This document shows positions 1-64,000 of a stretch of 64,000 nucleotides of DNA, in pieces. The number at the start of each line of letters is the position of its first letter. Within the stretch, counting starts at the first letter, position 1. Where the stretch lies: positions 62,001 through 126,000 of the forward strand of contig ONAN01000002.1 of assembly GCA_900315805.1 (NCBI GenBank), given 5' to 3'. A model generated the notes under the pieces. It saw only the letters and a program-made list of their open reading frames with translations. It was not told the DNA's origin and did not search any database. The position numbers and the translations under genes were made by a program. The DNA is from an uncultured Selenomonadales bacterium. Lineage in GTDB: Bacteria > Bacillota > Negativicutes > Acidaminococcales > Acidaminococcaceae.

Positions 1-1
1 G

Positions 2-124
2 ATGCTGACGGCCATCGTAGTCAGCATGGGTACCAGCGGCGTGGCAATCGCCCTGCTGATGCGGATCAAGGAAAGCTATGGATCCGTGGAGGAGCCGGAG
101 GTACTAAGGAGGGCTAGCAAATGA
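2..124 (+). CDS. MrpC/NuoK-like membrane subunit, 3' end only
   Basis: The open frame entering from the left edge encodes the last 40 residues of a small membrane protein. It has a hydrophobic helix with the pattern LTAIVVSMGTSGVAIALLMR, then a short polar tail. Placement of a glycine/serine-rich helix just before MrpD-like genes is typical of MrpC/NuoK/MnhC subunits. Its TGA overlaps the next ATG (ATGA), so the two are translationally coupled. Identification rests on a short fragment plus context. The start lies outside the window. Confidence 0.7.
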   Translation: MLTAIVVSMGTSGVAIALLMRIKESYGSVEEPEVLRRASK

Positions 125-1620
125 GCATTAGTACGCATGCTCCCGTGTTCATCGTGCTGCTGCCCCTGACAGCGTCCCTGCTGTGCCTGTGCTTCAGCCG
201 TCTGAACCGCAAGCTGGGCGCCTGGATTGTGCAGGCCGCCATCGCCGGTTCGTTCGTGGCATCGCTCTCCACGATGTACCAGGTACTCAACAGCGGCAGC
301 CACAATCTGCACTATTGGATGGGCAACTGGGAGCCCCCTATCGGCATTGAGTTCGCCGTGGATCCCCTCAATGCGGCCGTGTTGTGCATGATCACCTTCC
401 TTTCGCTGGTCATCAGCTTCTACGGCAAGCCGTTCCTCGTCAACGAGGACTGGCTGCACTACGGCGGTTACTACACGTTGTACGGCCTTCTGACCGTCGG
501 CCTTTGCGGCATGGTGGTCACGGGCGACGTGTTCAACATGTACGTGTATCTCGAAATCATGTCCCTGTCCGGTTACGGCCTCATCGCCCTGGGCGGGAAA
601 AAGTCCATGATTGCGGCGTTCCGCTATCTGCTCGTCGGAACGATTGCCGCGTCGTTATATCTGATCGGCATCGGTTATGTCTACAGCATGACCGGTTCCC
701 TGAACATGGCGGACATCAGCGTCCGCATCCAGCCGTTCGTGCACACGCCGCTCTTCGCATTCGCCGTGGCGTGCTTCCTGATCGCCTTCGGCATCAAGAT
801 GGCCCTGTTCCCGCTGCACGGCTGGCAGCCTGACGCCTACACCTACGCCCATCCCGGCGCCGCGGGCCTCATTTCGGGCTGCATGTCCAAAGTACCGGCT
901 TACGCCATGCTGCGTTTCTTCTTCTACATCTTCGGTGTCACCAGTCCTGTCATGTCGGCCCTGCTCGACGTGCTCGGCATCATGGGTATCGGCGGTATCC
1001 TCATCGGGTCCGTCATGGCCCTGGCCCAGTACGACTTCCGCCGCATGCTCGCGTACTCTTCCGTGGCCCAGCTCGGCTACATCGCCGTCGGCATGGCCAT
1101 GGGCAACATGTACGGCTTCATCGGTGCTGTACTGCACCTCATCAACCACGCCTTCATGAAGAGCTGCCTGTTCCTTGTGGTAGGCGGCATCTCCTACCGG
1201 TTCGGCGAAGTCAACCTGTACCGCCTGGGCGGCCTGAACAAAAAGATGACCGTTTCCTCCGTGGCGCTGTGCTTTGCCGTCCTGTCCATGGTCGGCATCC
1301 CGCCCACCTGCGGATTCTTCTCCAAGTGGTACCTGATGCTCGGCGCCTACGAAGGCAAAGAGTACATCTTTATCGCCATCCTCGTCATCAGTTCGCTGCT
1401 GAACGCGATTTACTACTTCCGCATCATTGAGCAGATGTTCGTCCAGCGCGAAGCGTCCCTGACGGAACTCCACAAACCGGCCACGAAGTTCGGCCTGCCC
1501 ATGAGCATGGTACTGCCGATCGGCATTACGGGCCTGGGCATCCTGGTGCTCGGCATCTACAGCTACGACATCGTGGTAGGAGTGCTTAAACTAGGGTTAC
1601 CGGAGGTGTTCCTGAGATGA
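121..1620 (+). CDS. MrpD/NuoN-like proton antiporter subunit (first of three)
   Basis: This is a 499-aa polytopic membrane protein of the proton-conducting antiporter family (MrpD/MnhD, NuoL/M/N). Family hallmarks are visible: a membrane glutamate in FNMYVYLEI (Glu145) and a lysine five residues before PLHGW (Lys226), the pair used for proton transfer in this family. It overlaps the preceding MrpC/NuoK-like gene by four bases and the next antiporter-like gene by four bases (ATGA). That argues for one complex, probably a Na+(K+)/H+ antiporter or a redox-linked membrane complex. No catalytic redox subunit lies inside the window, so the exact complex is not decided. Confidence 0.85.
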   Translation: MSISTHAPVFIVLLPLTASLLCLCFSRLNRKLGAWIVQAAIAGSFVASLSTMYQVLNSGSHNLHYWMGNWEPPIGIEFAVDPLNAAVLCMITFLSLVISFYGKPFLVNEDWLHYGGYYTLYGLLTVGLCGMVVTGDVFNMYVYLEIMSLSGYGLIALGGKKSMIAAFRYLLVGTIAASLYLIGIGYVYSMTGSLNMADISVRIQPFVHTPLFAFAVACFLIAFGIKMALFPLHGWQPDAYTYAHPGAAGLISGCMSKVPAYAMLRFFFYIFGVTSPVMSALLDVLGIMGIGGILIGSVMALAQYDFRRMLAYSSVAQLGYIAVGMAMGNMYGFIGAVLHLINHAFMKSCLFLVVGGISYRFGEVNLYRLGGLNKKMTVSSVALCFAVLSMVGIPPTCGFFSKWYLMLGAYEGKEYIFIAILVISSLLNAIYYFRIIEQMFVQREASLTELHKPATKFGLPMSMVLPIGITGLGILVLGIYSYDIVVGVLKLGLPEVFLR

Positions 1621-3122
1621 TAGTGAATGATCCGAGACCTTTCCTTGCTGTCGGGACCGCGTTCCTGGCGGCGCTGCTCGTGTCGTGCAGCCGCAAGCAT
1701 CCCAATATCCGCGAAACGTGGAGCACCGTTGCCTCGTTCCTCATGTTCGGCCTGATCATCAGTATGGTCGGCGGCGTGCTGAACGGCAATGTGTACCAGT
1801 GGACCTTGTTCCAGCTGACCGATACGGTCGGACTCACACTGCGCACCGATACGGCGGGCATGATCTTCGCCTGCCTGTCGTCCCTGCTGTGGATCCCCAT
1901 CAACTTCTATTCCATCGGCTATATGCGGAATAACCACGAAGCGGAACAGACCGGTTACTTCGCGTCCTTCGCCGTCTGCCTGGGCGCGACCGTGGGCGTT
2001 TCCCTCGCCAGCAACCTGCTGACCTTCTTCGTGTTCTACGAAATCCTGACCATCTTCTCCTATCCGCTCGTACTGCACGAACGGGACGAAGAAGCCCTGG
2101 ACGCCAGCCGCAAATACCTGGCCTACACCCTGGTCTCCGGCCAGCTCTTCCTGGCAGGCACCGTCGGTGTGTACTGCATCAGCGGTACCATGGACTTCAA
2201 GGCCGGCGGTTTCCTCGATTCCAGCATGGCCCCCATCTGGGTGCTGCAGCTGCTCTTCATCCTCATGATCATGGCCGGCAGCGTCAAGGCCGCCGTCATG
2301 CCGCTGCATGGCTGGCTGCCCGCCGCCATGGTGGCGCCGACCCCTGTCAGCGCCCTGCTGCACGCCGTAGCCGTCGTCAAGACCGGCGCCTTCGCCGTCC
2401 TCCGCGTCATCTGCTTCGTCTTCGGACCGAAGCTGCTGAGTGAACTGGGAACGGCCGATGTCCTGGCCTGGCTCGCCGCGGCAACCATCCTCATGAGTTC
2501 CTTCATCGCCCTCAAGCAGGACAACCTGAAACGCCGTCTTGCCTTCTCGACCATCGGCCAGTTGAGCTACATCGTCCTCGGTGCCTCGCTCCTGACCCCG
2601 CTGGCCATCAAAGGCGCCTACCTCCATCTGGTAGCCCACGCCGTGATGAAGATCACCCTCTTTATGTGCGCCGGTGTCATCATCGTCCGCACGCACCTGC
2701 ACGAAATCAGCGAGATGGACGGCATCGGCCGCCGCATGCCCGTGACGATGGGCTGTTTCGCCATCGCATCCCTGGGCATCGCCGGTACGCCGTTCCTGAT
2801 CGGCTTCATCAGTAAATGGAACCTGGCCATGGGCGCCATCCAGGCCGGCAAACCGCTGTTTGTCGCCGTCTGGGTCGCATCGGCCCTGCTGGCCATCGGG
2901 TACCTGATGCCGGTCGTCCGCATGGCCTTCTTCAAGCCTGAACCGAAGGAAGACCCGCGGCATTACGGCTCCATCAGCTACTCCATGCTGATCCCTATCT
3001 GCTTCACCGCGGTCCTGGCCATCGTACTGGGCTGCGACCCCGAAATCTTCCCGCCGGACTTCTATAAGCTGGCAACCGTGACGGCCGACGCCGTTTGCGC
3101 CGGATGGGGAGGTGGCTGGTGA
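1617..3122 (+). CDS. NuoL/M/MrpD-like antiporter subunit (second of three)
   Basis: A 501-aa polytopic membrane protein from the same family as its neighbours. The conserved TM glutamate lies in FYEILTIFSYPL (Glu142) and the TM7 lysine precedes PLHGW (Lys224); PTPVSALLHA follows, as in NuoM-like proteins. Start overlaps the upstream stop (ATGA) and its stop TGA shares a base with the next ATG, so expression is tightly coupled. Both key ionisable residues are present, so it should be competent for ion transfer. The family is clear; the cation specificity is not. Confidence 0.85.
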   Translation: MIVNDPRPFLAVGTAFLAALLVSCSRKHPNIRETWSTVASFLMFGLIISMVGGVLNGNVYQWTLFQLTDTVGLTLRTDTAGMIFACLSSLLWIPINFYSIGYMRNNHEAEQTGYFASFAVCLGATVGVSLASNLLTFFVFYEILTIFSYPLVLHERDEEALDASRKYLAYTLVSGQLFLAGTVGVYCISGTMDFKAGGFLDSSMAPIWVLQLLFILMIMAGSVKAAVMPLHGWLPAAMVAPTPVSALLHAVAVVKTGAFAVLRVICFVFGPKLLSELGTADVLAWLAAATILMSSFIALKQDNLKRRLAFSTIGQLSYIVLGASLLTPLAIKGAYLHLVAHAVMKITLFMCAGVIIVRTHLHEISEMDGIGRRMPVTMGCFAIASLGIAGTPFLIGFISKWNLAMGAIQAGKPLFVAVWVASALLAIGYLMPVVRMAFFKPEPKEDPRHYGSISYSMLIPICFTAVLAIVLGCDPEIFPPDFYKLATVTADAVCAGWGGGW

Positions 3123-3388
3123 TGTTTGATCTTGTCAACGACGGCAAAAAGCGTCGTAAAGTCATCGGCCTGGCCTTCGTCATCGCCTTGATCTGTTTCG
3201 CCATCGCCTACGCGTCGGGCGCTTACAGCGGCCACGTGGAGGAATGGCTGGAACGACCTTTCATGATCCTGATCTTCGGGTTTATCGGCTGCTGGATCCT
3301 CATCATCCTGGCCAAGATCATCATGACGCCGCTCCTGCAGCGCGACGAAGACTACTATCAGAAAGGAGATGACGACAAAGATGTTTGA
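3122..3388 (+). CDS. Small two-helix membrane protein of the Mrp-like cluster
   Basis: An 88-aa protein starting MFDLVND, with two predicted membrane helices (about residues 15-35 and 48-68) separated by a short acidic loop, and a charged C-terminal tail rich in Asp/Lys. The ATG shares a base with the upstream TGA. A GTG lies just before it. It overlaps the start of the next antiporter gene. I do not recognise the family. Its position between two D-type subunits suggests a structural subunit of the same complex. Confidence 0.75.
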   Translation: MFDLVNDGKKRRKVIGLAFVIALICFAIAYASGAYSGHVEEWLERPFMILIFGFIGCWILIILAKIIMTPLLQRDEDYYQKGDDDKDV

Positions 3389-5117
3389 AAACTTCCATCC
3401 TGGGTTCATCTTCTTCCTGGTCGGTCTGTTCGCCTGCGTCGGCTCGGAAAAACTCCGTAAAATGATTCTGGCCTGCGGTCCCTTCCTGGCCCTGGCGGCC
3501 ATCTTCAACCTGCCGCTGGGTCTGGAGCAGAACTTCACGTTCCTGCAGGACTGGACCAGCCATTACATGTATGTCGACAAACTCAGCTGGGTCTTCGGCC
3601 TGATTTTCTGTATCATGGGCTGCATCGGCGGCGTCTTCAGCTGCCACAACAAGAGCCCCTTGGAGGCCATCTGCAGCATGGGTTACGTGGGTGCTTCCAT
3701 CTGCTGCACCTTCGCCCATGACTGGATCACCTTCCTGTTCTTCTGGGAACTGATGGCCGCCACGAGCCTGTTCCTCGTCTGGAACGACCCGCGCCCCACG
3801 AGCCGCGGTGCCGGTACGCGTTACATTCTGATGCATACGCTGAGCGGCAACTGCATCCTCTTCGGCGTCATCCTGAAACTGTCCCAGGGCCAGTACCTGG
3901 TACAGAACCTCGTCAACGGACCGCATGACGCAGCCTTCTGGCTGATCCTCACCGGCGTGGCCATCAACGTCGCCATGGTGCCCCTGCACGCATGGATCGT
4001 CGATGCCTACCCGGCAGCGACCATCACGGGCAGCGTCTTCATGAGCTCCTACACGACGAAAGTCGCCGTCTACGCCATGCTGCGTATCTTCGGCGGCACG
4101 GAACTGCTCATTGCGGCCGGCGTGCTCATGGCCCTGTACGGCGCCCTCTACGCCGTCATGGAAAACGACATGCTGCGCCTGCTCAGTTACCATATCGTCA
4201 GCCAGGTCGGCTACATGGTGGCCGGCGCCGGCATCGGCACCGTCATGAGTATGAACGGCGCCACGGCCCATGCCTTCTGCGATATCCTCTTCAAATCGCT
4301 GCTCTTCATGTGCTGCAACGCCATCATCTACGCGACGGGCGTACGGCGCATCAACCAGCTGGGCGGCATGGCCAAGCGGTATCCCACCGCGTTCATCTGC
4401 TTCGTCATCGGGGCCTTCTCCATCTCGGGCATCCCCCTGTTCAACGGCTTCGTGTCCAAGACCATGACCATCGCCGCAGCCGGCCAGGCCGGTTACGCCA
4501 TGACGGCCACGCTGCTTGAACTCGCCAGCGTCGGTACTTTATTGTCCATCTGCTTCAAGATGATGTACTTCATCTTCCTGGCTCCGGACAAAGGGGAAGC
4601 ACCGGAAGTACGGCCCGTTCCGACCAACATGAAGGTCGGCATGATCATGGGTGCGGTGTGCTGCACCGTCATCGGCTGCTTCCCGCAGCTGCTGTACCAG
4701 TACCTGCCGTTCGGGCCCGTCGAATACGTTCCGTATACGATGCCGCACGTCATGCAGATGCTGCAGATGGCCTTCATGGCCGTCATTCCGTTCCTCATGT
4801 TCCTGCCGCGCATGGAACCCCATACGGCCCTGTCGCTGGATACGGACTGGTTCTACCGCCGTCCGCTGAAGTGGCTGTGGTCCGGCATCAGCAACCTGTG
4901 CTTCGGCCTCTGCCGCAGCCTGGGTCATGCCTGGGGCGTCGGCACCAACCAGTTCATGGAACTGTGCGCCAACCCGATGAAACTGATGGATGCGCGCCCG
5001 TTCCGTCAAAAGAAACGCTACAGTCCCGATAACTACCGGACCAGCATCGCCGATACCATCATGATCATCCTGACGGTGCTCTTCATCTGCATCTTCGCAT
5101 TCCGGACCATCGGGTAA
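3381..5117 (+). CDS. MrpD/NuoL-like antiporter subunit (third of three, TM7 Lys replaced)
   Basis: A polytopic antiporter-family membrane protein of 578 aa from the chosen start. An ATG at 3369 is in frame, but the AGGAG at 3364-3368 touches it directly; ATG 3381 leaves a workable 12-nt spacer. The membrane glutamate is present in FFWELMAATS (Glu123), yet the residue five before PLHAW, which is Lys in its two paralogues upstream, is Asn (Asn196). The C-terminal part adds a cytoplasmic segment and a last membrane helix. A strong terminator follows, so this ends the operon. It may be a structural or altered-conductance subunit. Confidence 0.83.
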   Translation: MFENFHPGFIFFLVGLFACVGSEKLRKMILACGPFLALAAIFNLPLGLEQNFTFLQDWTSHYMYVDKLSWVFGLIFCIMGCIGGVFSCHNKSPLEAICSMGYVGASICCTFAHDWITFLFFWELMAATSLFLVWNDPRPTSRGAGTRYILMHTLSGNCILFGVILKLSQGQYLVQNLVNGPHDAAFWLILTGVAINVAMVPLHAWIVDAYPAATITGSVFMSSYTTKVAVYAMLRIFGGTELLIAAGVLMALYGALYAVMENDMLRLLSYHIVSQVGYMVAGAGIGTVMSMNGATAHAFCDILFKSLLFMCCNAIIYATGVRRINQLGGMAKRYPTAFICFVIGAFSISGIPLFNGFVSKTMTIAAAGQAGYAMTATLLELASVGTLLSICFKMMYFIFLAPDKGEAPEVRPVPTNMKVGMIMGAVCCTVIGCFPQLLYQYLPFGPVEYVPYTMPHVMQMLQMAFMAVIPFLMFLPRMEPHTALSLDTDWFYRRPLKWLWSGISNLCFGLCRSLGHAWGVGTNQFMELCANPMKLMDARPFRQKKRYSPDNYRTSIADTIMIILTVLFICIFAFRTIG

Positions 5118-5145
5118 ACAAATCCATAAGATGTAGTGAAATCAC

Positions 5146-5186
5146 AAGCCGGAACCTCGCAAGAGGTCCCGGCTTCCTTGTTTTTG
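5146..5186 (+). terminator. Rho-independent terminator of the Mrp-like operon
   Basis: A 13-bp stem (left arm 5146-5158, right arm 5163-5175, one mismatch) with loop GCAA is followed by CCTTGTTTTT. It lies 28 nt after the last antiporter gene. Confidence 0.85.
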
Positions 5187-5195
5187 TGATATAAT
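5187..5195 (+). promoter_or_regulatory. Extended -10 promoter upstream of the DMT transporter
   Basis: TGATATAAT is a perfect extended -10 (TGnTATAAT) directly after the terminator U-tract. No good -35 is seen. It would start transcription near 5202, leading into the small frame at 5225 and the transporter at 5403. Confidence 0.6.
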
Positions 5196-5224
5196 AATCA
5201 TCTAAGAAGAGCATATCGGGGGAT

Positions 5225-5380
5225 TTGAAACGAGGAAAGGGGATTCCCGTTTCGTTTCAGGCGTTTTGCTCCCTGCGCCGCCGCATGGGGCGGGAAGCGC
5301 AGAAAGTGAAAGACGACTATGAACCGGAACATATCTGGTCTTTATGGGAAAAGATGCTTCAGGATGTGACGGGCAAATAA
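5225..5380 (+). CDS. Possible 51-aa small protein
   Basis: A short frame opens with TTG (preceded by GGGGGA) and ends 22 nt before the DMT transporter. It is basic in the first half and contains HIWSLWEKMLQ near the end. It lies downstream of the extended -10 at 5187 and would be co-transcribed with the transporter. I recognise no family, and a non-coding leader is equally possible. The rest of this 285-nt gap holds only the terminator and promoter. Confidence 0.25.
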   Translation: MKRGKGIPVSFQAFCSLRRRMGREAQKVKDDYEPEHIWSLWEKMLQDVTGK

Positions 5381-5402
5381 ACCAGACGAAGGAAGGAATG
5401 GC

Positions 5403-6293
5403 ATGAGTGCACATACGACAGGTATCCTGATCCTGATCTTTTCCACGGCCATGTGGGGGATATCCGGAGTCTGCGGTCAATACCTGTTCGAAAACTTTCA
5501 TCCGGACCCGACGTGGCTCATCATGATCCGGCAGATCATTGCCGGCGTCATTTTTCTCGGGCTGATCGCGATCCGGGGGAAGGAACCTTTTTTCGGTGTC
5601 TGGCGGTCCGGCCGGGTTATTGTCCGGGAAATGCTTCTGTTTTCCCTGGGACTGCTGGGCGGGCAGTACGGCTTCTATATGGCCATCAGCCTGTCCAACG
5701 CGCCGACGGCGACCGTGCTGATTTACACGGAGCCCATCTATATCCTGCTCTATCAGCTGCTGATCCTGCGCAGCCGTCCCGAAGGAAGGGAACTGCTGGG
5801 CATCGCCCTGGCCATCACAGGCGTGTTCCTCGTCTGCACCCACGGCAATCCCGGTACCATGGTCCTTTCCCCGGAAGCCCTGTTCTGGGCGATGGTGTCC
5901 GCCGTGTCCATGGCGCTCTATTCCATCTGCCCGAAACACTTGCTGAAAGAATGGTCCAGCCCGTACGTCAGCGGCTGGGGCCAGATTCTGGCCGGCCTGG
6001 TCCTGGTGCCGTTCTGCAATCCCTTCGATTCCGGCGCCTCGGCCTGGCCTCTTTCCGCAGTGGGGGCCATGTCCTACATCATCGTGCTGGGTACGGTCGT
6101 TCCGTTCCTGACCTACCTGATGGGCCTCAAAATCGTCGGCCCGGTCAAAGCGGCCCTCGTCAGCTGCTGCGAGCCCCTGTGCTCCATCCTCTTTGCCGTG
6201 CTTTTTCTGGGGACACGGCTCGTATTCCCGGACTATGTCGGCATGGCGTGCATCATCGTGACGGTGCTGATGCTGTCCATCCGCAAAGTGTAA
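5403..6293 (+). CDS. EamA/DMT-family transporter
   Basis: A 296-aa integral membrane protein of the drug/metabolite transporter superfamily, with the two-fold EamA repeat and about ten helices. It begins with MSAHTTGILILIFSTAMWG, where the SxxWG pattern is typical of DMT proteins. The second repeat starts near residue 150. Members export amino acids, metabolites or drugs; the substrate cannot be told from sequence. GAAGGAAGG just upstream supports the ATG. It is probably monocistronic or follows the small frame at 5225. Confidence 0.85.
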   Translation: MSAHTTGILILIFSTAMWGISGVCGQYLFENFHPDPTWLIMIRQIIAGVIFLGLIAIRGKEPFFGVWRSGRVIVREMLLFSLGLLGGQYGFYMAISLSNAPTATVLIYTEPIYILLYQLLILRSRPEGRELLGIALAITGVFLVCTHGNPGTMVLSPEALFWAMVSAVSMALYSICPKHLLKEWSSPYVSGWGQILAGLVLVPFCNPFDSGASAWPLSAVGAMSYIIVLGTVVPFLTYLMGLKIVGPVKAALVSCCEPLCSILFAVLFLGTRLVFPDYVGMACIIVTVLMLSIRKV

Positions 6294-6300
6294 AATAAAA

Positions 6301-6326
6301 AGTGCCATTCTGCAAAGAATGGCACT
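6301..6326. terminator. Perfect 11-bp hairpin after the DMT gene
   Basis: AGTGCCATTCT (6301-6311) pairs perfectly with 6316-6326 around a GCAA loop. The plus strand has no U-tract after it, but an A-rich run precedes it, so the canonical terminator polarity is on the minus strand. It may still slow plus-strand transcription. Confidence 0.55.
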
Positions 6327-6390
6327 GTAACGGCTTCATTCCATTTGTTCAACGATATCAATCAGTTTTTGACACAAGGAGGTCATCATC

Positions 6391-7686
6391 ATGAAAGAAT
6401 ACACCTTCCATTACGGCCACGGCACCAAAACGTTCTCCCTGGACGAAAAGCGCGTCCTCGGCGAAATCGAGATGCCCAGGACGCCGGTCATGGAAAACGT
6501 GGAACAGGGCGTGCTCGATGCCATCAACCACCCCATCGGCTGCAAACCGCTGGCGGAACTGGTAAAACCCGGTGACACGGTGACCTTCGTGTGCAACGAC
6601 CCGACCCGCGTCGCGAACAGTTTCGCCTTCATGCCGGTCCTGGTCAATGAACTGAACAAGCTGGGCGTTCCGGACGAAAACATGCAGATCGTGTTCTCCC
6701 TGGGCACGCACCGCCTCATGACGCACGAGGAAATGGTCGAAGGCGTCGGCGCCGACGTGGCCGGCCGCCTCAAAATGTACAACAGCGACTGCAACGTGCC
6801 GGAAGACTTCGAGTATTTCGGAACCACGAGCCGCTTTACGCCGGTCCTCATCAACAAACGCATCTGTCACAGCGACCATGTCATTCTGACGGGCACCATC
6901 GTACACCATTACTTCAGCGGATACGGCGGGGGACGCAAGGCCGTCCTGCCGGGCTGCGCGGCCATGGAGACCGTGCGCCACAACCACAGCTTCATGATGG
7001 ATCCCCATTCGGGCCTCGGCAAAACGACGGGGAATCCCGTCTACGAAGACCAGATGGAAGGCGTCAAACTGTGGGCGGATGCCATGCAGAAGCGGGGCTG
7101 CGATGTATTCCTCTTCAACGCCATCCTGGACGCGGAACACCGCTTCCTGCGCATGTTCGCCGGCGATTATGTGGCAGCCCATCACGAGGCCTGCCAATTC
7201 GTCGATGCGGTCTACGGCGTGAAGATCCATCAAAAGGCCGATGTCGTCATCGTGTCCTGCGGCGGTTATCCGAAGGACATCAACGTCTACCAGATGCAGA
7301 AGACCATGGACAATTCCGTCCTGGCCTGCCGGCAGGGCGGTGTCGTCGTCCTCCTGGCCGAATGCGAGGAAGGCAGCGGCAGCAAGGTCCTGGAAGACAC
7401 GTGCCGGCGCCTGAAGACGGCCGATGCCATCGAGGCGGAGCTGGAGAAGCGCTTCGTCATCGGGGCCAACAAGGCTTATGCCGTGACGCGGCTCACCAAA
7501 AAGGCGCATTTCATCCTCGTGACCGGTCTGGACAAACAGCTCGCCAAGGATATGCTCTTTACGGACGCCGTTTCTTCCGTCGAAGAGGCCCTCAAAGAAG
7601 CGGAACAGTTCGTGGGCAAGGATTACAGCGTCATCCTCATGCCGACGGGCAGCCTGACCGTGCCCTTGTACGACGGCGAAGAATAA
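6391..7686 (+). CDS. larA: LarA-family nickel-pincer 2-hydroxyacid racemase
   Basis: A 431-aa protein of the LarA family (DUF2088), which racemises lactate or other 2-hydroxyacids using the nickel-pincer nucleotide cofactor. Expected catalytic and cofactor residues are visible: His107 in LGTHR, the VHHYFSGYGGGRK block at 171-183 with Lys183 as the likely cofactor-linking lysine, and His residues at 197-199. Length matches the family. AAGGAGG lies 8 nt before the ATG. The cofactor genes larB, larC and larE are not in this window. LarA homologues have varied substrates, so lactate is only one option. Confidence 0.85.
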   Translation: MKEYTFHYGHGTKTFSLDEKRVLGEIEMPRTPVMENVEQGVLDAINHPIGCKPLAELVKPGDTVTFVCNDPTRVANSFAFMPVLVNELNKLGVPDENMQIVFSLGTHRLMTHEEMVEGVGADVAGRLKMYNSDCNVPEDFEYFGTTSRFTPVLINKRICHSDHVILTGTIVHHYFSGYGGGRKAVLPGCAAMETVRHNHSFMMDPHSGLGKTTGNPVYEDQMEGVKLWADAMQKRGCDVFLFNAILDAEHRFLRMFAGDYVAAHHEACQFVDAVYGVKIHQKADVVIVSCGGYPKDINVYQMQKTMDNSVLACRQGGVVVLLAECEEGSGSKVLEDTCRRLKTADAIEAELEKRFVIGANKAYAVTRLTKKAHFILVTGLDKQLAKDMLFTDAVSSVEEALKEAEQFVGKDYSVILMPTGSLTVPLYDGEE

Positions 7687-7712
7687 CCGTCCGGCTCCCG
7701 TTTCCGGGAATC

Positions 7713-8720
7713 TTATAGCTTGCTTTTATACTGAATGCGCAAGACACTGTACCAGAACATGCCCTTCAGGAACCCTGCAAAGTTTCCCTGACTGCGCTGG
7801 AACATGCCCCATTCCTTGAAATCGTGGTAGTTTTCCGGCTTCCTGATTGGCGCCGTGTTGGTCAGGCTGTCCCAGGGGGACAGGTCCAGATAGTGGCGCC
7901 ACAGGGCGTCGTAGCGGGTCAGGACCATCTGCCACGGCTTGCGCCGTCCCGTCCAGTGGACGAACACGGCACTGTCATCGGCCCGTTTGCCGCCGCCGTA
8001 TTCGTTACATCCTTTGGGTAAAAAGTAGTTGGAACCGTCGAAAACCAGATTTAAGATGTCCTGGCTCTGACCCAGGAAACGGGTCTTCGGTTCCTTCTGG
8101 TACGCGAAGGAGCGCTCCGTGATATGCTGTGCCTGCCAGGCCGGTATATCGACGACCATGATGCCATCGTTGAAGTATTTGCCGCTCTTCAGTTTCAGGT
8201 AGCCGGCACGGTGCGGTACTTCGTGCGGGACTTCGGAGCAGGCGCCCATGGCGGCACCGTGCAGGTCGAGGGCCAGCAGCGGTTTCAGGGACGCCACGTT
8301 CATGGCGTCGGCGTCGATATAGAGGAACCGGTTCGTGTAAGGCTGCAGGAGCAGCGGCATGACCATGCGCCCGTAGGTGATGCGGGAAAACCGTTCCACC
8401 TTGATATGGAAATCCCGGAAGGGTTCCATGTTCAGCAGGTATACGCGGCAGTGGCAGCGGAGCCGCCGGGCCAGTTCCTGTACCTTGTCCAGGTTGTCCC
8501 GGGTCAGCTCGTCCGTAAGGATGTGTGCTGTCACGGCAAGGTCCGGGTTGTTCTGCACGACGGAAACAACGGATACCCCCATGGTACGGAAGAAGGGGGG
8601 ATTCACGTTGTAGGCGATGTGACAGGCCGGCCGCGCGTCGTCAGCCGGCAGGAAATCGTAGTCTTTGACATCCAGCAGGAACGTGTCCTTCTGGAAAAAA
8701 TCAGGTGCAAATGTCTTCAA
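7713..8720 (-). CDS. GT8-family glycosyltransferase (LPS-type)
   Basis: A 335-aa retaining glycosyltransferase of family GT8 (LPS alpha-glucosyl/galactosyltransferase type). It shows the metal-binding DxD as YIDADAMN, the acceptor-side YFNDGIMVVDIPAW block, and the C-terminal HWTGRRKPW motif. I chose the TTG at 8720 (GGAA ribosome site about 10 nt upstream). A longer frame reaches a TTG at 8780, but the minus-strand -10 at 8793-8785 would place the mRNA start near 8778, inside that extension. It diverges from the epimerase gene. Sugar and acceptor are unknown. Confidence 0.83.
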   Translation of the reverse strand: MKTFAPDFFQKDTFLLDVKDYDFLPADDARPACHIAYNVNPPFFRTMGVSVVSVVQNNPDLAVTAHILTDELTRDNLDKVQELARRLRCHCRVYLLNMEPFRDFHIKVERFSRITYGRMVMPLLLQPYTNRFLYIDADAMNVASLKPLLALDLHGAAMGACSEVPHEVPHRAGYLKLKSGKYFNDGIMVVDIPAWQAQHITERSFAYQKEPKTRFLGQSQDILNLVFDGSNYFLPKGCNEYGGGKRADDSAVFVHWTGRRKPWQMVLTRYDALWRHYLDLSPWDSLTNTAPIRKPENYHDFKEWGMFQRSQGNFAGFLKGMFWYSVLRIQYKSKL

Positions 8721-8784
8721 AATGCGAAACTTCCTTTTCTTGTGATAAAATGAAATTTGTTTGAAATCAAAATCTGACAATTCA

Positions 8785-8793
8785 TTATAACAT
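8785..8793 (-). promoter_or_regulatory. Extended -10 of a divergent promoter pair
   Basis: On the minus strand 8793-8785 reads TGTTATAAT, a perfect extended -10 for the GT8 gene. The same bases on the plus strand read TATAAC (8786-8791), usable as -10 for the epimerase with TTGAAA at 8761-8766 (19-bp spacer). The two divergent start signals overlap and may exclude each other. Confidence 0.6.
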
Positions 8794-8824
8794 GATTTCC
8801 GTAAGTGTAAAAAAGGAGAATATC

Positions 8825-9832
8825 TTGAAACAGTTTGACGCTTCGAAACGTATCCTTGTGACCGGTGCGGCCGGTTTCATCGGCTTCCATCTGTCCCGCC
8901 GGCTTCTGGAGGCTGGGGTGCAGGTGGCCGGCATTGACAATCTGAACGATTATTATGATCCGTCGTTGAAAGAAAGCCGTCTGGCTATTCTGCGGCAGTT
9001 CCCGCAGTTCACGTTCGTGAAGGGGGATATTGCCGACCGGGACACGGTGGAAAAGCTGTTTACGGACTTCGCCCCGGACATCGTCGTCAATCTGGCGGCC
9101 CAGGCGGGCGTGCGCTACAGCATCGACCATCCCCGGTCTTACATTGATTCCAACATCATCGGCTTCTTCAATGTGCTGGAAGCCTGCCGCCACCATCCGG
9201 TGGAGCATCTGCTTTTCGCGTCCAGTTCGTCCGTGTACGGCAACCAGGAAAAGACGCCTTTTGCCACGACGGACCCTGTCGACCATCCCATCAGCCTCTA
9301 TGCGGCGACGAAAAAGTCGGATGAACTGATGGCCTTCACCTACAGCCACCTGTACGGCATTCCTGCCACGGGGCTGCGTTTCTTCACGGTCTACGGCCCT
9401 TACGGCCGTCCCGACATGGCCTACTTCAAGTTCGCCAACCTGATCCGCCAGGGACAGCCCATCAAGGTCTATAACAACGGCGATATGCTGCGTGACTTCA
9501 CGTACGTCGACGATATCGTACAGGGTATCGTGAACATGCTCTGCAACCCGCCGGCACCGATGGGCGGCAAGGAAACGGCGCGCTACAAGATCTACAACAT
9601 CGGCAACAACAAGCCGGTGCGCCTCATGGACTTCATCACCACCCTGGAGAAGGCCCTGGGCCGCACGGCGGAAAAGGAATTCCTGCCTATGCAGCCCGGC
9701 GACGTGTACCAGACGTACGCCGACGTGAGCGAGCTGGAACGGGATTTCGGCTTCCGGCCCGCGACGGATATCGCGACCGGCCTGGCCCGCTTCGCACAAT
9801 GGTATAAAGATTACTACCACAACGCATTTTAA
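8825..9832 (+). CDS. NAD-dependent UDP-glucuronate 4-epimerase-like enzyme
   Basis: A 335-aa extended SDR epimerase. The Rossmann motif GAAGFIGFHL is near residues 14-23, and the catalytic tyrosine and lysine lie in YAATKKSDE. The stretch GIDNLNDYYDPSLKESR is typical of UDP-glucuronate 4-epimerases making UDP-galacturonate. AAGGAG sits 6 nt before TTG 8825, better than ATG 8792, which has no ribosome site and lies on the promoter. It likely supplies a nucleotide sugar to the adjacent glycosyltransferases. UDP-glucose 4-epimerase or dehydratase activity cannot be excluded. Confidence 0.85.
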   Translation: MKQFDASKRILVTGAAGFIGFHLSRRLLEAGVQVAGIDNLNDYYDPSLKESRLAILRQFPQFTFVKGDIADRDTVEKLFTDFAPDIVVNLAAQAGVRYSIDHPRSYIDSNIIGFFNVLEACRHHPVEHLLFASSSSVYGNQEKTPFATTDPVDHPISLYAATKKSDELMAFTYSHLYGIPATGLRFFTVYGPYGRPDMAYFKFANLIRQGQPIKVYNNGDMLRDFTYVDDIVQGIVNMLCNPPAPMGGKETARYKIYNIGNNKPVRLMDFITTLEKALGRTAEKEFLPMQPGDVYQTYADVSELERDFGFRPATDIATGLARFAQWYKDYYHNAF

Positions 9833-9857
9833 AGACACTGGCAACGGAAGAACAACC

Positions 9858-9881
9858 ATGCAGGTATGGGGATGCCTGCAT
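9858..9881. terminator. Hairpin after the epimerase gene
   Basis: A 10-bp stem (9858-9867 with 9872-9881, one G-U) with loop GGGG lies 26 nt after the epimerase stop. There is no U-tract, so termination is uncertain. It precedes the ribosome site of the next gene. Confidence 0.4.
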
Positions 9882-9906
9882 AAAATGGGGATAGGGGGAT
9901 TTTTGG

Positions 9907-11778
9907 TTGCGTTCTTTACGAAATTTCATAGGGGAACAAAAAACATACGTATTATTATTTATAGGGGTATACGTATTCCTGATCGGCATGTTCTGGGCGA
10001 CATCCATCGGCGCGGAAACGTATCGCCTTTTGTTGAATCTGCGCCGGTATTTTCCGGTTGCCCTGGGGGTTGCCGTATCCGTCTGGTCCTGGAACCGGAC
10101 CGGGCTGCGGCAAAAAGGCCTGTTTCCGTATGCCGTGGTGTCCCTGGCATGGGCCGTCACGCATAACGTATTAAGTTATATTGCCTGCAACGGGACTGCG
10201 ACGAACCTGAACAACTACATGGATCTCGCATTCAGCGGCTATGTGTTTACGGCCATGGTTCTGCTCCGGACGCTGCTTTACCGGCTGATGCGCGGTGACC
10301 ATTGGCTGGTCCGGGTCTTGTTTGCGCTGCTGCATGCCGTACTGCTCTACCTGCCGCTGACGGAATTTCTCTATTTCATGATTTACAGGGCCACCATCAG
10401 CATGACCGCAGCCGTCGCGATTTTGCAGACTCATCCTGGCGAAGTCTGGGAATATCTGCAGGAAAATGCCGGGTACGGCGGCATGGTGGCCCTTTGTGTG
10501 CTGCTGCTGTTCCTGTTCCTGGCCTCTCTGCAGTTAAACCGGCTGGAACCGGCGCCGCAGGGGCACAATCAGGCAACATATGGCAAGCCGCCTAAAAAGC
10601 AGGCCGCCTGCCTTGTCGTGATTTTTCTTGCCGTTGCGCTGTACCTTCCCAAAAGTTTTTATGGTACCGGTCTGGCCCATTCCTTCGGGGAGGCAAAACA
10701 ATATCTGGATAGTGCCAAGGAGTTTACGGAAAACCACCAGCGCAATTTCCAGGCGATGCAGACGACGGGCGGCAGCATACAGGCATCGCGTTTCGGGAAA
10801 CCGTCCACCATCATTCTGGTCATTGGCGAATCGGCAGGCCGGAATTTCATGAGTGTCTACGGTTACCAGAAACAGAATACGACGCCTTGGATGAAGGCGT
10901 CCGTACAATCCGATCCGGAACATTTCCTGCTGTTCCGCCATGCCTATTCCACGTTTGGGTCCACTGTTCAGGCGCTGGAAATGGCGCTGACGGAAAAGAA
11001 CCAGTACAATGATGTGGAGTTCAGCGATGCACTGACGCTGTTGGACCTGGCCAAAAAGGCCGGCTATAAAACCTATTGGTTCAGTAACCAGAGCATTCAA
11101 AACTCCCTGGATACACCGATCCAGCTGGTGGCGAAAACAGCGGATGTCCACCGCTGGATTGACGAGGACCCGGCCAATCAGGGACGGGTGCTGTATGACG
11201 GGGACCTGCTGCCTTGCTTCTCTTTGGTGAACCCCGTCGAGAGCAACTTCATCGTCTTCCATGTGATGGGCAGCCATGAGCTGACAATCCACCGCTATCC
11301 ACCGGAATTTACACGGTTCAGTAAAAAAGGGGTTTTAGACCTGGTCTCCAATTATGAGGATTCCATGGCATACGATGACTGGGTCGTACAGCAGATATAC
11401 ACAACGGCAAAGGAACACTTCAACCTGCAGGCGATGATTTACTTCTCCGATCACGGCGCCAATCCGTATCGGAAACGGGTTCCGGACCACGTGCCGTTCA
11501 TCAACCTGCGGGTTCCCTTGCTGGTATACCTGTCTCCGGAATATGAGACCCTCTATCCGATGATTACGGATACCCTGCAAAATCACCGGAACCAATATTT
11601 CACGAATGACTTGATGTATGAACTGGTTGGCGGGATTCTGGACGTTCATTCCGACCATTTGGACGAAACGGGGAACCTGGCCAGCAATCAGTACCGCTTT
11701 ACCCGCGCGACGCTTAAAACCGATTTGGGACGCAAATGGATCCGGGAGGATCTTGACGAAACCAGGATTGCAAAGTAA
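9907..11778 (+). CDS. Phosphoethanolamine transferase-type sulfatase-fold membrane enzyme (paralogue 1)
   Basis: A 623-aa inner-membrane protein. The N-terminal part has about five helices (residues 12-210) and the periplasmic domain has the alkaline-phosphatase/sulfatase fold. The nucleophile is in LVIGESAGRNF (Ser309, aligned to the catalytic Thr of MCR/EptA proteins). Metal-ligand motif YFSDHG is present near the C-terminus, as are TTPWM and HAYS stretches. Such enzymes move phosphoethanolamine or phosphoglycerol from lipid to lipid A or surface glycans. TTG is the start, with GGGGG ahead. Convergent with its paralogue at 11837. The substrate is unknown. Confidence 0.8.
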   Translation: MRSLRNFIGEQKTYVLLFIGVYVFLIGMFWATSIGAETYRLLLNLRRYFPVALGVAVSVWSWNRTGLRQKGLFPYAVVSLAWAVTHNVLSYIACNGTATNLNNYMDLAFSGYVFTAMVLLRTLLYRLMRGDHWLVRVLFALLHAVLLYLPLTEFLYFMIYRATISMTAAVAILQTHPGEVWEYLQENAGYGGMVALCVLLLFLFLASLQLNRLEPAPQGHNQATYGKPPKKQAACLVVIFLAVALYLPKSFYGTGLAHSFGEAKQYLDSAKEFTENHQRNFQAMQTTGGSIQASRFGKPSTIILVIGESAGRNFMSVYGYQKQNTTPWMKASVQSDPEHFLLFRHAYSTFGSTVQALEMALTEKNQYNDVEFSDALTLLDLAKKAGYKTYWFSNQSIQNSLDTPIQLVAKTADVHRWIDEDPANQGRVLYDGDLLPCFSLVNPVESNFIVFHVMGSHELTIHRYPPEFTRFSKKGVLDLVSNYEDSMAYDDWVVQQIYTTAKEHFNLQAMIYFSDHGANPYRKRVPDHVPFINLRVPLLVYLSPEYETLYPMITDTLQNHRNQYFTNDLMYELVGGILDVHSDHLDETGNLASNQYRFTRATLKTDLGRKWIREDLDETRIAK

Positions 11779-11783
11779 AAATA

Positions 11784-11824
11784 ACGGCCCGTCCTGCATA
11801 GCAAGGCGGGCCGTCGTTTTTTTA
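11784..11824. terminator. Bidirectional terminator between convergent transferase genes
   Basis: ACGGCCCG (from 11784) pairs with CGGGCCGT (ending 11814), extended by a CCT/AGG pair, and is followed by CG plus eight T on the plus strand. On the minus strand the stem is followed by TTATTTTTAC, so it can serve both convergent genes. Confidence 0.85.
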
Positions 11825-11836
11825 CTGTAACGGGTC

Positions 11837-13681
11837 TCAGCGGGAGAGAAGTCCCTGGTCCGGATCTTCGGCAAAGGTTCTGGCACCATGCTGCGTCCGC
11901 AGCTGGTCCCGCGTCATCCGGTATTCCGGAGAAGCGATGCTGAAGGCGGGGTTGTGGTACGGCGCGTTCCGGATACCCAGGATATCCATCATGGCATCGT
12001 AAAAGAGGTCATTCGTCCACGGCGCATCCGCGTGTTTCTGCAACGTTTCGTACAACTGGGGACGTTCAGCCCGGAAAGCGGGATCCAGCCAGATCAGGAA
12101 GGGAATATGGACCATCTGGTAGGTGAATTTGTCCGGCTGGTGGGAATTGCCGGATTCCGGGTCTTCGCCATGATCCGGCATATAGATGAATCCTTTGAAA
12201 TCCGGATACTGCCGGGCTTTTTCGAATACGGCCTGCAGGATGCCGTCCACGTAGCGGACGGCGTTGTCATACCCGTCCAGACGGTCTCCCTTGCCGTGGT
12301 AGAATGCGGCTTCCTTCGGGTACCGGTTGGCGTATTTGCCGTGTTCGCCCATCAGATGCAGCACAATGAGGGCCGGTGCCTGTACCTTGTCCGGCAGATG
12401 GCCGAGCATTTCCCCGTCCGGGTAAGTGGTTTCGCTGGGAGAAAGGGAACGGCCGTTGATCCACACCTGGTGATCCGCCGTCGAAGCCATTTCCGATACC
12501 GGCGTCGACGTGGCGTTGAAACGGGACTGGTTGCTGATCCAGTAGGTATCATAACCGGCTGCCTTCGCGACTTCGATGAGCGAGCAGGCATCGGCCAGAT
12601 CCACGTCGTTGTACTGGTTTTTGCCGCTCAGGGCGTATGTCAGTGCAGGAATGGTCTGGCAGTAATTGGCGTAAGCGCGCCGGAACAGGACCGAGCCGGG
12701 CTGTTTTGCCTGCTTGTCCATCCAGGGCGTGTCTTCACGGTCGTACCCGTAGGTATGCATGTGGTCCCGCGACGCCGATTCCCCGATGACGAGGACATAT
12801 ACCCCTTTGGCCTCCGGTTCCACCGTGACTTTCAGCTTCTGCAGCCGTTCAAGGCGGATATGTTTCTGCGCCTGGTACCGTTTAAAGGACGTCATGGACT
12901 GTTTCGTGTGGATGACCGTGTTGACGAGATAGTACGTCCGCAGACGCGGCGAAGAAGATTTCAGGTTCAGCGCCAGCAGGAGGCAGACCAGCAGCAGCAG
13001 CGGCAGCCTGCGGGCTGGTGCGTGGCGGGACATGCGGTACGCCAGAAAGACCTCGATGCCGGAAACAAGGAACAGGATGGCCCAGGCGATGACCCACAAG
13101 GCCAAAGGCTGTTCCTGCAGATAGGCCAGGGCTTCCTGGGGATTTGTCTGCAAAACGGCCAGCACCAGGTCCGACGACAACGCGTTGCCGCTGCTGATGA
13201 GTCCGTACCCGATGCCGGTCATGGGGAGGGCGGCAGTCAGCACCATGCCCGCATAATACACGGCCTGCAGCAGAACCCGCACGACGCGCTGCCGGAAGCA
13301 GGCCGCCGCCAGCGCCCACAGGCAGGCGAAAGCGAAGAGTCCCGTGCCCCATTCCAGCGCCTCGCTGGCGGCCATCCCGTTGTTGATGAAATCGTGCAGC
13401 GTGTAGACCGACAGCAGGTAAAGGCAGGCGACATATCCGAAATTGACCAGAAAACTCTTCCGGTAGCCCCATAAGGCCCAGGCAGCCGCGAAAGCCGCTC
13501 CGCCGTAAATCAGGATTTCATTGAACAGCCGCTGTTCTATCTGGCCGGTCAGCCGGAAGGCGAACGAGACGGCTATATGACACAACAAAGCAGCGACGAA
13601 AAGCAGAACTTTCCGCCGCCGCTGCAATTTTTGATTGTTTTCTATTGATTGAGCATCTTCCAAAGACTGCTTGTTCCCCAT
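11837..13681 (-). CDS. Phosphoethanolamine transferase-type sulfatase-fold membrane enzyme (paralogue 2)
   Basis: A 614-aa protein with the same plan as the gene at 9907: charged cytoplasmic start, about five membrane helices, then a periplasmic sulfatase-like domain. Its nucleophile block is LVIGESASRDHM with TYGYDREDTPWM following, and YMPDHGEDP supplies the metal ligands. Start ATG 13681 has a GAGGGGG ribosome site; a longer frame to 13843 would run through the stop of the upstream paralogue and lacks support. It is 26 nt downstream of paralogue 3 and probably co-transcribed with it. Its acceptor is unknown. Confidence 0.8.
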   Translation of the reverse strand: MGNKQSLEDAQSIENNQKLQRRRKVLLFVAALLCHIAVSFAFRLTGQIEQRLFNEILIYGGAAFAAAWALWGYRKSFLVNFGYVACLYLLSVYTLHDFINNGMAASEALEWGTGLFAFACLWALAAACFRQRVVRVLLQAVYYAGMVLTAALPMTGIGYGLISSGNALSSDLVLAVLQTNPQEALAYLQEQPLALWVIAWAILFLVSGIEVFLAYRMSRHAPARRLPLLLLVCLLLALNLKSSSPRLRTYYLVNTVIHTKQSMTSFKRYQAQKHIRLERLQKLKVTVEPEAKGVYVLVIGESASRDHMHTYGYDREDTPWMDKQAKQPGSVLFRRAYANYCQTIPALTYALSGKNQYNDVDLADACSLIEVAKAAGYDTYWISNQSRFNATSTPVSEMASTADHQVWINGRSLSPSETTYPDGEMLGHLPDKVQAPALIVLHLMGEHGKYANRYPKEAAFYHGKGDRLDGYDNAVRYVDGILQAVFEKARQYPDFKGFIYMPDHGEDPESGNSHQPDKFTYQMVHIPFLIWLDPAFRAERPQLYETLQKHADAPWTNDLFYDAMMDILGIRNAPYHNPAFSIASPEYRMTRDQLRTQHGARTFAEDPDQGLLSR

Positions 13682-13707
13682 GGATTGATTGCCCCCTCGT
13701 TCCTTGT

Positions 13708-15525
13708 TTATCCTTTCCTGTCGTCTTTGATCCACGCCCGGCCCAGGTTCGTCTTCAGCATATCGCGCGTGAACTTGAACTGCGGCGAGGCCAGGCAGTT
13801 TTCTTCTTTGAAGCGGTTCGACTTGATATCGAAGATGCCGCAAATCAGCTCATAAGCCAGGTCCGTCGTAAAGTAGCGGTCCTTGTGCTCCCGCAGGGTC
13901 TGCACGACGCGGCCGTGCTTTTTCCGGTATTCGTCGGAGAACCAGGCGAAGAGCGGTACGCGCACCGTCGCAAAGCCGTCGAAGTTGGCCGAGCGGCGCT
14001 TGTCGGGAATGGTGCCGTGATCCGAAAAATAGAGCATGGCCTGCATATTCAGGTGCTCCTGGCAGTAATCGTGGACGGACTGCAGGATATAGTCCGTATA
14101 GGCCACGGTGTTCTCGTAGTTCGGAATCAGGTCGTACTTGCCCGGTTCGCCGAACTTCGTGAAGGACCGCGGGTAGCGGTTTTCGAAATTGAAATGGCTG
14201 CCCTTCAGGTGTACCACGACGAAATTGTCCTGGCCCTGCGGCACTTCTTTCAAGTAGGTCAGCAACGTCTCGTCGTACTGCACCTCGTTCAGGTTCTGCT
14301 TCGTCCACTTGGCCACGTCACTCGTGTTCGCGACCAGCGTGACCGGCGTCTCCGCCGAACCCAGGTGGCCCTGGTTGCTGTACCAGTACACGTGGTAACC
14401 GGCCTTGTGGGCGATATCGACGATGGATGCCGACGTGTAGAACTTCGTGTCCTCATCGTACTGGTTGAATTCCGTCAAGGCGCGTTCCAGGCTCGTCACG
14501 GTCTGATCCGCGCTGGCATAGGCGTGGGGGAATACGATGTAGTGCTCGTCCTGTTTGCAACGGGACAGCCAGGGCGTGGTCTCCTCCGGGTAGTCTTCCG
14601 TGAAGGCCTTCATGTAGTCCCGCGATTCCGATTCGCCGATGACGAGGACGATGGTCGACGGCTTGGCAAAGTCCGGCTTGGCAGGCGTCACCTGCAGGTC
14701 CTTCATAATCTCCGCCCGGGAAGCGGCATAGAGCTTCGTCGTCCGGAAATATTCCTTTACGTCGAGGTAGAGCTCCACGATGCCCGTGCGCGGGAAGAGG
14801 GGCTTGTGGCCGAAAAAGAAGTACGAAGTCAGGAACAGGAAGGTGATGGCCGACAAAACGACGGTGACCACATTCACGCGGATGGCGCGGGGCGCCGTCA
14901 CGGCAGCGCCGCAGAAAGCGATCACCACCACGACCAGGAGGAGTGCCGTGCCGAAGACGACCTTTTTCGGCATGGATTTGAAGAACTCGATGATTTCGTT
15001 GTAGTTCGTTTCCTGGAGGAGCATCATGGCCCCGTCATTCACACAGGTACCGTAGACGGCATAATAGGCGAACTGCAGGAGAGGCACACTCAGGAAGGCC
15101 ACCTCCAGCAGGGCCGTCAGCACAAGCAGCACCGTCACGACGGCATGGGGCAGGAAGGGCGCCGACAGGACCAGTACCTGGAACGACGTGAACCAGCCCA
15201 TGAGATAGAGGCCGAAGACCACATCCAGATGGAAGCCGAAGTCACTGGATACATTGCGGTTCGTGAGAAAGTACAGCAGGGGATAGGCCACAATCCAGCC
15301 CAGGCCCGTGAGAAAGGCCGGCACAAAGAGGCCGCCCGTCAAAGGCAGACCTGCCAGGGCGGCCGGCAGGATGGCCAGGATGGCGCAGGGCACAAACCGC
15401 CGCAGCTGCAGATATTCCGCTTTATGTCCCAGTCCGTGGGACGATTTCACGTAGAACAGATAAGAGAGCACGTAGAAAGCCGCCATGGCCAGCAGATAGG
15501 CCGGGCGGACAGAAAAATCTTGCAT
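13708..15525 (-). CDS. Phosphoethanolamine transferase-type sulfatase-fold membrane enzyme (paralogue 3)
   Basis: A 605-aa membrane enzyme of the same family. Hydrophobic helices fill roughly the first 235 residues; the periplasmic domain has LVIGESESRDYM (Ser nucleophile) and YFSDHGTIPDKR (metal ligands). Compared with its paralogues, the region after the nucleophile is altered (AFTEDYPEETTPWL in place of the YGY...TPWM pattern), which suggests a different acceptor. AGGAAAGGAA precedes the ATG. It heads a two-gene minus-strand unit with the gene at 11837. Confidence 0.8.
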   Translation of the reverse strand: MQDFSVRPAYLLAMAAFYVLSYLFYVKSSHGLGHKAEYLQLRRFVPCAILAILPAALAGLPLTGGLFVPAFLTGLGWIVAYPLLYFLTNRNVSSDFGFHLDVVFGLYLMGWFTSFQVLVLSAPFLPHAVVTVLLVLTALLEVAFLSVPLLQFAYYAVYGTCVNDGAMMLLQETNYNEIIEFFKSMPKKVVFGTALLLVVVVIAFCGAAVTAPRAIRVNVVTVVLSAITFLFLTSYFFFGHKPLFPRTGIVELYLDVKEYFRTTKLYAASRAEIMKDLQVTPAKPDFAKPSTIVLVIGESESRDYMKAFTEDYPEETTPWLSRCKQDEHYIVFPHAYASADQTVTSLERALTEFNQYDEDTKFYTSASIVDIAHKAGYHVYWYSNQGHLGSAETPVTLVANTSDVAKWTKQNLNEVQYDETLLTYLKEVPQGQDNFVVVHLKGSHFNFENRYPRSFTKFGEPGKYDLIPNYENTVAYTDYILQSVHDYCQEHLNMQAMLYFSDHGTIPDKRRSANFDGFATVRVPLFAWFSDEYRKKHGRVVQTLREHKDRYFTTDLAYELICGIFDIKSNRFKEENCLASPQFKFTRDMLKTNLGRAWIKDDRKG

Positions 15526-15571
15526 AACGTTGTTCCTTTCCTGAATGCTTCCGTTTTGAATCCGACTTCTT

Positions 15572-15580
15572 ATTTTAACA
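15572..15580 (-). promoter_or_regulatory. Extended -10 promoter for the minus-strand transferase pair
   Basis: Read on the minus strand, 15580-15572 gives TGTTAAAAT (TGn plus TAAAAT), about 47 nt upstream of the ATG at 15525. No convincing -35 was found. Confidence 0.5.
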
Positions 15581-15660
15581 TGATTTCCCGGCTTTGGGCA
15601 GGAGTTTTTCCAAGCCCTTGCAAAATTTCAGACGGAACGCGCGCAAAGCCCCTTTTGCGG

Positions 15661-15690
15661 TTGTTTCCTGTCACGAAAAAATGATATAAT
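15661..15690 (+). promoter_or_regulatory. Promoter for the GT8-GT2-wbaP-gtrA genes
   Basis: TTGTTT (15661-15666) is followed 18 nt later by TATAAT (15685-15690), preceded by TGA to give an extended -10. The predicted start near 15697 leaves a 25-nt leader with AGGAGG before the ATG at 15722. Confidence 0.65.
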
Positions 15691-15721
15691 AACTAAATAA
15701 TGTAGAAGACAGGAGGCCATC

Positions 15722-16669
15722 ATGGGCGAAGAGAGAACGAAACAGCTATCCGTCGTCCTGGCGGCCGACGACAACTATGCCCAGCATGCCGCCGTGGCCA
15801 TGGCTTCGGTCCTGGCCAACACGGCCGCGCCGGAACAGGTGGCATTCTGGCTCATTGACGACGGCATTTCGCCCGGCAGCAAAGACAAGATGCGGCAGAC
15901 GGCGGCGCGCTGGCACAGCCGCGTGTCCTTCCTGACCATCAAGAACAAGGAACTGGAACAGGGCTTCGTGAGCGGCCCCATCTCCCGGACGGCCTATTTC
16001 CGGCTGGACATACCGGACATCGTACCCGCGGACGTGGACCGCGTCATTTATCTCGACTGCGACCTGCTGGTCCTCGACGATATCCGCCTCCTCTGGCAGA
16101 CGGACCTGGCGGGAAAACCCCTGGGCGCGGCGGAGGATCTGGGAATCCTCACGTCGGCCGGGAAAAAACGGAACAAAACGGAAACCTTCGGCTGGAAGGA
16201 AGCCGATTCCTACTTCAATTCGGGCGTCCTCGTACTCGATGTGGCGCAGTGGCGCGCCTGCGATTACGCAAAGCAGCTGCGGGACCTGCTGGCGAAGAAC
16301 CAGTACCGCCATCACGACCAGGATGCCCTGAACGAGCTCTTCGAGGGGAACTGGGCGCCGCTTCCGCTGCGCTGGAACGTCATTCCGCCGGTCTTCCACC
16401 TGGGGTGGAGCGTGCTGAAGGATACCCGTGCCCGCCGCCTGGCCCTGGAGGCCCTGCGGGACCCGGCCATCGTGCACTATGCCGGCGGGTACAAGCCCTG
16501 GGAATACGGACGGACGCCGGGGTTCAACGAAAAATATTACGAATATCTGCACCTGTCCGCATTCCGCGACGCGGTGATGCCCCAGCCGGGCAAAAACAAG
16601 AACCATTCGTGGAGCCACGAAGCGGCACGGCTGCGCTGGGCCGCCTTCTGGAACAAGGTGCTGCCCTGA
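15722..16669 (+). CDS. GT8-family glycosyltransferase (LPS-type)
   Basis: A 315-aa GT8 enzyme, related to WaaI/WaaJ-type LPS glycosyltransferases. It opens with a nucleotide-sugar pocket (VVLAADDNYAQHAAVAMAS), has the metal-binding DxD in YLDCDLLV, the YFNSGVLVLDVAQW block and HYAGGYKPW near the end. AGGAGG lies 6 nt before the ATG. It leads a four-gene plus-strand run (GT8, GT2, WbaP-like, GtrA), with a promoter directly upstream, so it probably acts on a lipid-linked glycan or LPS core. Confidence 0.87.
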   Translation: MGEERTKQLSVVLAADDNYAQHAAVAMASVLANTAAPEQVAFWLIDDGISPGSKDKMRQTAARWHSRVSFLTIKNKELEQGFVSGPISRTAYFRLDIPDIVPADVDRVIYLDCDLLVLDDIRLLWQTDLAGKPLGAAEDLGILTSAGKKRNKTETFGWKEADSYFNSGVLVLDVAQWRACDYAKQLRDLLAKNQYRHHDQDALNELFEGNWAPLPLRWNVIPPVFHLGWSVLKDTRARRLALEALRDPAIVHYAGGYKPWEYGRTPGFNEKYYEYLHLSAFRDAVMPQPGKNKNHSWSHEAARLRWAAFWNKVLP

Positions 16670-16687
16670 CGGGGCGGAGGACTGTTT

Positions 16688-17452
16688 ATGACACGGTTAT
16701 GCGTCATCATCCTGACGAAAAATGAAGAAAAGAAGATCGGGGCGACCATCGCCAATGCGCAGCAGGTGGCGGACGATGTCCTGCTCATCGACAGCGGCAG
16801 TACGGACCGGACGCTGGCCATCGCCAAAGAGGCGGGCGCCCGGGCGGTGTATCACGCCCTGAACGAGGATTTCGCGGCCCAGCGGAATTTCGCCCTGACG
16901 CAGACCGATGCGGACTGGGTGCTCTATCTGGACGCCGACGAGCACCTGAACGATGTCCTGCAGGCGGCTGTCCGCAAAGCCGTGGCGGGTGAGGCGTCGC
17001 GGCAGTACGTGCTGGAGCGCAAGACCGTGGCCTTCGGGCGCACCTACAACCACGGCGCCATGCGGCCGGACTATGTGCCCCGCCTGTTTCCGCGCGGCAC
17101 CGTGCACTGGGTCAGCAAGGTCCACGAACGGCCCGTGTGCGATCTGCCGTCCGTGACGCTGCCCGGCTATGTGGAACATTACACGTATGAGAGCTGGCAG
17201 GCCTGGGCCCAGAAGGCGAACCATTACACGACCATCTGGGCGGAAGACAGCTACGCCCGGGGCAAACGCGTCGGCGGCAGCGCCGCCGTCACGCACAGCC
17301 TGGCGGGCTTCGTGAAGGTCTTCTTCCTGCGCGCCGGCTTCCTCGACGGATGGCCCGGCATCTACCTGTGCTTCTGCCACTGGTTCTATACGATGCTGAA
17401 ATACATGAAACTGTACGAGCTGCAGCAAAAAAGCAGCAAAAAAGGGGAGTAA
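16688..17452 (+). CDS. WaaE/LgtF-like GT2 glycosyltransferase
   Basis: A 254-aa family-2 glycosyltransferase. The nucleotide-binding start TRLCVIILTKNEE is followed by DSGSTD and the DxD in YLDADE. The region HWVSKVHERP and the C-terminal aromatic stretch resemble WaaE/KdtX and LgtF enzymes that extend the inner LPS core on heptose. A GGAGG ribosome site precedes the ATG. It starts 18 nt after the GT8 gene and ends just before the WbaP-like gene, consistent with one operon. Donor and acceptor remain inferred. Confidence 0.85.
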   Translation: MTRLCVIILTKNEEKKIGATIANAQQVADDVLLIDSGSTDRTLAIAKEAGARAVYHALNEDFAAQRNFALTQTDADWVLYLDADEHLNDVLQAAVRKAVAGEASRQYVLERKTVAFGRTYNHGAMRPDYVPRLFPRGTVHWVSKVHERPVCDLPSVTLPGYVEHYTYESWQAWAQKANHYTTIWAEDSYARGKRVGGSAAVTHSLAGFVKVFFLRAGFLDGWPGIYLCFCHWFYTMLKYMKLYELQQKSSKKGE

Positions 17453-17464
17453 GGAGTTTTTGTG

Positions 17465-18913
17465 ATGAAGGAACAGAATCCGAAAACAAGGAAGATCCTG
17501 GGAAATCCCAACAGCGGCATCCTGATTGCGCTGATTATCCTTGTCATCGATTACCTGGCCGTCCTGGCCTCCGAGCAGGCAGCCTGCCTCGTGCGCAACT
17601 GGATCATGCTGCCTGGCGGCGGCCATATGCATCTGTCGTGGCTGAACGTGTATGTCATCTGCCCCTTGATCTATATCGTATTCCTGCACATCAACGGCCT
17701 GTACGGGGGAGACCGCCAGTTCTGGCGCGTCATTGCAGGCCTCTTCAACAGCAGCATCTATTTTATCTGTACCGTGGTCATCTTCATGTACGACGCCAAA
17801 ATCACGGCGTCCACGTCGCGTCTGTACGTGTTCCTGCTGTGGATCTTCTCCTTCTTCTTCCTGGTCCTTTTCCGCTATATCCTGAAGAAGATTTTCCTGA
17901 AGATGCGCCTCGTGGGCGAACCGATCCTGCTCATGGGTGCCGGCAAGACGGCGGAAGTCATGCTGCGCCATCTGCGGAACGAGCACGCCGGCTTCTGGTT
18001 CATGGGCTATCTGGAAGATAACGAACCCAATCCCTACGTGGCGAGCCATCTGCGCCGCCTGGGACGGTTCCGCGACGCCCAGCGCGTCATCAACATCACA
18101 GGGGTCCAGCGCGTCCTCGTCGTGGCCCCGGGCCTTCCCAAAGAAGCGACCCAGGACATCGTATACGACCTGCAGCCCCTGGTGAAGAGCATCACCTTCA
18201 TCCCTGACATGGGCAACATGCCCCTGGCCACGATGGACCTGGAAAGCCTTATCGACGGACACATCGTCATGTTCCGCATGCGCAACAACCTCAAAAACCG
18301 CTGGAACCGGCTGCTGAAGTTCGTCTTCGACTGGGTGCTGACCTTTTTCGGCACCATCGCCATATCGCCCATTCTTTTAATCATCGCCCTGTGGATCTAT
18401 CACGATTCGCCGGGGCCGGTCATCTTCAAGCACCGCCGCGTCGGCCGCGACGGCAAGGAATTCAACTGCTACAAGTTCCGCAGCATGTGTGTCGATGCCG
18501 ATGTCAAGCTGAAGGAACTGCTGGAAAAGGACCCGGCGGCCCGCGAAGAGTGGAACCGGGACTTTAAGCTGAAGAACGACCCGCGCATCACGAAGAGCGG
18601 TCATTTCCTGCGCCGCACAAGCCTGGACGAACTGCCCCAGATCTTCAACGTCCTGAAAGGGGAAATGAGCCTCGTCGGCCCGCGGCCCATCGTACAAGCC
18701 GAAGTACCGCGGTACGGCAAATTCATTCAGGACTACTACATGGTGCGTCCGGGCATCACCGGCATGTGGCAGACCAGCGGCCGCAGCGACATCGACTATC
18801 CGGAGCGCGTCGCCATGGACTCGTGGTACGTGCGCAACTGGAACGTCTGGTTCGACGTGGTCCTGCTGTGGCGGACGTTCTCCGTCGTGTTCAGTAAAAA
18901 GGGAGCCTATTAA
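17465..18913 (+). CDS. WbaP-type undecaprenyl-phosphate sugar phosphotransferase
   Basis: A 482-aa initiating enzyme that loads a sugar phosphate onto undecaprenyl phosphate for surface polysaccharide. About four to five N-terminal helices precede a CoA-binding-like middle ([15 protein letters not shown]), another helix, and the catalytic polyprenyl glycosylphosphotransferase domain with [26 protein letters not shown] and LVGPRP. The full WbaP-like length is present. ATG 17465 is favoured over GTG 17462, with AAGGAG about 8 nt upstream. The hexose cannot be deduced. Confidence 0.88.
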
Positions 18914-18922
18914 GGAGGCTGT

Positions 18923-19312
18923 ATGTCCAGCAATCGTTTTTGGGAAATCTTCCGCTTCGTCCTCGTCGGCGGCACCTGTTTCCTGATTGAATACGGCCTG
19001 CTTTACGCCCTGACCGAATTCGCCGGCCTGCACTACCTGTGGTCCTCGGCCATCGCCTTCGTAGTGTCTCTGCTGATCAACTACTGGATGTGCGTGGCCA
19101 TCGTCTTCCAAGGCGCCGGCAAACAGAGTTTTTCGCAGCGCCTCCTCTTCATCGGGTCCAGCATCGCCGGCCTCGGCATCAACCAGGCCTGCATGTGGTT
19201 CTTCGTCGACCGGTGCGGCATCTACTATATGGTTGCCAAGCTGATTACCTCGGCCATCGTCATGATTTGGAACTACATATTGAAGCGCAAAGCCGTGACG
19301 GGGACGATGTAG
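18923..19312 (+). CDS. GtrA-family membrane protein
   Basis: A 129-aa protein with four predicted helices that begins RFVLVGGTCFLIEYGLLY, characteristic of the GtrA family. These proteins help move or present undecaprenyl-linked sugars across the membrane during surface glycan modification. It starts 10 nt after the WbaP-like gene with AAGGAGG in between, so it is co-translated with the initiating transferase. A strong terminator follows. Confidence 0.85.
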   Translation: MSSNRFWEIFRFVLVGGTCFLIEYGLLYALTEFAGLHYLWSSAIAFVVSLLINYWMCVAIVFQGAGKQSFSQRLLFIGSSIAGLGINQACMWFFVDRCGIYYMVAKLITSAIVMIWNYILKRKAVTGTM

Positions 19313-19402
19313 CTCCCCGCCGTTCCGCAAAAAAGGGACAGACAAAAAAAGACGGCGGGCGCCCCGGCAGCTGCCGGAGGGCTCGTCGTCCTTCCCGGAA
19401 AT

Positions 19403-19439
19403 CCGGTCCGTACCGATGGGTACGGGCCGGGTTCTTTTT
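19403..19439. terminator. Terminator between gtrA-like gene and the adhesin
   Basis: A 12-bp stem (19403-19414 with 19419-19430, one G-U) with loop GATG is followed by GTTCTTTTTTTA. It ends the plus-strand glycan operon and abuts the stop codon of the convergent adhesin at 19440. Confidence 0.85.
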
Positions 19440-22400
19440 TTATTTTTCTTTGGAAACCACATTGCGGTGTTCCGGATAGTCCTTGTTCACGCGCACGCGC
19501 TCAATCGTGGGCTTGCCATTCTTGTCATGCGCCAGGGCGTCGACGCGGATACGCGACAGTTCCGGTTCAAATTCCGTAAACAGACGTTCCGCTACATCGG
19601 CCCCGCTCTGGATGGCGCGGTACACAATCATGGCGAACTCATAGCGGGTGAGGAGATGGTCGCCGCCGAACGTGCCGTCCGGATAACCTTCCACCAGGCC
19701 GCGCTTCGAAAGATCCATGACAGCCTCGTAGGCCCAATGGTTCTTGGCGATGTCGGGGAAGAGCTTCTCCGTCTGCACGCGGGTCACATTGGAACCTGCC
19801 ATGCGGTTGATGACGCCCTTGAGTTCCTCGACCTGCAGGCGCAGATCCAGGATTTCCTTGCCCATGGCGACGCGGGAGCGGGACACGTGGTTGTTCTGGC
19901 CAAAGCGCATCGTCAGGCCGGCGTTGACCATATTTTCGCCGCCGCCCGTGCTGCCGCTGACGCTGACCATGGTGTCCTCGTTCGGATGATAGAAGGCACC
20001 TACCGCCACGGCGTTGGCACTGCGGTAATTGCCGTAGCCCGCCGCGAACTCCAGCTTGTCATCGGGATCGAAGTCCAGCGGATGCAGGCCTGCCAAAGCA
20101 GCGGCACCCGCGCCGACGCGGTCCAGACGGCTGTCCAGTTTGTTGATGGAGCCATCCATATTGGCGATGGCCTGGTTGGTCTGATACAGCTGGCTGCCAT
20201 TTACAGCATCCTTCGAATCCGGCGCAACTCTGCCGTCCGCCACGTTCGTAATCTTGTTGCCGCCGACATCGACCTTGTCCCCGCCGATGGTTACATGCTT
20301 GCTGTTATCGGTGGTGCTGTTGAAGGTGATGCTGTTGACGCCGGTGATATCCTTGGCAAGTTCAATCTTCAGCGCGCCATTGTCATTGACAACGCCGATG
20401 TTCTTGCCGGTCGAAAGCTTGGATGTATCGGATTCGCCGCCTTTGATGGCAAGGGTTTCGTTCAGTTTCTTGGAAATCGTCTTTCCATCGTCGCCGACAA
20501 ACTTCAGGCCGTCGTCGTGGGTAGCCACCGTGTGATCCGTACCATCCGCATCTTTGTAGACGATTCTGGTGATGCCATCCTTGCCATCGAGACCGGCTGC
20601 ACCCTTTTCGCTGCGCATCGTAAGACCGTCAGTACCCGGCTTGCCGTCTTTGCCGTCCTTGCCGGCGAAAGTGATGCTGCCGCCGTCCTTACCATCTACG
20701 GTAACGCCGTCTTTGCCATCCTTGCCTTTGACGCCAATGGAACCGTCCTTGCCGTCCTTACCGCCGATATTGATGTTGTCTCCCAGTTTCAGGTCATAAG
20801 TCTTGGCTCCGTTTGCATCGGTGGTTTCTTTCAGTTTCAGGTTTTCGCCGGCATAGTCCGTCGTGCCGGCAGCCGTACCGCCTTCGACGGTCACCTTGGT
20901 ATGGTGCTGTTCCACTTTGCTGATTTCATCTTTCAGCTGGGACACATTGACCGCGTCGGTATCCGCCGTGCCGGCCGTTACGTTATGAACCTGCTGGCCT
21001 CCCATGCTGATATTGTTATTCGTAATACTGATGGTCTTTCCGGCATCGCCGCTATTGGTGATGGTCATACCGTCTTTCGTAACCGTATTCGTGATGGTAT
21101 TGCCGTCTGCATCCTTGCCGGAGAGGGTGTTGGCCGTACTCGTCATGCTGTTCGAGTTACCGGATTTATCGGTCGTCGTCACGCCATCGCCCTTCAGCGT
21201 GGTCGTATTTCCATCTTTATCGGTGGAGGTTACGCCGCTGCCGTTTTGAACGGTCGTATTGCCGTTTTCATCGGTCGTCGTCACGCTCTTGACGTTGAGG
21301 TCCTCAGAGAGCTTCACATCGTAGGTCTTCTTGCCGGTAGCAGCATCCTTTGTAACCTTCAGCTTGAGGTTGCCGTCCGTCGTGTAGGTGCCGTCCGTCG
21401 GGGCTTCTGTACCGCCGTTTACGGTCACATCGGTATGATGCGCTTCTACGGCTTCAATCTTTTTGTTCAGCTGGGATACATTGACCGCATCATTGTCATT
21501 GACACCGGCAGCCACATTGGTGATCTTGTTGCCGCCGACATTGACTTCATCACCGGAAATCACGACATGCTTGCTGCTATCGGTAGTGCTGTTAAAGGTA
21601 ATCTTGTTGATATCCGTGATTTCCTTTGCAAGTTCAATCTTCAGTGCGCCATCATCATTGACCACGCCGATGTTCTTACCGGTAGAAAGCTTGTTGGCGT
21701 CAGATTCACCGCCCTTAATGGTGAGCTGTTCGTTCAGGTACTTCTTGACGACCTTTCCGTCATCGCCGACAAAGATAAGGCCATCGTCCATGGTCGCCAC
21801 TTCGTGATTCTTGCCATCCTGGTCAGTGTAATGGATACGGGTAGCTACTTCATTTCCTGCAGCATCTTTGACGTTCTTATCAGGGTTCAAGGTAGCCGGT
21901 CCGTAATGAACGGAAATATCGCTGTAGGCGTTCTTTCCATCGCTGCCATCTGCACCTGCAGCACCCTTTTCTCCGTCGTTGCCTTTCAGTCCGATATGGC
22001 CTTCATTGCCGTCCTTGCCATCGATAGCAACTGCATCTTTGCCATTCTTTCCGTCAGTACCGTCTTTGCCGCGAACTCCGATATGGCCGTTGACGCCATC
22101 CTTGCCGTTCTTACCTGCGGTGACGCTGTCAGAAGTAATGTCCTTATCCATCAGGATGTTGATTGTCGTGTTTCCATCTGCATCCTGGGACACCGTAGTG
22201 GTCAGGTTGTCAGCCGTGTATTCATGGCCTTCCTTGGCCGTGCTGCCTACGATTTTGACCGTGCTATTAAGCTTATTGGCGACAGGATTCTTGCCCTCTG
22301 CAGCTGCGGCATTGGCACCGAACTTCAGGCCGTCATCCATAGTAGCCACTTGATGTTTTACAACGGTTTCGCCATCTTTGGTTTCATAGACGATGCGGGT

Positions 22401-23933
22401 TGTCGTGGTACCATCGGCACCATCTACGCCCGGCTTACCGTCGGCTCCTTTGATGGTGAGACCGTTTGCACCGTTTGCGCCATTCAGGCCGATGGAACCA
22501 TCCTTGCCGTTGATGGTAACTGCGGAACCATCCTTGCCGTTCACGCCAATAGAGCCATCCGTACCCGGCGTACCATCAGCACCATCCTTGGCACCCACAT
22601 TCAGGTTGTCCCCCAGTTTCAGGTCGTATACATTGGCACCTTTTGTATCGGTAGAAACATGGAGTTTCAGATTTTTGCCATTATACGCATTTTCCCCAGA
22701 AGCAGCTTCCGTGCCGCCTTCGACGGTGACCTTGGTGTGAGCGGAAGTCACAGCAGTACCAAGCTGTTTCAGCTGCGCCACGTTGACCGCGTCGGTATCC
22801 AGCGTACCGGCTGCCACATTCGAAATCTGACGGGTAATCTGAGGCAATAAATTTCCGGCAGTATCTCTGAATCCGGCTGCACGGCCGACAGAAACAGCCG
22901 CATTCGTCGAAGTCCAGGCAGCATCAGTCGTTTCATGAGCTGCCCCGGCCGGGTCGTATCCGGTCACATTCTTGTTTGCTGCAGAACGGGATCCGGAGCC
23001 AAGGACGATGGAATCTTTGATATCCGCTCTGGCGGCATCACCAACTACCACGGAAGAAGTGTTGGCAGCAGAACCAGTGCCGACAATCACCGCATTGTCA
23101 CCATAGCCGTTTGTATTTTGGCCGATAGCGACAGTGTTTTTACCAGATACGTTAGCCTGCGATCCGATACCGATTGAACCGATGCCGCTAACACCAGCTT
23201 CTCGCCCAAAGGCAATAGTATCTTCACCAGATGCCTTGGCATTATATCCCAATGCTATGCTATTTTTTGTGGAAGCAGTGGCCTCGTTACCAATGGCGAG
23301 GGAATTGACATCTGCAGGGTTTCCATCTTTGTCTACTGCAGAGCCGGATGCATTAGCTTTATAACCGATGGCAACGCCCTTCCATGCGGATGTATTCGCA
23401 CTTTGCCCAATAGCGACACCGTTGTTACCGTTTGTATTAGCATCATAGCCTACAGCCACAGAATATGTGCCAGTAGCATTTGCCTTATGACCTACTGCTG
23501 TCTGTCCTTCTCCTGAAGAACCCTGTCCTCCGCCACTCCCAGCGACGGAATTGGCACCGACAGCGACAGAATATTTACTAAAAGCTGAAGAAGTCGTACC
23601 GACAGCAGTAGTTTCTTCTCCGGATGCATTAGCAGATTTGCCGATGCCGGTTGCCTTCGTTCCATTTGCTGTAACACCATAGCCAAGGGATGTCGCATAA
23701 TCTCCGGCCGAAGACAAGGTGCCCACGGCGGTACCATAACCATTATCAGAATTTTTATATGATGTGGCTTTATAGCCAATTGCCACGCTATAATCCTGAG
23801 CGGCTGCTTCGCCAATTGCTACGGCATAGTCACCAGAAACATGAGCATTCGCGCCAACCGCCGTGCCATAGTCCTTTTCAGCAGAAGCATTACTGCCGAC
23901 AGCTGTGTTATAGCCTTTGCCGTTCTTATTCAT
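19440..23933 (-). CDS. YadA-type trimeric autotransporter, C-terminal part (separated by frameshift)
   Basis: 1497 aa from its first ATG, without a signal peptide. It begins inside YadA-head repeats (AVGxNAxA type), continues with stalk modules ending in DAVNVSQL necks, three collagen-like Gly-X-Y stretches, and ends with the membrane anchor (LDRVGAGAAALAGLHPLDF, then VNAGLTMRFGQ). Unusually, the chain continues about 150 residues past the barrel through a coiled segment into an SLH-like unit (LFPDIAKNHWAYEAVMDLSK). The frame runs back past 23933 to the 44-bp duplication, so this is the second half of the gene at 24035, not an independent gene. Confidence 0.85.
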   Translation of the reverse strand: MNKNGKGYNTAVGSNASAEKDYGTAVGANAHVSGDYAVAIGEAAAQDYSVAIGYKATSYKNSDNGYGTAVGTLSSAGDYATSLGYGVTANGTKATGIGKSANASGEETTAVGTTSSAFSKYSVAVGANSVAGSGGGQGSSGEGQTAVGHKANATGTYSVAVGYDANTNGNNGVAIGQSANTSAWKGVAIGYKANASGSAVDKDGNPADVNSLAIGNEATASTKNSIALGYNAKASGEDTIAFGREAGVSGIGSIGIGSQANVSGKNTVAIGQNTNGYGDNAVIVGTGSAANTSSVVVGDAARADIKDSIVLGSGSRSAANKNVTGYDPAGAAHETTDAAWTSTNAAVSVGRAAGFRDTAGNLLPQITRQISNVAAGTLDTDAVNVAQLKQLGTAVTSAHTKVTVEGGTEAASGENAYNGKNLKLHVSTDTKGANVYDLKLGDNLNVGAKDGADGTPGTDGSIGVNGKDGSAVTINGKDGSIGLNGANGANGLTIKGADGKPGVDGADGTTTTRIVYETKDGETVVKHQVATMDDGLKFGANAAAAEGKNPVANKLNSTVKIVGSTAKEGHEYTADNLTTTVSQDADGNTTINILMDKDITSDSVTAGKNGKDGVNGHIGVRGKDGTDGKNGKDAVAIDGKDGNEGHIGLKGNDGEKGAAGADGSDGKNAYSDISVHYGPATLNPDKNVKDAAGNEVATRIHYTDQDGKNHEVATMDDGLIFVGDDGKVVKKYLNEQLTIKGGESDANKLSTGKNIGVVNDDGALKIELAKEITDINKITFNSTTDSSKHVVISGDEVNVGGNKITNVAAGVNDNDAVNVSQLNKKIEAVEAHHTDVTVNGGTEAPTDGTYTTDGNLKLKVTKDAATGKKTYDVKLSEDLNVKSVTTTDENGNTTVQNGSGVTSTDKDGNTTTLKGDGVTTTDKSGNSNSMTSTANTLSGKDADGNTITNTVTKDGMTITNSGDAGKTISITNNNISMGGQQVHNVTAGTADTDAVNVSQLKDEISKVEQHHTKVTVEGGTAAGTTDYAGENLKLKETTDANGAKTYDLKLGDNINIGGKDGKDGSIGVKGKDGKDGVTVDGKDGGSITFAGKDGKDGKPGTDGLTMRSEKGAAGLDGKDGITRIVYKDADGTDHTVATHDDGLKFVGDDGKTISKKLNETLAIKGGESDTSKLSTGKNIGVVNDNGALKIELAKDITGVNSITFNSTTDNSKHVTIGGDKVDVGGNKITNVADGRVAPDSKDAVNGSQLYQTNQAIANMDGSINKLDSRLDRVGAGAAALAGLHPLDFDPDDKLEFAAGYGNYRSANAVAVGAFYHPNEDTMVSVSGSTGGGENMVNAGLTMRFGQNNHVSRSRVAMGKEILDLRLQVEELKGVINRMAGSNVTRVQTEKLFPDIAKNHWAYEAVMDLSKRGLVEGYPDGTFGGDHLLTRYEFAMIVYRAIQSGADVAERLFTEFEPELSRIRVDALAHDKNGKPTIERVRVNKDYPEHRNVVSKEK
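20251..20465 (-). repeat. Stalk module repeat, copy B
   Basis: A 215-nt segment encoding the stalk unit from about KGGESD through STGKNIGVVND to GGNKITNV. It matches the segment at 21523-21737 with the same length and scattered substitutions. Same-length diverged copies inside one gene can recombine in frame-changing or length-changing ways. Confidence 0.7.
21523..21737 (-). repeat. Stalk module repeat, copy A
   Basis: The upstream (earlier in the protein) copy of the 215-nt stalk module also found at 20251-20465. Both encode STGKNIGVVND, KHV and VGGNKITNVA stretches leading to a YadA neck. Confidence 0.7.
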
Positions 23934-24008
23934 GCCAGCATTGGCTCCAAGGCCTACAGCGGTACCGTTAATTCCCCAAGCATTAGCTCCCTTGCCTAAA
24001 GCAGAAGA

Positions 24009-24096
24009 ATTTTCAGCCGCGCCGCTTTCTTCACCTACAGCGGTACCGTTAAATTTTCAGCCGCGCCGCTTTCTTCACCTACAGCGGTACCGTTAA
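24009..24096. repeat. Exact 44-bp tandem duplication that breaks the adhesin frame
   Basis: Positions 24009-24052 and 24053-24096 are identical 44-mers, starting ATTTTCAGCCGCGCC and ending GGTACCGTTAA. They lie inside 81-nt head repeats (one spans 23967-24047). The adhesin frames on each side differ by 4364 nt between 28297 and 23933; removing 44 leaves 4320, a multiple of three, so loss of one copy rejoins the gene. It may be a real slipped-strand mutation, a phase switch, or an assembly artefact. Confidence 0.9.
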
Positions 24097-27000
24097 TTCC
24101 CCAAGCATTAGCTCCCTTGCCTAAAGCAGAAGAATTTTCAGCCGCGCTGCTTTCTTCACCTACAGCCGTGCCATTTGTTCCATATGCATTGGCCTTATAG
24201 CCGAAAGCAGCAGCATTATTTCCTGCACCGGTTCCGGCACCTACGGCGGTGGCATTGGTACCCCAGGAATTGGCTTCATTGCCGATGCCAATGTTGTTTG
24301 CCTGCCATGCCTTGGCATCCAGCCCAATCGCAATGGATGCCGCGCCGGTTGCCTGAGCTCTCGGGCCCGCGGCAATGGCACCCTCGGCAGTTGCTCCGTC
24401 GTTCGTATAGTTTGTATTATCGTTACCGTCGGAAGCAGGAAGGACTTCCTTTACCGTACCATCCGCATTATAAATAGTTTTTGTCGAAGCCCCTTTGACG
24501 CTGTAGTAATGCGTCTCTGTCGCTTTCAGCTGCGCCACGTTCACCGCGTCGGTGTCCAGCGTGCCTGCTGCCACATTGTTAATCTGGCGGGTGATCTGGG
24601 ACAATGTACCACCCTTGCCATCAGAAATTCCCGCTGCACGGCCTACGGAAACAGCCCCATTCGTTGCTGTCCAGGTAGCTTGATCTGCATCTTTAATTGT
24701 GGAAGGAGCGCCATAGCCTTTTCTTGCGTTTTTCTCCCGCCAAGCCGTTAAAGAACCGTTGCCGATGGCAATGGAATCACCAACCCAGGCATTCGTCCCG
24801 TTGCCGATAGCTATTGAATTTTCACCCGCATGGGAATTATAGCCGACAATCACCGCATTGGATCCCTGTGTATAGCTTCCAACGCCGACAATAGTGGAAT
24901 ATTTATAATCTTCTCCCGCATGAGAACCTGCGCCAATTACGGTACTGCGTTCAGAAGCACGAGCTTGATACCCTACTGCTGTCGCACCCTCGCCTAAGGC
25001 TGAAGCCTCGCTTCCGTATACGGAAGCATAATTATGGTTGGCGTTAGATTCAAAGCCTGCAGTGATGGCCTCCTTACCGGAAGCAGCGGCATATACGCCG
25101 GCTGCAAGGGCATGTTCTCCGGTTGCGCCGTCGTTATTGTAGTTGGATTGCTTATCCATAACGTCATCTTTTGTCGATTGAACGCTATAGTAATGCGCTT
25201 TAACCGCATTGAGCTGCGCTACGTTGACCGCGTCGGTATCATTGGTACCGGCGGCTACGTTCGCAATCTGACGGGTCACGACTTTGTCCGCCGTGGCGAC
25301 TACAGGATTTCCATCTTCATCGCGCACGATATTCCCGTCAGTATCCAGTTCATAGCCTGTGCTGCTGCCCACGGAAACAGCAGCGTCCGTCGCGGTCCAC
25401 ACAGCAGAATCTTTCTGCCAGGAAGGAGCACCATAGCCCGTTCTGCCTTTCGGCGTATCCGTGACAGCATTCTGGCCGAGAGCTACACCGCCTTCTTCTG
25501 TAGCAGATGCCCCATTACCGATAGCAATGGCACCGGTATCAGATGCTGTGGCGCCGCCGATAGCGGTGGAGTTTTTGCCCCAGGCCTGAGTATTGGAACC
25601 GACAGCGACCGCATTATCCGCGGCGTGTGAATTATAGCCAAAGACAGAAGCTTGCGCGCCATTGGAGTAGCTGTGGGACCCAACGACCGTGGAATAGGTA
25701 TCCGAGCTGTCCCTTGTGCCAGAACGGTCCCCGACAACAACGCTTCCATCATAAGCAGAAGCCTGGTTGCCGATGGCAATTCCGCCGCCGGGGCCGACTT
25801 CTTCCGTTGGCTTAATGCCTACTTTGGAAACGGCACCCGTGCCGATAGCAATGCCGGTTTCCCCTTCGGAAACAGCGTTTGTGCCCATGGCGATGGAATT
25901 TTTATTTGTTACGGTAAAGAATTTCAGATTATTATTGGCTGTGCTGAGTGTAAGGGTCGTTCCTTCTTTTTCACCCTCAAGGAGATTTGCACTAGCGTTA
26001 ATGACAGTCCGGATTATATTTCCATTGGCATCAAGGATATTGTGGCGATAGTAAGTCTTGGTCCCATCCTGATACTCGTCAGCAGTCGGCATAGCCGTCC
26101 AAGTGCCGTTATCCACCTTGTAATAGAGGTGCTTGTCTCCCTTGATTCCAGCATTCGTACCGATGGCGATGGAGTTTTCCGAATCCGCCTTGGCACTGAC
26201 GCCGGCCGCCAGGGCATTCGTACCGGTAGCGCCCTGGTTGTAGTAGTTCGTATCTGTAGAAGGTGTACTGGAGTTGACACTGTAGTCGTGCGTGACAGAC
26301 GCTCTCAGCTGTGCCACGTTGACCGCGTCGGTGTCGTTCGTGCCGGCAGCCACACCAGTAATCTGGCGGGTCGTTGTGGTCCCATTGCCGACCGCAATGG
26401 CATTGGCATTAGCGACCCACGTAGTGGTCGTTTCCGTGCTGGCCTTACCCGTAACAGGATTGATGCCAGCCATTCCCTTTGCGCGATCTGCCACCGAGCC
26501 GGAGCCGAGGGCTACCGTATCGGAAACGGTGGCTTTGGCACCCTTGCCAATTGCAGCAGAATTAGCGGCATCCTTTTCTACGACGCCGCCCAGTGCAGCA
26601 AGGGAGTTTTCCGCTTCGGCGTCGGAACTTTCCCCAAAAGCAACGGAATTCTTACCAGCAGCCTTGGAGTCAGCGCCAAAGGCCGTAGCACTTTCCCCGG
26701 ATGCAACTGTGCGTTCGCCAAAAGCAGTGGCATAAGTGCCGCTGGCTTCGGTACCCACTTTAGTCGTTGTACCATCGGCGTTTTGGGTTTCCTTATCCCC
26801 GCCGCCCCAGGCTGTTGCGTACAGACCGGAAGCGATGTTCTTATTGCCGAAGGCAGTTGCCCCAGTATTAGTTGCCTGAGAATAGTTGCCAAAGGCGGTA
26901 GAATCCATTCCCGTTGCAGTTGTATGTTCACCAAATGCCGTGCCTCTGGCACCGGTTACAGTGGTATATTCACCAAAAGCCGTGCCGTATTTGGCCTCGG

Positions 27001-28330
27001 TTTCTACAATTGTATCTTTTCCAAAGGCAGTGGAATCATTGCCCTTTGCCTGAGCATGTTCCCCATGGGCGAAGGAATTCGGACCGCTGGCAACATTGTG
27101 CATCTGATTTGTTGTCGTATCCGTCTTTTCATACCCGAATGCCACGGCATAGCGGCCGGACGCATCCGCATTTTCATTAATCGATACGCCCGCAAATCCG
27201 GTAGCCTCTGCGTTGTTGCCCAAAGCGATAGACTTGAACCCATTTGCTTTTGCCTTAGTGCCGATGGCAATGGAGTCGTTTTGCCCATCTTTGGTAGCAG
27301 CGGTCACACCAATCGCGATGGACCCTGCCGCAATCGCCTGGGAATCACGGCCCATGCTGATAGCCCCGTTTCCCTGTGCCACAGACCTTGTCCCCACGGC
27401 TACGTTGTCCGTGTCTATTGATTTAGCCGTATTCCCAATGGCAATGGCACCTGTATTTTTGGCATTTGCACCCGCGCCGATCGCCATAGCGTAATCCGAA
27501 TTATTTCCCGTCTTTGCATTCACACCGATGGCAATGCTTTTGAAACCTTTGGCTTCGGTATATTCCGTTGCCACGTATTCATCGCTGGAACCAAGAGCGA
27601 TCGCGTATTCACCGCGTGCCGTCGCCTTGTCGCCAATGGCAATGCCGCGGCCGTGCACATCGCCCTGGCTGCCGTTTGCATCACTATACGTCGGGTCAAC
27701 ATGGGTCGAGGCGTCTTTGCCGATGGCAATGCCGGACTCGCCTTCTGCAGAAGCATTGGTGCCGATAGAAATGGCATCGCTGTTGTTCAGGTTAATATCT
27801 TTGACTTCCGCTGCTGCCGGTGCGGAACCTTCCTTATCCCCCTCTTGGAAGGTGGAAGTTGTATTTACGATGACGGAACCGTCCGCCCGGACATGCGTAT
27901 AAAGCTGCTCCGTCGTAGTTAAAAATTCCGTCGGAACTTTCGCCCATTGCTGATCCGTGATTTTATAGTATTTCTGCGTACTGCTGGCAACGGTCGCCCC
28001 TTTACCGATGACGATATCGTTATCCGCCCCTGCGGAAGCGTTCACGCCAATGGCAACGGCATCCTTTCCGGTTGCGCCGCCATTGTTATAGTTCGTATCG
28101 TTTGCGGAATCCGTCGAATTGATGCTCACATCATGCGGATCTGCCGCGAAAACACTGCCGGATGCCCCCGTCAGCAGCAGCGTGGTCGTCAGTACGGCTG
28201 CCACGCCGGCCGTTGCTTTTTGCACCAGGGCCTTGCGGCTCTGCGGCTTGCTGTGGCTCTTCGCCAGTTCGGACACGCATACGTAGCAATTGCGCACTTC
28301 GCTCCAGATGACCTTGTAAATTTTGTTTAT
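24035..28330 (-). CDS. YadA-type trimeric autotransporter, N-terminal part with ESPR signal (frameshifted end)
   Basis: The first half of a trimeric autotransporter. Upstream of the first GTG (28297), the frame continues as xNKIYKVIWSEVRNCYVCVS, the ESPR extended signal peptide, where the expected Met codon is ATA at 28330 with AGGAAG correctly spaced. A hydrophobic signal follows (AVLTTTLLLTG) with cleavage after VFAA. The rest is YadA-head beta-roll repeats (AIGxxAxA) divided by four DAVNVAQL-type necks. The true frame is lost at the 44-bp duplication, and translation stops at 24035 after AENLTVPL. Without the duplication, the whole protein would be about 2937 aa from GTG or 2948 from ATA. 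Confidence 0.82.
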   Translation of the reverse strand: MNKIYKVIWSEVRNCYVCVSELAKSHSKPQSRKALVQKATAGVAAVLTTTLLLTGASGSVFAADPHDVSINSTDSANDTNYNNGGATGKDAVAIGVNASAGADNDIVIGKGATVASSTQKYYKITDQQWAKVPTEFLTTTEQLYTHVRADGSVIVNTTSTFQEGDKEGSAPAAAEVKDINLNNSDAISIGTNASAEGESGIAIGKDASTHVDPTYSDANGSQGDVHGRGIAIGDKATARGEYAIALGSSDEYVATEYTEAKGFKSIAIGVNAKTGNNSDYAMAIGAGANAKNTGAIAIGNTAKSIDTDNVAVGTRSVAQGNGAISMGRDSQAIAAGSIAIGVTAATKDGQNDSIAIGTKAKANGFKSIALGNNAEATGFAGVSINENADASGRYAVAFGYEKTDTTTNQMHNVASGPNSFAHGEHAQAKGNDSTAFGKDTIVETEAKYGTAFGEYTTVTGARGTAFGEHTTATGMDSTAFGNYSQATNTGATAFGNKNIASGLYATAWGGGDKETQNADGTTTKVGTEASGTYATAFGERTVASGESATAFGADSKAAGKNSVAFGESSDAEAENSLAALGGVVEKDAANSAAIGKGAKATVSDTVALGSGSVADRAKGMAGINPVTGKASTETTTTWVANANAIAVGNGTTTTRQITGVAAGTNDTDAVNVAQLRASVTHDYSVNSSTPSTDTNYYNQGATGTNALAAGVSAKADSENSIAIGTNAGIKGDKHLYYKVDNGTWTAMPTADEYQDGTKTYYRHNILDANGNIIRTVINASANLLEGEKEGTTLTLSTANNNLKFFTVTNKNSIAMGTNAVSEGETGIAIGTGAVSKVGIKPTEEVGPGGGIAIGNQASAYDGSVVVGDRSGTRDSSDTYSTVVGSHSYSNGAQASVFGYNSHAADNAVAVGSNTQAWGKNSTAIGGATASDTGAIAIGNGASATEEGGVALGQNAVTDTPKGRTGYGAPSWQKDSAVWTATDAAVSVGSSTGYELDTDGNIVRDEDGNPVVATADKVVTRQIANVAAGTNDTDAVNVAQLNAVKAHYYSVQSTKDDVMDKQSNYNNDGATGEHALAAGVYAAASGKEAITAGFESNANHNYASVYGSEASALGEGATAVGYQARASERSTVIGAGSHAGEDYKYSTIVGVGSYTQGSNAVIVGYNSHAGENSIAIGNGTNAWVGDSIAIGNGSLTAWREKNARKGYGAPSTIKDADQATWTATNGAVSVGRAAGISDGKGGTLSQITRQINNVAAGTLDTDAVNVAQLKATETHYYSVKGASTKTIYNADGTVKEVLPASDGNDNTNYTNDGATAEGAIAAGPRAQATGAASIAIGLDAKAWQANNIGIGNEANSWGTNATAVGAGTGAGNNAAAFGYKANAYGTNGTAVGEESSAAENSSALGKGANAWGINGTAVGEESGAAENLTVPL

Positions 28331-28396
28331 ATCCCCATTCTTCCTTTCCTATTTTATTAATTCCGTTTTTCCTGCTTTTTATATAAACGCAAAACG

Positions 28397-28423
28397 CCCA
28401 CTGTACCGGGCCGGTGCAGTGGG
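28397..28423 (-). promoter_or_regulatory. Hairpin in the adhesin mRNA leader
   Basis: An 11-bp stem (28397-28407 with 28413-28423, one G-U) with a 5-nt loop lies between the adhesin promoter and its start. On the minus strand it is followed by CGTTTTGCGTTT, a weak U-tract, so it could be an attenuator or a structural 5' element. Confidence 0.5.
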
Positions 28424-28456
28424 GAACCGTTTATAAGGATTGACTTGAACAGCGAC

Positions 28457-28485
28457 ATAATATCACTAAATATATCCTGTTGCAA
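28457..28485 (-). promoter_or_regulatory. Adhesin promoter
   Basis: On the minus strand, TTGCAA (28485-28480) and TATTAT (28462-28457) are separated by 17 nt, with TGA before the -10. The predicted start near 28450 gives a leader of about 120 nt. Confidence 0.7.
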
Positions 28486-28622
28486 TACTTTGCCTATGGC
28501 TAACCAACTACTCGATATAACCGTACCAACAACAAGAATAACAAACGCTAATTTGTTGTTACATTAACGACTGTTTCGTGTACGATGTCCCGTTTTTTCC
28601 TTTCGGAAAATCCCTCTTCCGT

Positions 28623-28677
28623 CCAAACAAAACGCGGCCGCCGGCCGGACCGTTTCCAATCCGGCAGGACAGCCGCG
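28623..28677 (-). terminator. Terminator of the DAACS symporter gene
   Basis: On the minus strand, a GC-rich compound stem (GCGGC with GCCGC outside, CCGGA with TCCGG inside) is followed by GTTTTGTTT. It lies about 60 nt past the symporter stop. Confidence 0.6.
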
Positions 28678-28734
28678 CTGTCGTTTCGTTGTGTTGTTTT
28701 CCGATGGCATTTTCCCGGCGTCCGGGACAGGACA

Positions 28735-30075
28735 TCAGGCCATCACGTCCGGCACTTCTTCGTCCTCCGGCGTGAAGGGGAGCTGGTCCTTGAGGTCGTT
28801 TTGGGTCATGCTGCAGACGCACGAGTCGGACCACACGTTTTCGGCGGTCTCAATCATGTCGATGATCGTGTAGATCGGCAAAATGATGCCCATGAGGCCG
28901 ATGGGGGCGCCGATGCCGCTCATCAGGGACAGGGTCAGAAAGTAGCAGCCCATGGGGACGCCGGCGTTGCCGATGGCCGACAGGACGGCCACGAAGAGCC
29001 AGGCGATCATGCTGCCCATGGTCAGCGGAATGCCCGCGTTCTGCATGACGAAGAGGCTCGTGACCAGGATGAAGGCGGCGCAGCCGTTCATGTTGATGGT
29101 GCAGCAGATCGGCAGCAGGAAGCGCGCGATGGACGGGTTGATGCGCATGTTCTGTTCCGCCGACGCGATGGTGACGGGCAGGGTCGCCGCCGAGGATTTG
29201 GTGAAGAGGGCGACGGCCAGGGCCGGGGACATGCGCTTGAAGACTTTGACGGGGTTCAGGCCGCGGGCCGCGAGGAAGAGCGGCAGCACGATGAAGAACT
29301 GGATGAAGTTGCCGCCGATGACGACCGCCGTGTATTTGCCCAGGGCGCCGACGATGACGCCGGCCGCCACCTGCGCGGACAGCTGGGCCGCAAAGGCCAG
29401 GATGCCCAGGGGCAGGACCCAGAGCAGGGCCCGGATCAGGGTGAAGAGGACTTCCTGCGCACCGTAGATGCCCTTGAGCAGGACATCGCGGTTTTCCGTC
29501 TTCGGCATAAAGGCCAGGGCCAGGCCGACGGCGGCCGCAATGAACAGGATGGACAGCACGTTGCCCGTCAGGAAGGGCTGTAAGATGTTATTGGGCACGA
29601 CGCTCAGGAAATGGTCGTAGTAGCTCGAGTGCTGGACCAGGTTCTGGGGCACCTTGGCGGCACCGGCACCGATGATGTCGGCCGGCAGGTTGCCCGGCGC
29701 GATCCACAGGTACAGGGCCAGGCCGACGGCGGCGGCGCAGATTGTGGTCAGCAGGGTGTAGACCAGGGCGTGGCCGAAGATCTGGCGGGTCTCCTTCTTC
29801 GTGCCCAGGGCGGCCAGGGTCGTGATGACGGCCAGGGCGATGGTCGGCACGGCCACGAACTGGAAGAGCCGCGTGAAGATGGTGGCGATGAAGTTGAACA
29901 GGGCGTTCAGGAACGGGATGTTCATCCAGCCCAGGATGCCGCCCAGGATGAGGGCCGCAATCCACAGGGCGAACTGCCGCCCCTGACGCAGCGGGTTGTT
30001 CTCCTTCAGGACGGCTGCGGCCGTGGCCTGTACATTGGCCTGTTTTTTCGTATTCTGCTTGTTTCCGGAATTCAT
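28735..30075 (-). CDS. DAACS-family Na+/H+:dicarboxylate (glutamate-type) symporter
   Basis: A 446-aa membrane carrier of the glutamate/aspartate/C4-dicarboxylate symporter family. The HP1 serine-rich motif is SSAATLP (294-300) and the TM7 motif is NMNGCA (328-333), a variant of NMDGT. The start at 30075 has GGGGTAAGGAG directly upstream; a longer frame to 30141 begins inside the promoter. The acidic C-terminal tail is unusual but short. It would import an acidic or neutral amino acid with cations. If the host ferments glutamate, it is a candidate glutamate uptake system, but the substrate is not proved. Confidence 0.85.
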   Translation of the reverse strand: MNSGNKQNTKKQANVQATAAAVLKENNPLRQGRQFALWIAALILGGILGWMNIPFLNALFNFIATIFTRLFQFVAVPTIALAVITTLAALGTKKETRQIFGHALVYTLLTTICAAAVGLALYLWIAPGNLPADIIGAGAAKVPQNLVQHSSYYDHFLSVVPNNILQPFLTGNVLSILFIAAAVGLALAFMPKTENRDVLLKGIYGAQEVLFTLIRALLWVLPLGILAFAAQLSAQVAAGVIVGALGKYTAVVIGGNFIQFFIVLPLFLAARGLNPVKVFKRMSPALAVALFTKSSAATLPVTIASAEQNMRINPSIARFLLPICCTINMNGCAAFILVTSLFVMQNAGIPLTMGSMIAWLFVAVLSAIGNAGVPMGCYFLTLSLMSGIGAPIGLMGIILPIYTIIDMIETAENVWSDSCVCSMTQNDLKDQLPFTPEDEEVPDVMA

Positions 30076-30139
30076 ACTCCTTACCCCTCTTTGATTTGTT
30101 TTAAGGCACTCCCCGCCGGTGGCAGGGATGGTATACTCC

Positions 30140-30169
30140 ATCTTACCACAAGGAGGGGGTGCAAATCAA
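30140..30169 (-). promoter_or_regulatory. Promoter of the DAACS symporter
   Basis: Minus strand: TTGATT (30169-30164), 18-nt spacer, TAAGAT (30145-30140), preceded by TGG as an extended -10. A partly palindromic GGTATACTCC at 30130-30139 overlaps the predicted start point and could be an operator. Confidence 0.55.
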
Positions 30170-30214
30170 TTATCTATAGGGAAATACTATGAATTCCGGC
30201 CCGTCCGCCGGCCG

Positions 30215-30853
30215 TCACTCCCGGAAGGGCTGCAGGACGCCGCGCAGTTTCTGCAGGGCCCGGCGGTGGTATTTATAGATGGTATTGATGTGCCGGCCCG
30301 TCCGGTCGGCAATTTCGCGCAGGGGCAGGCCGTCGCGGTAGTGAAGCACGAGGATCCGCTGCTCTTCCGGAGGCAGTTTGCGGACCTCCTGCCACAGGAC
30401 TTCTTTCTGGTCCCGACGGAGGCATTCCGTCTCCGGCGTCTCCTCGACGGGCGCGGTGCGGTTCAGCAGCGCTTCGCCCTGTGCATCTTTAAAGTTGACC
30501 GGTCGTTCCCGCCGCAGGTATTTTCCGTCTTTGCGCAGCTGGGAAATCAGGTAGCGGGAGATGTAGGTCTTGACCAGTCCGTAAAAGGTACGGTTCCGGA
30601 TGTCTCCTTTAAAGGTGAACAGGAATTGCAGCAGGCCGGCCCGGGCGATACTGTAACTGTCGTCGCGGCCCCAGGCCTGGAAGAAGCATTCTTTGCGCGC
30701 CAGGGAACGGGCGATGCCGTCGGTCCGCTCCAGCAGGCAGTGCAGGGCGTTTTCGTCGCCGTGCCGCACGTTCTGCAGGAGCTGTCCGAAGTCCGGCTCC
30801 GTGTGCCTTGCGCCGTGTCCCGTCCGATCTGTAGTTTTTTCTGTTGTTGCCAT
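30215..30853 (-). CDS. RNA polymerase sigma-70 family factor, orphan
   Basis: A 212-aa sigma factor. Region 2 is seen in LLQFLFTFKGDIRNRTFYGL and YISRYLISQLRK; region 4 is the helix-turn-helix in LPPEEQRILVLHYRDGLPL with REIADRTGRHINTIYKYHRR. Region 3 is absent, as in ECF-like or sigma-I-like small factors. Start ATG 30853 has AAAGGGG upstream; longer frames up to 31174 have no ribosome site and contain the promoter. No anti-sigma gene lies next to it. Regulon and signal are unknown. Confidence 0.82.
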   Translation of the reverse strand: MATTEKTTDRTGHGARHTEPDFGQLLQNVRHGDENALHCLLERTDGIARSLARKECFFQAWGRDDSYSIARAGLLQFLFTFKGDIRNRTFYGLVKTYISRYLISQLRKDGKYLRRERPVNFKDAQGEALLNRTAPVEETPETECLRRDQKEVLWQEVRKLPPEEQRILVLHYRDGLPLREIADRTGRHINTIYKYHRRALQKLRGVLQPFRE

Positions 30854-30970
30854 GTAAGCACCCCTTTTCTTGGTTTGGATGTCGGCTCCCCTTGTGCGGG
30901 CGGGCGCCACCGCGTTTTGCTCAGCCTCCTTTCCGGCGTCCCGTCCGGCCGGCGGGGAACTCTCCGTTTC

Positions 30971-30999
30971 ACCATAACAAACGGGGCAGGGGATGTCAA
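30971..30999 (-). promoter_or_regulatory. Promoter of the orphan sigma factor gene
   Basis: Minus strand: consensus TTGACA (30999-30994), 17-nt spacer, TATGGT (30976-30971). It yields a leader of about 110 nt before ATG 30853. Confidence 0.65.
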
Positions 31000-31054
31000 C
31001 ATAAAATTCTGAAAAATTAGAAAATAAGGGCGAAGGTATGCCCTGCAAACACAA

Positions 31055-31099
31055 AGAAGGTTCACCGGCGAGGGGGAAGCCCCGTTTCGGGAACCTTCT
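31055..31099 (-). terminator. Terminator of mutY
   Basis: AGAAGGTTC (31055-31063) pairs perfectly with 31091-31099, with GGGG/CCCC pairing inside. On the minus strand it is followed by TTGTGTTT. It starts 8 nt after the mutY stop. Confidence 0.65.
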
Positions 31100-31106
31100 G
31101 TAAGGC

Positions 31107-32306
31107 TTATGTGGATGGGAAGAGTTTCTGCTGCAGTCTGCCGTAGGGGCCGGCCCATAAAATCTGGTCCGCATCGGCCGGGGCGAGCCACTGCCACGTG
31201 TCGTCGGGCAGGGCGGCTGTGCCGTCCGGAGCGGCGGGCAGCCCGTTTGTGCCGTCGGGTGCGTCGGGCAGGACGGCGGCGTAGACCTCGATCTGCCAGA
31301 TGCGGCCGGAAAAGGTATGTTTGACGGAGGCCAGGGCCGGTGGTTCGGCGGTTACGGGCCGGCCGAGGAGTTTCTTCAGTTTGCGGCAGGCTTTGTCCAG
31401 GGCCTGCCGGCGGGCGGCGGGGGATTTTTTGGCGTCCGGTGGCAGCACGACGCTGGCGCCGGGCAGTTCCCACATACCGGCCAGCAGGCCTTTGGCGGGG
31501 CGCCGGTGGATCAGGAGGCGGCCGTCGGCGCTTTTCACGAAGAGGGCGGCGACCTTTTCCACGGGGACTTCCTTTTTGACGAGGCGCAGGGGCAGCTCCG
31601 TTTCCAGGTGCAGGGCACGGGCCCGGCAGACCTCCGTCAGGGGACAGTCTTCGCAGTGCGGCGTGCCGGGAATGCAGACCGTGGCGCCCAGGTCCATGAG
31701 GGCTTCGTTGAAGTCACCGGGGCGGTCGGCGGGAATTTGCGCGAGGACGAGCTCCGTGACTTCGCGCCGGACCGGGGCGGAGAGCACGTTGGCCGTGATT
31801 TTGTAGAGCCGGGCGAAGACGCGCAGCACGTTGCCGTCCACGGCGGGTTCGCGGCGGCCGAAGGCGAAGCTGGCGATGGCGCCGGCCGTGTAGTCGCCGA
31901 TGCCCTTGAGGGTGCGGATGGCGTCGCGCGTGTCGGGCATCCGGCCGCCGTAGCGCGTCATGATTTCCTGCGCGGCGGCCTGCAGGTTGCGGGCCCGGGA
32001 ATAGTAGCCCAGGCCCTGCCACTGGCGCAGGACATCGTCCGGGTCGGCCGCGGCCAGGCTGGCGATGTCGGGGAAGTGCTCCATCCAGCGCAGGTAGTAC
32101 CCGCGGGCGGCTTCGACCTTGGTCTGCTGGAGCATGATTTCCGACACCCAGACGCGGTAAGGGTCGCGGGGAGCCGGCGTGCGCCACGGCAGGTCGCGGT
32201 GGTGCGCGTCGTACCAGGCCAAAAGGACCGGCGCCCAGTGGCCGGCGAACAGGTCCAGTTCATCGTCCGCCGTCGGCAGCGGCAGTCTGCGTTTCGTCTT
32301 TTTCAA
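31107..32306 (-). CDS. mutY: A/G-specific adenine DNA glycosylase MutY
   Basis: A 399-aa base-excision repair enzyme removing adenine opposite 8-oxoguanine. The catalytic Glu is in SEIMLQQT (Glu56), the helix-hairpin-helix is LKGIGDYTA (133-141), the catalytic Asp is in VDGNVLR (Asp157) and the [4Fe-4S] ligands are Cys211, 218, 221 and 227. A C-terminal NUDIX-like 8-oxoG recognition domain follows from about residue 243. Near the end is a repeated Ala/Pro/Asp/Gly insertion (two APDGT units). Start is TTG with AAAGGTGAT upstream. The gene diverges from the glycine riboswitch. Confidence 0.92.
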   Translation of the reverse strand: MKKTKRRLPLPTADDELDLFAGHWAPVLLAWYDAHHRDLPWRTPAPRDPYRVWVSEIMLQQTKVEAARGYYLRWMEHFPDIASLAAADPDDVLRQWQGLGYYSRARNLQAAAQEIMTRYGGRMPDTRDAIRTLKGIGDYTAGAIASFAFGRREPAVDGNVLRVFARLYKITANVLSAPVRREVTELVLAQIPADRPGDFNEALMDLGATVCIPGTPHCEDCPLTEVCRARALHLETELPLRLVKKEVPVEKVAALFVKSADGRLLIHRRPAKGLLAGMWELPGASVVLPPDAKKSPAARRQALDKACRKLKKLLGRPVTAEPPALASVKHTFSGRIWQIEVYAAVLPDAPDGTNGLPAAPDGTAALPDDTWQWLAPADADQILWAGPYGRLQQKLFPST

Positions 32307-32382
32307 AGGGAATCACCTTTACATTTTAATAATGAAGTCTGTTACATCTTAGCAATTTTCCGGCTTAATTACAATGGAGGGG

Positions 32383-32410
32383 TTGCATTATTTTGCAGTT
32401 TGTGTATAAT
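32383..32410 (+). promoter_or_regulatory. Promoter of the glycine riboswitch/AGCS transcript
   Basis: TTGCAT (32383-32388) and TATAAT (32405-32410) are 16 nt apart, placing the start near 32417, just before the riboswitch. Confidence 0.75.
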
Positions 32411-32440
32411 AAAACCGTTATAACTTAAAACTTGTGGATG

Positions 32441-32613
32441 AACCGTATGGGAGAACGATGTATATCTGCCGAAGGAGTCAAACTCTCAGGCGCTTCCCGT
32501 CAGGAAGCGGAACCATACGCGGACACAACTCTGGAGAGTCCCGCAAGGGCGCCGAAGGTGCACGACGGCTGAAAGGCCGGTCTTATCTCTCAGGCAAAAG
32601 GACAGAGTCAGAC
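32441..32613 (+). promoter_or_regulatory. Tandem glycine riboswitch
   Basis: Two consecutive glycine aptamers. The first has GCCGAAGGAGTCAAACTCTC and AGGCGCTTCC, ending with CAACTCTGGAGAG, the typical linker. The second has GCGCCGAAGGTGCACGACGG, CTCTCAGGCAAAAGGACAGA and closes with GTC. These blocks match the conserved cores of the family. It lies between a promoter and an intrinsic terminator, upstream of an alanine/glycine:cation symporter, so it senses glycine and controls uptake. Edges are approximate by a few bases. Confidence 0.92.
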
Positions 32614-32676
32614 ACTGGATTGAAATCCGCTGCCCCGGATGGGTGCGGAGGCAGGATCCGTGTCCACCTTGGAACC

Positions 32677-32712
32677 AACTTATCTCCGGAGCACCGGCGG
32701 TAAGTTTTTTTT
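32677..32712 (+). terminator. Expression-platform terminator of the glycine riboswitch
   Basis: AACTTA (32677-32682) pairs with TAAGTT (32701-32706), with CCGG/CCGG pairing inside, followed by eight T. It ends 40 nt before the symporter start and is the likely ligand-dependent switch. Confidence 0.82.
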
Positions 32713-32752
32713 ATTGCCGCCGCGCAGAACACCATAGGAGGTCAGGGAAAGA

Positions 32753-34144
32753 ATGGACATTTTACCGGTATTGAATTCGATTGACAGCTTCGTCTGGGGA
32801 CCGCCGCTGCTGGTCCTGCTGGTGGGCACGGGCATTTACCTGAGCCTGCGCCTGGGCCTGCTGCAGGTGCGCCAGCTGCCGCGCGCCCTGGGGCTGATCT
32901 TTAAGGCGAAGAGCAACGGCGAGGGCGACACGTCGTCCTTCCGCGCCCTGTGCACGGCCCTGGCCGCCACCATCGGCACGGGCAACATCGTCGGTGTCGC
33001 CACGGCCGTCAAGGCCGGCGGCCCCGGTGCCCTGTTCTGGATGTGGGTGGCCGCTTTCTTCGGCATGGCCACGAAATACGCCGAAGGCCTGCTGGCGGTC
33101 CGTTACCGCAGCTACGATGAAAAAGGGGAAGTCGTCGGCGGCCCCATGTTCTACATTGAAAACGGCATGGGCAAAAAATGGCGCCCCCTGGCAATCTTCT
33201 TCTCCATCGCCGGCGTGCTCGTTGCCTACTTCGGCATCGGCACTTTCGCCCAGGTGAACTCCATCGTGGATATCACGAAGCTGTCCATCGGGCTGGATCC
33301 GGTCTATACGGCCGTCATCCTGACGGTCGTCGTTGCGGCTGTCACCCTGGGCGGCCTGAAGAGCATCGCCGCAGTGGCCGGCAAGGTGGTTCCGGCCATG
33401 GCGGTCATCTACTTCTTATCCACGGTCGGCTTTTTGATCATATTTGCGGACAAGGTTCCCGGTGCCGTGATGGAAGTCATCCACGACGCCTTCAACCCGA
33501 CGGCTGCCATGGGCGGTTTCGCCGGTGCGACGGTCATGCTGGCCATGCGGTCCGGCGTGGCCCGCGGCGTCTTCTCCAATGAATCCGGCCTGGGCTCCGC
33601 CCCGATCGTGGCGGCAGCGGCCAAGACGAAATGGCCGGCTGAACAGGGCCTGGTTTCCATGACCGGTACCTTCATCGACACCATCATCATCTGCACCCTG
33701 ACGGGCCTGACCCTGGTCGTCAGCGGCCTGTGGACCGGCGACCTGAACGGCGCCGCCCTGACGCAGGCAGCCTTCCTGCAGGCGTATCCGGACTTTGGCA
33801 AGATCATCCTCATGGTCGGCCTCGTGCTGTTCGCCTTCACGACGATCCTCGGCTGGAACTACTACGGCGAGCGCTGCATCGTCTACCTGGCCGGCGTCAA
33901 GGCCATCCTGCCGTACCGCGTGATCTTCATCGTGCTCATCGCCTGCGGTGCCTTCCTGAAGCTGGAATCCATCTGGGTCCTGGCCGATATCGTCAACGGC
34001 CTCATGGCCATTCCGAACCTGATTGCCCTGCTCGCACTGAGCGGCGTCGTCGTCAAGGAAACGAAACGCTACTTTAAGCACGTCGCCATCGGCGACCTGG
34101 CTGAAACGGACGGGCTCCATCCCGAACCGGGAGAAGCGGACTGA
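32753..34144 (+). CDS. AGCS-family alanine/glycine:cation symporter
   Basis: A 463-aa membrane carrier of the AGCS family, taking up alanine or glycine with Na+ (or H+). It begins with a short N-terminus, then LLVLLVGTGIYLSLRLGLLQ, and contains the family blocks ATIGTGNIVGVATA, GPGALFWMWVAAFFGMATKY and NESGLGSAPI. About ten to eleven helices are expected and length fits. ATG 32753 is preceded by AGGAGGTCAGGGAAAGA. The tandem glycine riboswitch upstream makes glycine the probable regulatory and transported substrate. Confidence 0.92.
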   Translation: MDILPVLNSIDSFVWGPPLLVLLVGTGIYLSLRLGLLQVRQLPRALGLIFKAKSNGEGDTSSFRALCTALAATIGTGNIVGVATAVKAGGPGALFWMWVAAFFGMATKYAEGLLAVRYRSYDEKGEVVGGPMFYIENGMGKKWRPLAIFFSIAGVLVAYFGIGTFAQVNSIVDITKLSIGLDPVYTAVILTVVVAAVTLGGLKSIAAVAGKVVPAMAVIYFLSTVGFLIIFADKVPGAVMEVIHDAFNPTAAMGGFAGATVMLAMRSGVARGVFSNESGLGSAPIVAAAAKTKWPAEQGLVSMTGTFIDTIIICTLTGLTLVVSGLWTGDLNGAALTQAAFLQAYPDFGKIILMVGLVLFAFTTILGWNYYGERCIVYLAGVKAILPYRVIFIVLIACGAFLKLESIWVLADIVNGLMAIPNLIALLALSGVVVKETKRYFKHVAIGDLAETDGLHPEPGEAD

Positions 34145-34154
34145 TTGAAACAAC

Positions 34155-34196
34155 GAACCCTGGAACTGAGTGAATCGGTTCCAGGGTTCTTTTTTT
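34155..34196 (+). terminator. Terminator after the AGCS symporter
   Basis: A perfect 12-bp stem, GAACCCTGGAAC (34155-34166) with 34178-34189, followed by eight T. It lies just before the convergent gene ending at 34210. Confidence 0.92.
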
Positions 34197-34209
34197 GCCA
34201 TATGGGGTT

Positions 34210-35976
34210 TTAGTTGAGGACCGGACCGATGCCGCCGCCATCCGGCCCGTCATCGGGCTCGTCGTCCTCTTCGTCGTCTTCATCCGTTTCGGACTCGTCG
34301 TCGTACAGGACGGGAAAGGGTTTGTAGTCTTTCGACAACAGTTCCTGCAGCATCTTCCGGGTATCCGGATCGTTCGGCAGGACGAGGGCCTGCCGCAGGG
34401 CCTCGTCTAGTTCCAGGTCGATATGTTCGGGAGGCCAGTGCCGGAGCGCGTAGGCCGCAGCGAAGCGGTATTCGATGGCCGGACCGGTCAAAAAGGCCGC
34501 CAGGATGGGAATGCCGTCGCCGAAGGACGCTTCCAGGTAGTCGCACAGGTGCAGGCACAGCGTCCGTTTGCGCAGGTACTGTTTCAGGTGCTGCTGGAAA
34601 AAGTCCAGGAACTGCTTGCTGCGCTGTTCCGTGTAGAAGTTGTTGAGCCCGCTGATCAGGAAGTCGAGCCCTGTCGTGTTCAGGGGATGGGCCTTCACGT
34701 AGTCCATCACCTCGTCCCAGATGTCGATGTCCAGGTCCTGGGCCATGGTGAGCACGTTTTCGGGCAGGCGCTTGCGGTCGCGGATGACCTTCAGGATTTC
34801 CGCCTTCCGGTCTTTGGCATACAGCAGGGCGTCGCACCGGGCCATGAATTCCTCACAGCGGTTCGGTGCCAGCCCGCCCCACGTACTCTGCTCCGACAGG
34901 CTTTCCAGGGCGATGCGCAGCAGGTGCAGCTGCGACAGGTCTTCCGGACGCTCGCAATGGGCGCGGGCCTGGCGCAGCAGCGCGGTCAGGAGCGGATCCA
35001 GGGCCACGTGCACTTCCGGCGGACGGATTACGTCGGGCGAGGGCGTGCAGGGCACCATGTACTCCGGCACGCCCTGGTGCGGCAGGAGCGACGAGATGTA
35101 GCCCACGACCAGGCTGACGGCTTTCCCGAAGTCGGTATCGCTCAGGGACGGCCGCGAAAGGATCTGGAGCAGGCCGCACTGCTCGATGAGGAAGCCCTGT
35201 TCCGCAAACCAGATCAGGTCAATGGAAGTGTCGGTGTGCCGGAAGAGCCACTCCTTTTTGCGCGGTGTGTCGTATTCGAGCATCGACGTGACGAGGACTT
35301 TGCCCCACTGGGACGTGTGCCGCGCCACTTTCCACAACTCTTCCTGCGGGGCCTCGCCGCTCAGTTTGCAGGCCAGGCACAGGTAGAGCGTGAATTCCTC
35401 GCAGCGGGCGAGGGTGAAGAGGTCGTCGTAGAAGCTGCGCGAAAAGGCCGTGCGGATCTGCCGGAGGCCGATGAGGCCGCACAACAGGTACACGAACTTC
35501 AGGACCTCGCGGTCCGAAGCGGTGTAAAGCCATTCCTGGGCCAGGTCCAGCAGCGTGTAGGGCAGTTTTTCCCGGCGCAGAAGCGCCGCCAGGGGGACGA
35601 AGAAGAGCGCCATGGGCGAGGAGGACACCAGGTCGTACAGGTCCCGTTCCGCCTTGGCATTGGGGTTCTTCATCCAGCTGTGCAGCAGCAGGTAGATGCG
35701 GGACGCCTGCTTTATATCGTCTTCCTCTACGGGGACGTTGGTCACCATGGCGTCCTCACGGCCGCCTGAATACGACTTGTAGGGCGCATCGGGCAGGGGG
35801 AAACCGCGGTAGAAGCCCCGGCTGTTTAAATGATCTACGACATAAAGGAACAGGCTGTGGTCCAGGATTTCCTTTTTCCGGGCCTCGCGGCGTGCCTGCT
35901 GCCGGGCGCCATGCCCCGCGTCCGGCCGGCGTGCGTCTTCGGTCTGTGTCGTTCTGTTTACATCGGTTTCATTCAT
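34210..35976 (-). CDS. Unrecognised 588-aa protein, helical with acidic tail
   Basis: I do not recognise this protein. From ATG 35976 (AAAGGAA upstream), it has a charged N-terminus, a long mostly helical body with many Leu-rich segments reminiscent of alpha-solenoid repeats (for example RIYLLLHSWM, LLTALLRQARAH, LRIALESLSEQ), and a C-terminal tail of Asp and Glu (ESETDEDDEEDDEPDDGPDG). No signal peptide or clear membrane helix is present, so it is probably cytoplasmic. A longer frame to 36072 overlaps the upstream metallophosphoesterase gene and lacks support. It follows that gene by 47 nt. Confidence 0.7.
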   Translation of the reverse strand: MNETDVNRTTQTEDARRPDAGHGARQQARREARKKEILDHSLFLYVVDHLNSRGFYRGFPLPDAPYKSYSGGREDAMVTNVPVEEDDIKQASRIYLLLHSWMKNPNAKAERDLYDLVSSSPMALFFVPLAALLRREKLPYTLLDLAQEWLYTASDREVLKFVYLLCGLIGLRQIRTAFSRSFYDDLFTLARCEEFTLYLCLACKLSGEAPQEELWKVARHTSQWGKVLVTSMLEYDTPRKKEWLFRHTDTSIDLIWFAEQGFLIEQCGLLQILSRPSLSDTDFGKAVSLVVGYISSLLPHQGVPEYMVPCTPSPDVIRPPEVHVALDPLLTALLRQARAHCERPEDLSQLHLLRIALESLSEQSTWGGLAPNRCEEFMARCDALLYAKDRKAEILKVIRDRKRLPENVLTMAQDLDIDIWDEVMDYVKAHPLNTTGLDFLISGLNNFYTEQRSKQFLDFFQQHLKQYLRKRTLCLHLCDYLEASFGDGIPILAAFLTGPAIEYRFAAAYALRHWPPEHIDLELDEALRQALVLPNDPDTRKMLQELLSKDYKPFPVLYDDESETDEDDEEDDEPDDGPDGGGIGPVLN

Positions 35977-36023
35977 GAAAATGGATTCCTTTCTTGCGGA
36001 TCCGCCCGTTGTCAGGCGGCCCG

Positions 36024-37043
36024 TTATAAGTTTTCCGGTACGGTCACGGTGCGGTCGAACTGCGTCATCCACTGATGCGTTTCGTGGTTGTACGTGCGTA
36101 CCTGGATATGGTCTTTATACAGATAGAGGGAATTGGTCCAGATAGTCTTTTTCCCGTCCCACGTGGGGTTGTAGATGTCGAGCACCGCATGGTTCCAAGT
36201 GCCGTCGAGGCCTTTGTAGTAATTGGCGGCCGTGGCGAAGGTCGGGTTGTCCGGCGGCGTGTGCGTGTGGCCCGAAACCCAGAGCAGAACCTGGGGATTT
36301 TCCTTTAAAATGGCGTCCAGCGTTTCGGACGGGTTGGCGTACAGGCGGGACTTGTCCCATTTCTCCCGTTCCGGCGCATACCACGTGTAGCGCAGGGGGG
36401 GATGGGAAAAGACCAGCGTCGGTTTGTGGCGGTTCTTGGCCAGCGTGTCCCGCAGCCAGGCCAGTTCCTTCGCGTCGTATTCCGTCGTTTCGCGCGTGTC
36501 CGTGCGGTTGACGGACAAAAAGACGAGCAGGTAGCGGCCCAGGTCTTTGGTGTAATAGAGGGGCCCGAAGGCTTTTTCGAAGCGTTTCAGGTTGTCCTCC
36601 TTCTCCTGCTGCGTTCCCTGCAGGAGACGGCCGTCTTCCCGGCGCCGCGTGGGGCTGTAGGCCATTTCGTGATTGCCTGTCACGAAGGCTTTGGGCTGCG
36701 GCAGCGTGTCAATGAGGCCCCGGACCAGGGCGATTTCCTTGTCCGAAGGGGAGAGCTCCACCATGTCGCCCGTGAAAGCGGCCAGGTCCACGTCGGGCCA
36801 CTGGGCGATCTCCTTCATGGCGGCTTCCTTGCGCTGCTTCTTCGCGTTGCGCTTGTCCGCCTTCTTTTCACTGGTCTTGCTGGGGTAATGCAGGTCGCTC
36901 AGGACCACGATGCGCTGGTAGTCCCGCGCCGCGGCGCCGTTGGATTTCGTGTTCCCTGCCCGGTTCTGCTGTCCGCAGCCGGCAGCCAGGGACAAGGTCA
37001 GCAGCAGCGCCGCTGCCCAGGCCAGCAAGGTATGTTTCTTCAT
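36024..37043 (-). CDS. Calcineurin-like metallophosphoesterase lipoprotein
   Basis: A 339-aa secreted lipoprotein. The signal ends in a lipobox LAAGC (Cys23), so it is anchored on the outer face of the inner membrane or in the outer membrane. Metallophosphoesterase metal motifs are in order: SDLHY, FTGDMVE, GNHE, and GHTHTPP, with HPP between. The acceptor region is rich in Tyr and Trp. Related proteins hydrolyse phosphomonoesters, phosphodiesters or nucleotides; no specific substrate can be named. A promoter lies directly upstream and the 588-aa gene directly downstream. Confidence 0.85.
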   Translation of the reverse strand: MKKHTLLAWAAALLLTLSLAAGCGQQNRAGNTKSNGAAARDYQRIVVLSDLHYPSKTSEKKADKRNAKKQRKEAAMKEIAQWPDVDLAAFTGDMVELSPSDKEIALVRGLIDTLPQPKAFVTGNHEMAYSPTRRREDGRLLQGTQQEKEDNLKRFEKAFGPLYYTKDLGRYLLVFLSVNRTDTRETTEYDAKELAWLRDTLAKNRHKPTLVFSHPPLRYTWYAPEREKWDKSRLYANPSETLDAILKENPQVLLWVSGHTHTPPDNPTFATAANYYKGLDGTWNHAVLDIYNPTWDGKKTIWTNSLYLYKDHIQVRTYNHETHQWMTQFDRTVTVPENL

Positions 37044-37096
37044 GATGGGCTCCTTTCCCCGTCAGTGGGGGCTTCCTTCCGCGTGTGATATTTTAC

Positions 37097-37124
37097 ATTA
37101 TACCACACGGGCGCGCCGTCACAA
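37097..37124 (-). promoter_or_regulatory. Promoter of the metallophosphoesterase gene
   Basis: Minus strand: TTGTGA (37124-37119), 16-nt spacer, TATAAT (37102-37097) with TGG before it (extended -10). Its -35 overlaps the U-tract of the pyruvate carboxylase terminator. Confidence 0.7.
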
Positions 37125-37154
37125 AAAAGGAACCCGGCCGTGCGGCCGGATTCC
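37122..37154 (-). terminator. Terminator of the pyruvate carboxylase gene
   Basis: GGAA and CCGGCC on the left pair with GGCCGG and TTCC on the right (37129-37154) around GTGC. On the minus strand the stem is followed by TTTTTTG. It lies 20 nt after the carboxylase stop. Confidence 0.8.
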
Positions 37155-37174
37155 TCGTTGAAACAGGTGGGTGC

Positions 37175-40100
37175 TTAGTTTTTGGTGTCGATGGTGAGCA
37201 GGCAGTCGCCGTTTTCGATACGGCTCCCGGCCTGGACCAGAATCTGGCTGACGATGCCCGAAATAGGCGCCGCGATGGTGGTCTCCATCTTCATGGCTTC
37301 CGTCACGATCAGGGGCATGCCCTTCGTCACGGACTGGCCCTTTTCCACCAGGATCTTGACCACGGACCCTGCCAGGGTGGCCCCGATTTCGCCGGGGTTC
37401 GACTTGTCGGCCTTGCGGCGGGTCACGTTGGTGTGTTTGGCATTGCGGTCGAAAATCGTGATTTCACGCGGCATGCCGTTGAATTCGAAGCTGACGACGC
37501 GGTTGCCGTTGTCATCGGCGTCGCTGATGTGGATCAGCTTGATGATGACGACTTTGCCTTTTTCAATCTCGACGTCGATTTCCTCGCCGGGCACCATGCC
37601 GAAGAAGAAGGTCGGCGTATCCAGGACGGATACATCGCCGAACTCCTCGTGGCGCGCTACCCATTTGCGGAACACGTCGGGGTACAGGCAGTAGGAGGAA
37701 ATGGCCTCGTCCGTTACGGGGGCGTTCATTTCCTTCAGTTCCTTGCGTTTGGCTTCGAAGTCCACCGGCGGCAGCACGGCGCCGGGACGCTCGGTGATCG
37801 GCTTCTGCCCGCGCAGGATGATCTGCTGCAGGCGTTTCGGGAAGCCGCCGTACGGCGTGCCGATACCGCCGCGGAAGAAGTTGATGACCGAAGCGGGAAA
37901 GTCCATGGTGTCGCCCTTGGCGTAGACATCTTCCTCCGTCAGTTCGTTCTGGACCATGAAGAGGGTCATGTCGCCGACGACCTTGGACGACGGCGTGACT
38001 TTGATGACATCGCCGAACATCATGGAGACGCGGTGGTACATGTCCTTGATCTCTTCCCAGCGGTCCAGCAGGCCCAGGGCGGCAGCCTGCTGCTTCAGGT
38101 TCGTGTACTGGCCGCCGGGCATTTCGTGGATGTAGACTTCGGGGTTCGGGAAGTTTTCCGTCTTGTCCGCCGCCTTGTAGTACGGGCGGATGGTCTCCCA
38201 GTAGCGGGACATTTCGTTCAGGGCGTTCACGTCGAGTTTCGGCTGGCGCGGATGTCCTTCCAGGGCATAATACAGGCCGGCCGTCGAAGGCTGCGACGTA
38301 CCGCAGCTCATGGCGCTCATGGCCGTGTCCACGATGTCGACGCCGGCGTCGATGGCGCGGGCGTACGTATAGATGCTGTTGCCGCTGCCGTCATGGCTGT
38401 GCAGGTGGATCGGCACGTCGACGGCGTCCTTGAGGGCGCTGATCAGGCGGTAGGCCGCTTCCGGCTTCAACAGGCCCGCCATATCCTTGATGGCGATGAT
38501 GTTGGCGCCGGCCTTTTCCAATTCCCTGGCCATGTCGACATAGTACTTGAGGTTGTATTTGTCCCGTTCCGGATCGAGGATGTCCCCCGTATAGCACAGG
38601 GCCGGTTCGGCCACTTTGTTGCATTCCCGGACGGTCTCAATGGAAAGGCGCATGTTGTCCAGGCTGTTCAGGGAATCGAAGATACGGAACACGTCGACGC
38701 CGTTCTTGGCGGACAGGCGGATGAATTCCTTGACCACGTTGTCCGGATAGCTCGTGTAGCCGACGGCGTTGGCGCCGCGCAGGAGCATCTGGTGCAGGAT
38801 GTTCGGCGCCGCTTCGTTGAACTGCTGCAGGCGCGCCCAGGGGCTTTCGTCAAGGAAGCGGTAGGCCACGTCGAAGGTGGCGCCGCCCCAGTCTTCGAAG
38901 GAGAACAGACCCGGCAGTTTGCCCGCCGTGTCGCGGATGACGCGCAGCATGTCGGCCGTGCGCAGGCGCGTTGCGAACAGGGACTGGTGGGCGTCGCGGA
39001 AGGTCGTGTCCGTGATGAGGACTTCCTTCTGGTCCTGGACCCACTTGGCCAGGCCTTCGGGACCGCGGGCTTCCAGAATCTGTTTGCTGCCGTTCGGCAG
39101 GGGGCCTTCATAGTGCTGCGGCAGGTTCATGGGGGCGAATTCCGGTTTCGGCACGACACCCACGTTGGCATAGCCGTTGACCGTGATGTCCGCGATATAA
39201 TGCAGCAGCTTCGTGCCGCGGTCGCGGCTTTCGGGGAACTCGAACAGTTCCGGCGTCGTATCGATGAAGTTCGTCGTATAGGAACCGTCGACGAATTTCG
39301 GGTTCTGCAGTACCTTTTCCAGGAAGGCGATGTTCGTCTTGACGCCGCGGATACGGAACTCGCGCAGGCAGCGCAGCATCTTCGTGACGGCAATCTTGTG
39401 GGTCAGGCCCCAGGTCGTGGCCTTGACCAGCAGGGAATCGTAGTACGGCGTGATGACGGACCCCGTGAACGCGTTGCCCGCATCGAGGCGGATACCCATG
39501 CCGCCGCCGGAGCGGTAGGCGATCAGCTTGCCCGTGTCCGGCATGAAATGGTTCAGCGGGTCTTCCGTCGTGATACGGCACTGGATGGCCTCGCCGCGGT
39601 AATGGATGTCTTTCTGCTGCGGCACGCCCACTTCGGGGGAATGCATGTCCAGGCCCTCGGCGATGTGGATCTGGGCCTGCACGATATCGATACCCGTAAT
39701 GGCTTCCGTCACGGTGTGTTCCACCTGGATACGGGGGTTGACTTCGATAAAGTAGAAATTGCCGTCCGGCGTGACGAGGAACTCGCACGTGCCGGCGCTC
39801 ACGTAATGGACATTGCCCATGAGGCGCAGGGCCGCGTCGCAGATCTTCTGGCGCAGTTCCTGCGGCACGAACGTGGCCGGTGCCATTTCGATGACCTTCT
39901 GGTGCCGGCGCTGGACGGAGCAGTCACGCTCGAACAGGTGCACCAGGTTGCCGTGCTCGTCGCCCAGGACCTGGACCTCGATGTGCTTCGGGTCCTTCAG
40001 GTATTTTTCCACGTAGATTTCATCGCTGCCGAAGGCCTTCAGGGCCTCCGACTTGGCCAGGTCGTACGCCGTGTCCAGTTCCTCTTCGGACTGGACGGCG

Positions 40101-40615
40101 CGCATCCCGCGCCCGCCGCCGCCATTGACGGCCTTGATGATGATGGGGTAGCCGAATTTGCGGCCGAACTCCTTGACTTCTTCCAGAGACTGGACCGGGC
40201 CGTCGCTGCCGGGAATCATAGGAATGCCGGCCAGCTTCGCCTGGTTGCGCGCGTTGACCTTGTCACCAAACATGATGAGGTGGTCCACATGGGGCCCGAT
40301 GAAGATGATGTCTTCTTCTTCGCAGCGCTTGGCCAAATCGGCATTTTCCGACAGGAACCCGTAGCCGGGATGGATGGCGTCCACGTCGTGTTCCTTTGCG
40401 ATGCGGATGATGTCATCGATGTCCAGGTATGCTTCGACCGGACCTTTGCCGCGGCCTACCAGGTACGCTTCGTCCGCCTTGTTGCGGTGCAGGGACAGTG
40501 TATCTTCTTTCGAGAAAATGGCGATGGTACGGATGCCCAGCTCGGCGCAGGCACGGAACACGCGGATGGCGATTTCGCCACGGTTTGCTACGAGGACGGT
40601 CTTGATCTTCTTCAT
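37175..40615 (-). CDS. pyc: Pyruvate carboxylase
   Basis: A 1146-aa single-chain biotin enzyme converting pyruvate, bicarbonate and ATP to oxaloacetate. Domain order is biotin carboxylase (start KTVLVANRGEIAIR; GGGGRGMR glycine loop), carboxyltransferase (DTTFRDAHQSL; AIKDMAGLLKP), a central linker and a biotin carrier with EAMKMET, whose lysine takes biotin. Full length for the family. ATG 40615 has AAGGAGG 8-10 nt upstream; the longer frame to 40693 runs into the promoter. It fills C4 intermediates for succinate, aspartate or gluconeogenesis. Confidence 0.95.
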   Translation of the reverse strand: MKKIKTVLVANRGEIAIRVFRACAELGIRTIAIFSKEDTLSLHRNKADEAYLVGRGKGPVEAYLDIDDIIRIAKEHDVDAIHPGYGFLSENADLAKRCEEEDIIFIGPHVDHLIMFGDKVNARNQAKLAGIPMIPGSDGPVQSLEEVKEFGRKFGYPIIIKAVNGGGGRGMRAVQSEEELDTAYDLAKSEALKAFGSDEIYVEKYLKDPKHIEVQVLGDEHGNLVHLFERDCSVQRRHQKVIEMAPATFVPQELRQKICDAALRLMGNVHYVSAGTCEFLVTPDGNFYFIEVNPRIQVEHTVTEAITGIDIVQAQIHIAEGLDMHSPEVGVPQQKDIHYRGEAIQCRITTEDPLNHFMPDTGKLIAYRSGGGMGIRLDAGNAFTGSVITPYYDSLLVKATTWGLTHKIAVTKMLRCLREFRIRGVKTNIAFLEKVLQNPKFVDGSYTTNFIDTTPELFEFPESRDRGTKLLHYIADITVNGYANVGVVPKPEFAPMNLPQHYEGPLPNGSKQILEARGPEGLAKWVQDQKEVLITDTTFRDAHQSLFATRLRTADMLRVIRDTAGKLPGLFSFEDWGGATFDVAYRFLDESPWARLQQFNEAAPNILHQMLLRGANAVGYTSYPDNVVKEFIRLSAKNGVDVFRIFDSLNSLDNMRLSIETVRECNKVAEPALCYTGDILDPERDKYNLKYYVDMARELEKAGANIIAIKDMAGLLKPEAAYRLISALKDAVDVPIHLHSHDGSGNSIYTYARAIDAGVDIVDTAMSAMSCGTSQPSTAGLYYALEGHPRQPKLDVNALNEMSRYWETIRPYYKAADKTENFPNPEVYIHEMPGGQYTNLKQQAAALGLLDRWEEIKDMYHRVSMMFGDVIKVTPSSKVVGDMTLFMVQNELTEEDVYAKGDTMDFPASVINFFRGGIGTPYGGFPKRLQQIILRGQKPITERPGAVLPPVDFEAKRKELKEMNAPVTDEAISSYCLYPDVFRKWVARHEEFGDVSVLDTPTFFFGMVPGEEIDVEIEKGKVVIIKLIHISDADDNGNRVVSFEFNGMPREITIFDRNAKHTNVTRRKADKSNPGEIGATLAGSVVKILVEKGQSVTKGMPLIVTEAMKMETTIAAPISGIVSQILVQAGSRIENGDCLLTIDTKN

Positions 40616-40671
40616 ATGCAAAATGCCTCCTTTGGCGTATACTAGCTGATTCAAGCGTATAGCATATGTTA

Positions 40672-40700
40672 ATTGTAGTATACGGATGGACACAATTCAA
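40672..40700 (-). promoter_or_regulatory. Pyruvate carboxylase promoter
   Basis: Minus strand: TTGAAT (40700-40695), 17-nt spacer, TACAAT (40677-40672). GTATAC palindromes lie at 40677-40682, abutting the -10, and at 40637-40642 in the leader. Confidence 0.6.
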
Positions 40701-40760
40701 CCGCTGGAGCACAAGTATACATAATTCTTTCTTTTTTCACAGTTATTCCACGCCTTGCCC

Positions 40761-40789
40761 TTGCTACACATTAATTGAAGGTTTAAAAT
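40761..40789 (+). promoter_or_regulatory. ftsH promoter
   Basis: TTGCTA (40761-40766), 17-nt spacer and TAAAAT (40784-40789). The predicted start near 40796 leaves a 75-nt leader with a small GC hairpin and AAGGAGG. Confidence 0.65.
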
Positions 40790-40870
40790 AAGGAAAAGTG
40801 TCACTGCACCCAGTGGCCTGAAACAAAACTGTCCCCGGCCGGGCCGGGTACGGATACAAGGAGGAAGAGG

Positions 40871-43078
40871 ATGAATAATCAGAACAACCGGAACAGCGGC
40901 AACAACGGCCGGCGGCCTTTGATTTTTTACTATATTCTGGCCTTCGTCGTCATCATGTTGTTGAACGCCTACGTGTTCCCGACCATGTTCAAGCCCCAGG
41001 TGGAAAACATCCCCTACAGCACATTCCTGCAGATGGTGGATGAGGGCAAGTTCTCCAAGGTCGAAATCAGCGACAAACGGCTGGCCGCCACCGCCACCGA
41101 CACGAACGACAAAAAGATCTACATCACGGGCCGTGCCGAAGACCCGCAGCTCCTGACGCGCCTCGAAAAGAGCAAGGTCACCTTCTCGCAGGTCATTCCC
41201 CGCGAAGCCTCGCCCCTCGAGAGCTTCTTCACGAACTGGATCCTCCCGATCCTGATCTTCTTCATCATCGGGCAGCTCATCATGCGCTTTATGGCCGGTA
41301 AAGGCGGCTTCGGCGGTATCGGCGGCATGGGCAACTTCGGCAAGAGCAATGCCAAAGTGTACATGCAGGCCAACACCGGCGTTACCTTTGCCGATGTAGC
41401 GGGCCAGGACGAGGCAAAAGAAGCCCTCGTCGAGCTGGTCGATTTCCTGCACCATCCTGACAAATACCAGAAGATCGGCGCCACCATGCCGAAAGGCGCC
41501 CTGCTGGTCGGCCCTCCGGGCACCGGCAAGACCCTGCTCGCCAAAGCCATCGCCGGCGAAGCCAAGGTCCCCTTCTTCAGCATTTCCGGGTCTGAATTCA
41601 TCGAAATGTTCGTCGGCATGGGCGCCGCCCGTGTGCGCGACCTTTTCGACCAGGCCCAGAAAAAGGCGCCGTGCATCGTCTTCATCGATGAAATCGACGC
41701 CATCGGCAAAAAACGTGATACCGGTGCCTTCGGCAGCAACGACGAACGGGAACAGACCCTGAACCAGCTGCTCGCCGAAATGGACGGTTTCGACGGCAGC
41801 AAAGGCGTCATCATTCTCGCCGCCACGAACCGCCCCGAATCCCTGGATAAGGCACTGCTCCGTCCCGGCCGTTTCGACCGCCGCATCCCTGTCGAACTGC
41901 CTGACCTGAAAGGCCGTGAAGCCATCCTCAAAGTACACTCCAAAGATGTACGCATGGAAGACGACATCGACCTGAACGCCATCGCCCGCGCCACGGCCGG
42001 CGCGTCCGGCGCCGAACTGGCCAACATCGTCAACGAAGCCGCCCTGCGCGCCGTGCGCATGGGCCGCGACAAAGTCAACCAGCAGGACCTGGAAGAATCG
42101 GTCGAAGTCATCATCGCCGGCTACCAGCGCAAAGGCGCCGTCATCGCCCCCGAAGAAAAGAAAGTCATCGCCTACCATGAAATCGGCCACGCCCTTGTGG
42201 CAGCCCTGCAGAGCAACTCCGCACCGGTCCACAAGATCACCATTGTACCGCGTACCAGCGGCGCTCTCGGCTACACCATGCAGGTCGACAAACAGGAAAA
42301 GGTGCTCCAGAGCAAAGAAGAGCTCTTCAACCGCATCGTGACCATTACCGGCGGCCGTTCCGCCGAAGAAGTCGTCTTCAACCTCGTCACCGGCGGCGCC
42401 GCCAACGACATCGAGCAGGCCACCCGCCTGGCCCGCGCCATGGTCGCCCGTCTCGGCATGACCGAGGAATTCGACATGATGGGCATGGAAACCATCCAGA
42501 ACGCCTACCTGGGCGGCGATGCCTCCATGACCTGCAGCGAAGCCACGGCAGCCCGCATTGACGCCAAAGTCGTGGAAATCATCAAGGCAGCCCACCAGAA
42601 GGCCATCTCCATCCTGAAAGAACACCGCGACGACATGGACCGCCTGGCAGCCTACCTGCTGGAAAAAGAAACCATTACCGGCGAAGAGTTCATGGCCATC
42701 CTCCACCACGAGGATCCGGAAGAAGCCCTGCGCCGTGCCTCCGAAGAAGCAACGGAAAAGAACGTCCGCGAACGCGAAGCCGACGCCGAAAAGGCCGCCG
42801 AAGACGCTGCCCGCGACGCCGCCCGTTCCGCTGCCTGGGCCGCAGCCGCCAAACGCGAAGCCGCAGCCCGCGGTGAAAACGTCGACGGCACGCCCCTGAC
42901 CGACGAACAGAAAGCCGGCCTGGACAATGGCGGTACCGGCACGAGTGCCGGCAGCGGGGAAGCCCCGTCTGCCGCGGACTCCGCCCAGACCGTCATCCAG
43001 ATGCCTCCGGCTCCGGATAAAAACGAGGGCAGCGAACCGCCGAAAAACGATTCCGATGCCTCCAATCCCCAGGCATAA
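40871..43078 (+). CDS. ftsH: ATP-dependent zinc metalloprotease FtsH
   Basis: A 735-aa membrane AAA+ protease that degrades misfolded membrane proteins and regulators. Two helices (about 18-36 and 122-141) flank a periplasmic loop. Walker A is GPPGTGKT (214-221), Walker B FIDEIDAI (271-278), arginine fingers lie in RPGRFDRR, and the zinc site is HEIGH (436-440). After the protease domain the chain has an unusual Ala/Arg/Glu-rich then Gly/Pro-rich tail of about 115 residues. AAGGAGGAAGAGG precedes the ATG. It is followed 18 nt later by the alginate-lyase-like gene. Confidence 0.95.
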
Positions 43079-43096
43079 GGTAAAACAGGCACTTCT

Positions 43097-44236
43097 ATGA
43101 AACGTGTTGTGTTGGGTGCGCTGGGCTGCCTGCTGGCGCTCGGCGTACTGTTCCATCCATCCTTTATAAAAAACGAAATTCCCCTTTCCCAACCGGAGAG
43201 GGGAATTTTTCAGCATGGGACAAAAAACCAGGCGGCGGCCGCGGCTGCCGCAGCGGACAAGGCGATGCAAAGCCCCATCCCCCTCCTCACGGACAAGGAG
43301 ATTGCGCCCCCGGGCGGCGACAAGCGCGACTACACGAGCCTGGCCGTATACTACTGGCCGGACGCCGCCAAACCGGACGGGAAGCCCTATGTGCGGCGCG
43401 ATGGCCAGGTGAACCCGGAAAAATGGGACGAAACCCGCTATGACGCCAAACGGCTCGTGCAAATGAAGAACGCCGTCAAAGCCCTGGCCCGCGGTTACGC
43501 CGCGACGGGGAACAAGGCCTATGCCGACAGGGCACGGGCCATCGCCAGGGCATGGTTCCTGGACGATGCGACGCGCATGAACCCCTGTCTTCTTTATGCA
43601 CAAAGGATTCCCGGAAAAACGGAAGGCCAGAAAACAGGCCTGATTGATACGGTGAACCTGATTGACGTCGTCGATTCCCTTTATTTGCTGCAGGATGCCT
43701 GCCCCGCGGAAGAATGGCAGGCGTACCGACAGTGGTTCGGGGCCTACACGCATTGGCTTCTGACCAGCCCGCTGGGCCGGGACGAAGCTGCTTCGGCAAA
43801 CAACCACGGCCTCTGGTACGACGCCCAGGTCTGTGTCTTCGCCCACTTTGCCGGCCAGGACGAAACCGCGCGGAAAATCCTGCAGGCCGTCCCGGAAAAG
43901 CGGATGGCCGTGCAGATCGCGGAAGACGGCAGCCTGCCCCTGGAACTGGCAAGAACCCGCCCGCTGCATTATTCCCTTTACACGCTCCGGGCCTGTCTGA
44001 CCCTGGCCCGGGTCGGCGAAGAGGTGGGAGTTCCCTTATATGACGCGGTAAGCAGCAACGGCCGCTCCCTGAAGCTGGCCATCGACTATATCCTTCCCTA
44101 TGCCAAAGGCGAAAAAGCACTGCCCCGCAAAGACATTGCGAAAGACGACGAAGCCCCCTTCTGGCACGCCCTCCACCTCGCCAACCGGCACTACCACAAC
44201 CCCGCCTACGAATACAAACCCCGACAGGCAGATTGA
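43097..44236 (+). CDS. Alginate lyase-family (PL5-like) secreted protein
   Basis: A 379-aa protein with an N-terminal signal or anchor (VVLGALGCLLALGVLF), so it acts outside the cytoplasm. The body matches the alginate lyase PL5 pattern: YYWPDAAKPDGKPYVRRDG near residue 85-103, the NNHGLWYD motif at 235-242 holding the Asn-His pair, and RPLHYSLYTLR at 288-298 with the Arg/Tyr pair. It follows ftsH closely, but a terminator-like hairpin lies inside its first 40 codons. Alginate itself is not a certain substrate; another uronate polymer of the cell surface is possible. Confidence 0.8.
   Translation: MKRVVLGALGCLLALGVLFHPSFIKNEIPLSQPERGIFQHGTKNQAAAAAAAADKAMQSPIPLLTDKEIAPPGGDKRDYTSLAVYYWPDAAKPDGKPYVRRDGQVNPEKWDETRYDAKRLVQMKNAVKALARGYAATGNKAYADRARAIARAWFLDDATRMNPCLLYAQRIPGKTEGQKTGLIDTVNLIDVVDSLYLLQDACPAEEWQAYRQWFGAYTHWLLTSPLGRDEAASANNHGLWYDAQVCVFAHFAGQDETARKILQAVPEKRMAVQIAEDGSLPLELARTRPLHYSLYTLRACLTLARVGEEVGVPLYDAVSSNGRSLKLAIDYILPYAKGEKALPRKDIAKDDEAPFWHALHLANRHYHNPAYEYKPRQAD
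43176..43210 (+). terminator. Terminator-like hairpin inside the lyase-like coding region
   Basis: A 14-bp stem (43176-43189 with 43195-43208, one G-U) with a 5-nt loop, ending in TTTTT. It sits about 27 codons into the lyase-like frame. It would end most ftsH transcripts and attenuate the lyase-like gene. Confidence 0.7.
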
Positions 44237-44382
44237 ATCAGGCGAGGCCTGACAACCATCGCCACCCCCCAAAAAGCACGCCAAACCTGCCGGCCATCTC
44301 CACCCTCTTATTCATCGCGGTTAAAGAACCGGACAGGCACATTGAAAAAACAAACAAATAAATAACAAACACGCATAAAGAA

Positions 44383-44454
44383 ACCTCCGGGAGACGATTT
44401 TGGGCACATCGAGCGCTTGCGCGAGCCAGTGCACAAAATCGTACTCCCGGAGGT
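44383..44454. repeat. 72-nt imperfect palindrome between convergent genes
   Basis: ACCTCCGGGAG plus ACGATTTTG on the left pair with the complementary arms ending at 44454, with one bulged T. The loop of about 25 nt can form a small inner stem (GAGCGC/GCGCGA type). Flanks are A-rich to the left and T-rich to the right. It could serve as a large bidirectional terminator for the convergent lyase-like and YitT genes. Confidence 0.7.
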
Positions 44455-44467
44455 CATTTTCTATCTG

Positions 44468-45409
44468 CTATTGTTGTTTACGGCTGTCCGGCTTCTTCTC
44501 CGCAGCCTCCATCTCCTCCCAATCCATCCTTAACTCCGGCGGACGTTTGATGGTGTGGTTGGTCTTTTGCGTGAAGCCGCGGCCAAATACATCGTTCGCG
44601 TCCTGGATGATCATGAAGGCGTAGGGGTCGTATTCCTTGACGAGCTGTTTGACTTTGGCGATCTGCGTGAGCTTGACGACGCAGAAGATCATTTTGCGGT
44701 GCTGGTGCGTGAAGGCGCCTTCGCCTTCGATGTAGGTGACACCGCGGCCGACAATCTTGATGATGGCTTCGGCAATGGCCTCGTTCTGTTCACTGATGAT
44801 GAAGACGTTCTTCTTGTAGTCGAAACCGTCCGTGAAGGCGTTGCTCACTTTGGCCACGGCGAAATAGGCGACCAGGGTGTACAGGGCCGGTTCGAGGCCG
44901 AAGAAGAAGGCGCCGCTGCAGAGCAGGACGAAGTTGATGGCGAAACCCGTCGTGCCGATGCTGATGGAATAGAACTTCTGCACGATGGCGCCGATGATGT
45001 CCGTGCCGCCGGTGCTGCCGCCGACGCGGTAGAGCGTGCCCAGGCCGATACCGTGCATGACACCGCCGGCAATACAGCTGAGCATGGCGTCATGGACGGG
45101 CACCATGCCGTTCAGCGGGGAAAACACGTGCAGCCAGAACGACAGGGCAAGCGTGCCGTATATGCCGCTGATGAAATAGTTGCGGCTCATGAGTTTGTAG
45201 GCCAGGATGAACAGGGGAATGTTGAAGATGATGTTCGTGACGCTGACCTGCCAGCCGAACAGGTAATAGAGGATCATGCCCAGGCCCGTGATGCCGCCGC
45301 TCAGTAAATGGTGGGGCAGGAAGAAGGCATTCAGGGCGATGCCCGAAATGCACGTGCCGAGGGTAATGGTCAGGTACCGTTTGACCTGGTGTTTCATCTG
45401 AAGACTCAC
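44468..45409 (-). CDS. YitT-family membrane protein (DUF161/DUF2179)
   Basis: A 313-aa protein with six or so N-terminal helices (FLPHHLLSGGITGLGMILYY; YRVGGSTGGTDIIGAIVQK) and a C-terminal cytoplasmic DUF2179 domain (GRGVTYIEGEGAFT; MIFCVVKLTQIAKVK). This is the YitT-type layout, of unsettled function, possibly transport. GTG 45409 has GGGAGGT 4 nt upstream and is preferred; ATG 45397 lacks a nearby ribosome site and a longer frame starts at 45430. The C-terminus is charged and disordered. Confidence 0.83.
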   Translation of the reverse strand: MSLQMKHQVKRYLTITLGTCISGIALNAFFLPHHLLSGGITGLGMILYYLFGWQVSVTNIIFNIPLFILAYKLMSRNYFISGIYGTLALSFWLHVFSPLNGMVPVHDAMLSCIAGGVMHGIGLGTLYRVGGSTGGTDIIGAIVQKFYSISIGTTGFAINFVLLCSGAFFFGLEPALYTLVAYFAVAKVSNAFTDGFDYKKNVFIISEQNEAIAEAIIKIVGRGVTYIEGEGAFTHQHRKMIFCVVKLTQIAKVKQLVKEYDPYAFMIIQDANDVFGRGFTQKTNHTIKRPPELRMDWEEMEAAEKKPDSRKQQ

Positions 45410-45559
45410 AGGGACCTCCCGGTGCGGCAATCTTTATTCCGTGCCGCATATCATTACAGAAGTATATCACGCCGATGTAAAAAAGCAAGAAAAAGACTGT
45501 CAATTCGCGCAATATCTTCGGCCGGATTTCAGATTTGCTGTGTCAAACAGGGAATTTTA

Positions 45560-45568
45560 TGGTACAAT
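45560..45568 (+). promoter_or_regulatory. Extended -10 promoter of the ispE operon
   Basis: TGGTACAAT is an extended -10 with a poor -35. The start near 45575 leaves a leader carrying GTATAC at 45590-45595, a candidate roadblock operator. Confidence 0.5.
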
Positions 45569-45628
45569 AAAATAGTAAAATTGTATTCAGTATACATAAT
45601 TGTTCACTGAGGGGACTGACAACAATCC

Positions 45629-46489
45629 ATGAAGATCATTGAAACGGGACCGGCGAAAATCAATCTCGGCCTCGATGTGCTGGGAATGCGGCCCGACCGC
45701 TACCACGAAGTGGCCATGATCATGCAGGGCCTGGAACTGGCGGACCGCATCACGATTACGGACGCGCCGGAACTGACGGTGACGACGGACCGGGAAGGGC
45801 TGGAAGGCGGTCCTTCGAACCTGGCCTGGAAGGCGGCCGAGCTGATGGGGCGGTACGCCCGCAGGACGCCGCGGGTCCATATCCATATTGAAAAGAAGGT
45901 GTTCCTCGCCGCCGGCCTGGCGGGAGGAAGCACGGACGCGGCCGCTGTACTGCGCGGCCTGAACCGGTACTGGGGCATGGGGCTTCCGGCCGACCGGCTG
46001 GAGCGGCTCGGCGCCCAGATCGGGTCCGACGTGCCCTTCTGCGTGCGCGGCGGCACGAGCCTGGCCACGGGCCGGGGCGAACTGCTGGAGGCGCTGCCTG
46101 ACCTGCCGGCCCTGCCGGTCGTGCTGGCCAAGCCGAAGGTCGACGTATCGACCCCCTGGGCATACCGGGAATATGACAAACAGAAGAATGTGCAGCATCC
46201 GGACATTGCGGCCATGGCGGAAGCCATCCGGTCCGGTGCGGTGGACAAGGTACTGGCCCTCCTGGGCAATGTGCTGGAGCCCGTGACGGCGAAGGCCCAT
46301 CCCGAAATTGCGGCCATAGAGAAAGTGATGCGCGGCAACGGCGCCCTGGCGGCCATGATGAGCGGCAGCGGCCCGACGGTGTTCGGCATCACACAGACGA
46401 AGGAACAGGCGGAAGCCATCGCGGCCCAGCTTGTACCCATGAATTTGGAACTGGCGGTTACGGAGACCGCGGGGAGGAAGGAACTATGA
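45629..46489 (+). CDS. ispE: 4-diphosphocytidyl-2-C-methyl-D-erythritol kinase
   Basis: A 286-aa GHMP kinase of the MEP isoprenoid pathway, phosphorylating CDP-methylerythritol. PAKINLGLDVLG at 8-19 is the substrate motif; AAGLAGGSTDAA at 94-105 is the ATP loop; AMMSGSGPTVFG is the third GHMP motif. Length is normal. A GAGGGG lies a little far (about 15 nt) upstream, but no better start is visible. It overlaps the GntR gene by four bases (ATGA), so the regulator is co-translated with this housekeeping enzyme. Confidence 0.93.
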   Translation: MKIIETGPAKINLGLDVLGMRPDRYHEVAMIMQGLELADRITITDAPELTVTTDREGLEGGPSNLAWKAAELMGRYARRTPRVHIHIEKKVFLAAGLAGGSTDAAAVLRGLNRYWGMGLPADRLERLGAQIGSDVPFCVRGGTSLATGRGELLEALPDLPALPVVLAKPKVDVSTPWAYREYDKQKNVQHPDIAAMAEAIRSGAVDKVLALLGNVLEPVTAKAHPEIAAIEKVMRGNGALAAMMSGSGPTVFGITQTKEQAEAIAAQLVPMNLELAVTETAGRKEL

Positions 46490-47178
46490 GCGGACATTTG
46501 GAACAGATTCGGCTGGACAGTTACAAACCGTTGCGGGAACTGGTTTGCGAACATATCCGGCAGGCCATCATCGACGGTACGTTTGCGCCCGGTGAACGCC
46601 TGATGGAGATCCAGCTGGCCGATGAAATGGGGGTCAGCCGCACGCCCGTGCGCGAGGCCATCCGCAAACTGGAGCTGGAAGGGTTCGTGGTCATGATTCC
46701 GCGCCGCGGCACCTACGTGGCCAACATGTCCATCAAGGACATCAACGACGTGTACGAAATCCGCACGAGCCTCGAAGTGCTGGCTGCCGGCCTGGCGGCG
46801 GAACGCATCGCGCCGGAGCAGCTGGAAGAGATGCAGTATCTGCTGATCCAGATCCAGCACGGCATCGATGAAAACAATATGGATAAGATCGTCGACAACG
46901 ACGTGGCCTTCCACGATGTATTGTACCGCGCGTCCGGCAATGAACGGCTGCGCAACATCATCAACAACCTGCGCGAACAGCTGACGGGCATCCGCCGTAC
47001 ATCCATGCTCTACCCGGGCCGTCTGAAGGACACGCAGGAAGAGCACCGCTCCCTGGTGGACGCCATCGCCCAGCACGACGTGGAAAAATCGCAGGAAGCG
47101 GCCCGCGTGCATCTGGAAAACGCGGAGCGCACGCTCATGGCTTCCATGGCGGACGCGAAAAAGGCGAAGAAGGCATAA
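46486..47178 (+). CDS. GntR/FadR-type (FCD) transcriptional regulator
   Basis: A 230-aa regulator. The winged helix at about 15-80 has VCEHIRQAIIDGTFAPGERL, with the recognition helix in MGVSRTPVREAIRKLELEG. The C-terminal FCD ligand domain is all helical, with metal/ligand histidines in DVAFHDVLYRASGN, EEHRSLVDAI and the later Arg-His pair. FCD members usually sense organic acids. It overlaps ispE by 4 nt. Its effector and targets are unknown; GTATAC-type palindromes near several promoters here are candidate sites. Confidence 0.88.
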   Translation: MSGHLEQIRLDSYKPLRELVCEHIRQAIIDGTFAPGERLMEIQLADEMGVSRTPVREAIRKLELEGFVVMIPRRGTYVANMSIKDINDVYEIRTSLEVLAAGLAAERIAPEQLEEMQYLLIQIQHGIDENNMDKIVDNDVAFHDVLYRASGNERLRNIINNLREQLTGIRRTSMLYPGRLKDTQEEHRSLVDAIAQHDVEKSQEAARVHLENAERTLMASMADAKKAKKA

Positions 47179-47190
47179 GGAACGGACTGT

Positions 47191-48150
47191 ATGGAAAGGG
47201 AACAATATGATCTGGTGATCCTGGCCGGGGGAACGGGCCGCGTGACCCTGCCCGGCCGGAACCCGGAACCGAGGGCGCTGGCGCCGTTGAAAGGCCGGCG
47301 CCTTTTGCATTATATCCTGCAGGCGGCACAGGACAGCGGCCGCATCCGCCGGGCCATCGTCGTGACCCATCCGGACAAGGTGGCCGCCTTCCGGGCGGTG
47401 TATCCGGCGGCACACCTGGTCTGGCGCGATGTGACGGACGACGGTACGCCCCGCGTGGAGAAGACCGTCCGCAACGCCGTCGCGGCGGGCCATGAATTTT
47501 CTCCCTGGCAGGAAGACTTCACCTTGAAACAGGGCCTGCCGGACGCGGCGGAGGCCGAACCGGAACCGCTGCCCCTGCCCCTGTACGTGACGCAGTGCGC
47601 CGGCACCATGCCCGAAGGCGGCTGGACCGGTATGCGCCTGGCCCAGTTCCTGCGGCACCGGGAGACGGGTACGCCGCTCACGGAGAAACTGCGGGTCGTC
47701 GTCAGCATGGAGGACCTGCCGTTTTTGACGGGGGAAGCCCTGCAGGACTTTATCGGCCGGGCGGAGCGGATTGACGCGGACGGCGTGTACGCCCTCGTGA
47801 CGAAGGCGTCGTGCCTGCGGGAATTTCCCGATTTGAAGCGGACATTCTTCCATCTGACCGAAGGGGATTTTACGGGCGGCAACCTGTCCCTGATCGCGTC
47901 GACCGTGTTCCCCGCGTGCGTGACACGCATGGCCGAAGTCTACGCCATGCGCAAGAACGTGGGAAAACTGGCGGGCTGGCTGGGAGGGGGCATCATCGTG
48001 AAATTCCTGCTCCACCGCCTGTCCCTGGCCGATGTGGAACGCAAGGCTTCGGAAACCTTCAATCTAAAAGGCCGCTGCGTGATTTCGGATTACGCGTCCG
48101 TCGGTACGGACCTGGACCGGGCGGAAGAGTGGCCCAAGGCGGAAAAATAA
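47191..48150 (+). CDS. Nucleotidyltransferase-family protein (MobA/GlmU-like fold)
   Basis: A 319-aa protein with an N-terminal NTP-transferase signature (DLVILAGGTGR, then RALAPLKGRRLLHYILQA), as in MobA or GlmU-type enzymes. The typical acidic metal site may be MEDLPFLTG. The C-terminal third (WLGGGIIVKFLLHRLSLADV; GRCVISDYASVGTDLD) has the look of MobA-like cytidylyl or guanylyl transferases, but I cannot name a specific nucleotide or sugar. It starts 12 nt after the GntR gene and precedes glmU, suggesting an envelope precursor role. Confidence 0.7.
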   Translation: MEREQYDLVILAGGTGRVTLPGRNPEPRALAPLKGRRLLHYILQAAQDSGRIRRAIVVTHPDKVAAFRAVYPAAHLVWRDVTDDGTPRVEKTVRNAVAAGHEFSPWQEDFTLKQGLPDAAEAEPEPLPLPLYVTQCAGTMPEGGWTGMRLAQFLRHRETGTPLTEKLRVVVSMEDLPFLTGEALQDFIGRAERIDADGVYALVTKASCLREFPDLKRTFFHLTEGDFTGGNLSLIASTVFPACVTRMAEVYAMRKNVGKLAGWLGGGIIVKFLLHRLSLADVERKASETFNLKGRCVISDYASVGTDLDRAEEWPKAEK

Positions 48151-48294
48151 ATCGGAAAATACACCGGTTCACCGGAAAAGTGACCGGGCGGAAGGCAAAT
48201 TCCCTTGAAAAACTGCAAGGGAAGCAGTAAAATGCCTTTGAATCGTAACAAGCATCCGGCAGGTGCCGGACTGGAAATGAGGGAGACTTACAGA

Positions 48295-49704
48295 ATGGAA
48301 AAACTGACAGCTGTCATTCTCGCGGCCGGCAAGGGCACGCGCATGAAATCGAAGTTACCGAAGGTGCTGCACAAGGTGGGCGGCAAGCCCATGGTGGAAC
48401 ACGTGCTGGATGCCGCGGAAGCGGCCGGCTGCAAGGATAACGTGGTCGTCATCGGCCACGGCGCCGACCTGGTCCGCGAAGTCATCGGCAGCCGGGCCCG
48501 CATCGCCCTGCAGGCGGAGCAGCTCGGCACGGGCCACGCGGTCCTGCAGGCGGCGGAAGCCCTGAAGGATTTCCAGGGCACGGTGATGATCCTCTGCGGC
48601 GACACGCCGCTTTTGGAAGGGGCGGAACTGCGCCGTTTCTACGAGGAACACGTGAAACTGGGCGCCGCGGCGACGGTCATGACGGCTGAAATGGACGACC
48701 CCACGGGCTACGGCCGCATCCTGCGCGACGAAAAGGGCGAAGTGGCCGCCATCGTGGAACAGAAGGACGCCACGGAAGAGCAGCGCAGGATCCGGGAAAT
48801 CAACACGGGCAACTACTGCATGGAAGCGCCCCTTTTGTTCGAAGTGCTGAAAACGCTGGGCAACGACAATGCCCAGGGTGAATATTACCTGACGGATGTC
48901 CTGGCCAAACTGCGCGCCATGGGCAAGAAGGTCGGCGGCGTCAAGACGGACGACAGCGAAATGACCATGGGCGTCAATTCCCGCGTGCACCTGGCCCAGG
49001 CCGAAGCGGCCATGCGGCGCCGCACGCTGGAACAGTTCATGAACGACGGCGTCACCATCATGGACCCGGCGAGCACCTTCATTGAAAAGACGGTGCGCAT
49101 CGCGCCGGACACGGTGATTTACCCGAACACGTGGCTCCAGGGGAACACGGTCATCGGCGCAGACTGCGAAATCGGGCCGGACGTGCGCATGGAGAACGTC
49201 CAGGTCGGCGACCGCTGCCATCTGCAGTTCCTCTACGGTCATGACTGCCAGGTCCTGGACGATGTAACGGCCGGCCCGTACGTGCATCTGCGCCCGGACA
49301 CGGTCATCGGCAATCACGTCAAGATCGGCAACTTTGTCGAAGTGAAGAATTCCAACATCGGGACGGGCACGAAGCTGCCCCACCTGCAGTATATCGGCGA
49401 CAGCGACATCGGCAGCAACGTCAACATGGGCTGCGGCTGCATCACCGTCAACTACGACAGCAAATTCAAACACCGCACGGTCATCGGCGACAATGCCTTC
49501 GTGGGCTGCAACAGCAACCTCGTGGCGCCTGTGACGGTCGGACCGGATACTTACATTGCCGCCGGTTCCACCATTACGAAGGAAGTCCCGGCCAATGCCC
49601 TGGGCGTGGCCCGCGCGCGGCAGACCAACATCGCCGGCTGGGCGAAGTCCTATAAGGAAAAACTGGAACGCAAGGCGGAAGCGCTGAAAAAGGAAGGCAA
49701 GTAA
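48295..49704 (+). CDS. glmU: Bifunctional GlmU: GlcNAc-1-P uridyltransferase / GlcN-1-P acetyltransferase
   Basis: A 469-aa enzyme making UDP-GlcNAc for peptidoglycan and LPS. The N-terminal pyrophosphorylase domain starts LTAVILAAGKGTRMKSKLPK; the C-terminal half is a left-handed helix of hexapeptide repeats (VIGADCEIGPDVRMENVQVG, and more) with the acetyltransferase site. ATG 48295 has GAGGGAG about 9 nt upstream; longer frames from 48205 have no support. The 144-nt gap before it holds small inverted repeats but no gene I can support. Confidence 0.93.
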   Translation: MEKLTAVILAAGKGTRMKSKLPKVLHKVGGKPMVEHVLDAAEAAGCKDNVVVIGHGADLVREVIGSRARIALQAEQLGTGHAVLQAAEALKDFQGTVMILCGDTPLLEGAELRRFYEEHVKLGAAATVMTAEMDDPTGYGRILRDEKGEVAAIVEQKDATEEQRRIREINTGNYCMEAPLLFEVLKTLGNDNAQGEYYLTDVLAKLRAMGKKVGGVKTDDSEMTMGVNSRVHLAQAEAAMRRRTLEQFMNDGVTIMDPASTFIEKTVRIAPDTVIYPNTWLQGNTVIGADCEIGPDVRMENVQVGDRCHLQFLYGHDCQVLDDVTAGPYVHLRPDTVIGNHVKIGNFVEVKNSNIGTGTKLPHLQYIGDSDIGSNVNMGCGCITVNYDSKFKHRTVIGDNAFVGCNSNLVAPVTVGPDTYIAAGSTITKEVPANALGVARARQTNIAGWAKSYKEKLERKAEALKKEGK

Positions 49705-49711
49705 GCACGAC

Positions 49712-49733
49712 GGCCCCGGTTTGGGCCTTTATT
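49712..49733 (+). terminator. Weak terminator after glmU
   Basis: GGCCC (49712-49716) pairs with GGGCC (49723-49727), followed by TTTATT. The stem is short. Confidence 0.4.
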
Positions 49734-49756
49734 CGTCCCGCACGGTGAAAAAATAC

Positions 49757-49786
49757 TTGTTTCCAACGGAATACATGGTATATACT
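49757..49786 (+). promoter_or_regulatory. prs promoter
   Basis: TTGTTT (49757-49762), 18-nt spacer, TATACT (49781-49786). Leader of about 78 nt to the ATG at 49872. Confidence 0.5.
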
Positions 49787-49871
49787 ATGTGTGATTCCCG
49801 GAGAACCGTATTTTATACATCGGCCGGGACACGGAACAGAAATATTTCAGGTTAATGTGGAGGGTGTGTCA

Positions 49872-50834
49872 ATGCTGTCTGATGAAGAAAGATTCCGTAT
49901 TTTTACTGGTAACGCAAATCCCGATCTGGCCCGCGAAATCGCGGCCTACCTTGGAACGACCGTCGGTGACGCCGTCATCAACCGTTTCAACAATGGCGAA
50001 GTCCAGGTCATGATCAACGAAAGCGTCCGTGGCAAAGATGTATTCATCGTACAGCCTACCTGCGGCCCTACCGTCAATGACAACGTCATGGAACTGCTGA
50101 TCATGGCGGATGCCTTCAAGCGTGCCTCTGCCCACCAGATCGTCGCCGTCATCCCGTTCTACGGCTATGCGCGCCAGGACCGCAAGGCCCGCGGCCGCGA
50201 ACCTATTACGGCCAAGCTGATGGCGGACCTGCTGCAGTGCGCCGGCATCACCCGTGTCATCACCATCGACCTGCATGCCGCACAGATTCAGGGCTTCTTC
50301 AACATTCCCCTGGACCATATGCCGGCAGCTCCCGTACTGGCGGACTATATCAAACAGAAAAACCTGCAGGACATCATCGTCGTTTCCCCGGACCTGGGCG
50401 GCGTAGGCCGTGCCCGCGTCTTTGCGGAACGCCTGAACTGCGGTATGGCCATCATCGATAAGCGGCGTCCGGAACCGGGCGTGGCCGAAGTCATGAACCT
50501 GATCGGCGACGTAACCGGCAAGACGGCCATCCTCGTCGACGACATGGTCGACACGGCCGGCAGCCTGACGGAAGCAGCCAAGGCCGTCAAGAAGTTCGGC
50601 GCCAAGGAAGTCTATGCGTGCTGCACGCACCCGATCCTGACGGACCCGGCCCTGTCCCGCATCGCCAGCTCCGAAATCACGGAACTGGTCGTGACGAACA
50701 CGATTCCGCTGGCACCCAACAAGAAACATCCGAAGATCAAAGTATTGTCCATCGCCCCGATTCTGGCAGAGACGATGCTGCGTGTCTACAACGACTGGTC
50801 CGTAAGCCAGCTGTTCGAAGACGCCAAGAAATAA
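49872..50834 (+). CDS. prs: Ribose-phosphate pyrophosphokinase (PRPP synthetase)
   Basis: A 320-aa enzyme making PRPP from ribose 5-phosphate and ATP, feeding purine, pyrimidine, His and NAD synthesis. Family blocks: FNNGEVQVMINESVRG, RQDRKARGREP, DLHAAQIQGFF, the PRPP-binding DDMVDTAGSL and SPDLGGVGRAR. Length is standard. ATG 49872 is preceded by GGAGGG; a longer frame to 49791 crosses the promoter. A clear terminator follows. Confidence 0.95.
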   Translation: MLSDEERFRIFTGNANPDLAREIAAYLGTTVGDAVINRFNNGEVQVMINESVRGKDVFIVQPTCGPTVNDNVMELLIMADAFKRASAHQIVAVIPFYGYARQDRKARGREPITAKLMADLLQCAGITRVITIDLHAAQIQGFFNIPLDHMPAAPVLADYIKQKNLQDIIVVSPDLGGVGRARVFAERLNCGMAIIDKRRPEPGVAEVMNLIGDVTGKTAILVDDMVDTAGSLTEAAKAVKKFGAKEVYACCTHPILTDPALSRIASSEITELVVTNTIPLAPNKKHPKIKVLSIAPILAETMLRVYNDWSVSQLFEDAKK

Positions 50835-50844
50835 TGGCAAAACC

Positions 50845-50879
50845 GGGCCTGCCCGCCATGGACAGGCCCTTTCTTTTTG
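50845..50879 (+). terminator. prs terminator
   Basis: GGGCCTG (50845-50851) pairs with CAGGCCC (50863-50869), followed by TTTCTTTTTG. It ends before the deacetylase gene. Confidence 0.85.
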
Positions 50880-50939
50880 CGGCCCTTCCGCCTCGACCGG
50901 CGGAACGGGGCCGGTCCGTTTCAGGAAAGGAGGAAGGGC

Positions 50940-51743
50940 ATGCGCATTCTGTACGTGCTGGGGCTGTGCTTCGGCGCCGCCCTGGTGCTGCTCTTCCTGG
51001 GACGTACGGGCCGCCTGGGACGCAAAAAAGCCGCCGTCCTGGCCTTGGCCTGCGCGGCAGCGGGCAGCCTGGGCCTGACCTTCGCCGTCCTTCCCTCGGG
51101 GAACCTGTACGGCCCCACGGTGACGCATCTGCAGGACCTGGACCCGACTGGTTCCGGCGGGGAGAAACAGCTTGCCCTGACCTTTGACGACGGGCCCTAC
51201 GAACCGTTTACGCAGGAACTGTTGGACGTGCTGCGGGAAAAGCAGGTACGGGCCACCTTCTTCCTGGTGGCTTCCCAGGCCGAACGCCATCCGGACCTGG
51301 TGCGGCGCATCGTGGCAGACGGCCATACGGTGGGCGTCCACGCCTGGCGGCACCGGGATTTCCTGAAGCTGGACGACGCGGAGAAACGGGCCGACCTGAC
51401 CCGGGCCTGCCAGGTGCTGGAGGGGCTGACGGGCCGTCCCGTGCGCTACTGGCGCCCGCCCCACGGCTTCCGGGATCCGGCGGCCATGCAGACGGCCAGG
51501 GACCTGGGCTTGACGGTCGTGACCTGGAGCACCGCGCCCCGCGACTGGACCGGCATTGCGGCAGGGGACATCGTGCAGCGCGTGGTGAACAAGGCGGAGC
51601 CCGGGGCAATCGTCCTGCTCCATGACGGGGACAGCCCGTACTACAGGGCGTCGCGGCAGCCGACGGTGGATGCCGCGGGGCCGTTGATTGATACGCTGCG
51701 GCAGCAGGGCTATACGCTGGTGCCGCTGGCAGACAGGAAATGA
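50940..51743 (+). CDS. CE4 polysaccharide deacetylase (NodB-type)
   Basis: A 267-aa membrane-anchored or secreted deacetylase. After two N-terminal hydrophobic stretches (ILYVLGLCFGAALVLLFLG; AVLALACAAAGSLGLTFAVL), the NodB domain begins with TFDDGPYEPFT (catalytic and metal Asp), has HAWRHRDF as metal histidines and the later YWRPPHGFRD and IVLLHDGD motifs. It likely removes acetyl groups from peptidoglycan or a surface glycan. ATG 50940 has AAAGGAGG upstream. It is immediately followed by pth. Confidence 0.87.
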   Translation: MRILYVLGLCFGAALVLLFLGRTGRLGRKKAAVLALACAAAGSLGLTFAVLPSGNLYGPTVTHLQDLDPTGSGGEKQLALTFDDGPYEPFTQELLDVLREKQVRATFFLVASQAERHPDLVRRIVADGHTVGVHAWRHRDFLKLDDAEKRADLTRACQVLEGLTGRPVRYWRPPHGFRDPAAMQTARDLGLTVVTWSTAPRDWTGIAAGDIVQRVVNKAEPGAIVLLHDGDSPYYRASRQPTVDAAGPLIDTLRQQGYTLVPLADRK

Positions 51744-51753
51744 GGTTGACAAG

Positions 51754-52431
51754 ATGAAGATCATTGCAGGTTTGGGAAATATCGGCCGGGAGTATGCCGG
51801 CACGCGCCATAACGCGGGGTTCATGGTGGCCGACGAGCTGGCGCGCCGCTGGGGCCTGGAAAACAGCTGGCGGACCGATCGGGACGCTTCGTATGTGGAA
51901 TACCGCGTGGGCGGCGAGAAGGTCTGGCTGCTGAAACCGACGACCTATATGAACCTGAGCGGCAACGCCGTCGGGGCGTGGGCGCATTTTTACAATGTGG
52001 CGCCGGAAGATGTCGCCGTGGTCCACGATGACATGGACCTGCCCGTGGGGACGCTGCGCATCCGGAAAAAGGGATCCAGCGGCGGCCACAACGGCATCAA
52101 GTCCATCATGAACAACCTGGGCACGGACACGTTCCCGCGCTTCCGGCTGGGTATCGGCCATCCGGCCCACGACCAGCAGGCCGTTATCAACCATGTGCTG
52201 CAGCGCTTCCAGGGGGACGACAAGAAGGTCATGGACGATATTGTGGTCAAGACGGCGGACGCCCTGGAATACTGGCTGGAAACGGGCGGCGACGCCGACG
52301 CGGTGATGCAGAAGTTCAACACGAAGCCGGCCACGGCGAAGAAGCGCGCGGCCAAGGCGGCAGCGGCGGAAAAGGCGCAGGACAAGGCGCCGGAAGCCGC
52401 GGCGGATCCGGCCCCGGCGGAAACGCGGTAA
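51754..52431 (+). CDS. pth: Peptidyl-tRNA hydrolase
   Basis: A 225-aa Pth recycling tRNA from stalled peptidyl-tRNA. It shows GLGNIGREYAGTRHNAGF with the catalytic His, KPTTYMNLSG, and HDDMDLPVGTLRIRKKGSSG with GGHNGIKS. The normal domain ends near residue 185; an Ala/Lys/Glu-rich disordered tail follows. ATG 51754 is used; the frame from 51688 overlaps the upstream gene. It starts 10 nt after the deacetylase. Confidence 0.94.
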   Translation: MKIIAGLGNIGREYAGTRHNAGFMVADELARRWGLENSWRTDRDASYVEYRVGGEKVWLLKPTTYMNLSGNAVGAWAHFYNVAPEDVAVVHDDMDLPVGTLRIRKKGSSGGHNGIKSIMNNLGTDTFPRFRLGIGHPAHDQQAVINHVLQRFQGDDKKVMDDIVVKTADALEYWLETGGDADAVMQKFNTKPATAKKRAAKAAAAEKAQDKAPEAAADPAPAETR

Positions 52432-52438
52432 TTTTTAC

Positions 52439-52467
52439 TTGCACTCCCGGCCTTCGTGTGGTATGAT
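52439..52467 (+). promoter_or_regulatory. rpmE promoter
   Basis: TTGCAC (52439-52444), 17-nt spacer, TATGAT (52462-52467), with TGG before the -10. Confidence 0.75.
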
Positions 52468-52522
52468 ATTCAAGCGTTAATGTCTGGATACATTAGGGTA
52501 ATTTAAAAAAGAGGTGCTTGAA

Positions 52523-52732
52523 ATGAAAGAAAATATCCATCCGAAATTCTATACGGACTGCAAAGTAACCTGCGGCTGCGGCAATACCTTCATCACGGGT
52601 TCCACCAAACCGGAACTGCGCGTCGACGTCTGCAGCAAATGCCATCCGTTCTACACCGGCCAGCAGCGTAACGTTGCCGCCCGCGGCCGTATCGAAAAGT
52701 TCAACAAACGCTACGGCAAAGAAGGCAAGTAA
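52523..52732 (+). CDS. rpmE: 50S ribosomal protein L31 (zinc form)
   Basis: A 69-aa ribosomal protein with [18 protein letters not shown] and [13 protein letters not shown]: the cysteines form the zinc-binding C+ type. ATG 52523 is chosen; the GTG at 52514 overlaps the ribosome site. A strong promoter and a short downstream hairpin make it an own transcription unit, though read-through into yqhQ is likely. Confidence 0.95.
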
Positions 52733-52760
52733 TTCCATACCAAACCAAACATTACGACTT

Positions 52761-52784
52761 ACAGCAGAGCTTAGGCTCTGCTGT
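52761..52784 (+). terminator. Hairpin after rpmE
   Basis: Perfect 10-bp stem (52761-52770 with 52775-52784), loop TTAG, followed by AATTGTAT, so only a weak U-tract. Confidence 0.6.
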
Positions 52785-52819
52785 AATTGTATACGGACAA
52801 ATTTTGACGAAAGTGTAAC

Positions 52820-53815
52820 ATGGCTAAGTTCAATATAGGCGGTCAGGCCGTCATTGAGGGTGTCATGATGCGCGGCCCGAAGGATGTGGCCGTCGCGGTC
52901 CGCAAAGCCGATGGGACCATCGACGTGGACGTGCACCCCGTGAACAGCATCCAGGACCGCCATCCCATTTTAAAGAAACCCCTTATCCGCGGGGTCGTGG
53001 TGCTGATCGAGTCCCTCATCATGGGCATGAAGGCCCTCAGCTACTCGGCCCAGGTATCGGGCGACGAAGACGAGGAAATGGACGACAAGGACATGGCCCT
53101 GACCATCGTGGTCTCCGTCCTGCTCGCCGTCGGTCTCTTCATCGCCATTCCCACGTGGTCCGTGCGCTTTCTGCAGCACTGGACGACGAATGCCGTGACG
53201 CTGAACCTGGCGGAAGGCGTCCTGCGCATGGCCATCTTCCTGGCCTATATCGCGGCCATTTCCTCCATGAAGGACATCCAGCGCGTCTTCCAGTACCACG
53301 GGGCGGAGCATAAGACAATCTTCACCTACGAGGCGGGCCTGCCCCTGACGGTGGAGAACGTGCGCAAATTCCCGCGCCTGCATCCGCGCTGCGGCACGAA
53401 CTTCCTCATGATCGTCATGTGCATCAGCATCTTCATCTTCGCCTTCCTGGGCTGGCCAAACCTGCTGGAGCGCATCCTGTCGCGGGTCATCCTGATGCCC
53501 GTCGTCGCGGGCGTCAGTTACGAAATCATCCGCTTCGCCGGCAGGCACAACGACAACCCCTGGGTCCATAAGCTGATCCTGCCGGGGCTGCTGCTGCAGA
53601 AGCTGACGACGCGGGAACCGGCGGACGAAATGATCGAAGTGGCCATTGCGTCCGTCAAGGCCGTCGTGCCGGTGGACGAAAAGGCCGTGGTCACCATGCA
53701 GGTGCCGGACAGCATCGCCCTCAAGGCGCCCGTTGAGGCTGCGGAAGCGGCTGCGGAGGAGCCGGACGCGGCAGAAACAAGGAAAGAAGCAGCGGAAGAG
53801 CCGGTCCGGGAATGA
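52820..53815 (+). CDS. DUF1385 (YqhQ-like) membrane protein
   Basis: A 331-aa protein starting GGQAVIEGVMMRGP, the hallmark of DUF1385/YqhQ. It contains a hydrophobic central part with about four helices (VVSVLLAVGLFIAIPTW) and QYHGAEHKTIFTYE, HPRCGTNFL. YqhQ-type genes often sit before prfA and prmC, as here. The biochemical role is unknown. The C-terminal 60 residues are Glu/Ala-rich. Confidence 0.87.
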   Translation: MAKFNIGGQAVIEGVMMRGPKDVAVAVRKADGTIDVDVHPVNSIQDRHPILKKPLIRGVVVLIESLIMGMKALSYSAQVSGDEDEEMDDKDMALTIVVSVLLAVGLFIAIPTWSVRFLQHWTTNAVTLNLAEGVLRMAIFLAYIAAISSMKDIQRVFQYHGAEHKTIFTYEAGLPLTVENVRKFPRLHPRCGTNFLMIVMCISIFIFAFLGWPNLLERILSRVILMPVVAGVSYEIIRFAGRHNDNPWVHKLILPGLLLQKLTTREPADEMIEVAIASVKAVVPVDEKAVVTMQVPDSIALKAPVEAAEAAAEEPDAAETRKEAAEEPVRE

Positions 53816-53856
53816 TGCCGGGACGGCCATGACAACTCCTGTACGGAGAGTATATA

Positions 53857-54930
53857 ATGAGTATGCTGGAACAATTGCACAGCCTGGAAGAAAAGTACCT
53901 CGACCTGGAGGCGAAGCTGTCGGATCCCGCCGTCGTGGCTGATCCGGACCAGTACATGAAGTACGCCCGCAGCCACGCGAAACTCGAGGAAATCGTGGCC
54001 GTCTTCCGGGAATACAAGGCAAAAAAGAAAATGTATGACGACGACCTGGCGGCCGCCGCCGACCCGGGCGATCCGGAACTGGCGGCGATGGCCCGGGACG
54101 AGGCGGCGTCCCTGGAAGGGGAGCTGGCGGAGTACGAACAGCGCCTGACGGTGCTGCTCCTGCCGTCGGACCCGAACGATGACAAGGACGTCATCCTGGA
54201 AATCCGCGCCGGTGCCGGCGGGGACGAGGCGGCGCTCTTCGCGGGCGTCCTGTTCCGCATGTACACGCGCTACGCCGAAAGCAAGGGCTGGCGCGTCGAA
54301 GTCATGGATGCCAGCGAAACCGGGCTGGGCGGCTTCAAGGAAGTCGTCGCCCAGATTTCCGGGCTGGGCGCCTATGCACATCTTAAGTTTGAAAGCGGCG
54401 TGCACCGCGTGCAGCGCGTCCCCGAGACGGAGTCCCAGGGCCGCATCCACACGTCGACGTGCACCGTGGCGGTCCTGCCGGTGGCGGAAGAGGTCGATAT
54501 CGAGATCCGGCCGGAGGACATCAAGGTGGATACGTACCGGGCGGGCGGCGCCGGCGGCCAGTATGTCAACAAGACGGAGTCGGCCGTGCGCATGACCCAC
54601 ATCCCGACGGGCATCGTGGCCCAGTGCCAGGACGAGAAGTCCCAGCTGAAGAACCGCGAAAAGTGCCTGCGCGTCCTGCGTTCCCGCGTGATGGAACTGT
54701 ACCAGCGCGAGCAGCAGCAGGCGGAGGCGGCGGAACGCCGGAGCCAGGTGGGGACGGGCGACCGGAGCGAACGCATCCGCACGTACAATTATCCCCAGGG
54801 CCGTGTGACGGACCACCGCATCGGGCTGACGCTGCACAAGCTGGACGCCATCGTGGACGGGGACCTGGACGAACTGCTCGGGGCCCTTATGACGGACGCC
54901 CAGAGCCGCAAGCTGGCGGCCATGCAGTGA
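53857..54930 (+). CDS. prfA: Peptide chain release factor 1
   Basis: A 357-aa class-I release factor reading UAA and [11 protein letters not shown] carries the GGQ motif whose Gln is methylated by PrmC, encoded next. The codon-recognition PxT is PET in [16 protein letters not shown] is 7 nt before ATG 53857. Followed 33 nt later by prmC. Confidence 0.95.
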
Positions 54931-54963
54931 GGCCGGCAGAAGTGTTTGACAAAGGGTAACATT

Positions 54964-56112
54964 ATGGCAGAAGAAACCCGTTGGACTGTCAATTCCATAT
55001 TGAACTGGACACAGCAGTATTTCGGCAGACGGGGCGTGGACTCACCGCGCCTCGATGCGGAGATACTGCTTTGTGACATTCTCGGCTGCAAACGCGTCGA
55101 CCTGTTCCTGCGTTTCAACGAGGAGCTGGGGCCGGATGTGCTGAAGCGCTACCACGAGGCGGTGGTGCGGCGCGCGGGGCGGGAACCGGTGGCCTATATC
55201 CTGGGCCGCAAGGGCTTTTTGAAGTGGGACTTCAAGGTCACGCCCGATGTCCTGATTCCCCGTCCGGAAACGGAACTGCTGGTGGAGAACATCGTGCGTT
55301 GCCTGACGGGCAAGAGCCTCGTCCAGCTGGAGAAGGAGGCGTTCTGGCGCCGCAAGGCGGAGGAGATGCGGACCCTGGCGGAAAAGAGCCGGGAGGCCGC
55401 CCGCGCGCGCCTGCAGGAAGAGACGGACCCTGACAAGGCCCGCTTCATCGTGCAGGAGGCGACGGACCGCCAGGCGGCGGCGGAAGAGGCGGCGGCCCGC
55501 AATACGGGAGGGGCGGACGAACTGCGGCAGCACCGCCTGTCCCTGCTCGACGTGGGTACGGGCAGCGGCGCGATCCTGCTGTCTTTGCTGGCCCTGCTGC
55601 CCGATGCCAGCGGAACGGCGCTGGACATCTCGCCGGCGGCCCTGGCCGTGGCAAAGGAAAACGCCCGGAACCTGGGCGTGGCGGAGCGGACGGAATTTCT
55701 GGAGTCGGACCTGCTGGCCCGCGTGCCGGCGGGACGGCGTTACGATGTCATTGTGTCGAACCCGCCGTACATTCCGGAAGGGGATATGGCGGGCCTGGCG
55801 CCCGAGGTGCACCGGGAGCCGGAACTGGCCCTGCGGGGCGGACGGGACGGGCTCGATGTGTACCGCCGCCTGCTGCGGCAGCTGCCGTCCTTCCTGGCGG
55901 AAGACGGCCTGGCGGCCTTTGAAGTGGGCATCGGGGAAGGACAGGCCGTGGCGGCGCTCTGTGCCCGGGCGGGCCTGGCGGAAACGGCGGTCTGCCTCGA
56001 TTTCGCCGGCATCGACCGCATGGTCTTCGCCGCCCGCCCCGGGTCGCGTTACGCGGCAGCGGTGGCGGCGCTGCGGGACGGCAATAAGAACCCGGCAGAG
56101 AATGGTAAGTAA
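54964..56112 (+). CDS. prmC: Release factor glutamine methyltransferase with large internal insertion
   Basis: A 382-aa PrmC, about 95 longer than usual. The N-terminal bundle is normal to LIPRPETELLVEN (98-110), but residues about 115-190 are a charged helix-prone insertion (for example RRKAEEMRTLAEKSREAARA) before the SAM-binding LLDVGTGSGA (194-203). The catalytic SNPPYIPEG is at 265-273. ATG 54964 has AAGGG upstream. Adjacent prfA is its substrate gene. The insertion starts where motif I normally follows, so the fold can remain intact. Confidence 0.9.
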   Translation: MAEETRWTVNSILNWTQQYFGRRGVDSPRLDAEILLCDILGCKRVDLFLRFNEELGPDVLKRYHEAVVRRAGREPVAYILGRKGFLKWDFKVTPDVLIPRPETELLVENIVRCLTGKSLVQLEKEAFWRRKAEEMRTLAEKSREAARARLQEETDPDKARFIVQEATDRQAAAEEAAARNTGGADELRQHRLSLLDVGTGSGAILLSLLALLPDASGTALDISPAALAVAKENARNLGVAERTEFLESDLLARVPAGRRYDVIVSNPPYIPEGDMAGLAPEVHREPELALRGGRDGLDVYRRLLRQLPSFLAEDGLAAFEVGIGEGQAVAALCARAGLAETAVCLDFAGIDRMVFAARPGSRYAAAVAALRDGNKNPAENGK

Positions 56113-56165
56113 CGGGACGGCAGTTCCGTATATACGGCAATTCAGAATAAAAGAGGAAACAGAAA

Positions 56166-57275
56166 GTGGAAACGAAATTTTGGGATTTGAAGAAGGATCC
56201 GCACCAGGCGATTGAAGAGGCGGCGGCCCTCATCCGGGCCGGCGAAGTGGTTGCCTTCCCGACGGAAACGGTGTACGGCCTCGGTGCCGACGGCCTGAAC
56301 GGCGCGGCGGTGGCGAAGGTTTTCGCGGCGAAAGGACGGCCGGCGGACAATCCGCTTATTCTGCACGTGGCGGCGAAGGAACAGATCCAGGGCCTGACGA
56401 CGGGGCTCAGCGCCAATGCGCAGGCCCTCATCGACACGTTCTGGCCCGGTCCCCTGACGGTGGTCGTGCCGAAGGCGTCCTGCGTGCCGGACGAGACGAG
56501 CGCCGGCCTGGACACGGTGGCCGTGCGCATGCCCTCCCACCCGGTGGCGAATGCCTTTATCGCGGCCTGCGGCTGCCCCATCGCGGCACCGAGCGCGAAC
56601 ATTTCCGGCAAGCCGAGTCCCACGAACGCCGCCGATGTCGCCGAGGACATGACGGGCAAGATCGCGGGCATCCTGGACGGCGGCAGCTGCGGCATCGGCG
56701 TGGAGTCGACGGTCGTGGACACGACGTCGCCCGTCCCGACCATCCTGCGGCCCGGCGGCATCACGCGGGAAATGCTGGAAAGTCTGCTGGGCGCCGTGGA
56801 AATCGACCCGGCCCTGAACGGCAATCCGGCCCTGCGCCCCAAAGCGCCGGGCATGAAATACCGGCACTACGCGCCGAAGGCCCCCATGTACATTTACGAA
56901 GGTCCCGAAAGCGCTATGCGCCTCGTCCGGGCGGTGGAACGGGCGGCGAAACAGGGCATCCGCGTTGGCGTCCTCTGCGACGACCGCACGGAAAAGGAAC
57001 TGCAGACCCTGCTGGGCCGCAACGGATCCGTCGACATCCTTTCCTGGGGCGCGGACAAGGCGGACCTGGCGGAAAGCCTCTACACGCAGCTGCGGAAATT
57101 CGACCGCTTCAGCCCGTCGGTCATCCTGGGCATGGGCGTCAGCGAAACCGGCCTGGGACTGGCCGTCATGAACCGCATGCGCAAGGCGGCGGGCTTCAAC
57201 ATCCTGCTGGCGCGGGACGGGCAGGTGACCGTCCGGAGCGGCAGCGGGTTCCCGGACTACATGCTGGAGGACTGA
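56166..57275 (+). CDS. L-threonylcarbamoyladenylate synthase (Sua5/YwlC type)
   Basis: A 369-aa two-domain protein that makes threonylcarbamoyl-AMP for the t6A37 tRNA modification. YrdC domain: GEVVAFPTETVYGLGADGLN and FAAKGRPADNPLILHV; GSTSG-like region later (APSANISGKPSPT). The C-terminal third is the Sua5 domain. GTG start at 56166. Length fits Sua5 rather than the short TsaC. It ends the prfA cluster before a new promoter. Confidence 0.9.
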   Translation: METKFWDLKKDPHQAIEEAAALIRAGEVVAFPTETVYGLGADGLNGAAVAKVFAAKGRPADNPLILHVAAKEQIQGLTTGLSANAQALIDTFWPGPLTVVVPKASCVPDETSAGLDTVAVRMPSHPVANAFIAACGCPIAAPSANISGKPSPTNAADVAEDMTGKIAGILDGGSCGIGVESTVVDTTSPVPTILRPGGITREMLESLLGAVEIDPALNGNPALRPKAPGMKYRHYAPKAPMYIYEGPESAMRLVRAVERAAKQGIRVGVLCDDRTEKELQTLLGRNGSVDILSWGADKADLAESLYTQLRKFDRFSPSVILGMGVSETGLGLAVMNRMRKAAGFNILLARDGQVTVRSGSGFPDYMLED

Positions 57276-57311
57276 ACGCCGGGGCGCGCCGGCGGCGCGT
57301 TCCCGCCCGGT

Positions 57312-57340
57312 TTGTAAGACACGGGCATTTATGTTAAAAT
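57312..57340 (+). promoter_or_regulatory. rpiB operon promoter
   Basis: TTGTAA (57312-57317), 17-nt spacer, TAAAAT (57335-57340) preceded by TGT, an extended -10. Confidence 0.7.
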
Positions 57341-57420
57341 ATAACAATTGGAACAGATGTCCCGGTACACAGCCGGGAACTGGAACAACTACGAAACATG
57401 TCATTTTCGGAGGCGGAATC

Positions 57421-57861
57421 ATGAAAATTGCGATTGGCAGCGATCACGGCGGCATTCATCTGAAAAAGGTCCTCATGGACCACCTGGCGGAACGGAACAT
57501 CGAGACGAACGATGTGGGTACCTACACGGAAGAATCCTGCGACTACCCCGACTACGCGGTCAAGGTCTGCGACGAAGTCGTTGCCGGCCGGGCGGACCGC
57601 GGCATCCTCGTCTGCGGCACCGGCCTGGGCATGTGCATCGCAGCCAACAAAGTGCACGGCATCCGCGCCGCGTTGTGCAGTGACGCCTTCTCGACCGAGA
57701 AGAGCCGCGAGCACAACAATGCCAACGTGATGTGCATGGGCGAGCGCGTAACGGGCCCCGGCCTGGCGGTCATGCTGCTCGACATCTGGCTGGACACGGA
57801 ATTTGCCGGCGGACGCCATGAACGCCGTGTCAACAAGATCATGGACATCGAAAAACGCTGA
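57421..57861 (+). CDS. rpiB: Ribose 5-phosphate isomerase B
   Basis: A 146-aa RpiB/LacAB-family isomerase interconverting ribulose and ribose 5-phosphate. [13 protein letters not shown] at the start, [13 protein letters not shown] (active-site Cys region) and [14 protein letters not shown] are family motifs. ATG 57421 with GGAGG upstream. Ribose-5-P feeds PRPP, used by the next gene product. Confidence 0.94.
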
Positions 57862-57896
57862 AGAAGGACATACGGAACGGGAAAAGGGGAAACGAC

Positions 57897-58517
57897 ATGA
57901 AACTGCACATTGTGGACCATCCGCTGATTGCGCATAAACTGACGATGATGCGCGACAAAAACTGCAACAGCAAGAACTTCCGCGAACTCTGCGGCGAAAT
58001 CGCTTCGCTCATGACGTACGAAGTGACCCGCGACTGGCCGCTGGAGCCGGTCGAAATCGAGACGCCGCTGGAAAAGATGACGGGCTCCCGCCTGGCGGGC
58101 GAAGTGACGATCATCCCGATCCTGCGCGCCGGCCTGGGTCTGCTGAACGGCGTGCTGCGCATGGTTCCCCATGCCCACGTGGGCCATATCGGCCTCTACC
58201 GCGACCCCGTGACGCACGAACCCCATGAATACTACTGCGGCCTGCCGAAACAGATGGACGCGAAATGCATCGTCGTCGATCCCATGCTGGCCACGGGCGG
58301 TTCCGCGGCGGCAGCGATCACGATGCTGAAAAAGCACGGCCTGAAGAATATCACCCTCATGGTGCTCGTAGCGGCGCCCCAGGGGGTCGAACTGGTCAAC
58401 AAGGAGCACCCCGATGTGGAAATCTACACGGCGGCCCTGGACCGTGAACTGAACGACAAAGCCTACATCCTGCCCGGCCTGGGCGATGCGGGCGACCGCG
58501 TCTTCGGTACGCTGTAA
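57897..58517 (+). CDS. upp: Uracil phosphoribosyltransferase
   Basis: A 206-aa salvage enzyme forming UMP from uracil and [23 protein letters not shown] begins it, PILRAGLGL and the PRPP site [12 protein letters not shown] follow, and [12 protein letters not shown] closes it. Full length. GGAAAAGGGGAAACGAC precedes the ATG. Operon with rpiB and the dCMP deaminase fits pyrimidine supply. Confidence 0.95.
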
Positions 58518-58572
58518 GATGTCCTGCCCCAAAGGCAGGCAAAGGACGGCCGTCAGGCCGGAAGGTATCAGT

Positions 58573-59052
58573 ATGGCAAAGAAAGAGACGAGACCCGACT
58601 GGGACCACTATTTCATGGAAATCGCCGAAGTGGTCAGCAAGCGGTCTACGTGCCTGCGCCGCAGCGTAGGTGCGGTCATCGTGAAAAACAAGCAGATTCT
58701 GGCGACAGGGTACAACGGCACGCCGAAGGGCATGCCCCACTGCGCCGAAGTCGGCTGCCTGCGGGAACAGCTCCATGTCCCGTCGGGCAAGAACCATGAA
58801 CTGTGCCGCGGCATCCACGCGGAACAGAACGCCGTCGTGCAGGCGGCCGTACACGGCGTGTCCGTCGAAGGCGGCACGCTGTACTGCACAAACCAGCCCT
58901 GCGTGGTCTGCACCAAGATCCTGATCAACGCGGGTATTGAACGGATCGTCTACAAGGAACCCTATCCGGACGCGCTGGCCCAGGATATGCTGGCCGGCTC
59001 GGATATCCGGGTGGAAATCCTCGATGACCCGGACAAGGAAAAAAGAGGTTAA
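58573..59052 (+). CDS. ComEB-type dCMP deaminase
   Basis: A 159-aa zinc deaminase making dUMP from dCMP. Zinc motif [10 protein letters not shown] and [13 protein letters not shown] supply His and two Cys. The start at 58573 has GGAAGGT upstream; a longer frame to 58486 overlaps upp. It is 6 nt from the wecA-like gene. CMP/dCMP deaminase family is clear. Confidence 0.92.
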
Positions 59053-59058
59053 GCAAGC

Positions 59059-60069
59059 GTGTATATTTTAGCCCTCATCATCGCCCTGCTGGCAAGCTTC
59101 CTGCTCACGCCCTACGTGAAGCAGCTGGCGTTCCGCATCGGTGCGGTGGACCGACCCGATAAACGAAAAGTACATACGCACATCATGCCGCGCCTCGGCG
59201 GCCTGGCCATCTATCTGGCCACCGTCCTGGCCGTGGTTTTGTGTGTCCCGCTGACGAAAGACATCGTCGGCATCCTGCTGGGCGGCACGTGGATCGTCTT
59301 TCTCGGCATCCTGGACGACAAATATTCCCTGCCGGCGAAAGTCAAGCTCCTGGGACAGATCGTCGGGGCGTGCATCCTGTGCGCCTTCGACATCCGCATC
59401 GAGTGGCTGAACAACCCCTTCGGCGGCTATTTCTATCTGGAATACCTGTCCATCCCGTTCACGATCTTCTGGGTCATCAGCTTCATCAACGTCGTCAACC
59501 TGATTGACGGCCTGGACGGACTGGCGGCCGGCGTGACGGGCATCGCGTCCATCACGGTCATCCTCGTGGCCGTGCATCAGGGCTATTTCCCGGTGGCGAC
59601 CGTGACGGCGGCCCTGGCCGGCGGCATCATCGGCTTCATCCATTATAACTTCAACCCGGCGACCATCTTCATGGGCGATACGGGCAGTATGTTCATCGGC
59701 TACATGCTGGCGGCGATTTCCGTCTTCGGCGCCGTGAAGAGCGCCGCGACCATCGCCCTCATCGTGCCGGCCGTGGCCCTGGGCGTGCCCATCATGGACA
59801 CGGCCTTCGCCATCCTGCGGCGCTACAGCAACGGGCGGCCCATTTTCCAGCCCGACAAAGGGCATCTGCATCACCGCCTGCTGGCCATGGGCATGAGCCA
59901 GCGCCAGGCCGTGCTCCTCATGTACGCCATCAGCGCCGTCCTGAGCATCGCGGCGGCCATCCTCTCCGAAGCGAGCGGATACGTGGCGGCGGCGGTCATC
60001 ATCGTCGTGGTGGTGGCAGTGGCCATCGGTGCCAAGAAGATCGGTATTTTGAATGACCGTATGAATTGA
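59059..60069 (+). CDS. WecA/TagO-like undecaprenyl-phosphate GlcNAc-1-phosphate transferase
   Basis: A 336-aa polytopic enzyme of the MraY/WecA family that starts lipid-linked glycan synthesis. Motifs: LDDKYSLPAKVKLLGQ, NVVNLIDGLDGLAAG, FMGDTGSMFIGY and a histidine motif HLHHRLL. About ten helices. GTG start with AGAGG upstream. Pairing with wecB suggests a GlcNAc/ManNAc-containing surface glycan. Confidence 0.92.
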   Translation: MYILALIIALLASFLLTPYVKQLAFRIGAVDRPDKRKVHTHIMPRLGGLAIYLATVLAVVLCVPLTKDIVGILLGGTWIVFLGILDDKYSLPAKVKLLGQIVGACILCAFDIRIEWLNNPFGGYFYLEYLSIPFTIFWVISFINVVNLIDGLDGLAAGVTGIASITVILVAVHQGYFPVATVTAALAGGIIGFIHYNFNPATIFMGDTGSMFIGYMLAAISVFGAVKSAATIALIVPAVALGVPIMDTAFAILRRYSNGRPIFQPDKGHLHHRLLAMGMSQRQAVLLMYAISAVLSIAAAILSEASGYVAAAVIIVVVVAVAIGAKKIGILNDRMN

Positions 60070-60097
60070 CGGCCTGCAATACAAGGAGGTCTTTCCT

Positions 60098-61255
60098 TTG
60101 AAGAAACTGAAAGTCATGACGGTTTTCGGCACGCGGCCGGAAGCCATCAAGATGTGTCCCCTCGTCATGGAACTGCGCAAGCACCCGGACACGATCGAAC
60201 CGATCGTCGCCGTGACGGCCCAGCACCGCGAAATGCTGGACCAGGTGCTGGAACTGTTCGGCATCGTCCCTGACTACGACCTGAACATCATGAAGGGCGG
60301 CCAGACGCTGTACGATGTGACGACCCGCGCTTTGATGGGACTGAAGGACGTCCTGGAGCAGGCGAAGCCGGACCTGGTACTGGTCCACGGCGACACGACG
60401 ACGACCTTTGCCGGCGCCCTGGCGTCTTACTACATGCAGATTCCCGTGGGCCATGTGGAAGCGGGCCTGCGCACGGGCAACAAGTATTCCCCCTTCCCGG
60501 AGGAAATGAACCGTAAACTGACCGGCGCCATCGCGGACCTGCATTTCTCGCCGACGACGACGAGCCGGAACAACCTGCTGAAGGAAAACGTGGATTCTTC
60601 CCGTATCTTTGTGACGGGCAACACGGTCATCGATGCCCTGGATACGACGGTACGCCGGGACTACAAGTTCGACGACCCCGTCGTGGAAAAGGCCCTGGCG
60701 GAAAACAAGCGCCTCATCGTGATGACGACGCACCGCCGGGAAAACCTGGGCGAACCCATGCGCCACGTGTACCGCGCCCTGAAGTCGGTCCTGGAAGCGT
60801 GCCCCGATGTGGCGGCCATCTTCCCGGTGCATAAGAATCCCAAAGTGCGCGAAGTCGTGAAGGCCGAACTGGAAGGCCTGGACCGCGTCTACCTGACGGA
60901 GCCCATGGACTACCAGCCGTTCGCCAACCTCATGAGCCGTGCCGACATCGTCCTGACGGACAGCGGCGGCATTCAGGAGGAAGCACCGGCCCTGGGCAAA
61001 CCGGTCCTGGTGCTGCGCGACACGACGGAACGGCCCGAAGCCGTGACGGCCGGAACGGTCCGCCTCGTAGGGACGGATTACGACGCCGTCCGGGAGGAAA
61101 CCATGAAGCTCCTGACGGATCCGGCGTACTACCGGAGTATGGCTGAAGCGGTCAATCCCTACGGTGATGGCAAGGCCTGCCGGCGCATTGTTGGCTTTAT
61201 TTTGAAACATTTTGGCTATACGGACGAAACACCGGAAGAGTTTAACGTACAGTAA
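60098..61255 (+). CDS. wecB: Non-hydrolysing UDP-GlcNAc 2-epimerase
   Basis: A 385-aa WecB/MnaA enzyme interconverting UDP-GlcNAc and UDP-ManNAc. Motifs VFGTRPEAIKM, HGDTTTTFAGALA, GHVEAGLRT and DSGGIQEEAPALGKPVL are present. TTG start with AAGGAGG 8 nt upstream. Downstream of the wecA-like gene by 28 nt. Confidence 0.94.
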   Translation: MKKLKVMTVFGTRPEAIKMCPLVMELRKHPDTIEPIVAVTAQHREMLDQVLELFGIVPDYDLNIMKGGQTLYDVTTRALMGLKDVLEQAKPDLVLVHGDTTTTFAGALASYYMQIPVGHVEAGLRTGNKYSPFPEEMNRKLTGAIADLHFSPTTTSRNNLLKENVDSSRIFVTGNTVIDALDTTVRRDYKFDDPVVEKALAENKRLIVMTTHRRENLGEPMRHVYRALKSVLEACPDVAAIFPVHKNPKVREVVKAELEGLDRVYLTEPMDYQPFANLMSRADIVLTDSGGIQEEAPALGKPVLVLRDTTERPEAVTAGTVRLVGTDYDAVREETMKLLTDPAYYRSMAEAVNPYGDGKACRRIVGFILKHFGYTDETPEEFNVQ

Positions 61256-61328
61256 CAACCTTTTTCGATGGGAACAGGGGATTTTTTGTACAGAAAGTAG
61301 ACACGTCGTGCAAAAGCCCAAAAAAGAG

Positions 61329-61357
61329 TTGTCCTTTGAGTCAGAATATATTAAAAT
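61329..61357 (+). promoter_or_regulatory. atp operon promoter
   Basis: TTGTCC (61329-61334), 17-nt spacer, TAAAAT (61352-61357). No strong hairpin separates it from wecB. Confidence 0.65.
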
Positions 61358-61411
61358 AAAATAGCGCAACCAAAATCACACATTTTTCACAATTACGGAG
61401 CAAGACTGGAT

Positions 61412-61822
61412 ATGCTGGATTTCAAAGGGAGTAGTTTGGCCAGTGTCGAAGCGGCCCTGAAGCTTCTTTGGAAACGGCAGCTGGCCGTGGCGGTAATCCT
61501 GGGGGCGGCGGGAGCCTTCCTGCTGACCGGGGACGCCCGGACTTCGTGGCTGGGCGGCATGGCGTGGGCCGTGCTGGACGCGGCCATCGTCTTCGGCTGT
61601 ACGTGGTATTCGGCCAAGTACCCGCCTCTGTCGCGGCGCTTGGTGGCTGTCATGCGCGTCACCCGTCTGGCTCTGGCGGTAATCCTCGTTTTTAGTATGT
61701 TAAGATTAAGGCTGACAGTGGCTCCGCTGCTGTTGGGCTTTATTCTGTTACATATTATATTTATTTTCAATCTATTAAATTTCACGCGCCGAAAGAACCA
61801 AAAAGACATTCGCCGGCCGTGA
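61412..61822 (+). CDS. atpI: ATP synthase subunit I-like protein
   Basis: A 136-aa membrane protein with four helices, located just before atpB as AtpI usually is. AtpI helps assemble the c-ring. It has few fixed motifs, so position and topology carry the call. The Arg/Lys-rich tail follows helix four. Confidence 0.8.
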   Translation: MLDFKGSSLASVEAALKLLWKRQLAVAVILGAAGAFLLTGDARTSWLGGMAWAVLDAAIVFGCTWYSAKYPPLSRRLVAVMRVTRLALAVILVFSMLRLRLTVAPLLLGFILLHIIFIFNLLNFTRRKNQKDIRRP

Positions 61823-61840
61823 GGAAAGGAGAAAAACGAG

Positions 61841-62545
61841 ATGGGAACTGCTGAACAAGCAAGCAACGAGATCATTCATTACCTGCCTATGCAGGTCGAC
61901 TTCCTCGGCATGACGGTCCACATGCAGACCCTCTATATGAGCTGGCTCGCATGCATCATCACGATTGTCGTCGTATGGGCGATCACTTCCGGTTCCAAAA
62001 TGGTTCCGGGCCGCGCACAGGCAGCGTTGGAAATGTTTTTCGATGCCCTTGGCGGACTGATTGAAAAGAATATGGGCAAGGAAGGCCGCAGCAAGATGCA
62101 GGCATTCTTCTTCACCCTGTTCCTCTATCTGTTTGTCGCCAATGAAATCGGCGTATTCCTGCCGAGCATCGGTATTCATTTCACTTCGCCCACGAATGAT
62201 ATGAACACTGTCTTTGCTTTGTCTATCCTGGTTATGGTCGTGGCCTACATCTTCGGCATCGCCAACAAAGGCGTCGGCTATTTCGGCCACTTCGTGAAAC
62301 CCTATGTTCCGTTCTTACCGCTGAACATCGTGGAAGAAATCGCGAAACCCATAACCCTGGCTCTTCGTCTGTTTGGTAATATCCTTGCCGGCGAAATCCT
62401 TCTGATTGTCTTGTATAAGTTGTGCCCCTGGGTCATTCCCGACATCTGGGTCCTGTTCAGTCTCTTCGTCGGCGTGTTGCAGGCATTCGTATTCACGATG
62501 CTGAGTATCATCAACATCGCGCCGTCCTTTGTGAACAACCACTGA
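61841..62545 (+). CDS. atpB: F0 ATP synthase subunit a
   Basis: A 234-aa ion-channel subunit. The essential Arg is in ITLALRLFGNILAGE, with helices typical of AtpB. Start ATG has GGAAAGGAG upstream. It forms the ion half-channels against the c-ring. Confidence 0.95.
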   Translation: MGTAEQASNEIIHYLPMQVDFLGMTVHMQTLYMSWLACIITIVVVWAITSGSKMVPGRAQAALEMFFDALGGLIEKNMGKEGRSKMQAFFFTLFLYLFVANEIGVFLPSIGIHFTSPTNDMNTVFALSILVMVVAYIFGIANKGVGYFGHFVKPYVPFLPLNIVEEIAKPITLALRLFGNILAGEILLIVLYKLCPWVIPDIWVLFSLFVGVLQAFVFTMLSIINIAPSFVNNH

Positions 62546-62558
62546 TCCGGTGAATCCC

Positions 62559-62584
62559 TTCCCGTGCGTGAGGGCGCGCGGGAA
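62559..62584 (+). promoter_or_regulatory. Hairpin in the atpB-atpE spacer
   Basis: A 10-bp stem (62559-62568 with 62575-62584, one G-U) with loop TGAGGG, no U-tract. It lies 61 nt before atpE and may set transcript stability or translation for the many c subunits needed. Confidence 0.55.
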
Positions 62585-62645
62585 ACCGAAGCAAACAACA
62601 AAACCGTTTTGAGAAAATGAGAAAAGTGAAAGGATGAATATTTAA

Positions 62646-62897
62646 ATGGAAAACGCAATTATTGTAGCTGCCTCCGTACTGGCCGCAGGTATTATTGGTG
62701 CTTTCGCCGCTATGGGCGCTGCCAAGGGCGACGGCATGGTTACGTCCAAGACTCTGGAATGCATGGCTCGTCAGCCGGAACAGGCTTCCAACTTCCAGGT
62801 TACCATGTTCATTTCCGTCGGCCTGATCGAATCCATTCCTATCATTGCCGTCGTTATCGCTATCGTACTGGTATTCGCTAACCCGTTCGTAAAATAA
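62646..62897 (+). CDS. atpE: F0 ATP synthase subunit c with second carboxylate
   Basis: An 83-aa two-helix hairpin protein with the ARQPE loop. The ion-binding Glu is Glu62 in GLIESIPI. Aligned with the Na+ c-ring of Ilyobacter (Gln32/Glu65), Asp29 (GDG) falls exactly at Gln32, since both pairs are 33 residues apart. A carboxylate there, as in the two-carboxylate c-rings, alters ion coupling. Ser63 matches Ser66, but Thr67 is Ile here. AAAGGA precedes the ATG. The coupling ion is open. Confidence 0.93.
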   Translation: MENAIIVAASVLAAGIIGAFAAMGAAKGDGMVTSKTLECMARQPEQASNFQVTMFISVGLIESIPIIAVVIAIVLVFANPFVK

Positions 62898-62962
62898 TCG
62901 ATTCCGGTATACGGATCGGCTGCGAACAAGCTTTATGATGATTAGGAAAAGGAGTGCTGAAA

Positions 62963-63445
62963 TTGGTAGAATTTGATGCAACGTTTTTTGCGCAGATCAT
63001 TAATTTCCTGATCCTCCTCTTCATCCTGGGCAAATTCGCCTATAAACCGTTAATGAAAGTGTTGGACGAACGCCGCGAACGCGTTGCCAACGATCTGGAA
63101 ACCGCTGAAAAGACCAGAGTGGAAGCAGAAGCCCTGAAGGCCCAGTACAGCAAACAGCTGGCTGACGCCCGCGAAGAAGCCAACGCTATCCTCGATAAGG
63201 CCAACAAGGCAGGCCAGAAGGTTCATGACGATTATATGGCACAGGCACAGGCTGAAAAGGATCAGATGATGACGGCAGCGAAACAGACCATCGCTGACGA
63301 AAAGGACCAGGCCCTGACCGATGTCCGTGCACAGGTTATCACCCTGGCTACGGAAATCGCCAGCAAGGTAGTGGACCAGAAACTGAATTCCGCTGCCGAC
63401 CAGGAAATGGTTGCGAAAACCGCTGATTCCGTCCTGAACAAATAA
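62963..63445 (+). CDS. atpF: F0 ATP synthase subunit b
   Basis: A 160-aa stator subunit: one N-terminal helix (FAQIINFLILLFILGKF) and a long charged coiled coil. TTG 62963 has AAGGAG 8 nt upstream; GTG 62954 overlaps that site. Its C-terminus should contact the delta C-terminal domain, which here is fused to alpha. Confidence 0.94.
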   Translation: MVEFDATFFAQIINFLILLFILGKFAYKPLMKVLDERRERVANDLETAEKTRVEAEALKAQYSKQLADAREEANAILDKANKAGQKVHDDYMAQAQAEKDQMMTAAKQTIADEKDQALTDVRAQVITLATEIASKVVDQKLNSAADQEMVAKTADSVLNK

Positions 63446-63546
63446 TCGGACCGCAAACCTGAATTACGAAACGAATACAGGCTTTTTGCGCCTGTTATCT
63501 TAAATACCTGTTTTGACACAGGAGACATGGAGGTGAAAGATACAGT

Positions 63547-64000
63547 ATGGCTAGCGATGAAAAACTGAGCCTGATCCTCAAGAGCCTGGAAAAACTCCAG
63601 CTCGCAGGGGACAAGCTGAAGTCCGTAGCCAGCAACGGCATCATTCCCGTTGTCCTGACGACGGCTAAAGAACTCACTGTATCTGAAAAAGACACCGTAG
63701 CCAAGTTTATCGGCGATAAGCTGGGCTATCTGGTATACTTGGAAACCACTGTTGATCCTTCCATTATTGGCGGTTCCGTATTAAAAGCCGGCGATCAGAT
63801 TTATGACGCCAGCGTGAAACGTCAGATGGAAAAGGTCAGCGATGCCATGGCCAAGGAAACTGTAAAGGGCGGTGCCCTGACGGACTTCGCCGCAGTGACC
63901 GAAAGCCTGACAAAGACTGTTGAAAAGACCGACATCCAGCCCGATATGGAAGAAGTCGGCACCATTGAAAAAGTAGGCGACGGCATTGCGACCGTGACCG
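63547..64000 (+). CDS. Fused ATP synthase delta C-terminal domain and alpha subunit (3' end outside window)
   Basis: One uninterrupted frame of 151 codons to the window end. Residues about 28-103 match the AtpH C-terminal domain (ELTVSEKDTVAKFIGDKLG; VDPSIIGGSVLKAGDQIYDA). It then runs directly into an alpha N-terminus (VTESLTKTVEKT, EEVGTIEKVGDGIATVT). No delta N-terminal bundle is encoded before it; the 101-nt gap after atpF holds only GGAGG and a small hairpin (63477-63495). The upstream in-frame stop is at 63514. ATG 63547 is the only start seen. Confidence 0.82.
   Translation, partial: MASDEKLSLILKSLEKLQLAGDKLKSVASNGIIPVVLTTAKELTVSEKDTVAKFIGDKLGYLVYLETTVDPSIIGGSVLKAGDQIYDASVKRQMEKVSDAMAKETVKGGALTDFAAVTESLTKTVEKTDIQPDMEEVGTIEKVGDGIATVT

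Follow-up and report, generated by a model that had tools for sequence, protein, structure and literature searches.

A natural delta-alpha fusion in the sole ATP synthase of an Acidaminococcaceae bacterium from the rumen: inferred origin, recurrence and a possible multi-stalk enzyme

In ordinary ATP synthases the N-terminal domain (NTD) of the delta subunit lies on the F1 axis, and the N-terminal helix of alpha docks it. To our knowledge, the accepted view is that an ATP synthase has a single stalk with a single a subunit, and that its ion/ATP ratio is varied only through the c-ring. The window analyzed here, a stretch of 64,000 nucleotides from a rumen Acidaminococcaceae bacterium, ends within a gene in which only the C-terminal domain (CTD) of delta precedes alpha, in the same frame, and the question that it raises is what kind of stator, and how many stalks, such an enzyme can carry.

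As listed in Table 1, the frame stays open up to the end of the window and, when read in the whole contig, it forms a single 616-aa ORF without internal stops. In Pfam searches, positions 98-172 of the 172 of PF00213 (OSCP/delta) matched residues 28-101 (E 1e-14), followed by the beta-barrel (134-201), nucleotide-binding (258-473) and C-terminal (480-605) domains of alpha, and the NCBIfam model TIGR00962 (atpA) matched the protein with an E of 6.5e-238. The atpHA fusion is confirmed as real, in agreement with the original prediction, which had read a single frame with the delta CTD and then alpha after atpF; past position 64,000 the gene encodes a complete alpha, with GDRGTGKS as its Walker A motif. 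The prediction had also assigned the first ~100 residues to the delta CTD, which holds for residues 28-101 but not for the first 28 or so, a leader resembling the alpha N-terminal helix. The absence of the delta N-terminal bundle was rightly called, since the PF00213 match starts at position 98 and there is no other match over the cut-off.

The operon around the fusion is complete, in the order atpI-B-E-F-[deltaCTD-alpha]-G-D-C, and its subunit set (alpha, beta, gamma and epsilon plus a, b and c in one operon) is that of an F-type enzyme. A separate canonical delta, with NTD and CTD in its own subunit, is absent, and the CTD alone is found, joined to alpha. The genome encodes one F1 beta and one F1 alpha, the fusion itself, which is also its sole PF00213 match over the cut-off, so that the full atpH accompanied by a normal atpA that would have refuted the prediction does not exist there; no delta NTD was found in this genome by the PF00213 search. 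The fusion enzyme is the only ATP synthase of this bacterium. Shine-Dalgarno sites of the GGAGGTGA type precede nearly all fused genes, and for atpF an upstream GTG at 62954 is also possible as a start.

Table 1. Positions of the atp genes and of the parts of the fusion in the window, and of the related small gene in the sister family f4
Feature	Position	Strand	Basis
atpI-like membrane protein, 136 aa	61412..61822	+	operon-head ORF; homologues likewise placed in related genomes
atpB, subunit a, 234 aa	61841..62545	+	ORF, operon comparison
atpE, subunit c, 83 aa	62646..62897	+	Asp at the Ilyobacter Gln32 position; Glu-Ser at 65-66 (motif comparison, PMC3692424)
atpF, subunit b, about 160 aa	62963..63445	+	AGGAG 9 nt before a TTG start
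Extended Shine-Dalgarno GGAGGTGAA of the fusion gene	63529..63537	+	sequence
atpHA fusion, delta-CTD + alpha	63547..64000, on to window-equivalent 65397	+	ORF, Pfam, NCBIfam
Leader, aa 1-27, putative copy, now diverged, of the alpha N-terminal helix	63547..63627	+	shuffle comparison, z=3.1
Delta C-terminal domain, aa 28-101	63628..63849	+	PF00213 positions 98-172
Junction and retained alpha N-terminal helix, aa 103-133	63853..63945	+	aligned with sister-family unfused delta and alpha; linker compared with PDB 9jc1
First part of the alpha beta-barrel domain, truncated by the window end	63946..64000	+	Pfam
110-aa alphaN-deltaCTD gene (f4), between full atpH and atpA	L074:7168-7500; L075:4316-4648	oriented with the operon	

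The same fusion was sought in related genomes, and it is fixed in the Acidaminococcaceae. PF00213 matches over the cut-off were present in 50 of the 59 genomes of the family, from 18 genera, all of them restricted to the CTD and in frames continuing into alpha (proteins of about 590-650 aa where uncut by contig ends or breaks), and the nine genomes without such a match were also without an F1 alpha match. A detached AtpH N-terminal domain, which the original prediction had considered, was not found in the genomes of the family. Weak PF00213 matches running through upstream stops in G002 and G042 were discarded as NTD remnants, as they fall on the part of the b gene that encodes its C-terminus. 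Two of the nine genomes without an F1 alpha match (G049 and G052, 88-93% complete) carry only distant V-type-like subunits instead; either they have lost the F-type enzyme or it may fall in an assembly gap. In other families of the class, the delta genes among the matches listed are ordinary ones of 179-212 aa (E about 1e-27 or better), one genus excepted. The alpha+beta phylogeny groups the window protein with that of G001, a single-contig genome taken as A. fermentans VR4T, which carries the fusion as well.

The origin of the fusion can be approached through the sister family f4 (bootstrap 100 with the Acidaminococcaceae), in which two genomes have a full delta, a separate 110-aa alphaN-deltaCTD gene and alpha, linked by 4-bp overlaps. 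The 110-aa gene is under purifying selection (dN 0.106, dS 0.501), and on sequence grounds the arrangement represents the unfused evolutionary intermediate. Its first 22 residues match alphaN with z of 7-12 against shuffles, and so do the leaders of fused proteins that evolve slowly; in the faster-evolving genera, that of the window included, drift of the leader has left a weak match, as in the window protein (Table 1), or none. From these matches, the leader of the fusion is read as a copy of the alpha N-terminal helix. A derivation of the leader from the delta linker helix was rejected, with z about 0 versus the 7-12 obtained with alphaN in slow-evolving copies. We propose that a tandem duplication of the deltaCTD-alphaN stretch would have produced a separate alphaN-deltaCTD gene beside the full delta, that the full delta would then have been lost, and that the loss of one stop would have led the small gene to be read into alpha. 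These three events would account for both the f4 intermediate and the alphaN-like leader, and their order (duplication, delta loss, fusion) is inferred. The distance from the D.S of the CTD to the VG of alpha is 47-50 residues in fused proteins (37 in G042) and 45-56 in unfused relatives when the delta tail and the alpha head are summed: the two were joined end to end.

The fusion is also found outside the family. Two Schwartzia-like Selenomonadaceae genomes (g86; G218 and G296, loci L076 and L077) carry a whole Acidaminococcaceae-type atp operon with the fusion, nested beside the genus of the window with a support of 100 for the genome with complete alpha and beta. MurE, encoded 38 kb from this operon on the same 322-kb contig, is by contrast selenomonad-like (57-60% versus about 50% to Acidaminococcaceae), so that the operon was probably gained by horizontal transfer, apparently replacing the native one, as a spread to another rumen lineage. 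Contamination was rejected as its source because the two genomes agree and because of the selenomonad-like MurE on the same contig.

A wider survey, in which 399 genomes were sampled across the phylum and then followed up, detected NTD-less CTD-alpha fusions in f36, f54, f55, f73, f103, f136 and f145, and others of this kind forming a second operon beside a normal enzyme in three genomes (f81, f113, f147). The loci outside the Acidaminococcaceae (L162-L169, L171-L174) belong to about ten other families. A single origin was rejected by AU tests on alpha+beta for all fusions (p 2e-33) and, likewise, for all those outside the Acidaminococcaceae (p 2e-8), in such a way that at least three origins or transfers are needed.

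Other arrangements of delta parts were observed as well. G567 has an unfused 80-aa delta-CTD-only gene directly before alpha (L170:1997-2239, oriented), with no NTD found in the genome; G342 encodes a 290-aa delta with two CTDs in tandem (L175:1692-2564, oriented), and in G627 a weak delta-CTD match lies across the frame of a 271-aa b subunit (L176:1719-2534, oriented), like the b of N-ATPases. Outside atp operons, proteins of 130-169 aa with a delta-CTD-like domain (DPSIIAGMVI...DLVIDMS) are encoded at L177, L178 and L180 (G324, G436 and G402); the L177 gene adjoins a MoxR/GvpN-like AAA+ ATPase, and this cluster is possibly gas-vesicle-like or of unknown function. A detached delta-NTD-like ORF of 104-127 aa was found at L179:5204-5587 (G446; also in G519 and G622), and no atp genes were seen in the surrounding 11 kb in G446.

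How the parts of the fused protein may work was judged from their conservation. In pairs matched for divergence of the alpha core (70-85% identical), the identity of the CTD is 0.471 in fused proteins versus 0.476 in unfused delta, whereas that of the alpha N-terminal helix falls from 0.769 in unfused to 0.386 in fused proteins. Such a loss in the helix with the CTD kept is expected if the helix has lost its NTD partner and the contact with b is retained. The dN/dS of the CTD was 0.00-0.25 in the pairs with usable dS. The c subunit was also compared with the Na+ ligand set Gln/Glu32, Glu65, Ser66, Thr67 and Tyr70 (Gln32 in Ilyobacter). Asp32, Glu65 and Ser66 are present, which recalls two-carboxylate Na+ rotors (PMC3692424), with Ile at the Thr67 and Tyr70 positions; as unfused relatives have the same motif, the Na+ signature was rejected as support for the mechanism. 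An AlphaFold model of the fusion (pLDDT 41, shallow alignment) was not used as evidence.

A direct reference exists for such an architecture. Ueno et al. (2025, PMC12229609) deleted the delta NTD of Bacillus PS3 FoF1 and fused the delta CTD to alpha, obtaining enzymes with up to three b2 stalks, each with one a subunit; cryo-EM classes with 0, 1, 2 and 3 stalks made up 15, 51, 26 and 8%, H+/ATP was 5.8 versus 3.0, the equilibrium pmf was halved, and the NTD was identified as the element limiting stalk number. In their discussion they report the same NTD-less fusion in A. fermentans and in UniProt G4Q3K6 and A0A1I2C5T3, and predict a multi-stalk enzyme (PMC12229609). A natural delta-alpha fusion, which the original prediction had believed to be unknown, had therefore been noted already, and the window protein is a further case. 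Residues 31-612 of the natural protein align end to end with residues 2-579 of the PDB chain 9jc1_I, with a linker about 3 residues longer.

On these bases we propose, with a probability of around 0.6, that the window enzyme carries several stalks and has a raised ion/ATP ratio, although its native stoichiometry, structure and ion/ATP ratio are unmeasured. Three alphas per F1 would bring three delta CTDs, and in the absence of the NTD each of them could bind one b2 dimer together with a separate subunit a, so that a single c-ring would serve as many as three stalks and ion paths. The ions used per ATP would be raised two- to three-fold, in such a manner that ATP could be made at low sodium or proton motive force. 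The original prediction had inferred three CTDs per F1 and a changed stator, and the engineered enzyme with its up to three stalks points in the same direction. The proposal is supported by the fusion with loss of the NTD, its fixation in the family, the alignment with 9jc1, the shift in conservation, the intermediate and the recurrence. As a limit, three stalks were found in only 8% of the engineered particles and one in 51%, so assembly in vivo may be limited too.

ATP synthesis at low gradients would suit cells whose energy comes from reactions of small free-energy change, such as decarboxylations. Succiniclasticum and Schwartzia specialize in converting succinate to propionate, which yields very little energy, and from general knowledge we infer that a high ion/ATP gear would suit them. 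In A. fermentans, which is without quinones, the sodium motive force is made by a decarboxylase (PMC3035267).

A single-stalk enzyme remains possible, albeit less likely. In it, the fusion would be only a covalent substitute for the contact between delta NTD and alpha, a tether enough to hold the stator, with one CTD holding one b2 and one a and the other two idle, either for want of more than the ordinary amounts of a and b or because the c-ring and lipids exclude more. The operon does have one a and one b gene, as in single-stalk relatives, without added copies, and a single stalk was seen on half of the engineered particles (PMC12229609); against this, the NTD that limits stalk number according to Ueno et al. 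is lost in every fused clade examined, and their engineered analogue, without any selection for it, had on average about two stalks already, as judged by gel and H+/ATP. A mixed pool of alphas is improbable. Internal initiation or proteolysis would give plain alpha, and each F1 would keep the classical stoichiometry with one delta-CTD-alpha and two plain alphas; in-frame ATG/GTG/TTG codons are present near the junction, but of 32 fused genes only 3 have such a start backed by a 4-base Shine-Dalgarno match, at a position that is not conserved, and there is no second alpha gene in the genome. Finally, although many of the genomes compared are metagenome assemblies, a stop lost or a frameshift introduced in sequencing, assembly or gene calling, as the original prediction had feared, can be set aside, since the same fusion is found in about 50 genomes of 18 genera, the finished G001 included, a frameshift cannot produce a missing NTD, and the CTD is under purifying selection.

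The f4 intermediate, the alphaN-derived leader, the loss of conservation of the alpha helix (from 77% to 39%), the probable move of the g86 operon and the recurrent fusions are new here; the main text of Ueno et al. does not deal with the distribution, origin or intermediate of the fusion, and names none of the other lineages given here (PMC12229609). If the multi-stalk proposal with two or three stalks is true, nature already uses another lever than the c-ring, so far reached only by engineering, and it can be seen from the intermediate and from the repeated origins how such a change can come about without losing the enzyme. As the family is culturable (A. fermentans), the question of the stalks is directly testable.

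Compared with known systems, the engineered PS3 FoF1 (9jc1) is the closest, as it has the delta CTD directly on the alpha N-terminus, no NTD, a linker of nearly equal length and the other subunits complete; it differs in its GGSGGS linker, where the natural protein has a native one and an extra alphaN-like leader, and in that its stalk number and ion/ATP ratio were measured, these being only inferred for the natural protein. The A. fermentans fusion of Ueno et al. shares family and architecture with the window protein and comes from another genus. In the Mycobacterial b-delta fusion (PRK13428 type; PDB 7jg5) the delta CTD is also joined to another subunit of the ATP synthase, but this is b, the NTD is kept and there is one copy per enzyme, whereas in the window enzyme the CTD is on alpha, the NTD is lost, three copies per F1 are inferred and b is a separate 160-aa ORF. 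N-ATPases also lack a full delta in the operon and have a CTD-like stretch on another subunit; however, this is b (TIGR03321), atpQ and atpR are in the operon, and the gene order is beta-epsilon-I-R-a-c-b-alpha-gamma (PMC4154653), unlike the standard order of the window, I-a-c-b-alpha-gamma-beta-epsilon, with its fusion on alpha. The A/V-type ATPases with two or three peripheral stalks resemble the proposed enzyme only in how they would work, with several stalks per hexamer; their stalk proteins are unrelated, and the window enzyme is F-type by all its subunits.
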